The notes under the pieces: generated by a model
What the model was told of the DNA's origin: nothing
Seen by the model: only the letters and a program-made list of their open reading frames with translations
Databases searched by the model: none
Translations under genes and position numbers: made by a program
Assembly (NCBI GenBank): GCA_009693055.1
Contig: SHYA01000001.1
Coordinates: 1 to 64,000, forward strand
Length of the DNA: 64,000 nucleotides
DNA from: Dehalococcoidia bacterium
GTDB taxonomy: Bacteria > Chloroflexota > Dehalococcoidia > Lucifugimonadales > SHYT01
Reading direction: 5' to 3'
Shown here: piece by piece, positions 1-64,000 of the stretch
How positions within the stretch are numbered: position 1 is the stretch's first letter
How the letters are laid out: every line of letters starts with the position of its first letter

Positions 1-207
1 GATGAAGGTGAAGGAGCGGTCCTCAAAGATGGTGATCTGGACGGGAATGATGGTGCCCTTCTGCGCGGCGGTGCGGGCGTTGTGCTCCTTCACGAAGTTC
101 ATGATGTTGACGCCGTGCTGGCCAAGAGCAGGTCCTACCGGCGGCGCAGGGGTCGCCTCGCCGGCCGGGACCTGGAGCTTCACTATCGCCTTGATCTTCT
201 TTGCCAT
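1..207 (-). CDS. rplK: 50S ribosomal protein L11 (partial, C-terminus outside window)
   Basis: Reverse-strand translation [69 protein letters not shown], typical L11 N-terminus; next to nusG. Confidence 0.96.
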
Positions 208-268
208 ACTACTCCGCCATGCTCAACCTACGTGCCCGGTCCGCGCGGCGCCATCCCGATAGCCGCGT

Positions 269-886
269 TTAGCTGACCCGCTCTACCTGGAGGAAGTCCA
301 ACTCCACCGGCGTCTCGCGCCCGAAGAAGGAGACGAGCACCTTGACCTTGCCCCGCTCCTGCTGGACCTCATCCACGACACCGATGAACTCTTTGAACGG
401 CCCATCAATGATCTTGACCGCCTGGCCCTTGGTGAACCCCACCTTGGCGCGCGGCTGGCCGGCAGCCATCCGCTGCATGATGGTAGCCACTTCGCGCGGA
501 GTGAGCGGCAGCGGCTTGGCGCGCTGGCCTCCATGCTGGTCGTCAGCGGAGACGAATCCCGTGACGCCCGGCGTGTTGCGGACCACAGACCAGGTCTGGT
601 CGTCCACAACCATCCGCACCAAGATGTAGCCGGGGAACAGCCGCTCCCTCTTGCTGGTGCGTTTGCCATCCCGAAACTCCACCACCTCTTCCTTGGGGAC
701 GATGACCTCCAATACCCGGTCCCGCACGTCCATGGTGGCGATGCGCTGTTCCAGGCGCTTCTTGACCTGGTCTTCCTGGCCAGAGTAACAGTGGACGATG
801 TACCACTCGCCGAGCACCTGGTCCGCCGCCGGCTGCGCGTCCTGCGCTCTCTCGTGCGTGTTGGTGGTCTGTCCCTGGGTCGTCAT
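269..886 (-). CDS. nusG: Transcription termination/antitermination protein NusG
   Basis: WYIVHCYSGQEDQVKKRLEQR...FPGYILVRM...VRNTPGVTGFV and C-terminal KOW motif; secE-nusG-rplK order. Confidence 0.97.
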   Translation of the reverse strand: MTTQGQTTNTHERAQDAQPAADQVLGEWYIVHCYSGQEDQVKKRLEQRIATMDVRDRVLEVIVPKEEVVEFRDGKRTSKRERLFPGYILVRMVVDDQTWSVVRNTPGVTGFVSADDQHGGQRAKPLPLTPREVATIMQRMAAGQPRAKVGFTKGQAVKIIDGPFKEFIGVVDEVQQERGKVKVLVSFFGRETPVELDFLQVERVS

Positions 887-910
887 CCCGCATCACTTTC
901 CACGGCGCGC

Positions 911-1162
911 TTAGGGGTTCACCACGAGGTCGTCAAGAATGTAATTGAGCAGCAGGTCCGCCGCCCCCAGCAGAACGCCCACCATGGCGGTGAGCACGAT
1001 GGCCACGATGGTGAGCCGCACCACCTGCTCCCGTGTCGGCCACTCCACCTTCCTGAGCTCGCTGTAGACCTCAACGAAAAAACTCCAGCGAAAGACCCGC
1101 TGCGTGGCCGCAGCCGCGGTGGCGCGGACTTCGGAGGAGGAGGACGAGGATTCTCGGGCCAC
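911..1162 (-). CDS. secE: Preprotein translocase subunit SecE
   Basis: EVYSELRKVEWPTREQVVRLTIVAIV with single TM segment; synteny. Confidence 0.95.
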   Translation of the reverse strand: MARESSSSSSEVRATAAAATQRVFRWSFFVEVYSELRKVEWPTREQVVRLTIVAIVLTAMVGVLLGAADLLLNYILDDLVVNP

Positions 1163-1165
1163 GGG

Positions 1166-1330
1166 CTACCTCACCTCCCGGTGGAGCTTGTGGGAACGGC
1201 ACCGCGAGCAGAACCGCTTCAGCTCCAGCCGCTGGGTATCGTTCCGCTTGTTCTTCTCCGTGTGGTAGTTCCGCTCCTTGCAGTCGGTGCACTGGAGCGT
1301 GACGAAGAGCCGGTCGCCTTTCTTTGCCAT
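1166..1330 (-). CDS. rpmG: 50S ribosomal protein L33 (zinc-binding form)
   Basis: Short ORF missing from the track: [54 protein letters not shown], with CxxC pairs. Confidence 0.95.
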
Positions 1331-1368
1331 CGTATCCTATGCAACCTTCTCTAGTTCTACGCTCTCTG

Positions 1369-2583
1369 CTACGCAGGAATGGTCGTGATCTTCGTGAAAA
1401 CGCCGGCGCCCACCGTTTTCCCGCCCTCGCGGATGGCGAACCGCTGGCCCTCCTCCATAGCCACTGGGTACATGAGCTTGACCTTGAACTTGATGTTGTC
1501 GCCCGGCATGACCATCTCCACGCCTTCGGGCAGGGCCACGTCGCCCGTGACGTCCGTGGTCCGCACGTAGAACTGCGGTTTGTAGCCGGTAAAGAACGGC
1601 GTGTGCCGGCCGCCCTCTTCCTTGGTCAAGATGTACACTTCGGCGTCCGCGTTGACGTGCGGCTTGATGCTGCCGGGCTTGGCGACCACCTGGCCGCGTT
1701 CCACGTCCTCGCGCTCTATGCCGCGGAGCAGGAGACCGACGGCGTCGCCGGGAAGCGCCTCATCAAGCAGCTTCCGGAACATCTCCACGCCAGTGACCAC
1801 CGTCTTCTTCGTCTCGCCGAAGCCGATGATCTCCACTTCCTCGCCCACGTGGATCTTGCCGCGGTCCACTCGGCCCGTGACGACGGTGCCGCGGCCTTTG
1901 ATGCTGAATACGTCCTCAATCGGCATCAGGAAGGGCTTGTCCACCTCGCGCACCGGCTCGGGAATGTACGTGTCCAGTGCGTTGAGGAGCTCGGCAATGC
2001 ACTTGGTGGCCTCCGGGTCGGTCGGATTCTGCATCGCCTTGAGGGCGGAGCCGCGGATGATGGGCACCTCGTTGCCGGGAAAGCCGTACTTGGTGAGGAG
2101 GTCGCGGACCTCCAGCTCCACCAGGTCCACCAGCTCCTTGTCGTCCATCAGGTCAACCTTGTTGAGGAAGACGACCATGCGGGGGATGTTCACCTGGCGC
2201 GCCAGCAGGACGTGCTCCCTGGTCTGGGGCATGGCGCCGTCGTTGGCGGCGACCACCAGGATGGCGCCGTCCATTTGGGCGGCCCCCGTGATCATGTTCT
2301 TGATGTAGTCCACGTGTCCGGGACAGTCAATGTGAGCGTAGTGGCGCTTCACCGTCTCGTACTCCACGTGGGAGATGGCGATGGTGAGGATCTTCATCGG
2401 GTCGCGCCGACCCTGCGCCGCGCTGGCCTTGGCCACCTCATCATAGGTCATCTTGGTGGACAGACCTTTCGCGGCCTGCACTGCGGTGAGCGCCGCGGTG
2501 AGCGTGGTCTTCCCATGGTCAATGTGCCCAATGGTCCCGACGTTGACGTGCGGTTTCGTCCGTTCGAACTTTATCTTGGCCAT
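1369..2583 (-). CDS. tuf: Elongation factor Tu
   Basis: [33 protein letters not shown]...; likely start is the internal ATG at 2583. Confidence 0.98.
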
Positions 2584-2607
2584 GCTCGTCCTCCTCTGTT
2601 GTACTGG

Positions 2608-2680
2608 AGCCCACAGCCGGACTTGAACCGGCGACCCCGTTCTTACCAAGAACGTGCTCTACCAACTGAGCTATGTGGGC
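2608..2680 (-). tRNA. tRNA-Thr (anticodon GGT)
   Basis: Full cloverleaf by eye: GCCCACA acceptor, loop TTGGTAA, TPsiC GGTTCAAGT. Confidence 0.95.
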
Positions 2681-2740
2681 GCTTTTCCCTGCCTCAAGTC
2701 ACGTGTCCCGTTCTGCCCTCGCGTGTGCGCCGCGTAAGTC

Positions 2741-2824
2741 TGGAGGGGGTAGGATTTGAACCTACGTAGCCCAGAGGGCGCCAGATTTACAGTCTGGTGC
2801 GTTTGGCCGCTCCGCCACCCCTCC
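2741..2824 (-). tRNA. tRNA-Tyr (anticodon GTA)
   Basis: GGAGGGG acceptor, CTGTAAA loop, long variable arm, GGTTCAAATCC. Confidence 0.95.
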
Positions 2825-2904
2825 GCGAAGCCTCGAGTCGCTGCGCCGCTATGGTAACGCTGCGCTATCCTCGCACCCGGTCAGCGCTCAAGCCGCGAGG
2901 CCAC

Positions 2905-2976
2905 AGCCCAAGGGGAGAGTCGAACTCCCAACCTACGGTTTACAAAACCGTCGCGCTGCCATTGCGCCACTTGGGC
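2905..2976 (-). tRNA. tRNA-Thr (anticodon TGT)
   Basis: GCCCAAG acceptor, loop TTTGTAA, GGGAGTTCGACTCTCCC arm. Confidence 0.94.
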
Positions 2977-3118
2977 ACCGCCCGTGGCGGGCGCAGACAA
3001 AAATCAACGCGGGGCGCTCACACACCCCGTCGTTCTACTGTACCGAAGGGCAGGGAGCGCGTCAAGGGCCTGCCCAGACCACCACCCCCCAGCATCGCCG
3101 GGTGCTACGCCGCCTCGT

Positions 3119-4345
3119 TCATACGTCCGGCGGGCGCGCACGCCCCTGAGAAGCGGCGAGAGCGAGCTGCGCCGCCGCCTCCCGGCTCACGACCGCCATC
3201 ACCTGCTGCAAGGGCAAGCCCAGCCGCTCCGCAATGGCCTTGCACTCCTCGTACTCAGGCGCCGCGCTCACCGGACGCCCGTTCCACTCCTTCACCTTCA
3301 TCGTGACCGGACCAAGCGAAGTCTGGACGCTGACGCTGCTGCGGGGCGCCTCATGCCGCTGCACGGGGCGGGTCCGCACCCCCAGGGTTGACGTCTCGGT
3401 CAGCAGCAGCTCCACGGCGCGCGCCTCCAGCGCGGTCGGCAGCAGCGCGCTCAAGAGGGTGCCCGGTCGGTTTTTCTTCATCTGGATGGGGCTGAACCAC
3501 ACATCCAGCGCGCCGAGCGCGAGCAGCTTCTCCTGGACGTAGCCGAACAGCTGGGGTGTCATGTCGTCAATGTTGGTCTCCAGCAGCACCAGGGAAGCGG
3601 TCGCCGCGTCGGCCGCCGCCTCCTCTCCAACCCAGAGTGCGACGACGTTGGGGTGGTCCGGCGTGTCCCGCGTCCCCAGGCCGTAGCCCACGCGCTCCAG
3701 CCTCAAGACGGGCCGCCGGAACTCCGCGAGGGTGGTCACCAACGCCGCGCCCGTTGGGGTGACCGTCTCGCCCCAAAGCGCGCCCGGCGCGGCGACCGGC
3801 GCGTTCGCCTGCGCGGCCAGATGCGCCGTCGCGGGAGCGAACGCGGGCAAAGGGCCATGCTCCGACCGGATCGCGCCCGCACCTGCCGGTAGCAGTGAGG
3901 CCGTGAGCCGCTGAACTCCCAGTAGCTTGAGGCCCGCCACAACGCCGACGACGTCGAGCAGCGTGTCCAGGGAGCCTAGCTCGCACAGGTCAGGCTCGGC
4001 GTCCTGGTCGGTCTCGTGGTGCGCGCGGCGCTCGGCGGCCGCAAGGTTGCCCAGCACCCGCAGCGCGGAAGCCTTCTCCTCGTTCTCCAGGCCGCTCGTC
4101 TCCACCAGGCGGCGGAAGTCACGCCACGTGAGTTTCTTGTGGCGGTGCTCGCCAAGCTCCACACGAAGGTGCGTGCCGTGGACGCCGCCCCGTTGCGCAA
4201 GCCCCGGCGTGAGCGTGAACCCCTTGACAGGCAACTTGGCAAGCTCTGCCTGGAGAGACACCAGCGGCAGGCCGGCGTCCAGCAAGGCCGCCAGCAGCAT
4301 GTCCCCGCTCGCGCCGCCAAGGAGGTGCAGGTACGCCGTCTTCAC
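3119..4345 (-). CDS. larC: Nickel pincer cofactor biosynthesis protein LarC
   Basis: AYLHLLGGASGDMLLAALLDAGLPL..., ...NIDDMTPQLFGYVQEKL...; adjacent to larE. Confidence 0.93.
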   Translation of the reverse strand: MKTAYLHLLGGASGDMLLAALLDAGLPLVSLQAELAKLPVKGFTLTPGLAQRGGVHGTHLRVELGEHRHKKLTWRDFRRLVETSGLENEEKASALRVLGNLAAAERRAHHETDQDAEPDLCELGSLDTLLDVVGVVAGLKLLGVQRLTASLLPAGAGAIRSEHGPLPAFAPATAHLAAQANAPVAAPGALWGETVTPTGAALVTTLAEFRRPVLRLERVGYGLGTRDTPDHPNVVALWVGEEAAADAATASLVLLETNIDDMTPQLFGYVQEKLLALGALDVWFSPIQMKKNRPGTLLSALLPTALEARAVELLLTETSTLGVRTRPVQRHEAPRSSVSVQTSLGPVTMKVKEWNGRPVSAAPEYEECKAIAERLGLPLQQVMAVVSREAAAQLALAASQGRARPPDV

Positions 4346-5202
4346 GCGAGCTCCACCACGGAGGTCTCTGCCAGACGGCCCTCTCCTCCCCGCACCGCAA
4401 GTGCATCGTTCAGGCTGCCGGAGCGGAAGCCCGCGAGGTCAAGCGTGACACGCTGGTAACCCAGCGCCTTGAAGAAGGTGAGCAGCCGTTGGCGGGTTTC
4501 GGGTTCCAGCAGGCGTGGCATGTCGTGCGGCTCCACCTCCAGCCTGGCCTCCTGACCGTAGTGCCGGACGCGGAGCTGGCGCAGCCCCAGGCCCCGGAGG
4601 AACGCCTCGCCGGCCTCTATTTGCCTGAGCGCGCCGATAGTGACGGGAGTGCCGTAGGGGATGCGCGAGGAGAGGCATGGCTGCGCGGGCTTGTCCCACG
4701 TGGGCAACCCCCGCTCGCAGGAAAGCTCCCGCACCTCCTGCTTGGTGAGACGTGCCTCAACCAGCGGGCTGCGGACGCGCCGCTCGGTGGCGGCTTGCAG
4801 GCCGGGCCGGTAGTCTCCAAGGTCGTCGGCGTTCGTCCCCGTGGCCACCCACGCGATGCCGAGCTCTTGCGCAAGGGCGTCCAGCCTGGTGTACAGCTCC
4901 GACTTGCAGAAGTAGCAGCGGCGCGACGAGTTGGCCACGTAGCTGGGGTTGTCCATCTCCTGCGTGTCGAGCAGCCGGTGGGCGAATCCGAGGCGACGCG
5001 CCAGCGCGACAGCCCCCTCCAGTTCGCTCGCAGGTAACGCCGGCGAGACGGCGGTCACCGCCAGCGCCCGCCCCCCCAGCGTGTCGTGCGCGGCCACCGC
5101 CAGGAGCGTGCTGTCCACGCCGCCGGAATACGCGACGACGACGGAGCCCATCTCCCGAAGCAGCCTCTCCAGGCTCGCGCGCTTGTCGTGCAGCGTGCCC
5201 AT
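4342..5202 (-). CDS. larE: ATP-dependent sacrificial sulfur transferase LarE
   Basis: VVAYSGGVDSTLLAVAA PP-loop, RRCYFCKSELY, PCLSSRIPYGTPVT; ATGA overlap with larC. Confidence 0.93.
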   Translation of the reverse strand: MGTLHDKRASLERLLREMGSVVVAYSGGVDSTLLAVAAHDTLGGRALAVTAVSPALPASELEGAVALARRLGFAHRLLDTQEMDNPSYVANSSRRCYFCKSELYTRLDALAQELGIAWVATGTNADDLGDYRPGLQAATERRVRSPLVEARLTKQEVRELSCERGLPTWDKPAQPCLSSRIPYGTPVTIGALRQIEAGEAFLRGLGLRQLRVRHYGQEARLEVEPHDMPRLLEPETRQRLLTFFKALGYQRVTLDLAGFRSGSLNDALAVRGGEGRLAETSVVELA

Positions 5203-5219
5203 GCAGCCTCCCTGGGTGC

Positions 5220-6641
5220 CTAGCCCTCCGCCAGGTCTTCACCAATAGACGATGGCAGTCTCGCCCCGGGGCGCGCAGACAACGCCAGCCGGACCGCCTC
5301 AGCGACCGTGGCCGCCTGCACCAGCTCCAGGCCGACGTCCGGCAGCTTTTGCCCCCGCGCAACGGGCATCAGCGCCCTGGTGAAACCGAGGCGCGCGCTC
5401 TCCCGCAGCCGCCGCTCCATCTGCGGCACCCACCGGAGCTCACCGCTTAATCCAACCTCACCGATGGCCACGGTGTCAGACGGTACGGGGACGCCCCTCA
5501 CGCTGGATGCCAGCGCAAGCGCGATAGCCAAGTCAGCGGCGGGCTCCGTGACGCGGAAGCCCCCGACGACGTTCACGATGACGTCGCAGCTGCCGAGCGG
5601 GATCCGCGCGCGCTGGCTCAGCACCGCGGCGAGCATCACCACGCGGGCCTGCTCCAGCCCACTGCTCAGGCGCCTCGGCGTCGGCATGCTGGTGGGCGCG
5701 GTCAGCGCCTGCACCTCCACCAGCAGCGGCCGGGTTCCTTCCAGCACCGGCACCACGACGTCACCCACCTGGTCCTTCTGCCTCGCGGCCAGCAGCGCCT
5801 GCGAGGGGTCTGCCACTTCCATCAGGCCTCCCGCTTCCATCTGGAAGACCGCCACCTCGTTGGTGGAACCGAAGCGATTCTTCGTCGCGCGGAGCAGCCG
5901 GAGCGGGCCGAGGAGATCACCCTCCAGGTACAGTACCACGTCCACCATGTGCTCCAACACTCGCGGCCCGGCGACATCGCCCTCCTTGGTCACGTGCCCC
6001 GCCAGCAACAGAGGCGTGCGCGTCCCCTTGGCCCAGTGCATGAGCTGCCTGGCGCACTCGCGCACCTGATTGACGCTCCCCGGAGCAGAGGGGAGCGCGT
6101 CCGCCGCCACGGTCTGGATGGAGTCCACGACCAGCGCCGCGGGCCGCAGCCGCTCCGCATGCTCCAGCACCCGCTCCAGGCTCGTCTCGCTCAGGAAGTG
6201 CACCTTGTTGCCGTTCACGTTCAGCCGCTGGGCGCGCATCCGCACCTGGTGCGCGGATTCCTCGCCCGATACGTAGAGGACGGCCCCGGCCGCGGAGGCG
6301 AGGGCGTCGGCGATCTGCAAAAACAGCGTGGACTTCCCGATGCCTGGGTCGCCGGCCAGCAGCACGACCGAGCCGGGCACAATGCCGCCACCCAGCACGC
6401 GGTTCAACTCGCCGGAAGGCAGGACGATGCGCTGGGCCTCGTCGAGCGAGACCTCTGCGAGCAGCTGCGGCACCGCTGCGGAAGCGGAAGGGGCGACCCA
6501 GCGGCGTGGCGCGCGCTCGGCGGCGGGCGCTTCCACGATGGTGTTCCACGCGCCGCATGCTGAACAGCGACCGGCCCAGCGCGGTGTTTCGTCACCGCAT
6601 TGCGTGCAGAAGAACCCACTCTTCCGGTCTGCCTGCGCCAT
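5220..6641 (-). CDS. radA: DNA repair protein RadA
   Basis: FFCTQCGDETPRWAGRCSACGAWNT zinc finger, Walker A GDPGIGKST, KNRFGSTNEVAVF motif; start taken at MAQADRKSG. Confidence 0.96.
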   Translation of the reverse strand: MAQADRKSGFFCTQCGDETPRWAGRCSACGAWNTIVEAPAAERAPRRWVAPSASAAVPQLLAEVSLDEAQRIVLPSGELNRVLGGGIVPGSVVLLAGDPGIGKSTLFLQIADALASAAGAVLYVSGEESAHQVRMRAQRLNVNGNKVHFLSETSLERVLEHAERLRPAALVVDSIQTVAADALPSAPGSVNQVRECARQLMHWAKGTRTPLLLAGHVTKEGDVAGPRVLEHMVDVVLYLEGDLLGPLRLLRATKNRFGSTNEVAVFQMEAGGLMEVADPSQALLAARQKDQVGDVVVPVLEGTRPLLVEVQALTAPTSMPTPRRLSSGLEQARVVMLAAVLSQRARIPLGSCDVIVNVVGGFRVTEPAADLAIALALASSVRGVPVPSDTVAIGEVGLSGELRWVPQMERRLRESARLGFTRALMPVARGQKLPDVGLELVQAATVAEAVRLALSARPGARLPSSIGEDLAEG

Positions 6642-6773
6642 TGTGCCCCCTTGCGCCGCACAGGAGCGCGCTAACTCCCACACTCCTGGTCAACATCATA
6701 CCCCACCACAAGACTCTGGGCAGAGGGGGCACGCCCCTCTCTGCACTCCCTTCCTTTTGTCACGCTGAGCGCA

Positions 6774-6812
6774 GCGAAGGGGCGTCCCGATTTCATCGGG
6801 ACGCCCCTTCGC
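6774..6812. repeat. Perfect 18-bp-stem hairpin, intergenic, joined to a TGAGCGCAGCGAAGG repeat
   Basis: gcgaaggggcgtcccgat-ttc-atcgggacgccccttcgc. Confidence 0.85.
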
Positions 6813-6834
6813 AACCCTGGGCTGCTAAACGCGC

Positions 6835-9315
6835 TTACGCGGAGGCTGCAGGCACTGCCGCGGGCACCGGCGTTCGTGCACTGACGATAATCTTCTCGCC
6901 GTCGTGGTCAACGAGAATGGTGTCGCCCGCCTGGAACTTGCCACTCAGCAGCTCCTCGGACACCACGTCCTCCACCGTGCTCTGGATCAGCCGGCGCAGT
7001 GGCCGCGCTCCAAAGTCCGGGTCGTACCCCTTCTCCGCCAGGTGCTCGCGCGCTGCCTGGGTCGTCTCCAGGTCCAGGTGCTTCTCCTGCACCTGCTTGC
7101 GCACGTTGGCGAGCATCAGGTCCACGATGGACAAGATGTGCTCCCTGGTGAGGGAGTGGAAGGCCACAGTCGCGTCAATGCGGTTCAGGAACTCCGGGCG
7201 GAAGAACCGCTTCATCTCCGCCAGCACCTTCTCCTTCATCCGCTTGTAAGCCTCCTGGAAGTCCGCGGAGCCGTCCTTCTTCGTGGAGAAGCCGATGGCG
7301 GTCTCTTTCCGGATCAGGTCCGAACCCAGGTTGCTGGTCATGATGAAGACGGTGTTGCGGAAGTCCACCTTCCGGCCCTTGGCGTCGGTGAGGTGGCCGT
7401 CGTCAAAGATCTGGAGCAGGATGTTGAAGACGTCCGGGTGCGCCTTCTCAATCTCGTCCAGCAGGATGACGCAGTGCGGCTTGCGGCGAACCTGCTCCGT
7501 GAGCTGACCGCCCTCCTCGTAGCCGATGTAGCCCGGCGGCGCGCCCACCAGCCTGGCGACGGTGTGCCGCTCCATGAACTCGGACATGTCCAGACGGAGG
7601 AGCGCCTCGTCGGAACCGAACATGAACTCGGCAACGGCGCGGGCCAACTCCGTCTTCCCAACACCCGTGGGTCCGAGGAAGATGAACGAGCCGATGGGCC
7701 GCCGCGGGTCTTTAATCCCCGCGCGGGCGCGCCGGACCGCCTTGGACACCACCACAATCGCCTCATCCTGCCCGACGATCCGGGTGTGCAGGTGCTCCTC
7801 CATCTTCAGGAGCCGCTGCGTCTCCTCGGCCTGGAGGCGCGAGAGCGGAATGCCGGTCCACATGGCCACCACGTCCGCGATGTCCTCGGGCGTGACCTCC
7901 GGCTTTCCCTCATGGCGGGCGGACTTCCATTCCTTCGCCGCGCCTTCCATCTTCTCGGTAAGCTTCATCTCCCGCTCGCGGAGTTCGGCGGCGAACTCGT
8001 ACTGGTGGTTCGCGATGGCGTCGTCCTTCTCCTTGCGAACGCTCTCCAGCACGCGCCCCATCTCCTTGAAGGAGAGCGGCGTCGCGCTGTGGCGGATGCG
8101 CACTCTGGAGGCCGCTTCGTCGATGAGGTCAATCGCCTTGTCGGGGAGGAACCGGTCGGTGATGTGGCGAGCGGCCATGCGGGCGGCCGCCTGGACCGAT
8201 TCCTCGCTGATGGTCAAGCGGTGGTACTCCTCGTAGCGCCCCTTGATGTGGCGTAGGATCTCCATCGTATCGTCCACGCTCGGCTCTTCCACCAGCACCG
8301 GCTGGAACCGGCGCTCCAGGGCCGGGTCCCGCTCCACGTACTTCCGGTAATCGTCCAGGGTCGTGGCGCCAATCACCTGCATGTCGCCGCGGGCTAGCGA
8401 AGGTTTGAGGATGTTGGCAGCGTCCACCGCGCCCTCAGCCGCTCCCGCGCCGACCAGGGTGTGCATCTCGTCAATGAAGAGCACGATGTTCCCCGAGGTG
8501 CGGATCTCATCCACCACCTTCTTCAGCCGTTCTTCAAACTCGCCGCGGTATTTGGTGCCCGCAACAGCCGCGCCCATGTCCAGTGTGACCATACGCTTGC
8601 CCTGCAGGGTCTCCGGCACGTCGCCGGTCACGATGCGCTGGGCCAGTGCCTCTACGACGGCGGTCTTACCCACCCCCGGCTCGCCGATAAGCACCGGGTT
8701 GTTCTTGGTCCGCCGCGAGAGGATCTGGACCACGCGCTGGAGCTCGTTCTGGCGGCCCCAGACGGGGTCCAATTTGCCGGCCCTGGCCAGCGCCGTCAGG
8801 TCAACGCCAAGCTGGTCAAGCGTGGGCGTGCGGTTGGCGCTCTTGCCGGCCGCCTGAGGCGTCGCGACGTTCTGGCTCAGGATGCGCTGCGTCTCCGTGC
8901 GCACCTTCTCCAGCGTGACCCCCAGGCTCTCCAGCACGCCGGCGGCCACGCCCTCGCCCTCGCGCATGAGGCCAATGAGCAGGTGCTCCGTCCCGATGTA
9001 GTGGTGGCCCATTCTTCGGGCCTCGTCCACGGCAAGCTCAATGACCTTCTTGGCTCGTGGCGTGAGGCCAATATTCTCGCCGCTCACGGGGCGCTCCCCA
9101 CGGCCGATGATGTACTCCACCGCGGAGCGTACGTTGTTCAGCTCAACGCCCGCGTTCCCCAACACCCGCGCGCCGACACCCTCGGTCTCGCGCACCAAGC
9201 CCAAGAGGATGTGCTCCGTCCCGATATAGTTATGGTTAAAACGGATCGCCTCCTCCTGCGCCAGAGACAGGACCCGCCGCGCCCGCTCCGAGAACTTCTC
9301 AAACCGGCTTGACAT
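6835..9315 (-). CDS. clpC: ATP-dependent Clp protease ATP-binding subunit ClpC
   Basis: Clp_N repeats, two AAA modules ([28 protein letters not shown]), UVR motif. Confidence 0.97.
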
Positions 9316-10516
9316 CGGTCACCCCCGTATTGAGGACGTTCCTAAGCGACTGGCTCGCTCCCACAACGGGAGCCACAACCACCGCGTCTTCCTCTTGCGC
9401 CACCTGCCTGAGGCTGAGCCCCAGGCGGCGCCGCTCCATATCCACCTTCACAATCTTCGCCGTGCACACATCCCCCTCTTTGACCACCTGGTGGGGATGC
9501 TCAATCGGCTTGCTGCTCAGCTCCGAGATGTGGACCAGGCCCTCTACGCCCGGCTCCAGCCTCATAAAGGCCCCAAAAGGCGCCAGCTTCGTCACGGTTC
9601 CCTGGACCACTTGGCCCACTTCGTACCGCGAGGCGACCTGATCCCACGGGTGCGGCTGCATCCGTCGAAGGCTGAGGGAAACCCGGCCAACCTCTCGGTC
9701 CAGCTTCAGGACGTAGAGCTGGAGCTCGTCGCCGACCTTCACCGCATCCTCCGGCGCTCGGACCGGCTGCCAGGCGATTTCAGAAACGTGCAGCAGCCCC
9801 TCCAGGCCGCCGATGTCCACGAACGCTCCGAACGAGCTGAGGCTCGTGACGCGGCCTTTGACAACCTGGCCCTCTTTGAGCTCGCCCATGACCTGTCTTT
9901 TGCGCAGCGCCGTCGCCTCAAGCCACGCGGCTTTTTCAGAAAGCACCACGCGCCGCCTCGGCCGGTCCAGCTCCAGCACCTTCACCGACACGGTCCTCGG
10001 CACCTTCATCCCGTCGCCGTTCTCGGAAAGCTGGAATAGCCCCTTGGTCTCGGGTGCTAGTTGCGAGATGGGAATGAATCCCTGCACACCATCTATTACG
10101 ACGACGGCGCCTCCCCTGTTTGTTGCCGTGATGACTCCAGGGAGAAAGGTCCCTTGCTCCATCGCCTGTTGCAGCGTTGTCCAACCATGTTCCGCAGCCG
10201 CCCGGTCATAGGAAAGAAGGGCATGGCCGTGCTTGCTCTCCGGCTCCAGAACGATTGCGAGCAGCTTGCTCCCGACCTTGAGCGCCTGGCGCCCTTCCTC
10301 GTTCAGGGTCTGCAGCTCGCTAAGCCGGATAACGCCCTCCGACTTGCCGCCGATGTTCACGAGGAGGGCGTCCGGGGATACGCTCATTACCACCCCTTCC
10401 ACAAGCTCACCGCGACGGGCCTCTTTCCAGCCACCCATCTCGTCAAGCAGCTCTCTCATAGAAAGGGCTTGCGACACCGTTGCAGTCTCCTTGGGGGCGA
10501 CCTCGCTCTGTCCCAT
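9299..10516 (-). CDS. rpsA: S1 RNA-binding domain protein (30S ribosomal protein S1-like)
   Basis: Four S1 repeats (e.g. GQVVKGRVTSLSSFGAFVDIGGLEGLLHVSEIAW); start taken at MGQSEVAPKE. Confidence 0.9.
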   Translation of the reverse strand: MGQSEVAPKETATVSQALSMRELLDEMGGWKEARRGELVEGVVMSVSPDALLVNIGGKSEGVIRLSELQTLNEEGRQALKVGSKLLAIVLEPESKHGHALLSYDRAAAEHGWTTLQQAMEQGTFLPGVITATNRGGAVVVIDGVQGFIPISQLAPETKGLFQLSENGDGMKVPRTVSVKVLELDRPRRRVVLSEKAAWLEATALRKRQVMGELKEGQVVKGRVTSLSSFGAFVDIGGLEGLLHVSEIAWQPVRAPEDAVKVGDELQLYVLKLDREVGRVSLSLRRMQPHPWDQVASRYEVGQVVQGTVTKLAPFGAFMRLEPGVEGLVHISELSSKPIEHPHQVVKEGDVCTAKIVKVDMERRRLGLSLRQVAQEEDAVVVAPVVGASQSLRNVLNTGVTDVKPV

Positions 10517-10767
10517 TGCATCCACCAGTACGAATTTATTATAGGCGTCAGGACGACCGGGTGTAAAGGCTAAGAAAGCGCCGATTTCGGCCTCCCAGCA
10601 GCCGAAACTCGCACCCACTCTCCACGCTCCCCAAAAGCACACCTCCTGTCGTCGCGCCACCCACTGTCATTCTGAGCGCAGCGAGGAATCCGTATTACTA
10701 TTAGTCACGGCTTCTTCCGTTGTCCACCTCTGCGTCAGGCGCGATTCGCTTCCGGTCCGGTTGAACC

Positions 10768-10806
10768 CCGCCGGGGCGCTTCGGGCAACGAGAGGCGCCG
10801 GCGGGA
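10768..10806. repeat. GC-rich hairpin
   Basis: CCCGCCGG ... CCGGCGGG complementary arms upstream of corA. Confidence 0.55.
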
Positions 10807-10828
10807 TGAACCAGAGCGGCCCCGCGTT

Positions 10829-11803
10829 GTGCTAGAATACGACGTCTTTCAGGAGCGTGCGTTGGCAACGGACGTCAAAGCCAAAGAGCCTGGAATCGAA
10901 ACGGTCCAGTGGAACGGGCTAACGTGGGTCAATGTGGAGCGCCCCACGCGGGCCGAGATGTCCTTCCTGCGCGAACGCTACGGCTTCCACCCCCTCGCCC
11001 TTGAGGACTGTATCAGCCGCATCCAGCTCCCCAAGATTGACGAGTACGGTGAATACGTATTCCTGGTTCTTCACTTCCCTCTCTTCAACCCGACGATCCG
11101 CATGACCGAGCCCAGCCAGGTCTCCATCTTTGCGGCGTCTTCCTACGTGGTCACGGTGCACCAAGGGGATCTGCGCCCCTTGAGCAAGCTGTTCCAGGAC
11201 TGCTCGTTGAGCGAGGCGGTCCGCAACGACGTGATGGGGCGATCCTCAGGCTACTTGCTGTACCGGATCCTGGACGTCCTGGTGGACGCCTGCTTCCCAA
11301 TCCTGAACCAGGCGATTGAAAACCTGGAGCGGATAGAGCGGGAGCCCATCTCCAAGAACTCCAGCTACACCATCCGGGAGCTCTCCATCATCCGGCGCGA
11401 CGTGGTCGCCTACCGCCGTCTTATCCGCCCTCAGGTGGAGGTGATGGAGACACTGGAAGCCAGAGAGTACCCGTTGCTGAAGGTGGACCCGGACGTGTAC
11501 TTTGGGGACCTTGCCGACCATACCCGCCGCATCTGGGAGGAGTTGGAGGAGCTGAAGGAGGTGGGAGACGGGTTGAGTGACACGTTCCTTGCGTCCAACA
11601 TCTTCACGACGAACGACGCCCTCCGCGCCCTCACCATCGTGTTCACCATGACGCTGCCCGGCACCCTGCTCGCGACCCTCTACGGCATGAACGTCCCTCT
11701 CCCGTTCCAAAATCACTCCGGGACCCTCTGGGTCATGCTGGGTCTCAGCATCATCCCCTCCGCTGCCCTCCTTATCTGGCTCCGCCGCAGGGGATGGTTC
11801 TAG
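10829..11803 (+). CDS. corA: CorA-family magnesium transporter
   Basis: C-terminal two-TM segment with GMN motif (ATLYGMNVPLPF); start codon uncertain (GTG 10829 or TTG 10862). Confidence 0.93.
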   Translation: MLEYDVFQERALATDVKAKEPGIETVQWNGLTWVNVERPTRAEMSFLRERYGFHPLALEDCISRIQLPKIDEYGEYVFLVLHFPLFNPTIRMTEPSQVSIFAASSYVVTVHQGDLRPLSKLFQDCSLSEAVRNDVMGRSSGYLLYRILDVLVDACFPILNQAIENLERIEREPISKNSSYTIRELSIIRRDVVAYRRLIRPQVEVMETLEAREYPLLKVDPDVYFGDLADHTRRIWEELEELKEVGDGLSDTFLASNIFTTNDALRALTIVFTMTLPGTLLATLYGMNVPLPFQNHSGTLWVMLGLSIIPSAALLIWLRRRGWF

Positions 11804-11861
11804 CTCCCTCTCCTCAAAAGCGAAGGCGTCCCCCGGAAAGAGCAGCAGCTAAGAGGAACCG

Positions 11862-12998
11862 ATGCGGAAAGCAGCCCTGGTCTATGGCGACGTCCTCTCG
11901 CAACACCGGCTGCGCGAGGACCATCCCATGGTGCCGACGCGGTTGCGGTACGCCTACGAGCTCATCAAGGCCTACGGCGCCTTTGCGCTGCCCAACGCCT
12001 TGCTGGTGGAGCCGCGCCAGGCCTCGCCTGAAGAGCTCCTCCTGTTCCACACGCCTGAGTACGTAGAGACCGTTCGCGCCTTGAGCCGCGGCGAAAGGCT
12101 GGAGGAGGCGGGGCGCTTCAACTTCTCCGCTCAGGGGGACAACCCCGTGTACCCCGGCATGTATGAGGCGGCGGTCTGGTCCACGGGAGCCTCCGCGAAG
12201 GCGGCGGACCTCTTGCTGGAGGGAGCGGCGGACGTGGCGTGCAACTTCTCCGGCGGCCTCCACCACGCCATGCCGGCGTACGCCTCGGGCTTTTGCGTCT
12301 TTAATGATCCGGTCATCGCCATCAAACTGCTGGCGAACAGGGGACTCAAAGTCGCCTACGTGGACATCGACTGCCACCACGGCGACGGCGTGCAGTACGC
12401 CTTCTACGACACCGACCAGGTGCTGACCGTCTCGCTGCACGAGTCCGGGCGTTCCCTGTTCCCAGGGACAGGTTTCGCGGAGGAGACCGGAACAGGCCGC
12501 GGCCGCGGCTACTCGGTGAACGTGCCGCTCGCGCCCTACACCGGTGACGACGTGTACCTCTGGGCCTTCCGGGAAGTCGTCCCCCCGCTGCTGAACGTGT
12601 TCAAGCCGGACGTTCTAGTCACCCAGCTGGGGATCGACACACACTTCAAGGACCCCCTTACGCACCTCAAGCTCACGGTGCAGGGGTTTGGGCAGGTGGT
12701 GGAGGAGCTTGGCGAACTCGCGCCGGGGAAATGGCTTGCGCTGGGTGGCGGCGGCTACGACATCTCGGCGGTCACCCGTGGCTGGACCATCGCATTTGGC
12801 CGCATGCTGGGGACGACCTGGCCGAATGAGGTGCCAGCCTCGTTTCAAGAGCGGTACGGGCTGAAGGAGCTGTACGACGCGGCCTACGTTGACCCCGACC
12901 TGCAACACCGCGCGGACGTGCGCCGCTTCGCCGAGCAGAGCGTCGCCGCCGTGCGCCGCCTCGTCTTCCCCTTCCACGGCCTGTCCGCCATGGTGTAA
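11862..12998 (+). CDS. acuC: Acetoin utilization protein AcuC / histone deacetylase superfamily
   Basis: SGGLHHAMP, VDIDCHHGDGVQYAFYDTDQVLTVSLHESG, GGGGYD motifs. Confidence 0.93.
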   Translation: MRKAALVYGDVLSQHRLREDHPMVPTRLRYAYELIKAYGAFALPNALLVEPRQASPEELLLFHTPEYVETVRALSRGERLEEAGRFNFSAQGDNPVYPGMYEAAVWSTGASAKAADLLLEGAADVACNFSGGLHHAMPAYASGFCVFNDPVIAIKLLANRGLKVAYVDIDCHHGDGVQYAFYDTDQVLTVSLHESGRSLFPGTGFAEETGTGRGRGYSVNVPLAPYTGDDVYLWAFREVVPPLLNVFKPDVLVTQLGIDTHFKDPLTHLKLTVQGFGQVVEELGELAPGKWLALGGGGYDISAVTRGWTIAFGRMLGTTWPNEVPASFQERYGLKELYDAAYVDPDLQHRADVRRFAEQSVAAVRRLVFPFHGLSAMV

Positions 12999-13188
12999 GG
13001 TCACGCCGCCTGCATCCCAGCTTACAAGTGGGCGTGTCGCCTTTCTACCGGGACATCAAGCGGACCCGAACAGGAGCGCAAGAAGTCTCAAAGCGATCAG
13101 GAGCAGCCCTTCAACAGATGCGCCTTAGGGAATCAGCTAGTCAAGTAGGCGAAGCCAAAGCAGGGGCGAGGTTCCTCCGAGGATCGGC

Positions 13189-13461
13189 GACAAGGACACG
13201 GCTCACGAGACCGTCAACCACAGCGCCGAGGAATGGGTGCGCGGGAACGTGCATACCCAGACCGTAGAGGGCATTTGAAGCCTTCTCAAGCGTTCTATCG
13301 TGGGTGCCTATCACAAGGTCTCCGTGAAGCATCTGGCCGCTTACCTTGACGAGCTGGAATGGCGGTTCAACAACCGCAAGAACCCGTGTCTGTTCAGGGA
13401 TACTCTCATGAAGCTTTTGTTTTCCGGGGTGTTGCCTTATCAGACACTTGTTGCTGAGTAA
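13189..13461 (+). pseudogene. IS1595-like transposase remnant (C-terminal part with internal stop)
   Basis: Frame reads DKDTAHETVNHSAEEWVRGNVHTQTVEGI*SLLKRSIVGAYHKVSVKHLAAYLDELEWRFNNRKNPCLFRDTLMKLL; in-frame TGA where W is expected. Confidence 0.85.
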
Positions 13462-14182
13462 GTTGCTGCTTGGGCGCTGCGAAGCCAGGAACACTCATAC
13501 CTGCCCTGCGGAACGCCATTACGATCAATTCAGTAAGCGTTGCGTAAGAATAGCGAGCAGTGTTGAAGCGATCTAAAAAGACGGGCTTCGTGCATGTCTC
13601 ATCGCACGGAACCCTTACCTCAAAGCCAACACTGGTAAAAGGATATTCAATTCCTTGATATCCAACACCACGGCACAGCATCTCAAGTCGGCACTCCCAA
13701 ATCATGTCCTCACGTATTGTTATTGGCATTTTCGCAAAACTGCCTTGTGCATCTTGCGGAATGTCCCACTTCCCCCCGATGAGAATGAAATCTGGGAGAT
13801 TTCTACTTTTGGCTACTATCATCACGCGACTTTGTTGGTCTGTGGCCTTGAATTGAAACACTGCATTTGCTTGCGAATCTGTTTGGATAGATAATCGCTC
13901 ACCATCAAGCCAGCGCCGTAATGTTGCCTCAATATCCTTATCTCTGCGAGTTGCAAAGCCACGGTCGCGACGCCTACGAAAGTCATGAACTTGGTTTGTC
14001 GCGAAAAGCGCCATAGACGCTGCTGCCATAATTCCAAGAACAATTAGATACCAATCAATAGATTGAACCGAACCCAGCACTCCTACCACAGCTGGTCCAC
14101 CAATAATGAGCAGAGCGGCAAGAGCATTGGAGACAACAGATTTGAACAACTCTCGCATGTTGTGATTTTGCCATGCCGCCAA
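13406..14182 (-). CDS. Hypothetical membrane-anchored protein
   Basis: 258-aa ORF with two N-terminal TM segments, visibly lower GC than flanks; C-terminus runs antisense into the transposase remnant. Confidence 0.65.
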   Translation of the reverse strand: MAAWQNHNMRELFKSVVSNALAALLIIGGPAVVGVLGSVQSIDWYLIVLGIMAAASMALFATNQVHDFRRRRDRGFATRRDKDIEATLRRWLDGERLSIQTDSQANAVFQFKATDQQSRVMIVAKSRNLPDFILIGGKWDIPQDAQGSFAKMPITIREDMIWECRLEMLCRGVGYQGIEYPFTSVGFEVRVPCDETCTKPVFLDRFNTARYSYATLTELIVMAFRRAGMSVPGFAAPKQQLTQQQVSDKATPRKTKAS

Positions 14183-14312
14183 TCCGCTGCAAGTATATAA
14201 TCCCTAAAAGAACAAGCCTCGGCAGGGTGGGAAAATCGTGCCCTTGCGGGCCTCGCCGCAACATGTTACAAATGCGTAAGGCACACCGCAGGCGCGGAAA
14301 GGGGCGAGCAGG

Positions 14313-15263
14313 ATGGACTCTTTAATCTGGAACGAGCGCCCTCAACTGCAGAACCCCATCTTTATCGCGGCGTTCGGAGGCTGGTCCGACGCTCAGGAAT
14401 CCGCAACAGGCGGCGTTCACTACCTGATCCACGAGCTCCAGGCCACCAAGTTCGCCGAGCTGGACCCCGAGGAGTTCTACGTCTTTGTGCGCATGCGTCC
14501 CATCGTCAACTTCAACGAGGAGGGCGACCGCTCCATCCGCTGGCCAACCAACGAGTTTTTTTACTGGAAGAACCTGGCGGGCAGCTCCGACGTGATCCTG
14601 TTCGTTGGGCTTGAGCCGCACATCCACTGGAAGCAGTACGCCAATGCCCTGCTTGAGGTGGCGGAGGCGTACCACGCCTCGCCGATCTACGTGCTGGGTT
14701 CCTTCCTTGACGGAACCCCACACACGCGCACGCCGGGTGTCATCGGAATCGCGAGCACACCGCAGCTCCGCGAGGTGCTCGCAGAAGCCGGCGTCTCAGG
14801 CGTGCGCGTGCGCCCCCAGTACCAGGGGCCGACCGGCGTCTCAACCGTCTTCACGCTGGCCTGCCAGAAGAAAGGGCTGGAGCACGCCGGCATCTGGGGC
14901 CGCGCCCCCCACTACCTCCAGATTTCACCGAACCCGAAGGTGAGCCAATCCCTCCTCCAGTCGCTGCTCAGGGCGCTCCCGCTGCCGGTGAGCTTGTCGC
15001 CGCTCCAGAAGGCGGTGACGGAGTTTGACAAAGAGGTGGAGAAGGCGCTCGCCGACAACGCGGAGCTGCAAGGATACGTGCGTAAGCTGGAGCAACAGTA
15101 CGACGCCAACACGCAGGAGTCGCTGGAACAGGCGCCCCAGGGACAGCCTGGCGAGGAGTTGCCCAGCACGGAGTCGGTGCTGCGCGACGTGGAGGAGTTT
15201 TTCCGGCGGCGCCCGCCAGCGGACGGCGGGGACGAGACGACGCCACCCGGCCAGGCCGGCTAG
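14313..15263 (+). CDS. PAC2 family protein (proteasome assembly chaperone-like)
   Basis: PIFIAAFGGWSDAQESATGGVHYLI..., LGSFLDGTPHTRTPGVIGIAS; coiled-coil C-terminus. Confidence 0.88.
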   Translation: MDSLIWNERPQLQNPIFIAAFGGWSDAQESATGGVHYLIHELQATKFAELDPEEFYVFVRMRPIVNFNEEGDRSIRWPTNEFFYWKNLAGSSDVILFVGLEPHIHWKQYANALLEVAEAYHASPIYVLGSFLDGTPHTRTPGVIGIASTPQLREVLAEAGVSGVRVRPQYQGPTGVSTVFTLACQKKGLEHAGIWGRAPHYLQISPNPKVSQSLLQSLLRALPLPVSLSPLQKAVTEFDKEVEKALADNAELQGYVRKLEQQYDANTQESLEQAPQGQPGEELPSTESVLRDVEEFFRRRPPADGGDETTPPGQAG

Positions 15264-15344
15264 CTCAACCCCGTTCACCCTGAGCCTGCCTGCCCTCGAA
15301 CGAAGCGAAGGGTCGAAGGGCGGCGACTGATACGCCCGTGGTTC

Positions 15345-15385
15345 GACCCGCTCGCTTCGCTCAGAATGACACAAAAGGGGAGCCC
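15345..15385. repeat. Dispersed intergenic repeat (GCTCGCTTCGCTCAGAATGACACAAAAGGGGAGCC)
   Basis: Shares CTCAGAATGACACAAAAGGGG with 54422-54442; reverse complement contains TCATTCTGAGCGAAGCGA. Confidence 0.8.
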
Positions 15386-15446
15386 GAGGGGACTGCAAGC
15401 CTCCTCGGCGTGACCCGGTTCGACCGCTCGCAGCACCACCAAACAC

Positions 15447-15473
15447 AAAAGGACGCCCTTTGGGCGTCCTTTT
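15447..15473. terminator. Bidirectional terminator hairpin
   Basis: AAAA GGACGCCC TTT GGGCGTCC TTTT between convergent genes. Confidence 0.85.
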
Positions 15474-15492
15474 GATTGGCCTTGCTACCTGC

Positions 15493-15813
15493 TTAAGCTG
15501 GGGCGTGTGGGGTCTCGGCCTGCTTCGGCGTGCACTCCTGCACCAGCCTGTGGCCTTCCTGCTCCACGCCGGCGGCCACGCAGTCCAGGAACACGGAATA
15601 CGCCACCTTAGCCAGAGCCTTCCGCTTCCACAGTTCCAGCCGCGCCGTCTCGTCACTCTGCTGAAGCTCCAGCAGCCGGCCCAACCGGTTCAGGCAGAGA
15701 AGCTGGTACGGCGTGTAGGCCGCTAGCTCCCCGACATGCTCCATGTCAGCGGCATGGCCGCCGCTGGCAGGGGCCTTCGCCGCGAGTTTGGCTGTCTCCT
15801 GTCTGTTCACCAT
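15493..15813 (-). CDS. Conserved hypothetical protein
   Basis: 106-aa ORF MVNRQETAKLAAKAPASGGHAADMEHVGELAAYTPYQLLCLNRLGRLLELQQ...; coding-like composition, upstream of dnaK on the same strand. Confidence 0.65.
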   Translation of the reverse strand: MVNRQETAKLAAKAPASGGHAADMEHVGELAAYTPYQLLCLNRLGRLLELQQSDETARLELWKRKALAKVAYSVFLDCVAAGVEQEGHRLVQECTPKQAETPHAPA

Positions 15814-15880
15814 GGCGCCTCCATTGTAGCACTGCTCACGCCGGCGCGCCTGAACACGCCCGGAAAATGGTGGGACGGGA

Positions 15881-17782
<1,902 letters not shown>

Positions 17783-17788
17783 AGACGT

Positions 17789-18430
17789 TTATCCCTCCCC
17801 ATTGCTTGCACGTTCAGAGCCGGCGGCAGGCGCCTGAGGCCTCGCCTTGGCCACCACCACCCTGGCCGGGCGGAGCACCTTGCCGTGCAGCCGGTACCCC
17901 CTCGCCACGACCGCTATCACCTGTCCCTCAGGGTGCTCGTCCGTTTCGTGGTACGCCACAACCTCGTGCTCCCACGGGTCCAGTGGCTTGCCGAGCGGCT
18001 CCACCGTCTGAACGCCGATCTCTCCCAGGAGCGCGTTCGCCTTCTTCCCGATAAGCCGGATTCCCACCAACCACGGCTGGTCGCCTTCCGGGGCGGCCTG
18101 AAGGGCGCGCTCCAGGTCGTCCAGCAGCGGGAACAGCTTGAGCAACAGCTGGTCCCCCGCGGCCTTCTGGATCTCCTCTCGTTCGGCCTCCATCCGGCGG
18201 CGGAAGTTCACGAAGTCGGCTTGGGTGCGCTGCGCAAGGGCGCGGAACTGGTCGCGTTCCTGGCGCGCCTCTTCCAGCTCGGCGCGAAGCTGTTCCTCGG
18301 CAGTCAGCGCGGCGCCCGACGGCAGGCCGGAGGGCGCCTTGCGCGATTCCTCGGCGTTGCCTGAGGCGCTATCCGCCACGTCGCCGGCCGCTTGCTCTTC
18401 CGCGCGCTCTCGCTCCCCCGGATGGCCCAT
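17789..18430 (-). CDS. grpE: Nucleotide exchange factor GrpE
   Basis: RAQADFVNFRRRMEAEREEIQ-type coiled coil and GEIGVQTVEPLGKPLDPWEHEVV; downstream of hspR, upstream of dnaK. Confidence 0.92.
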   Translation of the reverse strand: MGHPGERERAEEQAAGDVADSASGNAEESRKAPSGLPSGAALTAEEQLRAELEEARQERDQFRALAQRTQADFVNFRRRMEAEREEIQKAAGDQLLLKLFPLLDDLERALQAAPEGDQPWLVGIRLIGKKANALLGEIGVQTVEPLGKPLDPWEHEVVAYHETDEHPEGQVIAVVARGYRLHGKVLRPARVVVAKARPQAPAAGSERASNGEG

Positions 18431-18998
18431 CGCTCTCCTCCACGTTTTGGCCTGGCACGTCTTGGTCTGGCGCCGGCGCCGCAGGCTCCAGCCCGGCCTG
18501 CGGCAGTCGCAGCGACCTGAACACCTGCGCCCACGCCTCCCGGAACACCGTGTCCACACCCGCGTTGTCGCTCATCAGGGGCTGAAGCCGCTGCTGCATC
18601 CCCATCAGCTCGTCCAGCAAGCCCAGGGTGGCCTCCACACCGGCCAGGTTCATCCCCCAGTGGTCCACCAGATGCTTCACCATGCGCAGCCGCGTGATGT
18701 CCTGCTCCGAGTAGAGCCGCAGCAACCCCTCCGTTCGGGAAGGAGCCACAAGGCCAACCCGCTCGTACTTGCGGAGCGTCTGCGGGTGCATCTCCAGCAG
18801 TCGCGACGCCACGCTGATCACGTACACGCCCTCCCGTTGGCTGGCGAAGCGGGCTTGCGCGACGCTCACCGTAATGCGCACGGGGCCCGGCTCCTCGACC
18901 ATTGGCGGCTTTCGCTCCGGGCGCTCGGCGGCAGGCCGGGACGCGCTCGCCTGCTTTCGAACCCGCTGTCCACCGGCTGAACGTCCCCTCTGCTTCAT
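18369..18998 (-). CDS. hspR: MerR-family heat shock repressor HspR
   Basis: YVISVASRLLEMHPQTLRKYERVGLVAPSRTEGLLRLYSEQDITRLRMVKHL; overlaps grpE. Confidence 0.9.
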   Translation of the reverse strand: MKQRGRSAGGQRVRKQASASRPAAERPERKPPMVEEPGPVRITVSVAQARFASQREGVYVISVASRLLEMHPQTLRKYERVGLVAPSRTEGLLRLYSEQDITRLRMVKHLVDHWGMNLAGVEATLGLLDELMGMQQRLQPLMSDNAGVDTVFREAWAQVFRSLRLPQAGLEPAAPAPDQDVPGQNVEESDGPSGGARARGRASGRRRGG

Positions 18999-19049
18999 GG
19001 CGTCTCCCATTATAGCCGCGACGCACGCTTCACACAACATATAGCAGAA

Positions 19050-19070
19050 CTTGACACGAATTGTATCATG
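19050..19070. promoter_or_regulatory. HAIR-like inverted repeat (putative HspR operator)
   Basis: CTTGACA-N7-TATCATG; 5 of 7 dyad positions with the N7 spacing of the HAIR consensus CTTGAGT-N7-ACTCAAG; located between hspR and a divergent promoter. Confidence 0.5.
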
Positions 19071-19079
19071 TTTTATACT
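19051..19079 (+). promoter_or_regulatory. Near-consensus sigma70-type promoter
   Basis: TTGACA-17 bp-TATACT. Confidence 0.75.
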
Positions 19080-19095
19080 TGGTCTGCTTACCAGG

Positions 19096-19203
19096 ATGGA
19101 GGCGATGAAGCCCCCTGGGAACGCGGGACGCATCCAACTGTGGTGTTCCCATTGTTCTAAGGATAGTAAGGCCGAAGACCCGGCCGGAACGGAGGACGCA
19201 TGA
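19096..19203 (+). CDS. Micro-ORF, 35 aa, CSHC motif
   Basis: MEAMKPPGNAGRIQLWCSHCSKDSKAEDPAGTEDA; TGA overlaps the ATG of the next ORF (GCATGA). Confidence 0.45.
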   Translation: MEAMKPPGNAGRIQLWCSHCSKDSKAEDPAGTEDA

Positions 19204-19367
19204 AGGCAATCTACTTCAAGGCCTGCCCAAAGTGCAGCGGGACGGTCGTCATGCGCGAGGACGACTTCGGCACGTACCTGCAGTGCCTCAACTGCAGTCG
19301 CATCGTTGAACTGCCCGCCGCACGCGCCCATCTGAACGTCCGTGCCAGGGAGAAGCAGACGGCGTAA
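19200..19367 (+). CDS. Small zinc-ribbon protein, 55 aa
   Basis: MKAIYFKACPKCSGTVVMREDDFGTYLQCLNCSRIVELPAARAHLNVRAREKQTA; CPxC...CxxC; followed by a terminator. Confidence 0.75.
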   Translation: MKAIYFKACPKCSGTVVMREDDFGTYLQCLNCSRIVELPAARAHLNVRAREKQTA

Positions 19368-19431
19368 CGCCCCGCTCGTCCCGCCGAAACGTGTCATTGC
19401 CCTCACCCTCTCGGCGAGACTCGCCATGCCA

Positions 19432-19466
19432 AAGGCCCCCGCCGAACGGCGGGGGCCTTCTTTTTT
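19432..19466 (+). terminator. Rho-independent terminator
   Basis: aaggcccccgcc-gaac-ggcgggggcctt followed by cttttttt. Confidence 0.9.
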
Positions 19467-19512
19467 GGTGCACCGCGGATGCCGCTGGCAGGGCCAACGT
19501 GCGAACAGCGGG

Positions 19513-19959
19513 CTACTGAACGGCCAGGAGGATTTTGGGTCGCGGCAAGCCGTCCAGCTCCTCCCACGACACGGACGGCGCGCTCAGGCGCTCGAGCCAC
19601 GCCTGGGACTCCTGCCGGAGGGGGCCTGTCTGCACGCTGAGGAAGGTAGGTAAAAACGGCTCAAGGTTGCTCACGGCGACGCGGAGCTGCAGGCCGGCGC
19701 CGCGCTGGTTGTGCCGCTGGATGTGCACGAATCCCACCGCGACCTTGATGAGCCCGTAGTAGAAGAGCTTCAGCGGATAGGCGGTCTCCAGCCACACCTC
19801 TTCCAGTGACTCGTGACTCTGCCAATAGGCGCCACGGTTGAACTGGTCCAGCCCCTTGAAGAAGATCTTAGGGGGTGGTGAAGGCTGCGGGAGCAGTCGT
19901 TCTACGCCTTCCGCGCGCAGCCGCTGGAGCCACAGCAGGTCTTGCGTGTGGCGGTTCAC
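19513..19959 (-). CDS. DUF309 domain-containing protein
   Basis: GLDQFNRGAYWQSHESLEEVWLE... and LKLFYYGLIKVAVGFVHIQRHNQRGA typical of DUF309. Confidence 0.85.
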   Translation of the reverse strand: MNRHTQDLLWLQRLRAEGVERLLPQPSPPPKIFFKGLDQFNRGAYWQSHESLEEVWLETAYPLKLFYYGLIKVAVGFVHIQRHNQRGAGLQLRVAVSNLEPFLPTFLSVQTGPLRQESQAWLERLSAPSVSWEELDGLPRPKILLAVQ

Positions 19960-20017
19960 CTGGGGCTTGTCATGAGGCCGGACACGAGGGGCAATTCATG
20001 AATTGCCCCTGCCAGAT

Positions 20018-20647
20018 CTACGTCAGCTCGTCCCAGAAGCGCTGCTCCTTCCACGGGTCGCCACGCATGTGGTAGCCGCGCTGCTCCCAGAACCCCTGCC
20101 GGTCCTTCTCCATGAACTCCAGCCCGTTCGCCCACTTGGCGCTCTTCCACCCGTACAGCTTGGGGACCACCAGGCGCAGCGGACCGCCGTGATCAGCCGG
20201 GAGCTCCTTCCCGTCGTGCCTGAAGGCGAACAGCGCGTTGCCCTGCAACAGGTCGTCCAGCGGCACGTTGGTGGAATAGCCGCCATAGCAGTGCGCCATC
20301 ACAAAAGCCGCCTTGGGCGACGGCTTGGCGAGGCGGACCAGCTCGCTCGCCAGAACGCCTTCCCACGTGTTGTCCAGGCGGCTCCACTGGGTCACGCAGT
20401 GGAAGTCCGCGGTGACCACCGTCTTGGGCAGGGCCATCAACTGCTCCCAGGTCAGCTCCTGCTCCCGCTCCACCAGGCCAAACAGGCGGAAGCGCCACGC
20501 CTTGAGCTCAATTCTGGGAGTTGGGCCAAAGGTGAGGACGGGGAATTTTTCGGTAAGAAACTGTCCAGCGGGCACGCGCTCTTTGCGCTCTGCGTCCAGT
20601 TCCTGCTTGATCCCCTTGGAGGGCCTGGGCAGCCGCGGCTCCGCCAT
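20018..20647 (-). CDS. Sulfite oxidase-like molybdopterin-dependent oxidoreductase
   Basis: ADFHCVTQWSRLDNTWEGV (moco-binding Cys), GYSTNVPLDDLL, DHGGPLRLVVPKLYGWKSAKW. Confidence 0.9.
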   Translation of the reverse strand: MAEPRLPRPSKGIKQELDAERKERVPAGQFLTEKFPVLTFGPTPRIELKAWRFRLFGLVEREQELTWEQLMALPKTVVTADFHCVTQWSRLDNTWEGVLASELVRLAKPSPKAAFVMAHCYGGYSTNVPLDDLLQGNALFAFRHDGKELPADHGGPLRLVVPKLYGWKSAKWANGLEFMEKDRQGFWEQRGYHMRGDPWKEQRFWDELT

Positions 20648-20783
20648 CTGTCTCTCCTCACCGGTGTGCCGTTCATACTACTGGCGCAGCGAGACCGTGT
20701 CAAAGCACGCCTGCACCGTCCTGCTTGACAACGGCGCTCCTCGATGCTTGACTGAGAACACCAGTTCTTGCAAGGAGCGCCGT

Positions 20784-22157
20784 ATGCGCACCATCTTCCA
20801 CGCCGACCTGGACGCGTTCTTCGTCTCAGTGGAGCGCGCGCTCGACCCGAGCCTGGCGGGGGTGCCCGTGGTGGTGGGCGGCGAGCCGGGCGGACGAGGC
20901 GTCGTCTCGTGCGCCTCGTACGAAGCGCGCCGCTACGGCCTCCACGCCGGCATGCCGCTGGCGCACGCGTACCGCCTGTGCCCCCACGCGCGCTTCCTCC
21001 CCGGCCATTTCGATCGCTATCAGGAGGTCTCGCGCCACTTCCTCGCCATCCTCGGCGAGTACACCCCTCTCCTCCAGTCCATGGGCCTCGATGAGGCATA
21101 CCTGGACATGACCGGCTTTGAGTCGTTGTACGGGCCGCCGCAGGGCGTTGCGCTCGTGATGAAGCGCCGCATCCGCGAAGAACTGCACATCACCGCCTCC
21201 ATCGGCATTGCCACCAGCAAGGTGGTCGCCAAGGTGGCCTCGGACGCATGCAAGCCCGACGGGCTCCTCCAGCTTGAGCCGGGTCAGGAAGCCGCGTTCC
21301 TGGCGCCTCGCCCCGCGCGGGAACTCCCCGGCGTGGGCGAGAAGACCGCTCCCCTGCTCGCCAAGCTGGGCATCACGACCATCGGCGGAATCGCGCGCAC
21401 GCCGCCGTCCACCCTCCGCTGCGTCCTCGGCGCCCGGGGCGACGTGCTCTGGCGCTCCGCCCAGGGGCTGGACGACTCCCCCGTTCCCGACTCAAGTCGG
21501 GACTCCTCGCCGAAGTCCATCAGCCGCGAGACCACCTTTGGCGAGGACACGCTGGACCTGTCCCGCCTCCAGGGCACGCTCCGCTACCTGGCCGAACGGG
21601 TCTGCGCGGAGCTTCGCTCCCAACACCTGCTCGCCCGCTCCGTGACACTCAGGCTCCGCTGGGACGACTTCACCACGCTCAGCCGCCAGCGCACGCCGCC
21701 AAGGCCCCTGTCGTCGGACGAGGCCGTCTACGCCACCGCGCACGCTCTGCTGGAGCGAGAGCTCGCCATCGAGGCTGCGGGCAAACGGCGCAAGGTCCGG
21801 CTCATCGGCGTGGGCGTCGCGGAGCTTCGCCAGGAGGGCGGCCAGCTCAGCCTGCTTGACCGGGAGGAAGACGACCGCCTGGCCCTGGCCCAGGCCCTGG
21901 ACTCCATCCACAGCAAATACGGCTACACCGCCGTCCAGAAGGGGCTGACCCACCGCCTCCGCGAGGCGTTCCCGGAGGAACGCGGCCGATACCTCCTCAA
22001 GGCCTCCGCTCGGACTCCCTTTTTGCGACAGCCAGGCAACCCAAAGCTGGTACGCTGGGAGACCAGAAATCTTGCGGGGGAGGCAAAGCATCGTGTCGCA
22101 GCCGCGCAGCCTGGCCGACAAGCTCGCCGCCCTGGAGCGCTCCCTTCAAGAGGGTGA
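20784..22157 (+). CDS. dinB: DNA polymerase IV (Y-family)
   Basis: MRTIFHADLDAFFVSVERALDPSLAGVPVVVGG..., SMGLDEAYLDMT, PKSISRETTF. Confidence 0.96.
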   Translation: MRTIFHADLDAFFVSVERALDPSLAGVPVVVGGEPGGRGVVSCASYEARRYGLHAGMPLAHAYRLCPHARFLPGHFDRYQEVSRHFLAILGEYTPLLQSMGLDEAYLDMTGFESLYGPPQGVALVMKRRIREELHITASIGIATSKVVAKVASDACKPDGLLQLEPGQEAAFLAPRPARELPGVGEKTAPLLAKLGITTIGGIARTPPSTLRCVLGARGDVLWRSAQGLDDSPVPDSSRDSSPKSISRETTFGEDTLDLSRLQGTLRYLAERVCAELRSQHLLARSVTLRLRWDDFTTLSRQRTPPRPLSSDEAVYATAHALLERELAIEAAGKRRKVRLIGVGVAELRQEGGQLSLLDREEDDRLALAQALDSIHSKYGYTAVQKGLTHRLREAFPEERGRYLLKASARTPFLRQPGNPKLVRWETRNLAGEAKHRVAAAQPGRQARRPGALPSRG

Positions 22158-22431
22158 GCAACGGATGCTCTCCCTGCAGCGCGGCTACGAAAGGACGGCG
22201 GAGCAGTTCCAGGCGCTCAGGCGCGCGGCCCGCATGCTCGCCGCCGAGGACGTGCCGATGGACAAAGCGGTGAGCTGGGCTGGCGTCTGCCGCCTGAAGA
22301 GGTGGAACGCCCAGCATGGCGAGGCGCACCGGACCGTCAAGCGCCGGGACCAGCGGCTCCACGTACTGCTCCACCAGGCCCTGCTGGGCGAGACGTGCGC
22401 GCTGGACCACACGAACTACCCGCTGGAGTGA
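22093..22431 (+). CDS. Hypothetical coiled-coil protein overlapping the dinB 3' end
   Basis: GTG start with GGGGGAGG upstream; SQPRSLADKLAALERSLQEGEQRMLSLQRGYERTAEQFQALRRAAR. Confidence 0.5.
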   Translation: MSQPRSLADKLAALERSLQEGEQRMLSLQRGYERTAEQFQALRRAARMLAAEDVPMDKAVSWAGVCRLKRWNAQHGEAHRTVKRRDQRLHVLLHQALLGETCALDHTNYPLE

Positions 22432-22482
22432 GCAGGGCGCCGCTCATGGCGAAATCAGCACCACAAGCAGCGACGAGGCGTC

Positions 22483-22983
22483 CTAGAGCGCGGTCGGAAG
22501 CAGGCCCGGCACCCCAACGACGATCGCGCCGAACACCACGAGGCCAACCCCGACCAGCCTGCCCGCCCACGCGCCGCCCGGCACGGACTTCTCCACGAAG
22601 ATCAGCAGCGTCACCAACCCCATGGCCGCCACGTTCATGACGCCGAGCGGGAAGAGGAGCACAAACAGCATCCAGCAGCAGCCGAAGCAGTACACGCCGT
22701 GGAGGAGTCCCATACGGAACGCGCCGCCGTATCCCTCCCGCCAGGAGGTCATGACGAACTCCAGCGGCGTGCGGCACTTGGAGAGGCACGTGTTCTTGAG
22801 CGGCGAGAGTTGGTAGACGCCCGCCAGCAGAAGGACTGCGCCACCAATGCGCCCAGCGTTGTCGTGCAGGAAGGAAGCACTCGCCGCGGCGCGGTCCAGC
22901 GCCACCGCAACGAAGTAAGCGGCGACGCCAAACGCGACCCACACGGCGAGGTAGGAGGCCACAAAGAACCAGGTCGGGACAAA
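22483..22983 (-). pseudogene. DUF2182 family integral membrane protein, N-terminally truncated
   Basis: LIFVPTWFFVASYLAVWVAFGVAAYF...LSPLKNTCLSKCRTPLEF...GLLHGVYCFGCCWMLFVLLFPLGVMNVAAMG; reading frame ends at a stop just upstream, where the N-terminal TM region is expected. Confidence 0.7.
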
Positions 22984-23088
22984 GATAAGTCAGCGCAGCG
23001 CACCGCACCTAGAAGTATAGTACGGGTCAAACGAGCATCGCACGCGAAGCCAAGTACCTGTACGCCAAACCCTAGGGTGACGGAAGAA

Positions 23089-23163
<75 letters not shown>

Positions 23164-23296
23164 ACGGTGCTCTGGCTCGCCGCCTCTCCGCGCGCCGCGT
23201 TGTTCAGGGCGCGGAAAGCTGGTAAACTTCCGCTAATTGTAGCCGGGCAGGCCCCACGCCGCAACAGAGCGGGAAGCGCGCCGCGAGGACGCATCC

Positions 23297-24106
23297 ATGA
23301 TGCGAAACCGCCTCCTGAAGGAAAAGCTCTGCAAGGGCGAGCCCGCGCTCGGCCTTTTCATCAACACGCCCTCGCCCGCCCTCGTGGAGATGAGCGGCCT
23401 GCTGGGTTTTGACTACGTGATCCTGGACGCCGAGCACGGCATCCCCGACCTGGAGACGTGCGAGCACCTGGTGCGGGCGGCGGAGACGGCGGGCATCACG
23501 CCGGTGGTGCGCGTCGCGCTCAACCTTCACCAGAACATCCTCCGCTACCTGGACACCAGCGTCATGGGCGTCCAGGTCCCGATGGTGGACACGCGCGAGG
23601 ACGCGGAGGGCGTCGTCAGCAGCGTCCTCTACCCGCCGCAAGGCCGGCGCGGCCTGGCTGGCGTGGGCGCGAACCGATACGGCTTTGACCAGAGCATGGC
23701 CGAGTACGTTGAGACCGCCAACCGGGAGATGCTGGTCGTCGTCCAGCTAGAGACCACCAAGGCCATCGCCAACGTGCGCGAGATTGCGTCCGTGGATGGG
23801 ATTGACGTGCTGTTCTTCGGCCCCATGGACCTCAGCGCATCCATGGGAATCGTGGGGCAGACCGGCCACCCCGACCTGCTGAGCGCAATCGCATCGGTGG
23901 TCCAGGCGGCGCGGGAGGCCGGAAAGGCCACGGGCACCATCGCCTCAGACGCCGCTGCCTACGAGCGGTGGCGCAAGGCGGGGTCCCAGTACCTGTCCAC
24001 GAGCCTGTCCGGCATCGTCCGGAGCGCGGGCTCGGCGTACCTGGAGTCGTGCCGCGCCAGGGAGCGGGCTCTGTCCAAGTCGACCGTGACGCCGCGGAGC
24101 TCGTGA
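23297..24106 (+). CDS. HpcH/HpaI aldolase/citrate lyase family protein
   Basis: LGLFINTPSPALVEMSGLLGFDYVILDAEHGIPDLETCEHLVRAAE, QLETTKAIANVREIASVDGIDVLFFGPMDLSASMG. Confidence 0.93.
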   Translation: MMRNRLLKEKLCKGEPALGLFINTPSPALVEMSGLLGFDYVILDAEHGIPDLETCEHLVRAAETAGITPVVRVALNLHQNILRYLDTSVMGVQVPMVDTREDAEGVVSSVLYPPQGRRGLAGVGANRYGFDQSMAEYVETANREMLVVVQLETTKAIANVREIASVDGIDVLFFGPMDLSASMGIVGQTGHPDLLSAIASVVQAAREAGKATGTIASDAAAYERWRKAGSQYLSTSLSGIVRSAGSAYLESCRARERALSKSTVTPRSS

Positions 24107-25008
24107 TGGCAGGCACACCGCTGCGCGTCGGATTCATCGGGCTGGGGCTGATGGGCCTGCCGATGAGCCTGAACGTGCTGAGGGCGGGCTTCCCGCTGAC
24201 CGTGTGGAACCGGACCGCGAGCAAGGCCAGGGCCGCCCTGGACAGCGGCGCGCAAGCGGGCCGTTCCCCCGCGGACGTCGCCTCTCGGAGCGATGTCGTT
24301 ATCACCATGGTGTCCGACTCACCCGACGTAGAAGAGGTAGTGCTGGGCCGGGAGGGGGTCCTGGAAGGCGCGCGCCCCGGCTGCACGCTGGTAGACATGA
24401 GCACCATCGCGCCCAAGGTGACGCGCTCGCTGGCGCAGCGGCTCGCTGAGCGGGGCGTGGAGCTGCTGGATGCGCCGGTGAGCGGCGGGACGCTGGGCGC
24501 GCAGAACGGCACCCTCTCCATCATGGTCGGCGGAAAACCCCAGGTGCTGGAGCGGTGCCGCCCGGTGCTCCAAGCGATGGGCCAGCGGATCACCTACTGC
24601 GGGCCGAACGGCATGGGGCAGGTGGCGAAGCTGGCGAACCAGATCATCGCGGCGGGCACGCTGGCGGCGGTCTGCGAAGGGCTGGTGTTCGCCGCCACGG
24701 CGGGCGCGGACCTCAACGCCGTCCACCAGGCGGTGAGCGGAGGCGCGGCGAGCTCCTGGCAGCTTGAGCACCTGGGGAGGCGCATCCTCAACGGCGACTT
24801 TGCGCCCGGCTTCATGGTCAAGCTGATGGCGAAGGACTTGCGCCTGGTGGCCGAGGCCGCCGAAGAACTGGGGGTATCCCAGCTGGTGACGCCCGCGGTA
24901 CGGCAGCTGTTCCGGACGGCGGAGCAGCTCGGCTACGGCGAAGAGGGTACGCAGGCCGCCGTCAAGGTGCTGGAATCGCTGGCTAAGAAAGAGGCCCGAG
25001 CCGGGTAG
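24106..25008 (+). CDS. NAD(P)-dependent oxidoreductase (3-hydroxyisobutyrate dehydrogenase family)
   Basis: RVGFIGLGLMGLPMSLNVLRAGFPLTVWNRT, LLDAPVSGGTLGAQNGTLSIMVGG; ATGA overlap with the aldolase gene. Confidence 0.93.
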   Translation: MAGTPLRVGFIGLGLMGLPMSLNVLRAGFPLTVWNRTASKARAALDSGAQAGRSPADVASRSDVVITMVSDSPDVEEVVLGREGVLEGARPGCTLVDMSTIAPKVTRSLAQRLAERGVELLDAPVSGGTLGAQNGTLSIMVGGKPQVLERCRPVLQAMGQRITYCGPNGMGQVAKLANQIIAAGTLAAVCEGLVFAATAGADLNAVHQAVSGGAASSWQLEHLGRRILNGDFAPGFMVKLMAKDLRLVAEAAEELGVSQLVTPAVRQLFRTAEQLGYGEEGTQAAVKVLESLAKKEARAG

Positions 25009-25081
25009 CGGCGTTCCTTGTCCGTGAGAACCCCTGCCCGTATAATGGCGCCAGGCCCGGTCAGGAAAGGAGAGCTTGAGC

Positions 25082-26023
25082 ATGAAACCGACACCTCTGG
25101 CCTATCACGACGGGAAGTTCGTTCCGGTGACTGAGGTCAAGGTTGGAATCATGACCCACGCCCTCCACTACGGGACGGCGGTGTTTGAGGGGATTCGGGG
25201 GAACTGGAACGAGGAGGAGGGCAAGGTCTGCATCTTCCGCCCGCGAGAGCACTACGTCCGGTTCCTGGACGGCGCGAAGGTGCTGCGGATGAAGCTGCCG
25301 GTGACGGCGGACGACCTTACCCGGCTGACCGTGGAGCTGATTGGGCACAGCGACTACCGGGGAGACGTGTACATCCGGCCCATCGCGTTCAAGAGCTCGC
25401 AGCTTGTCGCGAACCTGAAGCTCCACGAGGTGGAGGACGACTTCGCCATCATCGCGGTTCCGTTTGGCTCGTACTTGGACAGCGCGGTGCTGCGGTGCAT
25501 CACCGCCTCGTGGCGGCGGATGGACGAGACGATGATCCCGCCGCGCGTCAAGCTGAGCGGGCTCTACGTGAACAGCATCCTGGCGAAGACGGACGCGGTC
25601 CTGGCGGGGTTCGACGAGGCGATCCTGCTCAACAACGAGGGGTTCGTGTCGGAGGGGTCCGGCGAGAACCTGTTCCTGGTGAAGCACGGCCAGCTGGTGA
25701 CGCCGCCGCTCTACAACGGCATTCTGCCGGGGATCACCCGCGACACCGTGATGGAGCTGGCGCGCAAGGAGCTGGACCTGTCGGTGGTGGAACGGCCCAT
25801 TGGGCGCGCGGAGCTCTACCTGGCAGACGAGGTGTTCTTGACCGGCACTGCTGCGCACGTCACCGCGATGGGAGAACTGGACAACCGCAAGATCGCGGAC
25901 GGCGGCGTTGGGCCTGTGACGAAGCAGATCCAGGACCTCTACTTCAAGGTCATCCGCGGCAAGGCACCCAAGTACCGGCACTGGACGGTCACGGCCGTAC
26001 CGGCGGCGCTTGCCAGGGCGTGA
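25082..26023 (+). CDS. ilvE: Branched-chain amino acid aminotransferase
   Basis: ALHYGTAVFEGIRGNW, RPIAFKSS, GSGENLFLVKHG, LPGITRDTVMELA. Confidence 0.93.
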   Translation: MKPTPLAYHDGKFVPVTEVKVGIMTHALHYGTAVFEGIRGNWNEEEGKVCIFRPREHYVRFLDGAKVLRMKLPVTADDLTRLTVELIGHSDYRGDVYIRPIAFKSSQLVANLKLHEVEDDFAIIAVPFGSYLDSAVLRCITASWRRMDETMIPPRVKLSGLYVNSILAKTDAVLAGFDEAILLNNEGFVSEGSGENLFLVKHGQLVTPPLYNGILPGITRDTVMELARKELDLSVVERPIGRAELYLADEVFLTGTAAHVTAMGELDNRKIADGGVGPVTKQIQDLYFKVIRGKAPKYRHWTVTAVPAALARA

Positions 26024-26059
26024 GCCTCAGAAGGCGGTAGTAGCCTAGGGAGCGGGCGG

Positions 26060-26665
26060 ATGTTGGACACGGTGTTCCTCATGCTGGCCGGTTACGCGGT
26101 AGGCTCCATCCCAAACGCCTACCTGGCTGTGCGGCTGACGCGCAATGCGGATATCCGTCGGTTTGGGGACGGCAACCCCGGCGCAGCGAACGCATGGCGG
26201 CTGCTGGGCCCAGTTCCCGGAAGCCTGGTGTTCTTCGCGGACCTCGCAAAGGGCGCGGCAGCCGTCGGCATCGCATATCTGATTGTACCGGGAGACACCG
26301 GCGCCATCATAGCGGGCATTGCGGCTGTGGTGGGCCACAACTGGCCGTTCTACCTGCACTTCCACGGCGGCCGCGGCGCTGCGGCGTCGCTGGGCGTGCT
26401 CTGTACGCTGATCCCATTCATCACGATCCCCATCATGGTGGCCGCGTTGATCATCCTGAAGCTGACTCGCAGCACGGTGTTGACGCTCGCCTTTATCTAC
26501 ATCCCGCTGCCAATCGTAAGCTGGATATTCGGCGCCTCAGCCCAGGTCATCTGGTTCTCCCTGGGCCTTCCGGCCCTGGTGGGCATCAGCCACTTCGTCT
26601 CGGAGCTGCTGTGGTCTCCACAGGCGATCAGAGCCCCGAGCGAGGCCTCGCCGAGAGCGCAGTAG
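26060..26665 (+). CDS. plsY: Glycerol-3-phosphate acyltransferase PlsY
   Basis: GYAVGSIPNAYLAVRL, GDGNPGAANAWR, GHNWPFYLHFHGGRGAAASLG. Confidence 0.9.
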   Translation: MLDTVFLMLAGYAVGSIPNAYLAVRLTRNADIRRFGDGNPGAANAWRLLGPVPGSLVFFADLAKGAAAVGIAYLIVPGDTGAIIAGIAAVVGHNWPFYLHFHGGRGAAASLGVLCTLIPFITIPIMVAALIILKLTRSTVLTLAFIYIPLPIVSWIFGASAQVIWFSLGLPALVGISHFVSELLWSPQAIRAPSEASPRAQ

Positions 26666-27114
26666 TGAGCAATCTAACCCAAGACTATCTCGCGTTCTGC
26701 TTCCTCAGTGCGCTTGGCGTGTTCCAGATCGCCGCCGCCTACGGACGCCTGCGGGGGCTCCTGCTCTTCCGGAGGCCGCTGGTGTCGGTCCTGGCGGGCC
26801 TGGGCCTGGTTGTCGCCGGCTTTCTATGGTTCTTCCTGCCCGGCCCTCGCCTAATCCCCGACACGGAAGGCGGCCTTGACGGCAACCGGCAGGCGCTCCT
26901 GTTTTTCGTCAGCGCCTCCGTCGCCCTTGGCGTCACGCTGCTCGTCTCTTCGCTGGTGAACCGCCGGATGCTCAGGCCGCGCCACGCCATGCCCGGTCTT
27001 GACGCCTTGCGCGAGACCACTTACGTCCAAGCGCTACGTTTGAAGCTGGTACAGGTATGGAAGCGTTCTCCAAAGCAGACACCCAAGTCCTTCTCTGGTT
27101 CAACGGCTGGGTAG
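26665..27114 (+). CDS. Hypothetical membrane protein
   Basis: GTG start overlapping the plsY stop; SNLTQDYLAFCFLSALGVFQIAAAYGRLRGLLLF... with several hydrophobic segments. Confidence 0.65.
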   Translation: MSNLTQDYLAFCFLSALGVFQIAAAYGRLRGLLLFRRPLVSVLAGLGLVVAGFLWFFLPGPRLIPDTEGGLDGNRQALLFFVSASVALGVTLLVSSLVNRRMLRPRHAMPGLDALRETTYVQALRLKLVQVWKRSPKQTPKSFSGSTAG

Positions 27115-27647
27115 GGCGCTTCGACTGGCTGGATAGCGCGGTCCGCTATCTTGCCAGCGACTACCTGGTGCCGGTGTTGCTCTCCCTCATCGTTTTGGGA
27201 ATGTGGCTGGCACCTCGCGAGCTGGAGCAGCGAGCCCGGCACCAGCGTGCGGCAGTGGTGGCGCTTGCCGGAATGGGGTTCGCCGCTCTGGCGGTGTACT
27301 CCCTCAACGCAGCCGTCTTCCGAGAGCGCCCCTTCCAAGAACACGTCATCAAGCTCCTGTTCTACGAGCCGACGGACTCGTCGTTCCCGCTCCACATCGC
27401 CGCCGTCGGGTTCGGCTTCGCCACCGGCATCTGGACGGCGAACCGGCAGCTGGGCGCACTGGCGGCCGGCCTGGCGGGTGTGTGGGGGCTGTCCAGGGTC
27501 ATCGCAGGCGTGTCCTACCCTTCGGACGTGCTCGCAGGCGCGGCGATCGGTATCGTGGTGACGCTGGCCTTCGCCCTGGTGATGCGGCCGCTGGACCCGC
27601 TATTCCTCCGGGTGCTCCAGGCCGCGCGCTGGTTCCACCTGGCATGA
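27057..27647 (+). CDS. Phosphatase PAP2 family protein
   Basis: RERPF, SSFPLHIAAVGFGFATGIW, SRVIAGVSYPSDVLAGAAIG motifs. Confidence 0.9.
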   Translation: MEAFSKADTQVLLWFNGWVGRFDWLDSAVRYLASDYLVPVLLSLIVLGMWLAPRELEQRARHQRAAVVALAGMGFAALAVYSLNAAVFRERPFQEHVIKLLFYEPTDSSFPLHIAAVGFGFATGIWTANRQLGALAAGLAGVWGLSRVIAGVSYPSDVLAGAAIGIVVTLAFALVMRPLDPLFLRVLQAARWFHLA

Positions 27648-27685
27648 GTTTCGCGCCCCCTTGCCCACAACGTAGCCGCCATCAA

Positions 27686-27722
27686 CGAGAGAGAGGGCCG
27701 CCCCAGGCGGCCCTCTCTCTCG
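27686..27722. terminator. Strong hairpin between convergent genes
   Basis: cgagagagagggccgcc-cca-ggcggccctctctctcg, perfect 17-bp stem. Confidence 0.8.
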
Positions 27723-27742
27723 TTTCTCGCTGCGGGGTATGC

Positions 27743-28321
27743 CTACTTCGCGTAGGTCTTGAACGTTTCCTTCAGGTCCGCCACCGTATACTCCTGGAAC
27801 TTGGGGTACAGGGGCAGCAGCTTGTCCATGATTACCTTGCGGAATTCCGGCTCGTCCTTCGTCTCTTTTTTCACCTTCTCAACGACCGCGTTGAGTTCCT
27901 TGGTGGCGCGGGCGGGGCGCTCAATCCAGTGGGTCAGGTACTTGTGGTCCTTGGTGTAGAACACCACCGTGGGGATAGACTGGTGCTTCCCCTCGTTCAG
28001 GAACTCGTTCATGATGTCCAGGTTTTGGTCTCGGGGGAAGACGCGAAGCTCCATGCCGGCGGCTTCGGCGATGCGGGCGATGACCGGCAGTCCTCGAAAC
28101 ACGTCCGGGCACCAGTCTTCGCCGAGCACAAGCACCTTGGCGGGGCCGCCCTTGGCCTGCGCGGCCTTCTTGAAGAAAGCCTTGTCCTCGGCTGAGAGCT
28201 TTGTCGTGCCGTAGTACAGGTCAAACTTGTCTTTGTTCACCTTGACCTGGGCGAGGTAGTCTTTGTACGTGAGCCCCTTGGTAAACCGCCCCGACGTAAC
28301 GACGCTAGTCTTCTGCGCCAT
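27743..28321 (-). CDS. Thioredoxin family protein
   Basis: VLVLGEDWCPDVFRGLPVIARIAEAAGMELRVFPRD...IPTVVFY (cis-Pro). Confidence 0.85.
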   Translation of the reverse strand: MAQKTSVVTSGRFTKGLTYKDYLAQVKVNKDKFDLYYGTTKLSAEDKAFFKKAAQAKGGPAKVLVLGEDWCPDVFRGLPVIARIAEAAGMELRVFPRDQNLDIMNEFLNEGKHQSIPTVVFYTKDHKYLTHWIERPARATKELNAVVEKVKKETKDEPEFRKVIMDKLLPLYPKFQEYTVADLKETFKTYAK

Positions 28322-28382
28322 GTAATCCCCCCTTCATATTCCTGGGTCTTTTCCACGGGCCGCCGGCCCGTCAAGCGATGTA

Positions 28383-28610
28383 TCAGCCGTGCTCCCCGTC
28401 AAAGCCCTGCTCCACGCGCCCGTCCGAATAGACGACAATGGGCACCGCGTTGGCGTACTGCACCGCCTCGTCAAGGTGCGCCTGATTTTCGTCCACCTGG
28501 CGCTCCTCAAATGCAATCCCGCGCTGCTTCCACGACTTCTTGAGCTTGATGCAGGTGGGGCACGTGGCCAGCGTGTAGACGATGGGTTGTTTGGCGCCCT
28601 TGCCGCTCAT
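28383..28610 (-). CDS. Glutaredoxin-like protein
   Basis: IVYTLATCPTCIKLKKSWKQRGIAFEERQVDENQ...VPIVVYSDG. Confidence 0.85.
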   Translation of the reverse strand: MSGKGAKQPIVYTLATCPTCIKLKKSWKQRGIAFEERQVDENQAHLDEAVQYANAVPIVVYSDGRVEQGFDGEHG

Positions 28611-28729
28611 AACAGCCCCATCATACTCCTGCCGGGAACGGTTGTCACCCGCCGCGTCCAGGGGCGCGCGTTCTTGCCGCGTGCCAGGCGCGCACCGTAT
28701 ACTAAAAGCTCGTTCACGTGGAGGAGACG

Positions 28730-29764
28730 ATGCGCGTAGCGATTCTCAACGTCACCGGGTACGCGGGGGTGGAGCTGGCCCGCATCCTGGCGCGTCACCC
28801 CCACGCGGAGCTGGTGTCGGTGACCGGCCGCGCCGAGGCGGGCAAGAAGCTGAGCGAGGTGTTCCCCCACCTGGCTGCCCTTGACCTGACGATTGAGCCG
28901 GAGGTGTCCGCAAGCGTGGACGTGGTGTTCTCCGCGCTGCCCCACAAAGCGAGCGCCGAGGCGTGCGCGCCATTCCTGCGCCAGGGCGTGAAGGTGATTG
29001 ACCTGAGCGCGGACTTCCGCCTCAAGAATGTGGCGGAGTTTGAGGAATGGTACGGCGTCCAGCACCCGTGTCCCGAGTACCTTGAACAGGCCGTGTACGG
29101 CCTCACGGAGCTTTACCGGAAGGAGCTACAAGGCTGCCAGCTTGTGGCGAACCCAGGGTGCTACCCGACCAGCGCGATCCTGGCGCTGGCGCCCGCCGTG
29201 GCGGAGGGGATCGTGAAGCCGGACTTCATCGTGGACAGCAAGTCGGGCGTGTCCGGTGCGGGACGCGGCCTGAGCCTCGGCGCCCACTTCTCCGAAGTGA
29301 ACGAAAGCGTCTCCGCCTACAGCCTCAACGGCCACCGGCACCTGCCGGAGATTACTCAGGAGCTAGCGAGGTTGGCCCCAAACGAACAGCCCCGGGTGAC
29401 GTTTTTGCCCCACCTCATCCCGATGACGCGGGGCATCTTGAGCTCCTGCTACGCATCGCTCAAGGACGGGGCGCTGCCGGAGGGGCCCAAAGGGGCCAAG
29501 GAGCTAAGGGAGCTGTACTTGGACTACTACCAGGGCGAGCCTTTCGTCAAGGTGTCGGCGGCACCTCCGGCCACCAAACACACGGCCGGCAACAACGACT
29601 GCATCCTCTACCCCGCGGTGGACTGGCGCACCAACCGGCTGATGGTGATTAGCTGCCTGGACAACCTGGTGAAAGGCGCGGCGGGTCAGGCAGTCCACAA
29701 CATGAACGTTATGTTCAGCCTGCCGGAGACGGCTGGGCTTGAGGCGCTGGCGCTGTACCCGTAG
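28730..29764 (+). CDS. argC: N-acetyl-gamma-glutamyl-phosphate reductase
   Basis: VAILNVTGYAGVELARILARHP, NPGCYPTSAILALAP, SGVSGAGR. Confidence 0.95.
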   Translation: MRVAILNVTGYAGVELARILARHPHAELVSVTGRAEAGKKLSEVFPHLAALDLTIEPEVSASVDVVFSALPHKASAEACAPFLRQGVKVIDLSADFRLKNVAEFEEWYGVQHPCPEYLEQAVYGLTELYRKELQGCQLVANPGCYPTSAILALAPAVAEGIVKPDFIVDSKSGVSGAGRGLSLGAHFSEVNESVSAYSLNGHRHLPEITQELARLAPNEQPRVTFLPHLIPMTRGILSSCYASLKDGALPEGPKGAKELRELYLDYYQGEPFVKVSAAPPATKHTAGNNDCILYPAVDWRTNRLMVISCLDNLVKGAAGQAVHNMNVMFSLPETAGLEALALYP

Positions 29765-29874
29765 GGAGCCGCGCAGCGGAGAATGTGGCATACTGGAGAG
29801 GCGGCTTGCGAGCCACCCCTGACTCTTACCGCCGCCCGCCACGGTGGTCGTGAAGGGTCAAGGGCAAGGCCCTT

Positions 29875-29948
29875 GCCCCCATCGTCTAGTGGCCTAGGAC
29901 GCCACCCTTTCAAGGTGGAGACCAGGGGTTCGAATCCCCTTGGGGGCA
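29875..29948 (+). tRNA. tRNA-Glu (anticodon TTC)
   Basis: GCCCCCA acceptor, loop CTTTCAA, GGGGTTCGAATCCCC arm. Confidence 0.94.
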
Positions 29949-30041
29949 GTTCTCTCGCACGACGCGGCCCGGCACACAACAAGGCCGCCTAGGGCGTCCC
30001 TGGACGGCTCCGGCAACGTTTGGTAGACTGAGGTCTGTTGT

Positions 30042-30923
30042 ATGGCACGTGCGGGATCAGGTCACAAGCTTGTGCTGCATGAGGGGATGATGAGCGAAGG
30101 CCAGGGCACCTCTACAGGGGAGTACTCGTTTAAAGCGTTCGCCAGCCACGATTACTACTCTGCCGTGACAGAGTCTCTGATCGAGGCGTCAGAGATTGCC
30201 CCAGGGCAAAAAGTGATAGAGCTGGCGTGTGGCACCGGCATGGCGAGCCGCATGATTCTGGAGCGGCTGCGCGGCGCACGCGAGAGCATGCTCATCGGCA
30301 TCGATGTCTCGTCACAGGCGCTACGGGAGGCGATGGGCCAGCTCGCCAGCTTCCGGGACGTCGCCGTCCAGCTTGTCCAGAACCGGGCGGAGCAACTCTC
30401 CGTGGTGGTCAAGGGCCACGTGGACCGGGTGCTGTTCACCAACGGCATTCACTATGTGGCGGACAAGGACACGCTGCTGGACGAGGTCAATACCAAGCTG
30501 ACGAAGGGCGGCCTTTTTGCGTTCAACACCGCTTTCTTCCACGGCTCCAATCCGCCGGAGACGGAGCAGTTCTACCGTCGGTGGATGATGCGGGCGATAC
30601 GGACACTCAAAAACAAGTACAACCTGACACCGAAGAGCGAAAAGGTGGAGTCGCGAAGACAACTGACGGCTGAGGAGTACACCGCGCTGCTCCAAGCCCA
30701 CGGTTTCACCATCGTCCGCAAGGAGATCACGCCGGTGCCCATCAACCTCCAGGGCTGGTTGGACATCAGCGGGTACGAGGACTTCATCCAGGGAACGCTG
30801 CCAGGGGTGCCGCTGGAGCCTGCCTGCAAGTCGCTCCAGGAGTCGGTCCGGCAGGTGATGGCGGAGCTGCACCTTCAGGCCGTGCCGCGCAACTGGCTGA
30901 GCGTGGTGGCCGCAAAGGCCTAG
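30042..30923 (+). CDS. Class I SAM-dependent methyltransferase
   Basis: VIELACGTGMASRMILERL motif I, GIDVSSQAL, DRVLFTNGIHYV. Confidence 0.85.
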   Translation: MARAGSGHKLVLHEGMMSEGQGTSTGEYSFKAFASHDYYSAVTESLIEASEIAPGQKVIELACGTGMASRMILERLRGARESMLIGIDVSSQALREAMGQLASFRDVAVQLVQNRAEQLSVVVKGHVDRVLFTNGIHYVADKDTLLDEVNTKLTKGGLFAFNTAFFHGSNPPETEQFYRRWMMRAIRTLKNKYNLTPKSEKVESRRQLTAEEYTALLQAHGFTIVRKEITPVPINLQGWLDISGYEDFIQGTLPGVPLEPACKSLQESVRQVMAELHLQAVPRNWLSVVAAKA

Positions 30924-31074
30924 CGATCCGTCTCGCTTCATAGGCTCCACGGCCCGCTCGCTCGTCTCACCCCGATCAGCTCTCTGAAGGTTCGCAATGT
31001 GCGTGTGGCGTCCCCACTTTCCCTTGCCCTTTCCCTTGTTGGTATAATGGTGGCGCGTACGAGGTGGCTGAGTA

Positions 31075-32202
31075 ATGGAAGAGGTCTATCAGGCAGCGGT
31101 CCGCGAGTTGGAGCAGTGTAAACCGGGCGTGCTGGCGACGGTCATCCGCACCAAAGGCTCCACTCCTCAGAAACCCGGAGCCAAGCTGCTGGTGCGGCAG
31201 GACGGGAGCGGGGTAGGCACGCTGGGCGGCGGGTGCGTCGAGGGCGACATCTGGTTCGCCGCCAAGACGCTGCTCCGCAAGCACGGGCCGGCGGAGGTGA
31301 AGGAGTACGTCCTCAACGAGGAGCTGGCGGCCCGCGACGGCCTCATCTGCGGCGGCACCATGTACTTCCTGATTGACCCCATGTACGAACCGCAACCTGA
31401 GTTGGGCTACTTGCGCGAAATTGCTGATGCGTACCAGGGAGGGAAGCCGGTGGCGCTGGCGACGCTGACCCGGCCTCCGGCCGGTTCGGGGCTCACGCTG
31501 GGCGCCAAGGTGTTCTTCCGCGAGGACGGGACAAGAGAGGGCACGCTCGGCGACTCGGCTCTGGACGCCGCGGCCAAGAGCAGGGTTCGCGAGCTGATGC
31601 CGCTGGGCAAGTGCGACTACGTTGCGCTGCCCGGCGGGGCGCAGATGTTCGTGGAAGCCTACACAACGCCCCCGCAACTGGTGCTGATGGGCGGCGGCCA
31701 CATCTCCAAGTCGCTGGCGCCGCTTGCCAAGACTTTGGGGTTTCGCGTGTACGTGGCGGACGACCGGGCGGAGTTCGCGAACCCGGAGCGGTTCCCGGAG
31801 GCGGCGAAGACCGTCGCCGGCCCGTATGAAACCGCCCTGAACGGCCTCCCCATCAACGCCAACACATACATCATCATCGCCACGCGCGGCCACCGCTTTG
31901 ACGACATGGCGACTGAAGCGGCGGTGCGATCGCCGGCGGGCTACATCGGCCTGCTGGGGAGCAAGCGCAAGAGCCTGCTCATCTTCCAGGCGCTGTTCCG
32001 CAAGGGAGTCTCTGAGGAGCGGATCGCAGCGATCCGTGCGCCGGTGGGACTGGACATCGGGGGCCGCACGCCTCAGGAAATCGCGGTGAGCATCATCGCG
32101 GAGATCCTGGCCGTGCGCCTGGGCGGAAACGGCGGCCCGATGAGGATGGAGCCGCGACTGCTCGAGAAGGCCAAAGAGAAGGCCGGCGCGGCCGCTCGCT
32201 AG
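31075..32202 (+). CDS. XdhC family protein (molybdoenzyme maturation)
   Basis: ATVIRTKGSTPQKPGAKLLV, GGGCVEGDIW, GGGHISKSLAPLAKTLGFRVYVADDR, IGLLGSKRK. Confidence 0.92.
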   Translation: MEEVYQAAVRELEQCKPGVLATVIRTKGSTPQKPGAKLLVRQDGSGVGTLGGGCVEGDIWFAAKTLLRKHGPAEVKEYVLNEELAARDGLICGGTMYFLIDPMYEPQPELGYLREIADAYQGGKPVALATLTRPPAGSGLTLGAKVFFREDGTREGTLGDSALDAAAKSRVRELMPLGKCDYVALPGGAQMFVEAYTTPPQLVLMGGGHISKSLAPLAKTLGFRVYVADDRAEFANPERFPEAAKTVAGPYETALNGLPINANTYIIIATRGHRFDDMATEAAVRSPAGYIGLLGSKRKSLLIFQALFRKGVSEERIAAIRAPVGLDIGGRTPQEIAVSIIAEILAVRLGGNGGPMRMEPRLLEKAKEKAGAAAR

Positions 32203-32204
32203 CG

Positions 32205-32846
32205 ATGGCCGGTGGCGGAGTGGTGGCCGTGCTGCTCGCCGCGGGCGAGTCCTCCCGCATGGGGCGTCTCAAGTCCCTCCTCCCCTGGCAGGACGGCACC
32301 CTCATCGCTTACCAGGTGCGGTGCCTGCTCGACGCGGGCGCTCAGCAGGTCATCGTGGTGCTCGGACACCAGGCGGAGAGCGTGCGGCCCCACATCCCCA
32401 AACTTCCGGGCGTCCGCATGGTCGTCAACACGCGTTACCACGAAGGGAAGACTACGTCGGTGAAGCTCGGGTTAGCGCACGTCCCTGCCGACGTCGAAGG
32501 GGTCATCCTGCTGCCGGTGGACCAGCCGAGGCCGGCTCCGCTGGTGGCGGCGCTGGTCCAGACGTTCAGGGAACACCGGGCGCCGGTAACGCAACCCACT
32601 TTTGGCGGCAAACGCGGCCACCCGATCATCTTCCGCGCGGACGTGCTGCCGGAGCTCGCCTCCATCACCGAGGAGACGCTGGGCATCAAGCCGGTTGTGG
32701 ACCGGTACCGCACAGAAGCGGAGCTGGTGCCGGTAGACTCGCCCGTGGCGCTGGTGGATCTGAACACCGATGAGGACTACCAGGACGCGCTGGAGCTGTG
32801 GAAGGAGTATCAGCCTTCAACCTCACCCTCTGCCCCCCCTCCATAG
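32205..32846 (+). CDS. MobA-like NTP transferase (molybdenum cofactor nucleotidyltransferase, MocA-like)
   Basis: VVAVLLAAGESSRMGRLKSLLPW, DQPRPAP; 3' of xdhC. Confidence 0.9.
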   Translation: MAGGGVVAVLLAAGESSRMGRLKSLLPWQDGTLIAYQVRCLLDAGAQQVIVVLGHQAESVRPHIPKLPGVRMVVNTRYHEGKTTSVKLGLAHVPADVEGVILLPVDQPRPAPLVAALVQTFREHRAPVTQPTFGGKRGHPIIFRADVLPELASITEETLGIKPVVDRYRTEAELVPVDSPVALVDLNTDEDYQDALELWKEYQPSTSPSAPPP

Positions 32847-32922
32847 TATGGAGGAGGCCGCAGACCGCGTGGGGATGCGAGAACATGGGGGTGAGGCCTC
32901 TCTTAGCGCCACCAGGTCCGAA

Positions 32923-32956
32923 GAAGGGAGTCCCGAGGCGTCGGGACTCCCTTCTT
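32923..32956. terminator. Hairpin of the GTCCCGA/TCGGGAC repeat class
   Basis: agaagggagtcccga-ggcg-tcgggactcccttct, perfect 15-bp stem. Confidence 0.8.
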
Positions 32957-32974
32957 TCTCAGTAACCCTTCTCC

Positions 32975-33268
32975 TTAGCTCGCTGCAAGTCGCCTGGCGG
33001 TCTCCGCCTGTTTCGCGTCGAGCGTGTCCACCGTCTCCAGGATCGCCTTGGCGAGCTCCCGCGCGGAGGCGTTGTCCAGCTCCAGAGAGACGTGCACGGG
33101 GGAAGCGCCCGGCGTGGCGTCGAGCACGTCAACGACGATCCCCTCCTTCACCTGCGCCTTGTAGAAGTGGTCGTGGTACACCTGAGCGGTCTGTAGCGTG
33201 AACCACCCCGCGGCGGTCTTGCCGCTGCCGAGCAGGGACACCCTGGCCACCTTGCCGAATTCACACAT
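32975..33268 (-). CDS. DUF6295-like conserved hypothetical protein
   Basis: GSGKTAAGWFTLQTAQVYHDHFYKA...VHVSLELDNASARELAKAI resembles the family from memory. Confidence 0.6.
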   Translation of the reverse strand: MCEFGKVARVSLLGSGKTAAGWFTLQTAQVYHDHFYKAQVKEGIVVDVLDATPGASPVHVSLELDNASARELAKAILETVDTLDAKQAETARRLAAS

Positions 33269-33289
33269 GATGTTCTTCCCTTCAGACCG

Positions 33290-34132
33290 TTAGGTCAGAT
33301 GCTTGCCAAAGAAAGTGAGGATGCGCTCCCACCCGTCGACAGCGGCCTCCTGGTTGTAGCTGGGACGGTAGTCGGCGAAAAAGCCGTGGTCCACCGGTTT
33401 TGCATAGCTCTTGACCTCGTATTGCTTCCCGTGCTTCTTCAGCTCGTCCTCAAGGCGCTTGACGTGGTCCGGGCTTGGGTCGCGGTCCGCCTCGCCAAAG
33501 AGGCCGAGGAGCGGGCAGCTCAGGTCCCCGACCATGTCAATGACCGCCTTGGGCATTGCGGGCGTCAGTTGCTCAGGGACGACTCGCCCGCCATAGCAGT
33601 CCACGGCCGCGCTGAGGCTCTTGGTGTTGCAGGCGAACAGGAGCGTGTGCCGCCCGCCGGAGCAGTGCCCGATGGCGCCGAGTTTTCCGTTGCAGGCGGG
33701 GTTTGCTTTCAAGAAGCTGGCGGCGCCTTCCAGGTCGCCGATGGCCTGGGCGTCGGCCAGGCCGCCGACGAGCTGCATCAGGGCGCGGAAGTCCGCGGGG
33801 TCAAATACCACCATCCCCTCGCGCCAGTACAGGTCGGGGCAGATGGTGATGAAGCCTGCGGAGGCAAACTTGTGCGCCTCTTCCCGCGTGTGGGTGACCT
33901 GCCCGAATGCCTCGTGAATGAGGACGACGCCCGGGTATGGGCCTGTCCCGAGCGGCCTTGCCAGGTAACCCCCGATGATCTCTCCTTTGTGGCCTGGGAA
34001 ACGGACACTCTCCCCAATAATCCCAAAGTGCTTCCGCTGCTGTTGTACCTCGCGTGTGGTCAAGCTCCCCTCCTTCGCTGATATCGTGTAGCGCCCCCAA
34101 GACGCGTGGCCCCGCAGCTTGCGCGAGCGCAA
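33290..34132 (-). CDS. Dienelactone hydrolase family protein
   Basis: PGVVLIHEAFGQVTHTREEAHKFASAGFITICPDLYWR, GAIGHCSGGRHTLLFA, CYGGR. Confidence 0.93.
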   Translation of the reverse strand: MRSRKLRGHASWGRYTISAKEGSLTTREVQQQRKHFGIIGESVRFPGHKGEIIGGYLARPLGTGPYPGVVLIHEAFGQVTHTREEAHKFASAGFITICPDLYWREGMVVFDPADFRALMQLVGGLADAQAIGDLEGAASFLKANPACNGKLGAIGHCSGGRHTLLFACNTKSLSAAVDCYGGRVVPEQLTPAMPKAVIDMVGDLSCPLLGLFGEADRDPSPDHVKRLEDELKKHGKQYEVKSYAKPVDHGFFADYRPSYNQEAAVDGWERILTFFGKHLT

Positions 34133-34205
34133 AGGCGGGCGAGGCCGCGCAGACGGACGATATTCTAGCAGTCGCCAGCGGATGCCGCAACGGATTTCAA
34201 GAAAG

Positions 34206-34599
34206 GGTGGTGTATCAGTTTGAGAGAATTACCCGATTCCCCGCACAGAAAGAAACACGATGAATACGAGACCTGCCATCACTATGCCAACACACCAGCG
34301 CCTTACTGGTGTGTCCCCTGCGGCAGCCCCGCCCGCGATGAACAACCCAAGACTGAGACCTACGGCAACATCCAGGCCAGCTACCCAGGCCATGAGCCCA
34401 ATATAAACGAGCAAGCCCACAATGAGGGAAATTACCTGGAAGTTTTCCTTGAATTGTCGCACCATTGTGTCCCACCAGGTCTCTATTTCCCAACGGGATT
34501 CTAGCTTCAGAATACGCTTGACAACATCCTTGGTCGGCTTCATCGTCTTGCTCCCCATACTGGTTGCTCATCGGCCTGCTTCCAAACTGATACACCACC
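34206..34599. mobile_element. MITE-like/passenger-gene cassette, 394 bp, 17-bp TIRs, 8-bp TSD
   Basis: ggtggtgtatcagtttg (34206-34222) and its exact reverse complement caaactgatacaccacc (34583-34599); flanked by CAAGAAAG at 34198-34205 and 34600-34607. Confidence 0.88.
34229..34558 (-). CDS. Small hypothetical membrane protein carried by the TIR-bounded cassette
   Basis: MGSKTMKPTKDVVKRILKLESRWEIETWWDTMVRQFKENFQVISLIVGLLVYIGLMAWVAGLDVAVGLSLGLFIAGG...; ORF lies entirely between the TIRs. Confidence 0.65.
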   Translation of the reverse strand: MGSKTMKPTKDVVKRILKLESRWEIETWWDTMVRQFKENFQVISLIVGLLVYIGLMAWVAGLDVAVGLSLGLFIAGGAAAGDTPVRRWCVGIVMAGLVFIVFLSVRGIG

Positions 34600-34722
34600 C
34601 AAGAAAGGCTAGTGGGCCAAGTCTCTCTTACCATCGTTACCCAGACCGGGGACGAGTACAGGGAGCCCGAGGGACGAGTCCCCTCGGGAAAGCATACAAG
34701 GGCGGGGGGTTTGGGCAGTGGC

Positions 34723-35250
34723 CTACTTCCCGCGCGTCCGCGCGCGCCGGCCGGCCGCTGCAGGCCCGACGAGCAGCACGGGACAGGGTGAGCCCCGAAC
34801 GAGCTCGTCGGCGACGCTGCCCAGCAGGGCGCGATGGAGCCCGGTGCGTCCGCGACTGGCCATCACAATCAAGTCAACTCGATAGTCCCGCACCACCTTG
34901 AGCAGCGCCTTCCCACCCGGCTCCATCAAGAGATGGTGGACCACCCCGACGCCTTGTTGCTTGGCCTGGGCGCTCATCCCCTCCAGATAGCTCCGCGCTT
35001 GGGCCACGCGTGCCTGGTCCCTCCGTTCGGTCTGCCGAACGACGATGTCCATCGCTTGCGGCTGGTCAAGACCAGAGATCTGGGTGGTGTGTCGCGCAGG
35101 CTCGAAAGCGCGGGCAAGCACCAAGTCCGCTCCAACCTGTTTCGCCAGGCCCACCGCGAACCGCATGGCCTGCTCGCTTTCGTGCGAACCGTCCAGGGGA
35201 AGCAGAATCGTCGTGAACACGCGCACCTCCTTCCGCACCGCGAAGCTCAT
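34723..35250 (-). CDS. Universal stress protein (UspA family)
   Basis: TILLPLDGSHESEQAMRFAVGLAKQVGADLVL, DLIVMASRGRTGLHRALLGSVADELVRGSPCPVLLV. Confidence 0.93.
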   Translation of the reverse strand: MSFAVRKEVRVFTTILLPLDGSHESEQAMRFAVGLAKQVGADLVLARAFEPARHTTQISGLDQPQAMDIVVRQTERRDQARVAQARSYLEGMSAQAKQQGVGVVHHLLMEPGGKALLKVVRDYRVDLIVMASRGRTGLHRALLGSVADELVRGSPCPVLLVGPAAAGRRARTRGK

Positions 35251-35287
35251 GGGAAGCCTACCACGCGCCGGACAGGCCAGGGAAGAC

Positions 35288-38200
35288 TTAGGGACGGGCA
35301 GGCGGGCCGGCGAGGTACTCATTGATAGGCCGGACGGAATACTGGCTCCCGCCGTCCACGAGCGTCTCCACGGCCACCCGCGCGGTGTCCAAGGAGGTGA
35401 AGCACGGGATGCGCCGCTCCACCGCCGCACGGCGGATTTCGAACCCGTCTTGGAGCGGGTCGCGTTCCCCGGAGATGGTGTTGACTACCATGTTCACCAG
35501 CCCCTCTTCAATGATGTCCGCGACGTGCGGTGTCCCCTCGCCGAGCTTCATGACCGTCGTGATGTTCTCCGCCCCCAGCGAGCGGAGCAGCTTCGCGGTG
35601 CCGGCGGTGGCGTAGAACTGGTATCCCGCGCCGATAAGCGAGCGCACCATCGGCTCTGCGTCCGCCTTGTCCCGGTCGGCCAAACTCAGCAGCACGGAAC
35701 CCTTTTTGGGGGGTAGCATGCCGGACGCCATCAGCGCCTTGGCAAGGGCGGAGTACACGTCGTGGTCAACGCCAATCACCTCGCCGGTGGACTTCATCTC
35801 CGGCCCCAGGTACGTGTCCACGCCGGCCAGCTTGGACATGGAGAAGACCGGGGCCTTCACGCCCACCAGGTCCTGATTCGGATACAGACCGCCCTGATAG
35901 CCCATGTCCTTGAGCTTGCGGCCCAGCATCACCTTCGTCGCCAGCCGGACCATGGGCACGCCCGTCACCTTGGAGATGAACGGCACCGTGCGGCTCGCGC
36001 GCGGGTTAACCTCCAGCACGTACACCTTGGAGCCGTGAAGCGCCGGAGCCTTGCCCCTTCCGGGGCTCCGGTACGGTGTTTTGTTCGGCGCCTCCGCCAC
36101 GATGACGAACTGGATGTTCATGAGGCCGGACACGTGCAGCGCCAGCCCGATGCGCTTGGTATAGTCCGCCAGAGTCTCTATCTCCGTAGACGTGAGCGTC
36201 AGCCCCGGGTAGATGGCCATGGAGTCACCGCTGTGGACGCCAGCGCGCTCCACGTGCTCCATCACACCGGGGATAAGCACCGTCTCGCCATCACACACCG
36301 CGTCCACCTCGCACTCCTTGCCGAGCAGGTACCGGTCCAGCAGCACCGGCCTGCCCGCGCTCGCCTCCAACGCCGCGTGGATGAAGCGGGTGAACTCCTC
36401 CTGGTTATACGCGATCTCCATCGCGCGTCCGCCGAGCACGTAGCTGGGCCGCACCAGGATGGGGAAGCCCAGCTTCTGCACCGCCTGGAGCGCCTCCTCC
36501 ACCGACGTCACGGTGGCTCCCGGCGGCCTGGGGATATCCAGGCTCTCAAGGAACTCCCCGAACAGCTCACGGTCGGAGGCGGCGTCTATGGCGCGCGCGG
36601 CGGAGCCCAGGATGGGGAGCCCCACGGCGTGCAGCGTCTGAGAGAGGTTGATGGCCGTCTGCCCGCCAAACTGCACCACCGACGGCACCAGGTCGGGGAC
36701 GGGACCGTTGCGCGGCGCGCCCTCCGCCTGCCGCGACTCGTTCTCCAGGAGATCGCGCACGCTCTCATCGTCCAGCGGCTCAAAATAGAGGCGCGTGCTG
36801 GTGTCAAAGTCCGTGGAGACCGTCTCTGGGTTGGAGTTGACCATGATGCTGGCGACGCCCTCTTCTCGCAGCGCCCACGCCGCGTGCACGGAGCAGTAGT
36901 CAAACTCGATCCCCTGCCCGATGCGGATTGGCCCGCTCCCGATGACCAGCGAGCGCGGCCCCTCCAGCGGCGCGGCCTCGTTCTCCTGCTCATACGTGCT
37001 GTAGAAGTACGGCGTGGCCGCCTCAAACTCACCGGCGCACGTGTCCACCATCTTGTACACGGGACGGATGCCCCACGCGTGACGCTGCTGCCGGACGCGT
37101 TCCGTGTTTCCGCTGCCGTGGCTCAGCTCGGCGAGCACCTCGTCGGAGAAGCCCATGCGCTTGGCGTCCCACAGCAGGTCGCGGGAAAGCTGAGGGGCCT
37201 GCTTGAGCCGCTGCTCCATCGCGACGATGCGGCCGAGCGCGCGGGTGAACCACGGGTCAACGGCGGTGACGCGGGAGACCTCCTCAGGCGTGGCGCCCCG
37301 GCGCAGCGCCCCAGCGATAGCCCAAATGCGCGTGTCTGTAGCCGGTACCAGCGGCAGCTCGCGCCAGTCCTTGGCGCTCCGCCACTCCTGATGCTCCCAC
37401 AGCAACGGGCGTTTGCCCATCTCCAGCGAGCGCACCGCTTTTTGCAGCGCCGCCTCAAACGAGCGGTCAATCGCCATCACCTCGCCCGTCGCCTTCATTT
37501 GCGTTCCCAGCGTTCGGTCGCCGTGGGGGAACTTGTCAAACGGAAAGCGCGGGATCTTCACTACGCAGTAGTCCAGCGACGGCTCAAACGCCGCCAGCGT
37601 TTTCTTCGTCACGGCGTTCGGGATCTCGTCGAGCCGCTTCCCGATGGCGATCTTCGCGGCCACCCGCGCGATGGGGTAGCCCGTGGCCTTGGACGCCAGC
37701 GCGGAGGAGCGGCTGACGCGCGGGTTCACCTCAATGACGTAGTACTCCAGCGGGCTTCTGGGACGCACGCCCTCCGGCAGCGCCTCCGCCACGACGGCGC
37801 TGGGCGCGAGCGCGAACTGGATGTTGCACCCGCCCTCAATGCCCAGTGCGCGGATGATCTTGAGGCTCGCGGTGCGCAGGAGATGGTACTCCTTGTCGCG
37901 CAGCGTCTGCGACGGCGCCACCACGATGCTGTCCCCCGTGTGCACGCCCATCGGGTCCAGGTTCTCCATGTTGCAGACGGTGATGCAGTTATCCGCGCCG
38001 TCCCGCATCACCTCGTACTCCACCTCCTTCCACCCCTCCAGGCACTTCTCCAGCAGCACCTGGCGGATGGGGCTGGCGGCCAGCCCGGCCCGGACCATCT
38101 GCTCCAGCTGGGCCAGCTTGCGCACGATGCCGCCGCCCGTCCCGCCCAGCGTGTACGCGGGGCGCACCACCAGCGGCAGGCCAAGCTCCACCGCGGCGCG

Positions 38201-38662
38201 CTTCGCCTCCTCAATGCTGGTCACGGTGATGTTGGGCGGCTCCGGCTCTCCGATCTCGTGGAGCATCGCGCGGAACAGCGCCCGGTCCTCGCCGCGCCGG
38301 ATGCCTTCAAGCGGCGTGCCCAAGACGCGCACGTTGTACTTGTCCAGGATGCCCAGGTCGGCGAGCTGCACGGTCAGGTTGAGGCCCGTCTGCCCGCCCA
38401 GGGTGCCGAGAAGCCCGTCGGGACGCTCCCGCGCGATGACCCGCTCCAGCACCTCCGGCACCAGCGGCTCCAGGTACACGATGTCCGCGATGCCCTGGTC
38501 CGTCATGATGGTGGCCGGGTTGGAGTTGACCAGCACGGTGGTCACGCCCTCCTCCCGGAGGGCGCGGCACGCCTGCGTGCCGGCGTAGTCAAACTCCGCC
38601 GCCTGCCCGATGACGATCGGCCCGGAGCCGATGACCAGCACCTTGGAGGGTTTGTTAGGCAT
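35288..38662 (-). CDS. carB: Carbamoyl-phosphate synthase large subunit
   Basis: KVLVIGSGPIVIGQAAEFDYAGTQACRALREEG and second half IGSGPIRIGQGIEFDYCSVHAAWALREEG. Confidence 0.98.
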   Translation of the reverse strand: MPNKPSKVLVIGSGPIVIGQAAEFDYAGTQACRALREEGVTTVLVNSNPATIMTDQGIADIVYLEPLVPEVLERVIARERPDGLLGTLGGQTGLNLTVQLADLGILDKYNVRVLGTPLEGIRRGEDRALFRAMLHEIGEPEPPNITVTSIEEAKRAAVELGLPLVVRPAYTLGGTGGGIVRKLAQLEQMVRAGLAASPIRQVLLEKCLEGWKEVEYEVMRDGADNCITVCNMENLDPMGVHTGDSIVVAPSQTLRDKEYHLLRTASLKIIRALGIEGGCNIQFALAPSAVVAEALPEGVRPRSPLEYYVIEVNPRVSRSSALASKATGYPIARVAAKIAIGKRLDEIPNAVTKKTLAAFEPSLDYCVVKIPRFPFDKFPHGDRTLGTQMKATGEVMAIDRSFEAALQKAVRSLEMGKRPLLWEHQEWRSAKDWRELPLVPATDTRIWAIAGALRRGATPEEVSRVTAVDPWFTRALGRIVAMEQRLKQAPQLSRDLLWDAKRMGFSDEVLAELSHGSGNTERVRQQRHAWGIRPVYKMVDTCAGEFEAATPYFYSTYEQENEAAPLEGPRSLVIGSGPIRIGQGIEFDYCSVHAAWALREEGVASIMVNSNPETVSTDFDTSTRLYFEPLDDESVRDLLENESRQAEGAPRNGPVPDLVPSVVQFGGQTAINLSQTLHAVGLPILGSAARAIDAASDRELFGEFLESLDIPRPPGATVTSVEEALQAVQKLGFPILVRPSYVLGGRAMEIAYNQEEFTRFIHAALEASAGRPVLLDRYLLGKECEVDAVCDGETVLIPGVMEHVERAGVHSGDSMAIYPGLTLTSTEIETLADYTKRIGLALHVSGLMNIQFVIVAEAPNKTPYRSPGRGKAPALHGSKVYVLEVNPRASRTVPFISKVTGVPMVRLATKVMLGRKLKDMGYQGGLYPNQDLVGVKAPVFSMSKLAGVDTYLGPEMKSTGEVIGVDHDVYSALAKALMASGMLPPKKGSVLLSLADRDKADAEPMVRSLIGAGYQFYATAGTAKLLRSLGAENITTVMKLGEGTPHVADIIEEGLVNMVVNTISGERDPLQDGFEIRRAAVERRIPCFTSLDTARVAVETLVDGGSQYSVRPINEYLAGPPARP

Positions 38663-38668
38663 TGTTCC

Positions 38669-39769
38669 TTAATCCTTTGCTAGGTGGTTCTGCACCATCG
38701 CCAGAAACTCGTCAAAGATGTACTCGTTGTCGCGGGGGCCGGGCGCCGCCTCCGAGTGGTACTGGATGCCCAGCAGCGGCAGTGACCGGTGGCGCACACC
38801 CTCCACCGTCCCGTCGTTCAGGTTCACGTGGCTCACCTCAAGCTCCGCGGGCAGCGACTTGGGGTCCACCGCGTAGCCGTGGTTCTGCGCCGTGATGTAC
38901 ACGCGGCCCGTGCGCAGGTCCTTCACCGGGTGGTTGCCACCCCGGTGCCCGAACTTCAGCTTGAACGTCTGCGCGCCGAACGCCCTGCTGAGCACCTGCT
39001 CCCCCAGGCAGATGCCCAGGATGGGGACGCGGCCCACAAGCCCCCTAGCACAAGCGACGGCGTAGCCCAGGTGCGCCGGGTCGCCGGGGCCGGGCGAGAA
39101 GACCACGCCGTCCGGCTTGAGCGCCAGGATATCCTCCGCGTCGTACGTGGCGGGCACGGCCAGCACGTTGCACCCGCGCTGTGTGAGCAACCGCAGGATG
39201 TTGTGCTTCAGGCCGCAGTCACTCACCACCACCTTGTAGTGTGGCTGCGCGCCGTCTGCTGGCTGGGGCCACTGGTACGGCTCGCTCGTGCCGACCTTCT
39301 GCACGAAGTCCACCGTCCCGTAGGCTGGGGCCTGGGCCAGCCTGGCCAGTGCTTCCTGCGGCGCCATCCCGACCGCGATCATCCCCATCATCACGCCGCG
39401 CGTGCGGAGCTTGCGCGTGATGGCGCGCGTGTCCACGCCGCTGATGCCCGGCACGCCCTGCGAGGCCAGGTACTCGTGCAGCGTGCGTTCGCTGAGCGTG
39501 TGGCTCGGCTGGTCGCACCACTGACGCACGACGAAGCCCGACACCTGGATGCGCCCCGATTCCACGTCTTCGCTGTTGATGCCGTAGTTGCCGATGAGCG
39601 GATACGTGGGCATCACGATCTGCCCCGCATAAGAGGGGTCAGTCAGGATCTCCTGGTAGCCGGTCATGGAGGTGTTGAACACGACCTCGCCGTGTGCGGA
39701 GGCCGCTGCGCCCAGCGACTCGCCCTCGTACACCGAGCCGTCTTCTAGAACCAGGCAAGCTTTGGTCAC
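38669..39769 (-). CDS. carA: Carbamoyl-phosphate synthase small subunit
   Basis: LVLEDGSVYEGESLGA, FNTSMTGYQEILTDPSYAGQIV, PILGICLGEQVLSRAFG; GTG start inferred at 39769. Confidence 0.96.
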   Translation of the reverse strand: MTKACLVLEDGSVYEGESLGAAASAHGEVVFNTSMTGYQEILTDPSYAGQIVMPTYPLIGNYGINSEDVESGRIQVSGFVVRQWCDQPSHTLSERTLHEYLASQGVPGISGVDTRAITRKLRTRGVMMGMIAVGMAPQEALARLAQAPAYGTVDFVQKVGTSEPYQWPQPADGAQPHYKVVVSDCGLKHNILRLLTQRGCNVLAVPATYDAEDILALKPDGVVFSPGPGDPAHLGYAVACARGLVGRVPILGICLGEQVLSRAFGAQTFKLKFGHRGGNHPVKDLRTGRVYITAQNHGYAVDPKSLPAELEVSHVNLNDGTVEGVRHRSLPLLGIQYHSEAAPGPRDNEYIFDEFLAMVQNHLAKD

Positions 39770-41145
39770 GATAAGCTCCTTGTACTCGTTAGCGCCTGCG
39801 CCCCGAACGCGACCTCTCCACCCACGATAGTGGCCGCCACCGCGCCCTTGAGCGTCACGCCATGCAACGGCGTGTTCTTCCCCTTGGACGCGAACCGCTT
39901 TGCGTCGACCGTCCACTCTTTGTTGAGGTCCAGCAGCACGACGTCCGCGGGAGACCCAGGGCGCAGCGTGCCCAAGCCCTTGCCGCGCTCGCCGAGCACG
40001 CTGGCCGGGCCGATGGTCAGCCGCTCAACGAGCGTGCTGAGTGGAAGGCGTCCCGCGTGCACCAGCCGCATGAGCAACCCGAACGCCGTCTCCAGGCCGC
40101 TGATACCGAACGCTGCCTCCTGAAACGTGCACGTCTTGTCGGTGGCGGCGTGCGGCGCGTGGTCGGTGGCAATCGCGTCAATCGTGCCGTCGCGCAGCGC
40201 TGCAACCAGCGCCTCCGTGTCAGGAGCGGTACGTAGCGGCGGGTTCACCTTGCACGCCGTGTCGTATGCGCGCAGCGTCAGCGGGGCGTAGGCGCTGTCT
40301 TCCCCCTGGGTGCCGAGCAGCCACTCCTCGGTGAGCAGCAGGTGGTGCGGCGTGACCTCCGCCGTCACACGGAGGCCCCTCTCCTTGGCGCGGCGCACCA
40401 GATCAACGGCGTCCGCGGTGCTGACGTGCGCGAGATGGAGCCTGCCGCCGGTGAGGGCCGCAAGCTGGATATCCCGCGCCGCCATGATCTCCTCGGCCTG
40501 CCGTGGCACGCCGGGCAGCCCCAGGCGGCTGCCGACCCACCCTTCGTTGACCAGCCCGCCGTTCGCAAGGGAGGGCTCCTCGCAGTGCTGGATGACCGGC
40601 AGGGAGGTGACGCTGCTGTATTGGAGAGCGGTCCGCATCAGGTGCGCGTCGGCGACCGGCGCCCCGTCGTCGCTAAAGGCGACGACACCCGCCTCGGCAA
40701 GCTCCACCAGCTCGGCGAGCTCGCCCCCTTTGCGCCCCTTGCTCACGCACCCGATGGGCAGCACTCTGACGTGCCCGCGGCTCCGCGCCCTCTCAAGCAC
40801 CAGGTGGACCACCGCCGCCGAGTCCGCCGGCGGGTCGGTGTTCGGCATCGCGCACACGGTCGTGAACCCGCCCCGAGCCGCAGCCAGCGTTCCGGTCGTT
40901 ATCGTTTCCTTATGTTCAAAGCCCGGCTCCCGCAGGTGCGTATGGAGGTCAATGAACCCAGGGCAGACCACAAGGCCGGACGCGTCGAGCACCTGCGCGC
41001 CTTCCACCGCGGAACGCCGTTCGCCCGGCGGCGCGACCCACACAACCCTGCCGTCTTCAAGCATCAGGTCGGCCTGCGCGTCCATGCCCTGCGATGGATC
41101 AAGGATCCGGCCACCTTTGACCAGGAGTCTTTCGCGCGCTCTCAT
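39766..41145 (-). CDS. pyrC: Dihydroorotase
   Basis: VVCPGFIDLHTHLREPGFEHKETI, AIATDHAPH; overlaps the carA start. Confidence 0.96.
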   Translation of the reverse strand: MRARERLLVKGGRILDPSQGMDAQADLMLEDGRVVWVAPPGERRSAVEGAQVLDASGLVVCPGFIDLHTHLREPGFEHKETITTGTLAAARGGFTTVCAMPNTDPPADSAAVVHLVLERARSRGHVRVLPIGCVSKGRKGGELAELVELAEAGVVAFSDDGAPVADAHLMRTALQYSSVTSLPVIQHCEEPSLANGGLVNEGWVGSRLGLPGVPRQAEEIMAARDIQLAALTGGRLHLAHVSTADAVDLVRRAKERGLRVTAEVTPHHLLLTEEWLLGTQGEDSAYAPLTLRAYDTACKVNPPLRTAPDTEALVAALRDGTIDAIATDHAPHAATDKTCTFQEAAFGISGLETAFGLLMRLVHAGRLPLSTLVERLTIGPASVLGERGKGLGTLRPGSPADVVLLDLNKEWTVDAKRFASKGKNTPLHGVTLKGAVAATIVGGEVAFGAQALTSTRSLS

Positions 41146-41155
41146 CGTCATCGCT

Positions 41156-42945
<1,790 letters not shown>

Positions 42946-43017
42946 AAGGCGAAGCCATCGACTCACCGAAGAATAGCACATTTTGAAAACGCTGGCAACG
43001 GCGCAGGGGACAAAAGA

Positions 43018-43046
43018 AAAGCCCCCCTTGTTTAAGGAGGGCTTTC
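43018..43046 (-). terminator. Rho-independent terminator
   Basis: Reverse strand AGCCCTCCTT-AAAC-AAGGGGGGCT followed by TTTTCTTTT. Confidence 0.8.
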
Positions 43047-43070
43047 CCGCCGCTATCGGCTGGGTTCCAG

Positions 43071-43121
43071 TTACCGCTTCTTCTTAGGAGCGGCTTTCTT
43101 GGCCTTCTTCGCCATAGGCAT
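43071..43121 (-). CDS. 16-aa Lys-rich basic microprotein (candidate)
   Basis: MPMAKKAKKAAPKKKR; AAAGGAGGTGACC immediately upstream (fwd ggtcacctccttt 43125-43137); terminator follows. Confidence 0.55.
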   Translation of the reverse strand: MPMAKKAKKAAPKKKR

Positions 43122-43284
43122 TGTGGTCACCTCCTTTCATGAGATCGGTGGCCTCACTCGGCCTCTGGATTTCAGCTGTTGAACTCCTGAAATGAATTTC
43201 ATTCAACGTAGCAGGCATAAACACCAATGTCAATACATCGCGGAGGGATTTCCAACAATTTGGTATGCGTGAAGACGGAGGGAG

Positions 43285-44730
43285 TTATGACACGATGTCC
43301 TTCGCCTGCTCAACGGCCACAACCTGTTCGAGTTGCGCGCGTTGATCGCCGCGCTCTTTGTGATGCGTGGAGTTCTGGTCTCCCGCGGGAGCGTGCAAGT
43401 GGGCCATCCTGACCTGCAGCGGGTGGTGGTGCGCAGTCCTTCCCACGAGCATGATGGTGAACAGCTCGTGCGCTGAGACGCGCGTGACGCGCCGCACCTC
43501 ACGCACGGTGGACACGAGGCCCAGGCCCGCGGCGAGCCGCGCGCACCCCGACATCAGGCATAGCGTGAGAAACGCGGACCCGAGGAGTGCGGGGAGGTGC
43601 ATCTCCAACGCGCCTCCCGCGAGTGCGCCCACCGCGCCGCTCGCGGCGGCGCCCGCATTGAAGAGCGCCAGCTGCGCCGTGCGGGTCTGGTCGGTCGTCG
43701 CATCGTACAGGAAGTTTGCCGAGGCGAGGTTGAACCCCGCCCACACGAATCCTGAAAACACCTGGACCAACGCGAGGTACGGCAGAGAAGCGGAGGCCAG
43801 CCACAGGAGCGGGATGAGACTGATGAGCATGCTGGAAATGACCAGGACGAACCTGTTGCCGAACCGGTCGGCGACCGTGCCCCAGTGGGTGACGGTAAAC
43901 ACCGCCCCTACAGGTGTCAGCACCGACAGCAGGGTGAAGCTCAGGTAGCTCATGTGCAGGTCACGAAGCATGTACGGGGTGAAGAAGGGAGACGCCAGGT
44001 TCACGCCGAAGTTCATCAACATGAGCAACAGCATCGCCTTGCCAAGGTTGGTGCGGTGCAGCTCGCCCAGGAAACGGCGGAACGGCACGCCGTCCTCGGA
44101 CTTCACCTCGGTGTGCAGCTCCATAAGGGTGCGCAAGAGCAGCACGGACACGGCCCGGAAGCAGAACGCCGCGCCAAACGCGACCACGAAGCCGGTGAGT
44201 CCATGGTCGCGCAGAAGGTAGATGAGCATCCCGCCGAGCAATGAGGCGACCAGCGTGCTGAGGGTGCTCACCCTGCTGCGACGGCTGAAGTACCTGCCGC
44301 GCAGCCTAGGCGGTACGGCTTCCCCCATGATGCTGCCCCAGCACGGGACCACGACTGCGCTGAACGCCACGTACAGCACGACGCAGATGACCAGGAGCGT
44401 CGCCGGGTGGCTGACGTCCAGTTTTCCGATGGCGAGGATGGGGAGCCACATCACGCCCTGCAACGCCGCGAAGAGGATGATGGTGCGCTTCCGGGTGCCC
44501 ATCAGCCTGGCCAGGCGGAAGCTCAGGGCGTGCCCCATCGCGCCCATGAAGGTTGGCAGCGCTGTCAGCAGCCCGATCTCAAACGCGGTGGCGCGTAGCG
44601 CGACGGCGTAGACGCCGACAAAGCTCTCACCAAAACCAACCATGCCGCCGTAAAACGTGCTCTCAGCGACCGAGAGCTTGAGCGAGCGCTCAACCTGCTT
44701 CGCCTGCCCGTGCGTCAGGAGGCGCGTCAT
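43285..44730 (-). CDS. MFS transporter
   Basis: 12-TM-like pattern; FGESFVGVYAVALRATAFEIGLLTALPTFMGAMGHALSFRLARLMGTRKR. Confidence 0.85.
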   Translation of the reverse strand: MTRLLTHGQAKQVERSLKLSVAESTFYGGMVGFGESFVGVYAVALRATAFEIGLLTALPTFMGAMGHALSFRLARLMGTRKRTIILFAALQGVMWLPILAIGKLDVSHPATLLVICVVLYVAFSAVVVPCWGSIMGEAVPPRLRGRYFSRRSRVSTLSTLVASLLGGMLIYLLRDHGLTGFVVAFGAAFCFRAVSVLLLRTLMELHTEVKSEDGVPFRRFLGELHRTNLGKAMLLLMLMNFGVNLASPFFTPYMLRDLHMSYLSFTLLSVLTPVGAVFTVTHWGTVADRFGNRFVLVISSMLISLIPLLWLASASLPYLALVQVFSGFVWAGFNLASANFLYDATTDQTRTAQLALFNAGAAASGAVGALAGGALEMHLPALLGSAFLTLCLMSGCARLAAGLGLVSTVREVRRVTRVSAHELFTIMLVGRTAHHHPLQVRMAHLHAPAGDQNSTHHKERGDQRAQLEQVVAVEQAKDIVS

Positions 44731-45003
44731 GGGCGCCCCCCTGGGGACGAGGCGACGCGCTTACAGCGAGACGCGGCATAGGCGTGGGAGCATTGTGGCG
44801 ACAAGGCAGAAGAAAGCGGACCCGCGTGAGGGGACAAAAAGATACCGTCCATCGTATTGCGCTCCGAACGGAGCAACCGGCAGGAAGGTCTTCTGCCCTT
44901 CCCGACTGTAACACGGGTTAGTATAGCGTGCCGCCGGTGAGCGTCAAGGCGCCCGTACCGATTTCCCTGAGCTAATACGGAGAATTTGATGGTAGGGAAG
45001 TGG

Positions 45004-45075
45004 AGCGGGCGATGGGATTCGAACCCACGACTTTTTGCTTGGGAAGCAAACACTCTACCACTGAGTTACGCCCGC
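45004..45075 (-). tRNA. tRNA-Gly (anticodon CCC)
   Basis: GCGGGCG acceptor, loop TTCCCAA, GTGGGTTCGAATCCCAT arm. Confidence 0.94.
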
Positions 45076-45192
45076 CCTCACCGCGTATTGTAGAAAGCCG
45101 GAGAACAACCGTCAAACCGACCCGCTGGCCGCTTCCGCTTTTCCGCGCTGCTATAATCGCCCCGGAGCGCACCAACGCGCAGGAGGCCTGAC

Positions 45193-45867
45193 ACGGTCAG
45201 CATCGCGATTGACGGCCCGGTGGCGTCTGGCAAGACGGTGGTGGGCGAGGCGCTGGCGCATCGCCTGGGCTACGGGTTTCTGGACACCGGCCTGATGTAC
45301 CGCGCGGTCACGCGGGCCGCGCTGGGCCAAAACCTCTCCCTCCAGGACGGGCAGGCGCTCAGCGCGCTGGCCAAGAAGACCACGGTCAAAGGCTCCTCTC
45401 GCGCAAGAGCTGGAATGCGCATCATCGTGGACGGGCAGGACGTGACCGATGAGCTCCGCAGTCCGGAGGTTGACAACAACGTCTCGGTCGTCTCGCAGGT
45501 GGCGGGCGTCCGGCAGGCGCTGGTGCAGCGCCAACGCGGGTTCGCCGGCAAACGCGACATCGTGATGGTCGGGCGGGACATCGGCTCCGTCGTTCTCCCC
45601 AAGGCAACGCTCAAGGTCTTTATCACCGCCTCCCCTCAGGAGCGCGCGCGGCGCCGCTTTTTGGAAGCACGCGAGGGCGACACTACGCTAAGCTATGCCA
45701 AGGTGGTGCAGGATATCGCCCGCCGCGACAAGTTGGACAGCGAGCGCGCCATCTCACCGCTCAAACCCGCACAGGATGCCGTTGTGCTTGACACCGAAGG
45801 GCTTTCCGTTGAGCAGGTTGTGGAGCACATCGTGTTGGAGCTACGGAAGAGGGTCGCCAATGGCTAA
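45193..45867 (+). CDS. cmk: Cytidylate kinase (probable non-AUG start)
   Basis: VSIAIDGPVASGKTVVGEALAHRLGYGFLDTGLMYRAVT, VMVGRDIGSVVLPKATLKVFITAS; no ATG/GTG/TTG upstream of the P-loop; AGGAGG-N6-ACG. Confidence 0.9.
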   Translation, partial: TVSIAIDGPVASGKTVVGEALAHRLGYGFLDTGLMYRAVTRAALGQNLSLQDGQALSALAKKTTVKGSSRARAGMRIIVDGQDVTDELRSPEVDNNVSVVSQVAGVRQALVQRQRGFAGKRDIVMVGRDIGSVVLPKATLKVFITASPQERARRRFLEAREGDTTLSYAKVVQDIARRDKLDSERAISPLKPAQDAVVLDTEGLSVEQVVEHIVLELRKRVANG

Positions 45868-46522
45868 CATCGTGTACTGCTTCAGCAGGGCGGGGGAGCG
45901 CTTCCTCATGAGCGTGCTAGCCGACTGGCGCGTGGAGGGCGCGGAGAACGTCCCCAGGAGCGGCCCGCTCATCGTGGTCGCCAACCACCTGAGCAACATG
46001 GACCCGCCGCTGCTGGCGTGTAGCATCCCCCGTCGGCTCCATTACCTGTCCAAGCGTGGCGTCTTCATACCGATTGTTCGGACCTTTCTCAGGGCCTACG
46101 GCGCCTACCCGGTTGACCGAGAGGGACGCGACCTGGACGGCTTCCACTGGTGCCGCAAGCTGTTGGAGAGCGGGGGAGCGCTGGCCATGTTCCCGGAAGC
46201 GACCCGCTCGCCGGCTGGTGGGATGAAGCGGGTGATACCGGGGGCGGCGCTCTTGGCGCTGCGCACCCAAGCCGCCATCCTTCCGGTGGGCATTACCGGC
46301 ACCGAGCATATCGGCCCGATTCTCCAGAACCTGGCCCCAACCGGCAGGCTTCGGGCCAATATCGGGAAGCCGTTTACCCTGCCCCCGGTTGATGGCCCGC
46401 TCAAGCGGGAGCAGCTTGAGGCGCTCGCCACCCAGATCATGCTTCGTGTCGCGGAGCTGCTGCCAGCCAGGTACCGCGGCGTGTACCAACTCCCAGAGGC
46501 CGCATGCTCAGCTCGGCGCTAG
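45860..46522 (+). CDS. 1-acyl-sn-glycerol-3-phosphate acyltransferase (PlsC family)
   Basis: GPLIVVANHLSNMDPPLLACSIPRRLHYLSKRGVF (HX4D-like NHLSNMD), FPEATRSPAGGMKRVIPGAALLA. Confidence 0.92.
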   Translation: MANIVYCFSRAGERFLMSVLADWRVEGAENVPRSGPLIVVANHLSNMDPPLLACSIPRRLHYLSKRGVFIPIVRTFLRAYGAYPVDREGRDLDGFHWCRKLLESGGALAMFPEATRSPAGGMKRVIPGAALLALRTQAAILPVGITGTEHIGPILQNLAPTGRLRANIGKPFTLPPVDGPLKREQLEALATQIMLRVAELLPARYRGVYQLPEAACSARR

Positions 46523-46567
46523 CAGCCCTTTGTCGTCCTCCAGAACGGGGGACCGCAGCGGGTGGCT

Positions 46568-49138
<2,571 letters not shown>

Positions 49139-49196
49139 ATCTACTCCTCCTTGTTACCGCCGGCGCAGAGGCATCAAGGGCCCCTGCCCTGCTTCA

Positions 49197-49901
49197 CTAC
49201 CGGACGCTGACCCGTGCGCTCGCCTTCTTGACCAGCGTGGCGAACAGCCCCTGGAACTGTGGCGGGCACTCCCACCGGCCCTTGTCGTTCTTGCGCTCCG
49301 GGTGGAACTGCACGCCCAGCACCCAGGTGTGCTCCGGACTCTCCAACCCCTCCACCAGGAAGTCGTCCGGCGAGTACGCCGACGCCTTGAGGAGCGGCGC
49401 TTTCTGGGGCTCGCGCAAGCCCTGGTGGTGCCGCGAGTTGACGCGCACCAGCCCGCCGCTGCCGATGGCGGCCGCCAGCTTGCTCCCCGGCGCAATCCAG
49501 ACGTGGTGATAAGCGGAAGCGCCGTGCTCGTCCGCGCGGTGGTTGGGCAAGTCCTGGATCAGCCTGCCCCCACACGCCACGTTGAGCGCCTGCATCCCGC
49601 GGCAGATGCACAGCACCGGCAGGTCGCGCACCAGTGCAGCGCGCAACAGGGGAAGCTCAAGGGCGTCCAGTGCGGCGTCCGTCTTCACGCCGGCGTTGGG
49701 GTCGGAGACGGCACCGTATTCGGCTGGCTCCACGTCCGGCCCGCCGCACAGCAGCAGCCCATCAATGCCGGCTAAGGTTTCGTCCACCGAACGGGTTTGG
49801 TCAGGGAGCAGCAACAACGTCTCGGCGCCGTGCGCGTGCACGGACGCGAGACAGTCCTCCGCAATGCTCTCACTGGGAGCGGTCACTCCGATGCGCGGCA
49901 C
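49197..49901 (-). CDS. Gamma-glutamyl-gamma-aminobutyrate hydrolase family protein (class I GATase, C26)
   Basis: GIDGLLLCGGPDVEPAEYG, LPVLCICRGMQALNVACGGRLIQDL, VLGVQFHPE. Confidence 0.93.
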   Translation of the reverse strand: MPRIGVTAPSESIAEDCLASVHAHGAETLLLLPDQTRSVDETLAGIDGLLLCGGPDVEPAEYGAVSDPNAGVKTDAALDALELPLLRAALVRDLPVLCICRGMQALNVACGGRLIQDLPNHRADEHGASAYHHVWIAPGSKLAAAIGSGGLVRVNSRHHQGLREPQKAPLLKASAYSPDDFLVEGLESPEHTWVLGVQFHPERKNDKGRWECPPQFQGLFATLVKKASARVSVR

Positions 49902-50019
49902 CGTAGCCTCTACAAAAACGGTTTTACCAGTTTACCATGCGGTGGAAGGGGCGTAAAGCGGCGGGAAAGGCTGCAACGAATTTCAGGGTTCAAAGACGTT
50001 CCTGGAGTCCTAGCACCAG

Positions 50020-50055
50020 GTTTCGTGAACCTGCGCCCACAAAGCCGGACTCAAC
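50020..50055. repeat. Dispersed repeat copy A
   Basis: gtttcgtgaacctgcgcccacaaagccggactcaact; similar to 54327-54363. Confidence 0.75.
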
Positions 50056-50175
50056 TCCGCTGATGGCGCTTCGCGGCTCAGGACGGACGGGCGATATGGC
50101 CACGACGGTTCCCGTTATGTCGAGGGAACCTTAGCGACCGAGGGCTAAGAGTCCCCTCGGCGTCGTGTTCTCCAT

Positions 50176-50937
50176 CTACGGGGCCATGTAGAAGCCGCCC
50201 GTGATGTTCACCACCTCGCCCGTGATGAAGCTCGCCTCGTCGCTGCACAGGAACGCGATCAGGTTCGCGACGTCCTCCGGCTTCCCCGTCCGTCCCAGCG
50301 GCGTGTGCTTCACGATGCCGTCAAAGAACTCCTTGGGGTAGATGCGCTCGAGGAACGGGTTGTAGATGAGGCCGGGGGAGAGGGCGACGACCCGTACGCC
50401 GTGCTTGCCCACTTCGGCGGCGACCGCCCGCGTGAAGCCCATGATGCCCGCCTTCGCGGCGGCGTAGTGCGCCTCGCCGGCGTCCGGCCCCAGGTAGCCG
50501 TGCATGGACGCCATGTTGACGATGACGCCCTTGCGCGCCCGCATCATGTGCGGCAGCACCGCCCGCGTCGCGTAGAACGTGCCGTTCAGGTTCACGTCCA
50601 AGACGCGCTTCCACGTCTCGTTGTCCATCTCCCACACGGGCGCGAGCTTGTTCAGTCCCGCGTTGTTGACCAGGATGTCCACGCGCCCGTGCCGCTCCAC
50701 GGCAGCCTGGATAAAGGCGTTCACCTGGTCCGGATTGGTGACGTCCACCTCCATCCCCACCACCTCGCGCCCAAGCTCGTGTGAGATCTGCAGGGCCACC
50801 TCTGTCATGCGGCGGGGATGCGCGTCGCTCAGCACGAGGTGAGCACCTTCCTGGCCCAACTTACGCGCTACCGCCTGCCCAATACCCGCTCCCGCGGCGG
50901 CGGTGACCAGAGCCACCTGGCCGTCAAAGCGTCCCAT
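50176..50937 (-). CDS. SDR family oxidoreductase (FabG-like)
   Basis: VALVTAAAGAGIGQAVARKLGQEGAHLVLSD, NNAGLN, HYAAAKAGIMGFTRAVAAEVGKHGVRV. Confidence 0.93.
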   Translation of the reverse strand: MGRFDGQVALVTAAAGAGIGQAVARKLGQEGAHLVLSDAHPRRMTEVALQISHELGREVVGMEVDVTNPDQVNAFIQAAVERHGRVDILVNNAGLNKLAPVWEMDNETWKRVLDVNLNGTFYATRAVLPHMMRARKGVIVNMASMHGYLGPDAGEAHYAAAKAGIMGFTRAVAAEVGKHGVRVVALSPGLIYNPFLERIYPKEFFDGIVKHTPLGRTGKPEDVANLIAFLCSDEASFITGEVVNITGGFYMAP

Positions 50938-51056
50938 CGGTCACGCTCCTCCTTGCGTCCTGTTATCAAGGCAACCCCAGGTGTCCCGCTCCGCACTCAA
51001 GAAAGCAACTGAGCGCCCACGCTTCGGCAGGACAAAGCAGGGCTCGGGGAGGCCAT

Positions 51057-51887
51057 CTACGTAATGAGCCTCCGGCGCAGCAGCAGGTACGCCAGCCATA
51101 GGGAAACAACGGCGCCCGCAATGAGGCCCGCCGCCGCCGCGCCATGCTCAGGGCCCAGATCTCCACTCATCATCCCTCTGACCAGGTACACGCTGGGAGT
51201 GAGCGGCAGCGCCCACACAAAAGGCTGCAGCCCGTCGGGAAGCGACTCCAAGGGGAAAAACACACCGCTAAAGTAGAACATGGGCGAGGCGAAGATATTG
51301 AAGACCAGGCCGATGCTCGAAATGGACGGGACAATCGCCGCGAAACAGAGCCCGATGCCGGCGAAGATGAGCCCCACCAGAAATCCCGTCGGCACCACGA
51401 GCAGCGCCCAGGGAGAGTCCACCAAGCCGAAGATTGCCGACATGGCCAGTACGGCGCCGGACGCCATGGCTGCGCGCGTCGCCTGAAACGCCGCTTCCCC
51501 AAGCGCCAGGTCCTGCAGCTGTACGGGTGTCTCAAGAATGTGCCGGATGACCCTCCGTGAGTCCATCCGCATATAGAACCCAAACGTGGAGTCGAAGAGG
51601 GCGTGGAACATAGCGTATCCGGCGACGACGCCCGGCGCGACGAAGGTGGCATAGTCCGTCCCGCCGTCAATGTCGCCCACAAACTGCCCCAGGCCGAACC
51701 CGATGGCCCCAAGCAGGATGAGCGGCTCCAGGATAATGCCACCGGACTCGATGTGGTAGTTGCGGCTGAACGCGTTCCAACCCCGCATCCAGACCGCCCA
51801 CGCCATGCGCAGCCTGGGCATCGGCATCAGCATCGAGGCCCGCGGCGCAAGAGCGCCCTGCTGCGCCACGGTTGAAGTCTGCGCCAT
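51057..51887 (-). CDS. ABC-2 type transporter permease
   Basis: ABC-2 permease pattern (YATFVAPGVVAGYAMFHALFDSTFGFYMRM..., FFPLESLPDGLQPFVWALPLTPSVYLVRG). Confidence 0.9.
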   Translation of the reverse strand: MAQTSTVAQQGALAPRASMLMPMPRLRMAWAVWMRGWNAFSRNYHIESGGIILEPLILLGAIGFGLGQFVGDIDGGTDYATFVAPGVVAGYAMFHALFDSTFGFYMRMDSRRVIRHILETPVQLQDLALGEAAFQATRAAMASGAVLAMSAIFGLVDSPWALLVVPTGFLVGLIFAGIGLCFAAIVPSISSIGLVFNIFASPMFYFSGVFFPLESLPDGLQPFVWALPLTPSVYLVRGMMSGDLGPEHGAAAAGLIAGAVVSLWLAYLLLRRRLIT

Positions 51888-52810
51888 TACCCGCCCTCCT
51901 GGGCGATGCTTCTGCCGGTCAGTCGCAGGAACACGTCCTCCAGCGTAGCGGCGCGCTGGAAGGCCGTTGCTCCCGAGGCGTTCAGCTCCTGGGCGAGCGC
52001 GTGCCCGTCTGAGGTCGGCACCACCAGTGCGCTGCCGGCCTCGTACACCGGGAGGCCACGCGCGGCAAGCTGCTCCTGGAGCGTGGCTCGCAGTTCGGCG
52101 GGCAGCCGCACCTCCAGCACCTGGTCGCCGACGTGCTCCTGGACCAGCTCCTGTGGTGCGCCCTGCGACAAGATACGCCCGTGGTCAATAATGATGACGC
52201 GGTTGCACAGCGCCACCGCCTCGTCCATGTTGTTGGTGCTCAACACCACGGTGGTGCCTTGCCGCTGGACGTCGCGGAACCAGTCCCAGATCCGGTGCCG
52301 GTTGTGGGGGTCCAGTCCCAGCGTCGGCTCGTCCACGATGAGGATCTTGGGGCGCGTCATAAGCGCCCGCGCGATGACCAGGCGGCGCTTCATACCGCCG
52401 GAAAGGTGGTGGACCTCGCTGCGCCTGCGGTCCACAAGCTGCGCCAGCTCCAGCGTCTCCTCCACGCGCCGCCGCGCCTCGCCGTCGGGCACGCCGTGGT
52501 ACCGCGCGTGCGCCAGCAGGTTCATCTCCACGTTCAGGTCGGTGTCCAGGTCGTCCTCTTGGGGCACGACGCCCAGCACCTGCTTCACCTCGCGCGGGAA
52601 GGCGCGGACGTCTTTGCCGTCCACCACCAGCTCGCCGCCGGTCTGCGGCGAGACAGCGCACATCATGCTGATCGTGGTTGTCTTGCCCGCCCCGTTCGGC
52701 CCGACCAGGCCAAAGCAGTCCTTTGGGAACACCTCAAAGGAGATACCCGCTACCGCCGCCAGCGCGCCGTAGCGTTTGACCAGATTGCGAGCGACGATGA
52801 TCGCGTCCAA
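51887..52810 (-). CDS. ABC transporter ATP-binding protein (drug-resistance/nodulation type)
   Basis: GLVGPNGAGKTTTISMMC, HHLSGGMKRRLVIARALMTRPKILIVDEPTLGLDPHNRHRIW. Confidence 0.95.
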   Translation of the reverse strand: MDAIIVARNLVKRYGALAAVAGISFEVFPKDCFGLVGPNGAGKTTTISMMCAVSPQTGGELVVDGKDVRAFPREVKQVLGVVPQEDDLDTDLNVEMNLLAHARYHGVPDGEARRRVEETLELAQLVDRRRSEVHHLSGGMKRRLVIARALMTRPKILIVDEPTLGLDPHNRHRIWDWFRDVQRQGTTVVLSTNNMDEAVALCNRVIIIDHGRILSQGAPQELVQEHVGDQVLEVRLPAELRATLQEQLAARGLPVYEAGSALVVPTSDGHALAQELNASGATAFQRAATLEDVFLRLTGRSIAQEGG

Positions 52811-52936
52811 GCGGCGCCCCTCCGGCTATCGTATCAAGCGCAACATTGCGAGAAGACGGGCTCCAGACCGGTTGTCTTATGGGATAGAACGGAGCAAGCG
52901 ATGGCGCTACGCCGGGGTCTGAATGGCGCCCTGTGG

Positions 52937-53455
52937 TCAATAATGGAGCAGCGCCACGATTTCCTGACCTGGGTTCCGCTTCCGGCCTTGGAGGGCCGAA
53001 AGCTCGATCAGCATGCCGACGCCGGCGATCTCGCCGCCCGCCTGCTTGACGAGGCGGGTGGTAGCCTCCAGCGTGCCGCCCGTCGCCAGTACGTCGTCAA
53101 TGATCAAGACCTTGTCGCCGTGAGCCAGGCCGTCCCGGTGCATCTCAACGGTGCCGGACCCATACTCCAACGCGTACTCCACGCGGTAGGTGTGATGCGG
53201 CAGCTTCCCCACCTTCCGCACGGGCACAAATCCAGTGCCGAGCGCGTACGCCACCGGAGCGCCCAGGATGTAGCCGCGCGCCTCAATGGCCACCACGCAG
53301 GAGATGCCTTTGCCCCGAAAGGGTGCGGCCAGGGCCTCCACGACTTGGCGCAGAGCCACCGGCTCGCGCAGCAGGGGCGTGATGTCTTTGAACATGACCC
53401 CCTTCTTGGGAAAGTCCGGGATGTCCCTGATATAGCTGGCGAAATCCACAGTCAT
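52937..53455 (-). CDS. apt: Adenine phosphoribosyltransferase
   Basis: IRDIPDFPKKGVMFKDITPLL, VVAIEARGYILGAPVAYALG, VLIIDDVLATGGTLEATTRLV. Confidence 0.97.
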   Translation of the reverse strand: MTVDFASYIRDIPDFPKKGVMFKDITPLLREPVALRQVVEALAAPFRGKGISCVVAIEARGYILGAPVAYALGTGFVPVRKVGKLPHHTYRVEYALEYGSGTVEMHRDGLAHGDKVLIIDDVLATGGTLEATTRLVKQAGGEIAGVGMLIELSALQGRKRNPGQEIVALLHY

Positions 53456-53651
53456 CTCCTCCGGCGACGCTGCGTCACTGTATCATCAGGGTTGCGCGCG
53501 GGCAAGCCGTCCTGAGTCCTCACCCTGTTGCCGGACCCACTCCCTGCGCTGCATAATCCCCTATAATCCGCACCGAGGGAGCGGCAGGCGAACTGGCTGC
53601 CGGTTAGTCCTCCCGGGCCTGTTGTCCGGAAACTCCGCGCAGGGGGCACGT

Positions 53652-54293
53652 ATGGCAGTCCACTTTGAGGACGAGCAGCTTCGCATCCACAAGGTCGTGG
53701 CCAGCAGCTTCAACAACAACGCCTATGTGGTCGTCTGCCGCGCCACCGGCGAGAGCGTCGTCATTGACGCGCCGGAGGACGCGGACAAGGTGCTGGCGGA
53801 GACTCGTGGAACGCGCGTACGGGCGATCCTCATCACGCACCGGCATCCGGACCACACCGCCGGCTTCACGCGTCTGAAAGCGGCGACGAAGGCGGCCGGA
53901 GCGATCGGCCCCGCCGATGCGGAAGCGCTACCGGGGACACCCGACTTCTATCTTATGGACAGCGATATCGTCCCTGTCGGCCACCTCGCGCTGCGGGTCA
54001 TCCACACGCCGGGGCACACGCCTGGCGCTGCGTGCCTTCTTATTGGACGCCATCTTTTCTCGGGCGACACGCTCTTTCCGGGCGGGCCTGGCAACACTGT
54101 CTCGCCGGCCGCGCTCCGCCAGAGCATCGCAAGCATCACGGCCAAGCTGCACGTGCTCCCTGACGACACTGCCGTCTATCCTGGGCACGGCGCCGATACG
54201 ACAATCGCCGACTCCAAGCGTGAGTACGCGGCCTACGCTGGCAAACCACACTCGCCAGACCTCTGCGGCGACGTGCTCTGGCTCCAGGGCTAA
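53652..54293 (+). CDS. MBL fold metallo-hydrolase
   Basis: AILITHRHPDHTAGFTRL, VIHTPGHTPGAACLLIGRHLFSGDTLFPGGPG, YPGHGADTTI. Confidence 0.93.
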   Translation: MAVHFEDEQLRIHKVVASSFNNNAYVVVCRATGESVVIDAPEDADKVLAETRGTRVRAILITHRHPDHTAGFTRLKAATKAAGAIGPADAEALPGTPDFYLMDSDIVPVGHLALRVIHTPGHTPGAACLLIGRHLFSGDTLFPGGPGNTVSPAALRQSIASITAKLHVLPDDTAVYPGHGADTTIADSKREYAAYAGKPHSPDLCGDVLWLQG

Positions 54294-54326
54294 CGGACAC
54301 GATGAGGGCGGCACACCACGTACCTA

Positions 54327-54363
54327 GTTTCGTAAGTCCGCGTACACAAAGCCGGACTCAATT
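54327..54363. repeat. Dispersed repeat copy B
   Basis: gtttcgtaagtccgcgtacacaaagccggactcaatt; similar to 50020-50055. Confidence 0.75.
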
Positions 54364-54400
54364 GGTAGGACACGAGCGGAACGCTCCGAATTCCTCGGTC

Positions 54401-54449
54401 GTCCCGACTTGTCGGGACTCCCTCAGAATGACACAAAAGGGGGAGCCTG
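54401..54449. repeat. Palindrome GTCCCGAC-tt-GTCGGGAC joined to CTCAGAATGACACAAAAGGGGGAGCC
   Basis: Palindrome type also at 21485 and 32931; tail shared with 15360-15384. Confidence 0.8.
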
Positions 54450-54539
54450 AAAGCCTGTCCTGAGCTTGCCTGCCCTAGTGCAAGCCCAGCGCGCAGCCGG
54501 AGGCCTAGCCGGGCCCTGGACGGCTCCTGGAATAAACAA

Positions 54540-54585
54540 CTCGGCGGTCGTTGGTCTCGTTGCTCCCGAGATTCCAACCGCCGAG
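54540..54585. terminator. Long bulged hairpin between convergent genes (possible terminator)
   Basis: CTCGGCGG..TTGG TCTCG-ttgctcc-CGAGA..CCAA CCGCCGAG. Confidence 0.5.
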
Positions 54586-54616
54586 ACTCCATTCTTGGTG
54601 GGTTGCCCTGCGGGGC

Positions 54617-55708
54617 CTAATTGCGCTGGCGGTAGAAGCCGTGGAGGGACTCGATCACGTAGTCAATCTCGTCGTTCTTGAGGTACTGGTGAATGAGCAG
54701 CGTCAGAATTCGGGCCGTCTGCGCCTCCGTCTTGGGAAAGTCCCCCTTCTTGTAGCCCAGGTATTTGAGCCCGGGCTGGAGGCGCAAGGGCATGGGGTAG
54801 TGGACCTCCGTCTCAAGCCCCTTCTTCTCCAGGTACGCCTGCAGCTCCTTGCACCGCTCCACCTGGATGACGCACGTATGGCAGACCTGCCGTACCTTGG
54901 GGTTGCGTGGCGGAAGCTTGACGCCGGGGCACTCCTCCAGACCGGCGTCGTAGCGGGCCGCGTTGGCGACCCGCCGGTCCGTGAGCTCATCCATCTCCTT
55001 CAGCGCGTGGAACGCCACAATCGCCTGGATGGCGTCCAGCTGGCTGTTGTGCCCGAGCACCACGACCGTGTCCCAGTCTTGAAGGCCATGATTCCGGAGC
55101 AGGCGTAGCTCCTTCGCCAGGGCATCGTCGTCGGTCACGATGACACCGCCGTCGCCCCAGACGTTCACGTTCTTGAGCGGGTGCAGGCTGAACGCGGAGG
55201 CGTTCCCCGTTTTCGCGGCGGGCGTCCCGTTGATCCTGGCGCCGGCCGCCTGGCACGAGTCACGCACGATGATGCCATTCAACTTGACCTTCGAGTCCAG
55301 CACCACCGGGTTGCCGGTCAGGTCAACCGGGATGGTAGCCTTCATCTGCTTTTGCAGCTTGGCTGCGGCCTTCAGGTCAAGCAGGTAGTCGTCGCCAACG
55401 TCAACGAAGGTGGGGATAGCCCCAAGCTCCACGATGGCGCCTGCCGTGGCGATGAACGTGTTCGGCGTCGTGAGCACCTTGTCCCCCGCCTTGATGCCCA
55501 GCGCCTTCAGCGCGTCCATGCCGGAGTTGACGCCGATGGCGTGCTTGACCCCGCACGCCTCCGCGAAGGCCTGCTCAAAGCGCGTCACCCATGGGCCGAG
55601 CGTGAACTGGCACTCGTACAGCTCCTTCCGGAGGTCCGCAAGGATCGCTTTGGCCCGCGGCTCATCGGGGTTGAACTGCCGCTTGAGGTACGAATATTCA
55701 ACCTTCAC
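54617..55708 (-). CDS. DegT/DnrJ/EryC1/StrS family aminotransferase
   Basis: LGPWVTRFEQAFAEACGVKHAIGVNSGMDALKAL, FSLHPLKNVNVWGDGGVIVT. Confidence 0.95.
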   Translation of the reverse strand: MKVEYSYLKRQFNPDEPRAKAILADLRKELYECQFTLGPWVTRFEQAFAEACGVKHAIGVNSGMDALKALGIKAGDKVLTTPNTFIATAGAIVELGAIPTFVDVGDDYLLDLKAAAKLQKQMKATIPVDLTGNPVVLDSKVKLNGIIVRDSCQAAGARINGTPAAKTGNASAFSLHPLKNVNVWGDGGVIVTDDDALAKELRLLRNHGLQDWDTVVVLGHNSQLDAIQAIVAFHALKEMDELTDRRVANAARYDAGLEECPGVKLPPRNPKVRQVCHTCVIQVERCKELQAYLEKKGLETEVHYPMPLRLQPGLKYLGYKKGDFPKTEAQTARILTLLIHQYLKNDEIDYVIESLHGFYRQRN

Positions 55709-55719
55709 TGCCGCTCTCC

Positions 55720-56701
55720 TTACACAACTGCTTTCATGCGACGGGTGTTGTAAAAGATGTCCGCGTTCGGGTCGTCAGTGAGCTTGCCGGCCTCGAACCA
55801 CGCCATGTTGTCCTCAATCGCCTGGCGGATGGTCCGTTTCGGCTCCCAGCCGAGCACCCACTTCAGTTTGCTGCCGTCCATCTTGTAATGCCTTGCGTCG
55901 CGCTTGGTGGTGTCCACGAAGATCTTGGCCGGGTGCACCTCAGTCACCATGTAGGCCAGCTCCAGCGCGGTGTGATGGCCCGCCGTGGCATTGAAGGCCT
56001 GGCGTTGGATTTTCACGGCGGGCGCGTCCAGCAAAAAGCGGTACAACTCCGCCACGTCCGACACGTGGATGTTCGTCCGGTACTGGTCGCCTCCACGCAC
56101 GTTGATGGTGCCGTCAAAGTACGCCTGCTTGGAGAACACGTTGACGATGGTGTCCAACCGCATCCTGGGCGCGGGCCCGCAGCACGTCGCGCACCGGAGC
56201 GAGACGACGGTCAGCTTGTCGTCCGCGAACTGATTGGCGACCTCTTCGCCAACCAGCTTGGTGCGCGCGTAGGCGGTCATGGGCTGCGGAGGCGTCTCTT
56301 CCGTGGCAATCACCGGCTGCGTCCCGTACACGGACGACGATGAGGCGTAGACGAGCCGCCGGACCCCCTGCGCCTTAGCCGCCTTGCACAGCCCCGTCAG
56401 CCCGTCGATGTTCACCTGGACGCCCATGGCGGGGGTTCATGTCCACCAGCTCGTCGGTCACAATCCCAGCCAGGTGGACGATGTCCGTGCACCCTTCCAT
56501 AGCCTTTGCAAGGGCGGACGCATCCCGAATGTCGCCATCAATGAAGGTCACGCTTGGCGTCCCCGCGATAGCGTTGCCAAAGTTCATCTGGCAGAAGACC
56601 ACCACCGGAAACTCCCGGGCCAGCAGCGGCACCAGCGCGGTGCCTACATAGCCCGTTCCGCCGGTAACAAGGATGCGCCTCGACTTGCGCCTCGTAGTCA
56701 C
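55720..56701 (-). pseudogene. NAD-dependent epimerase/dehydratase interrupted by a frameshift in a 5-C run
   Basis: N-terminal frame TTRRKSRRILVTGGTGYVGTALVPLLAREFP...DIVHLAGIVTDELVDMNP continues in another frame as AMGVQVNIDGLTGLCKAAKAQGVRRLVYASSSSVYG; join at 56431-56435. Confidence 0.85.
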
Positions 56702-56746
56702 AGTCGTCCCTTCTCCCGTACAATAGCACCGCGTGATGGAGGCGTA

Positions 56747-57331
56747 GTGACAAATCCGGTAAACGGACCTTATGGTTCCCGCAAAGGCTCCCCCGAAGGC
56801 TTCTGGGAGGCCCACCGTGACGAGCTCAAGAAGATCCTTGGCCAAATTCGCCCACAGGGCATTGATGCCCTGGCCTCCCTCCTGCGTGCTCGGAGGCAAC
56901 AGGGAGGTACAGTGTATTTGGCGGGCAACGGCGGCAGCGCCGCCAACGCCTCCCATGCAGGCGTCCATCTCAGAGAGTGTGGAATTAAAGCAGTCTGCCT
57001 CAACGATAGCCACGCGCACCTGACCGCCATCGGCAACGACTTTGGCTATCAGCACGTCTTCACAAAGAGCCTCCCCGGCGAGCGGCTGGATTCTGCTGAC
57101 ATGGTTCTCGTCTTCTCCTGCTCGGGGAAGTCCCCGAACATCCTCAACCTGCTGAAGCTGGCACGACAGCATGCCGCCGCGACGGCCGGAGTCCTTGGGT
57201 TCAGGGGCGGCCAGGCAGCCCAAAGCTGCGACGTGCACCTCTCCTTGGACTCGGAGAACTACGGCGCGCTGGAGGACGCACACAGCGCCGTCATCCATGT
57301 CCTGAGAGCGATGCTCCTGGAGCGGGTTTAG
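56747..57331 (+). CDS. SIS domain sugar-phosphate isomerase (GmhA-like)
   Basis: GGTVYLAGNGGSAANASHAGVHLRECGIKAVCLND, LVFSCSGKSPNILNLLKLA; GTG start. Confidence 0.88.
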   Translation: MTNPVNGPYGSRKGSPEGFWEAHRDELKKILGQIRPQGIDALASLLRARRQQGGTVYLAGNGGSAANASHAGVHLRECGIKAVCLNDSHAHLTAIGNDFGYQHVFTKSLPGERLDSADMVLVFSCSGKSPNILNLLKLARQHAAATAGVLGFRGGQAAQSCDVHLSLDSENYGALEDAHSAVIHVLRAMLLERV

Positions 57332-57508
57332 ACACCCGAGCTTGTAGGACTGGAGAGCAGCCTCAAGCCCTTTTGGGCTGGGCGTAAACGTGCGCTCAAA
57401 CTGGTTACACCTTGGAGGGGTGCCACGAGCATTTCGTTCGGTTAGGTGGAAGCACGTATGCGCACGGCCTGACCAGTTGGGATAGAGGGGAAGTTTACCG
57501 ATTTTCCC

Positions 57509-59749
57509 CTACGACGCGGGCGACGGCGCGGGCCCCGGTTCCCTTCTCGGTGCCGTGCGTGGCTCCTCCACAGTTTGGCGTGGGGCCTCCACCAGCTTAA
57601 CCGCTGCCGCGGGCTCGCTTGGAGGCGCAGGCGGCGGAAGGGGCTGCAACAGCTCCTCCATGCTAGGTGGCTCGGAGGCGAAGAGCTTCTGGAGCGCCTC
57701 ACCCTCCACCGACTCAAACTGGGCCAAGTAGCGGGCAATTTGCATGAGCTTGCGCTTATGGGTTGTCAGGAGCGTCTCGGCCCGTTCGTAGGCCTCCTCC
57801 ACCAACCGCTTCACCTCTTCGTCAATCCCACGGGCCACGTCGTCGCTGTAGTCCCGCTGCTCCACGATCTCCTTGCCCAAGAAGATCATCTCCTCGCGCC
57901 GGCCGAAGGTGCGCGGCCCCAGGCCCATCAGGCCAACGGAGCTCTTGATGAGGACCTTCACCTTGCTCTCGTCCAGCCTGACACCCGCGCTCTGGAGAAC
58001 ATCAAAGAGGGTCGTCTTGGCCTCCTTGCGCGAGCGGTACACCCTGTCGCTTGTGCCGGTAACGAGGAGGTCGTCGCCGTACACCTCAATACTCTTGATG
58101 GCGCCAGCCTTGATATGCTCGAGCACCGTGCTGACAGGCAGCTCCTCCACGTCCAGCGATGTGCGGTCACTCATGCCGTAGCGGGTGACCATAGCGCGGG
58201 CGAGCTGCGTCGCCTGCTCAAGGTCGTTACTCGCGCCGGTGGAGATATCGTCGTTGTACATGACCGCCTCAGCAACGCGGCCACCCATGGCGACCGAGAT
58301 GCGGGCCTTGAACTGGCGCTTCGTCCACACGTAGCGGTCCTCCTGCGGGAGGGAGCGTGTATAGCCGCCCATTGCGCCGCGCGCCACAACCGAGATCTTC
58401 TGCACCGGGTCTGCCTCCGGAATGAGGTTCCCCACCAGGGCGTGTCCCGCCTCGTGGTAGGCCGTGACCTCCTTTTCCTTTGGCCTGATGACGCGGCTCT
58501 TCCGCTCTGGGCCCGCGATGATCCGGTCAATCGCCTCGGCCACGTCCGGGGCTGCCATCATCTTGCGGCCGCGGCGCGCCGCCAGGATAGCGGCCTCGTT
58601 CACCAGGTTGGCCAGGTCGGCGCCGCTGAATCCGGGCGTCTGGTGAGCGATCGACTCCACGATCACGTCCGGACCCACCGGCTTGCCCTTGAGGTGCACC
58701 TTCAAAATGCCGATACGGCCGGCAATGTCGGGATTGTCCAGCGTAACGCGCCGGTCAAAGCGTCCAGGGCGCAGCAGCGCGGGGTCCAGAATGTCCGGCC
58801 GGTTTGTGGCCGCCAGCACGATGATGTTGGTGCCCGTCTCAAACCCGTCCATCTCGACCAGGATCTGGTTGAGCGTCTGCTCCCGCTCGTCGTGGCCTCC
58901 GCCGAGGCCTGCGCCCCGGTGCCGTCCAACGGCGTCAATCTCGTCAATGAACACGATGCACGGCGCGTTCCGCTTGGCCTGCTCAAACAGGTCGCGCACG
59001 CGGGAGGCGCCGACGCCCACGAACATCTCCACAAACTCGGAGCCGCTTATGGAGAAGAACGGCACGCCCGCCTCGCCGGCGACCGCCTTGGCCATCAGGG
59101 TCTTGCCGGTCCCCGGGGGGCCTATCAGCAGCACGCCGCGCGGCACCCGCGCTCCCAGTGCGGCGAATCGTTCCGGGGTCTTCAGGAACTCCACGACCTC
59201 CTGGAGCTCCTGCTTCGCCTCTTCAATCCCCGCAACGTCTGCGAAGGTCACCGTAGACCGATTGGCCGCGAACAGCCGCGCACGGCTGCGCCCAAAGTTC
59301 ATCGTCTGCGAGCCGGCGCCCTGCGCCTGGCGCATCATGAACAGGAGTAAGCCGCCAAAGAAGATGAGGGGCAGGAAGTTGAGCAGAATGCCAAAGAAGC
59401 TGCCCAGGCCACTGCTCCCCTTGACCACAACCTCTACGCCGCCGGTGCCGGTCTTGATTCCCTGCCGCTCCAGTATGTCAAAGATGCCGGTGTCCGCTTC
59501 TTTCCGGGACTTCAAGCTCTTGCCGTCCACGGTGAACACCATAAGGTCGTTCCCGCGCACCTCAATCCGCTGGACGCGTTCGGCCTTCGCAAGCTCCACC
59601 ACGCTGCTGAGTGAGATGTCCTCGGAGCTCCCAATGGGGCGGAACAGCGACCAAACGATGGCAATAACCGCCGCGCCAATCAGCAAGTAGATCAGCACCG
59701 TGCGCATCGTTCGAGGGTTCTTGTTCGTGGGTTGAGGTTGCCGGTTCAC
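57509..59749 (-). CDS. ftsH: ATP-dependent zinc metalloprotease FtsH with atypical insertion in the protease domain
   Basis: AAA core [46 protein letters not shown], zinc site HEAGH; insert at about 57925-58162 resembles the N-terminal FtsH_ext domain. Confidence 0.97.
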
Positions 59750-60111
59750 GGTGTTCCCCCCCGCCTTCAGAAGCCGCCTGAAGGCTTCCGCTCCATCATA
59801 TCGCACCGCACCGCTGAAAGCAAAAGCGCCCGAGCCGGCGGCGCCCGCCGGCGGCGCCCTATGCCCCGCGCCCTGATGAGCATGGTAACCTTGACCCCGA
59901 CGCTTTGGACCCGTACTGCTTCCACCACTCTCCCCGCATCCACCACGCATACGTGCGTTCGCGTGAACCTAGTTGTTCTAGGCATTGTACCTCATCTTCC
60001 CCTCCAGTCTCTTGGCAGCCCCCTGGTGCAGGCCGCCTTCGCAAGGTGCAAGGACGCGCGCTCAGTGGGAAGGCGCGCGCGTCACGCCTGGCGGCTGGTA
60101 GAATTGGCGCA

Positions 60112-62589
60112 ATGAGTTCATCCACCTCACGTGAAGCTGCTGACGGCCAGCGCGCCTCTACGGCGTCTCTTCGCTCCCTCTCCGAAGAGGAGCAGCGGAC
60201 GAAAACGCTGGGGTTGCTGGAGTTCACGGCTGTCCGCGAGCGTCTGGCGGGCCACACCTCGTCCTCTCTGGGCGCGGAGCTGGCGCGGGTCTTAGAGCCG
60301 TCCTACGACACGGCCCTGGTGGAGCGCCTGGGCTGGGAGACGGCCGAGGCGCGACAGCTCCTTACAGAAGGCGCCGACCTGGACTGCTCCGGCCTCATTG
60401 ATGTACGCGCCCACCTGGACCGCGCGGCGAAGGCCGGCGTCCTATCAGGCGTTGAGCTGCGCGAGGTCGCACTGGCTTTCCAGACCACGTACCAGGTGCG
60501 CCAGCTGCTCCTCCGCAGGAAAAGCGGCAAGCTTGTCCTTGCCGGTATCGCAGAAGGCATCCCTGACCTCCAGGCGCAGGCCAAGGCGATCAACCACGCG
60601 ATAGGGCGGCAGGGAGAGGTGATGGACGCCGCGTCGTCGGACCTCCGCGGGCTGCGGGCCGAGGTGCGCGCAGCGTTCCAGCGCTTGCAGGACCTGCTCA
60701 TGCGCATCGCCCGTTCTTCCCTGGGCCGGCACGTGCTTCAGGAGCCGGTCATCACGGAGCGCAACTCGCGGCCCGTGCTGCTGGTCAAGTCGTCCGAGCG
60801 CAGCCGCCTCCCCGGCCTCGTGCACGACGTGTCGGAGAGCGGCGCCACCATCTTTGTCGAGCCGATGGCGGCCATCCCACACGCCAACCGGCTCCAGGAG
60901 GCCCGCGCAGCCGAGACCCGCGAGGTGGATCGCATCCTGCGCAGCCTCTCTGAACAGGTGGGCGCTCGCGCGCCGGAGGCGCACCACGCGCTGGAGCTGG
61001 TTGCCTACGTGGACCTTCTGTCCGCCAAAGCGCGCTACGGGGCCGCGCTGGGCGCCCTCTCCTCGCCTGTGCCCACCGTTACGGAGGCCACGCTGAGGCT
61101 CGTCGAGGCACGCCATCCCCTCCTCTTTGGGAATGTCGTGCCCCTCTCCCTCGCTCTTGGCGCCGGCGCGGCGCTTCAGGGGCGCGACGGGCAGCCGGTC
61201 CGGTGCGTCATGCTGGTCACCGGCCCGAACGCGGGCGGCAAGACGGTCGCCCTCAAGACCGTCGGACTGCTCGCCCTGATGCACCAGGCAGGCTTCCAAC
61301 TGCCGGCGGCGGCGGGCACCGCGCTGCCGGTCTTTGACGCCGTGTACGCGGACATCGGCGACCAGCAGAGTATCCTACGTTCCCTCTCCAGCTTCACCGC
61401 CCACCTTACGGCCCTTCAGGAGGTGCTGCGCAAGGTGACCGCGAGGTCGCTCGTGCTCCTGGACGAGCTGGGGTCCAGCACCGACCCGGAAGAGGGCGCC
61501 GCGCTGGGCAAGGCAGTCCTGGAATCGCTGCGAGACCGCGGCGTGCTCACCATCGCCACCACGCACTACCGGGAGCTGGCGGCGTTTGTGCAGGAGCAGT
61601 CGGGCATGGTCAACGCCAGCGTGGAGCTTGACCCGGACACGCTCACGCCCACCTACCAACTCACTGTCGGGCTCCCGGGGCGCAGCTACGCGCTGGCCAT
61701 CGCTTCACGCCTGAACCTTGACCCTGCCGTCGTGGAGCGGGCCAGAGCACTGCTCCCGGGCCCTGCACGCCGCGCGGACCAGCTTCTGGAAGAGCTGGAG
61801 CGTGAGCGCCAGGCCGCGGCGGAGGCCCGCCGGCAGGCGCAGGAGGCGCTCGCCGGCGCGGAGGCCCTCAAGAACGAGCTGCGCGAACGACTTGACACGG
61901 TTGAGCAGGAGAAGGAGCAGATGCTCGCCCAGGCGCGGCAGGAGCTTCAGGAGCGGGTCGCCGACCTGCTGGCGCAGGTGGAAGCGACCGAGGAGGCGCT
62001 GAAGGCAAGCCGGAGCGCAACCCTGCCGGCAGCGGCCGCTCCGGCCTTCGCGCAGGCTCAGCAGCAGGCCGCCAGGCTCCGCAAGCAGCTCCGCGCTCCG
62101 CAGTGGCAGCCCGCAAGGCCCGACCATGAGGCGTGGCTGAAGGCGCTGCGCCCAGGGGACCCCGTCCGGGTGCAAGGCTTCAACTTGGACGGCCGCGTGC
62201 TGGCCCCGCTGGACGAGAAAGGGATGCTGCAAGTGCAGGTGGGCGCGCTGCGGATACACGTCCGGGGCGAGCAGACCTTGCCTCCATCTTCTGGAGCGAA
62301 GGCCGCTCCATCATTCCCCAAGACCTCTGCGGTGGCTCGCCAGCTAGGGGGAAGGCCGGAGGAAGAGCTTGACGTGCGCGGCCTCCGCGCGGACGAGGCG
62401 CTCGTGCGCCTGGAGCCTTTTCTCGACCAGGCCCTGCTCCACGGCCTCAGCAAAGTGAGGGTCATTCACGGCGTCGGCACGGGCGCGCTCCGCCTGGCCT
62501 TCCGGGAGCGCCTCACAGGCCACCCCGCGGTCAGGTCGTGGTCACCAGCGGACCGCAGCGACGGCTCCACCACCGTATTGCTGACGTAG
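60112..62589 (+). CDS. mutS2: Endonuclease MutS2
   Basis: VTGPNAGGKTVALKTVGLLALMHQAG, LLDELGSSTDPEEGAALG, C-terminal Smr domain LDVRGLRADEAL...VRVIHGVGTGALR. Confidence 0.96.
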   Translation: MSSSTSREAADGQRASTASLRSLSEEEQRTKTLGLLEFTAVRERLAGHTSSSLGAELARVLEPSYDTALVERLGWETAEARQLLTEGADLDCSGLIDVRAHLDRAAKAGVLSGVELREVALAFQTTYQVRQLLLRRKSGKLVLAGIAEGIPDLQAQAKAINHAIGRQGEVMDAASSDLRGLRAEVRAAFQRLQDLLMRIARSSLGRHVLQEPVITERNSRPVLLVKSSERSRLPGLVHDVSESGATIFVEPMAAIPHANRLQEARAAETREVDRILRSLSEQVGARAPEAHHALELVAYVDLLSAKARYGAALGALSSPVPTVTEATLRLVEARHPLLFGNVVPLSLALGAGAALQGRDGQPVRCVMLVTGPNAGGKTVALKTVGLLALMHQAGFQLPAAAGTALPVFDAVYADIGDQQSILRSLSSFTAHLTALQEVLRKVTARSLVLLDELGSSTDPEEGAALGKAVLESLRDRGVLTIATTHYRELAAFVQEQSGMVNASVELDPDTLTPTYQLTVGLPGRSYALAIASRLNLDPAVVERARALLPGPARRADQLLEELERERQAAAEARRQAQEALAGAEALKNELRERLDTVEQEKEQMLAQARQELQERVADLLAQVEATEEALKASRSATLPAAAAPAFAQAQQQAARLRKQLRAPQWQPARPDHEAWLKALRPGDPVRVQGFNLDGRVLAPLDEKGMLQVQVGALRIHVRGEQTLPPSSGAKAAPSFPKTSAVARQLGGRPEEELDVRGLRADEALVRLEPFLDQALLHGLSKVRVIHGVGTGALRLAFRERLTGHPAVRSWSPADRSDGSTTVLLT

Positions 62590-62601
62590 CCCCTTTGAGC
62601 G

Positions 62602-62904
62602 TCATGCGCCCTTGTTCTCGCCCTTGGTCTCATTTGAGGGTTTCGCGCTTTCCGCGTCCGCAGCCTCCAGCGGCCGCTCCCGGAAGTACACGCCCCAGCG
62701 CCGCATCAGCCGCGTCACCTCCGCATCGTTCAGCCGCACCAGCTCCTTGAAGAAGCCGGCCAGGCTGTGCGCATGGCGCGTGTCGTCTTTGCAGACCCAG
62801 GACATTTCGCCGGGCACCACGTACAGGAGGCCGTTCTGGTGCTCGCACTCCACCTCAATGCGCGTGCCCTCGGTGCCCTGCTTCACGATGAGACCGCGGC
62901 TCAT
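62602..62904 (-). CDS. Hypothetical protein adjacent to rtcB
   Basis: MSRGLIVKQGTEGTRIEVECEHQNGLLYVVPGEMSWVCKDDTRHAHSLAGFFKELVRLNDAEVTRLMRRWGVYFRERP. Confidence 0.6.
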   Translation of the reverse strand: MSRGLIVKQGTEGTRIEVECEHQNGLLYVVPGEMSWVCKDDTRHAHSLAGFFKELVRLNDAEVTRLMRRWGVYFRERPLEAADAESAKPSNETKGENKGA

Positions 62905-62924
62905 TGGCGTGCTCCTTTCTCGCA

Positions 62925-64000
62925 TTACCCCTTGATGACGCCCAGCGGGCGCAGGCGCGCAACCTTGCGGGCGAGGCCGGCGTCGTGGCAGACGCCCACC
63001 ACCTCGTCCACGTCCTTGTAGGCCAGCGACGCCTCCTCGGCCAGCGAAGCCCACCCGCCGGCGCGCGCGACGATGCCTTGCTCCGCCAGCTCCTCGCGGA
63101 TGTCACGCCCCTTGAGAAGCCGCTTGGCCTCGGCCCGGCTCTCGATCCGTCCCGCGCCGTGGCACGTCGTCCCAAACGTGTCTTCCAGGGACCGCTCGCC
63201 GCCCACGCACAGGTAGGAGGCGCGCCCCATGTCGCCGGGGATGGTCACCGGCTGCCCAATCGCCCGGTACCGGGCGGGAATGTCCGGGTGGCCCGCGGGG
63301 AACGCGCGCGTCGCCCCCTTGCGGTGCACGCACAGCTGCACCCGCTTTCCGTCCACCTGGTGCGTTTCCATCTTGGCGATGTTGTGCGCCACGTCGTACA
63401 CCTGGTGCATGCCCATCTCCTGCCACGGCCTGCCGAACACTTTTTCAAACGCCAGACGGGTCCAGTGGGCGATGCATTGCCGGTTGGCCCACGCGAAGTT
63501 GGCCGCGCAGCGCATCGCCTTCAGGTACTGTTGCCCCTCCTCCGACAGGGTGGGCACGCACGCAAGCTGCCGGTCCGGCACGCTGATGCCGTAGATTGCC
63601 ATTGTGTCATCCATGATGCGGACATAGTCGTCGCACACCTGGTGTCCAAAGCCGCGCGAGCCGCAGTGGACCATCACCACCACCTGCCCCGGTCCCGAAA
63701 TCCCGAAAGCCTTGGCGATGGCGGGGTTCACTACGTCATCCACGACCTGCACCTCCAGGAAGTGGTTGCCGGAGCCGAGCGTGCCGAGCTGGTCTGCGCC
63801 GCGTTGTCTTGGCTTTGGGCCGACCGCCGCCGGGTCGGCGCCGGCGATGCATCCCCCCTCCTCGGTAACCTCAAGATCTTCCGGGACGCCGTACCCGTGC
63901 CGCACCGACCACCTCGCGCCCTCGCGCATCACCTCCTCGCCCTGCGCGGGCGTCAGCCTGATGGCGCCGGCGGACCCCAGCCCGGAGGGGACATCCTCGT
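62925..64000 (-). CDS. rtcB: RNA-splicing ligase RtcB (partial, N-terminus outside window)
   Basis: LGTLGSGNHFLEVQVVDD, VMVHCGSRGFGHQVCDDY, HRKGATRAFPAGHPDIP, GTTCHGAGR; frame stays open to the window end. Confidence 0.95.
   Translation of the reverse strand, partial: EDVPSGLGSAGAIRLTPAQGEEVMREGARWSVRHGYGVPEDLEVTEEGGCIAGADPAAVGPKPRQRGADQLGTLGSGNHFLEVQVVDDVVNPAIAKAFGISGPGQVVVMVHCGSRGFGHQVCDDYVRIMDDTMAIYGISVPDRQLACVPTLSEEGQQYLKAMRCAANFAWANRQCIAHWTRLAFEKVFGRPWQEMGMHQVYDVAHNIAKMETHQVDGKRVQLCVHRKGATRAFPAGHPDIPARYRAIGQPVTIPGDMGRASYLCVGGERSLEDTFGTTCHGAGRIESRAEAKRLLKGRDIREELAEQGIVARAGGWASLAEEASLAYKDVDEVVGVCHDAGLARKVARLRPLGVIKG

Follow-up and report, generated by a model that had tools for sequence, protein, structure and literature searches.

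A 394-bp cassette with IS1-like ends and a putative small membrane-protein gene in a Dehalococcoidia genome

The 394-bp element at positions 34206-34599 of the window (the whole 64,000-nt stretch of contig SHYA01000001.1 analysed here) is very probably a non-autonomous mobile insertion cassette (MIC) that would depend for its movement on an IS1-like transposase acting in trans. It presents IS-type terminal inverted repeats (TIRs) with a target site duplication (TSD) and a passenger gene without a transposase, and it has autonomous relatives with the same ends.

Ends, duplication and setting of the element

The features of the element are as follows.

34198-34205: left copy of the TSD, CAAGAAAG, 8 bp
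34206-34222, plus strand: left TIR, GGTGGTGTATCAGTTTG, 17 bp, fitting the GGTRGTGTMTCAGTTTG consensus of 50 TSD-flanked elements
34229-34558, minus strand: passenger ORF, 109 aa from the ATG at 34558 or 104 aa from the ATG at 34543
34551-34556, minus strand: Shine-Dalgarno-like GGGGAG, 7 nt upstream of the ATG at 34543, read from the sequence
34583-34599, minus strand: right TIR, 17 bp, exact inverse of the left TIR
34600-34607: right copy of the TSD, CAAGAAAG, 8 bp

As a preliminary description of this DNA had stated, the two TIRs are perfect inverses of each other, the same 8 bp stand on both sides, and the interior is lower in GC than its surroundings, with 0.525 (~53%) versus 0.64 and 0.66 for 1 kb on either side and 65% in the window. 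When up to 3 mismatches were allowed, these two ends were the only matches to the TIR in the window, where shuffles predict 0.08, and each of them agrees with the GGTRGTGTMTCAGTTTG consensus at 17 of 17 positions. The TIRs, the TSD and the membrane-protein ORF support the same description's view of a recently transposed, non-autonomous element carrying a passenger and no transposase. Inside the 394 bp there is no transposase, nor any significant trace of a transposase remnant (p = 0.55). The ends and the 8-bp TSD are those of the IS1-like family described below and are the only features that connect the element to it; since no transposase sequence is retained, we file it as a cassette with IS1-like ends and not as an IS.

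The element is neighboured by a dienelactone-hydrolase-like gene on the left and by a universal-stress-protein-like gene (names given by inspection). A second copy of the former, with 71% DNA identity, was found at C10:6267-7030. The cassette is inserted right beside a dispersed hairpin repeat with the core GGGAGCCCGAGGGGACNNGTCCCCTCGG, whose copy in the window spans 34608-34715 (gapped). This repeat has 15 other copies in the host genome (e.g., C9:179474, C11:346463 and C3:78815), several of which seem to be positioned shortly upstream of genes; it is absent from the 19 relatives searched and has no Rfam match.

The host genome consists of 11 contigs (1.5 Mb) and is 94% complete. The preliminary description had proposed to look for other copies and for an empty site; neither was obtained, an outcome that, for the interior of the cassette, agrees with one of the two grounds it had named for refuting its reading. 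The interior is single-copy in the host genome and was not found in 97 relatives, and the flanks joined at one CAAGAAAG had no syntenic intergenic match in relatives to which an empty site could be aligned. No IS1-like transposase was detected in the host genome, so there is no resident partner; with its mobiliser no longer detectable there, the cassette is probably stranded. Either the donor of the transposase came and went, or it lies in the missing part of the genome. Another short element, of 148 bp and with ends of this type, is located in the host genome at C9:64786-64933 (L319:1287-1434). Its ends are imperfect and it has no exact target duplication; it suggests past activity of the family in this lineage.

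The end family and its transposase

The species-genome collection contains 64 exact occurrences of the 17-mer end. Chance alone predicts ~31 in 264 Gb searched on two strands (4^17 = 1.7e10), so approximately half of these matches are background, and, because single ends prove nothing, only TSD-flanked pairs were counted. Among the 71 distinct GGTRGTGTMTCAGTTTG-type pairs in the fetched loci, 50 had an exact 8-bp flanking repeat, one had 9 bp and the rest 0-5 bp, which means that 50/51 of the TSD-bearing pairs have exactly 8 bp; a reversed control pattern yielded 0 pairs. The 50 TSD-flanked elements are found in unrelated phyla and in viral contigs, and their sizes range from 145 to 4142 bp. 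A complete transposase is present in 17 of them, a partial one in another 17 and none in 16, the window element belonging to the last group. Several short elements with these ends are plain MITEs of 145-443 bp; the IS1-like MITEs, including 161-bp copies in L019, L023 and L048, share the ends and the 8-bp duplication with the window element but contain no credible gene. No published description of the GGTRGTGTMTCAGTTTG end sequence was found in the literature searched.

Every transposase recognised inside TSD-flanked elements with these ends is IS1-like. The protein is encoded by a single ORF (~277-300 aa) and has the invariant residues D66, D138 and E205. The 22 transposases that were aligned all give a match to NCBIfam transpos_IS1 (best 7.7e-22) and to Pfam DDE_Tnp_IS1, and the IS1 models are the best match for all of them, while the IS1595 model matches 10 of the 22 weakly. 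The sole NCBIfam score listed, that of L067, is 49.5 bits versus a curated cut-off of 100 bits. An AlphaFold2 model of the transposase (pLDDT 83.5, pTM 0.83) has its matches in the PDB among DDE transposases and among integrases of retroviruses. Several of the transposases terminate in ..SN directly at the repeat, hence the stop codon falls inside the TIR. With the below-cut-off score of L067, they look like a divergent IS1-like group. With the IS1 family (RefSeq 'IS1 family transposase') they have in common a DDE transposase with the IS1 signature, ends starting with GGT and 8-bp duplications. They differ from it by the one uninterrupted ORF of ~280-300 aa, by the below-cut-off score of L067 and by the small KGG-type protein and cargo that this mobiliser group often has; the window element differs further in lacking the transposase. 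The ISMhu11 subgroup of the IS1 family in ISfinder is, we presume, a possible home for these transposases; no mention of ISMhu11 was found in the literature searched.

The link between ends and transposase was also seen from the protein side. Plasmid transposases from Acidiphilium, Mesorhizobium and Hoeflea, chosen by protein alone and annotated there as IS1 family, lie in elements of 2634, 3370 and 4224 bp with this type of ends and exact 8-bp TSDs. In the class to which the host belongs, an end within 2 mismatches was present in 7 of the 10 stretches fetched for the ten best IS1-like transposase loci (L264-L273). Complete elements with an 8-bp TSD are found in the same class in L294 (4142 bp), L296, L297, L298 and L314; L317 contains a 145-bp MITE, and L318, from the same order, a 1096-bp element with a decayed transposase and an 8-bp TSD. 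The other refuting ground named in the preliminary description, the lack of any IS with related ends, clearly does not apply: such ISs exist, and they are IS1-like elements with 8-bp TSDs.

That description had named the IS1595 family as a plausible mobiliser. For IS1595 elements, both 8-bp duplications and passenger genes have been reported. The 8-bp TSD of the cassette would fit such an origin, yet it does not discriminate, since duplications of IS1-like elements have this length too. Genomes of the class commonly contain IS1595 transposases (39/148), and the remnant that had been noticed at 13.2 kb of the window is indeed a real IS1595 transposase fragment (13189-13371; 61 residues, with an internal stop, decayed), although unrelated to the ends of the cassette. 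However, in 30 IS1595 loci of the class, ends of this type were absent throughout at up to 2 mismatches, and the ends detected de novo at these loci are different. Nor does any TSD-bearing element with ends of the cassette's type carry a recognised IS1595 transposase. We consider it very unlikely that the cassette belonged to, or was moved by, an IS1595-family element.

According to the mechanism that we propose, the two ends that bracket the single passenger gene would be sufficient for recognition by a transposase. An autonomous relative would supply its single-ORF IS1-like DDE transposase in trans, and this would bind both 17-bp ends, excise or copy the cassette and join it to target DNA whose two strands are cut 8 nt apart; gap repair would then leave CAAGAAAG on both sides. 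The passenger might be transcribed from outside promoters or weakly from within.

It is conceivable, albeit rather unlikely, that the element is instead a decaying relic, left when a larger IS1-like transposon with a membrane gene beside its transposase suffered an internal deletion. Three short derivatives, L013 (743 bp), L053 (507 bp) and L032 (371 bp; flanks matching at only 6/8, tail called by inspection), are built in this way from a TIR, the 3' tail of the transposase, a small gene and a second TIR; L013 and L053, as short cassettes with the same ends, also count in favour of the main reading. In the window element, however, no transposase remnant is detectable, neither the ends nor the duplication contain a mismatch, and it was the 394-bp unit itself that transposed, as its TSD shows. 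A candidate tail remnant at the start of the passenger (GSKTMKPTK versus GSYMPKPTK of L032) was rejected, as the resemblance is no better than that obtained with shuffles.

The passenger ORF

The small membrane-protein ORF of the preliminary description is present on the minus strand at 34229-34558, though with a start more likely to give 104 aa than the 109 aa proposed. The ATG at 34543 is preferred because GGGGAG stands 7 nt upstream. The 104-aa form begins with MKPTKDVVKR, and the 109-aa form starts five codons earlier. Three membrane segments are predicted (residues 42-60, 62-80 and 90-108 in the 109-aa numbering), and the hydrophobic stretches are separated by charged loops. Two other ORFs compete for the same DNA, one of 94 aa on the plus strand, with a TTG start inside the TIR, and one of 127-139 aa on the minus strand. 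Neither has a credible start or composition, although conservation gives no argument against them, since the passenger gene has no known relative. From its sequence, the ORF at 34229-34558 is the element's only credible gene and would encode a small three-helix membrane protein.

This has to be weighed against the element being a plain IS1-like MITE without a gene, whose ORF is open by chance, which we regard as improbable. In L049, L066 and L224, long ORFs without meaning do extend from one end to the other, three ORFs overlap in the window element, and the antisense of another sequence can mimic a membrane ORF, as in L232. An ORF of at least 104 aa was also obtained in 4.3% of dinucleotide shuffles of the element. 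Nevertheless, an ORF of that length with at least two membrane segments was obtained in 0 of 2000 shuffles, and the Shine-Dalgarno-like site and the ATG are well placed and the hydrophobic stretches separated by charge, as described above. Moreover, small membrane ORFs are found not only in the window element but also in the cassettes L013, L032 and L158, which have these ends, whereas shuffles of the 21 elements examined predict ~0.02 such elements. The 85-aa membrane ORF of L232 was left out of this count, being the antisense of the KGG gene of L232.

The homology search that had been suggested for the 109-aa protein brought up no relatives in any collection searched. No homologues were found in 200 genomes of the phylum, in viral contigs, in phages or in plasmids, and comparison with Pfam, NCBIfam, PADLOC and PHROGs gave no family match. 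In the 24 genomes sharing the end sequence, the best E value was 0.011, attributable to membrane-segment noise. A weak match to DoxD (0.0097), under the cut-off, was not accepted as the passenger's family. No sigma-70-like promoter was found for the passenger. By analogy with the other small cargo of the family, the passenger of the cassette might be cargo, possibly a free-standing membrane effector, an assignment that we make with some reserve.

Larger relatives and known systems

A small, conserved protein that is rich in lysine and glycine and bears a GG..KGG..RW signature (KGG protein) is encoded in 19 of the 27 elements of at least 1 kb versus 4 of 87 control stretches. Its gene is found, among other locations, at L294:903-1178 and L349:2075-2284 and in L120, L162 and L192; it is annotated as 'histone H1' in Mesorhizobium and has no Pfam model. 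The KGG protein is possibly an accessory transposition protein. A further slot is variable, and the names given here to its contents are homology labels (PADLOC models for PD-Lambda-2_B, RmrA, HEC-04 and methyltransferases). In L295 it holds both a PD-Lambda-2_B-like gene and a HigB toxin gene; PD-Lambda-2_B-like genes are also present in L120, L199 and, with a weaker match, L172. L222 encodes an RmrA-like protein, L162 a HEC-04-like ATPase, L192 SocA/Panacea and L294 PIN-domain and N6/N4-methylase proteins, while L297 has a DUF433 protein whose neighbour is weakly PIN-like. RES/MbcA-type genes adjoin the element on the Acidiphilium plasmid. As far as such homology can tell, larger members of the family thus appear often to carry toxin-antitoxin-like, methylase or anti-phage-defence-like genes. 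No description of IS1-like transposons with such cargo as a wider family was found in the literature searched.

IS231-MIC231 of Bacillus cereus is one example of a MIC. Another is the qnrS2 cassette of the Aeromonas plasmid pAC3 (PMC5444012), and the term is used in ISsaga (PMC3129680). The window element resembles MICs in its IS-type ends and target duplication around a passenger, in the absence of a transposase and, as we infer, in its mobilisation in trans; it is distinguished by its IS1-like ends, its size of only 394 bp and its orphan small membrane protein. Its larger relatives can be compared with the passenger-carrying 'transporter' ISs (a term found in PMC3129680) and with Tn3-family transposons with toxin-antitoxin cargo (PMC7157771), as they have toxin-antitoxin-like and defence-like cargo beside the transposase. 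They differ from both in that this transposase is IS1-like and that no resolvase was seen in the elements read.

An orphan mini-element is now tied to a definable and widespread mobiliser, and a two-end, one-gene unit of less than 400 bp can, on our reading, be a mobile cassette. The GGTRGTGTMTCAGTTTG ends are specific enough to be used for searching genomes for new cargo, and the cargo-carrying IS1-like transposon family is a more interesting lead than the single cassette. We tentatively speculate that GGTRGTGTMTCAGTTTG could serve IS1-like transposases as an address, shared across phyla, for shuttling small cassettes of genes. This address would span everything from complete transposons with KGG and toxin-antitoxin or defence cargo to transposase-free cassettes as small as 394 bp with membrane-protein genes. 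If this were true, GGTRGTGTMTCAGTTTG-addressed cassettes would parallel those of integrons, with a transposase as the basis of their movement.

As a minor observation on the window, its segment 42837-42953 (minus strand) matches the PyrR-binding site with 54.5 bits versus the Rfam gathering score of 54.
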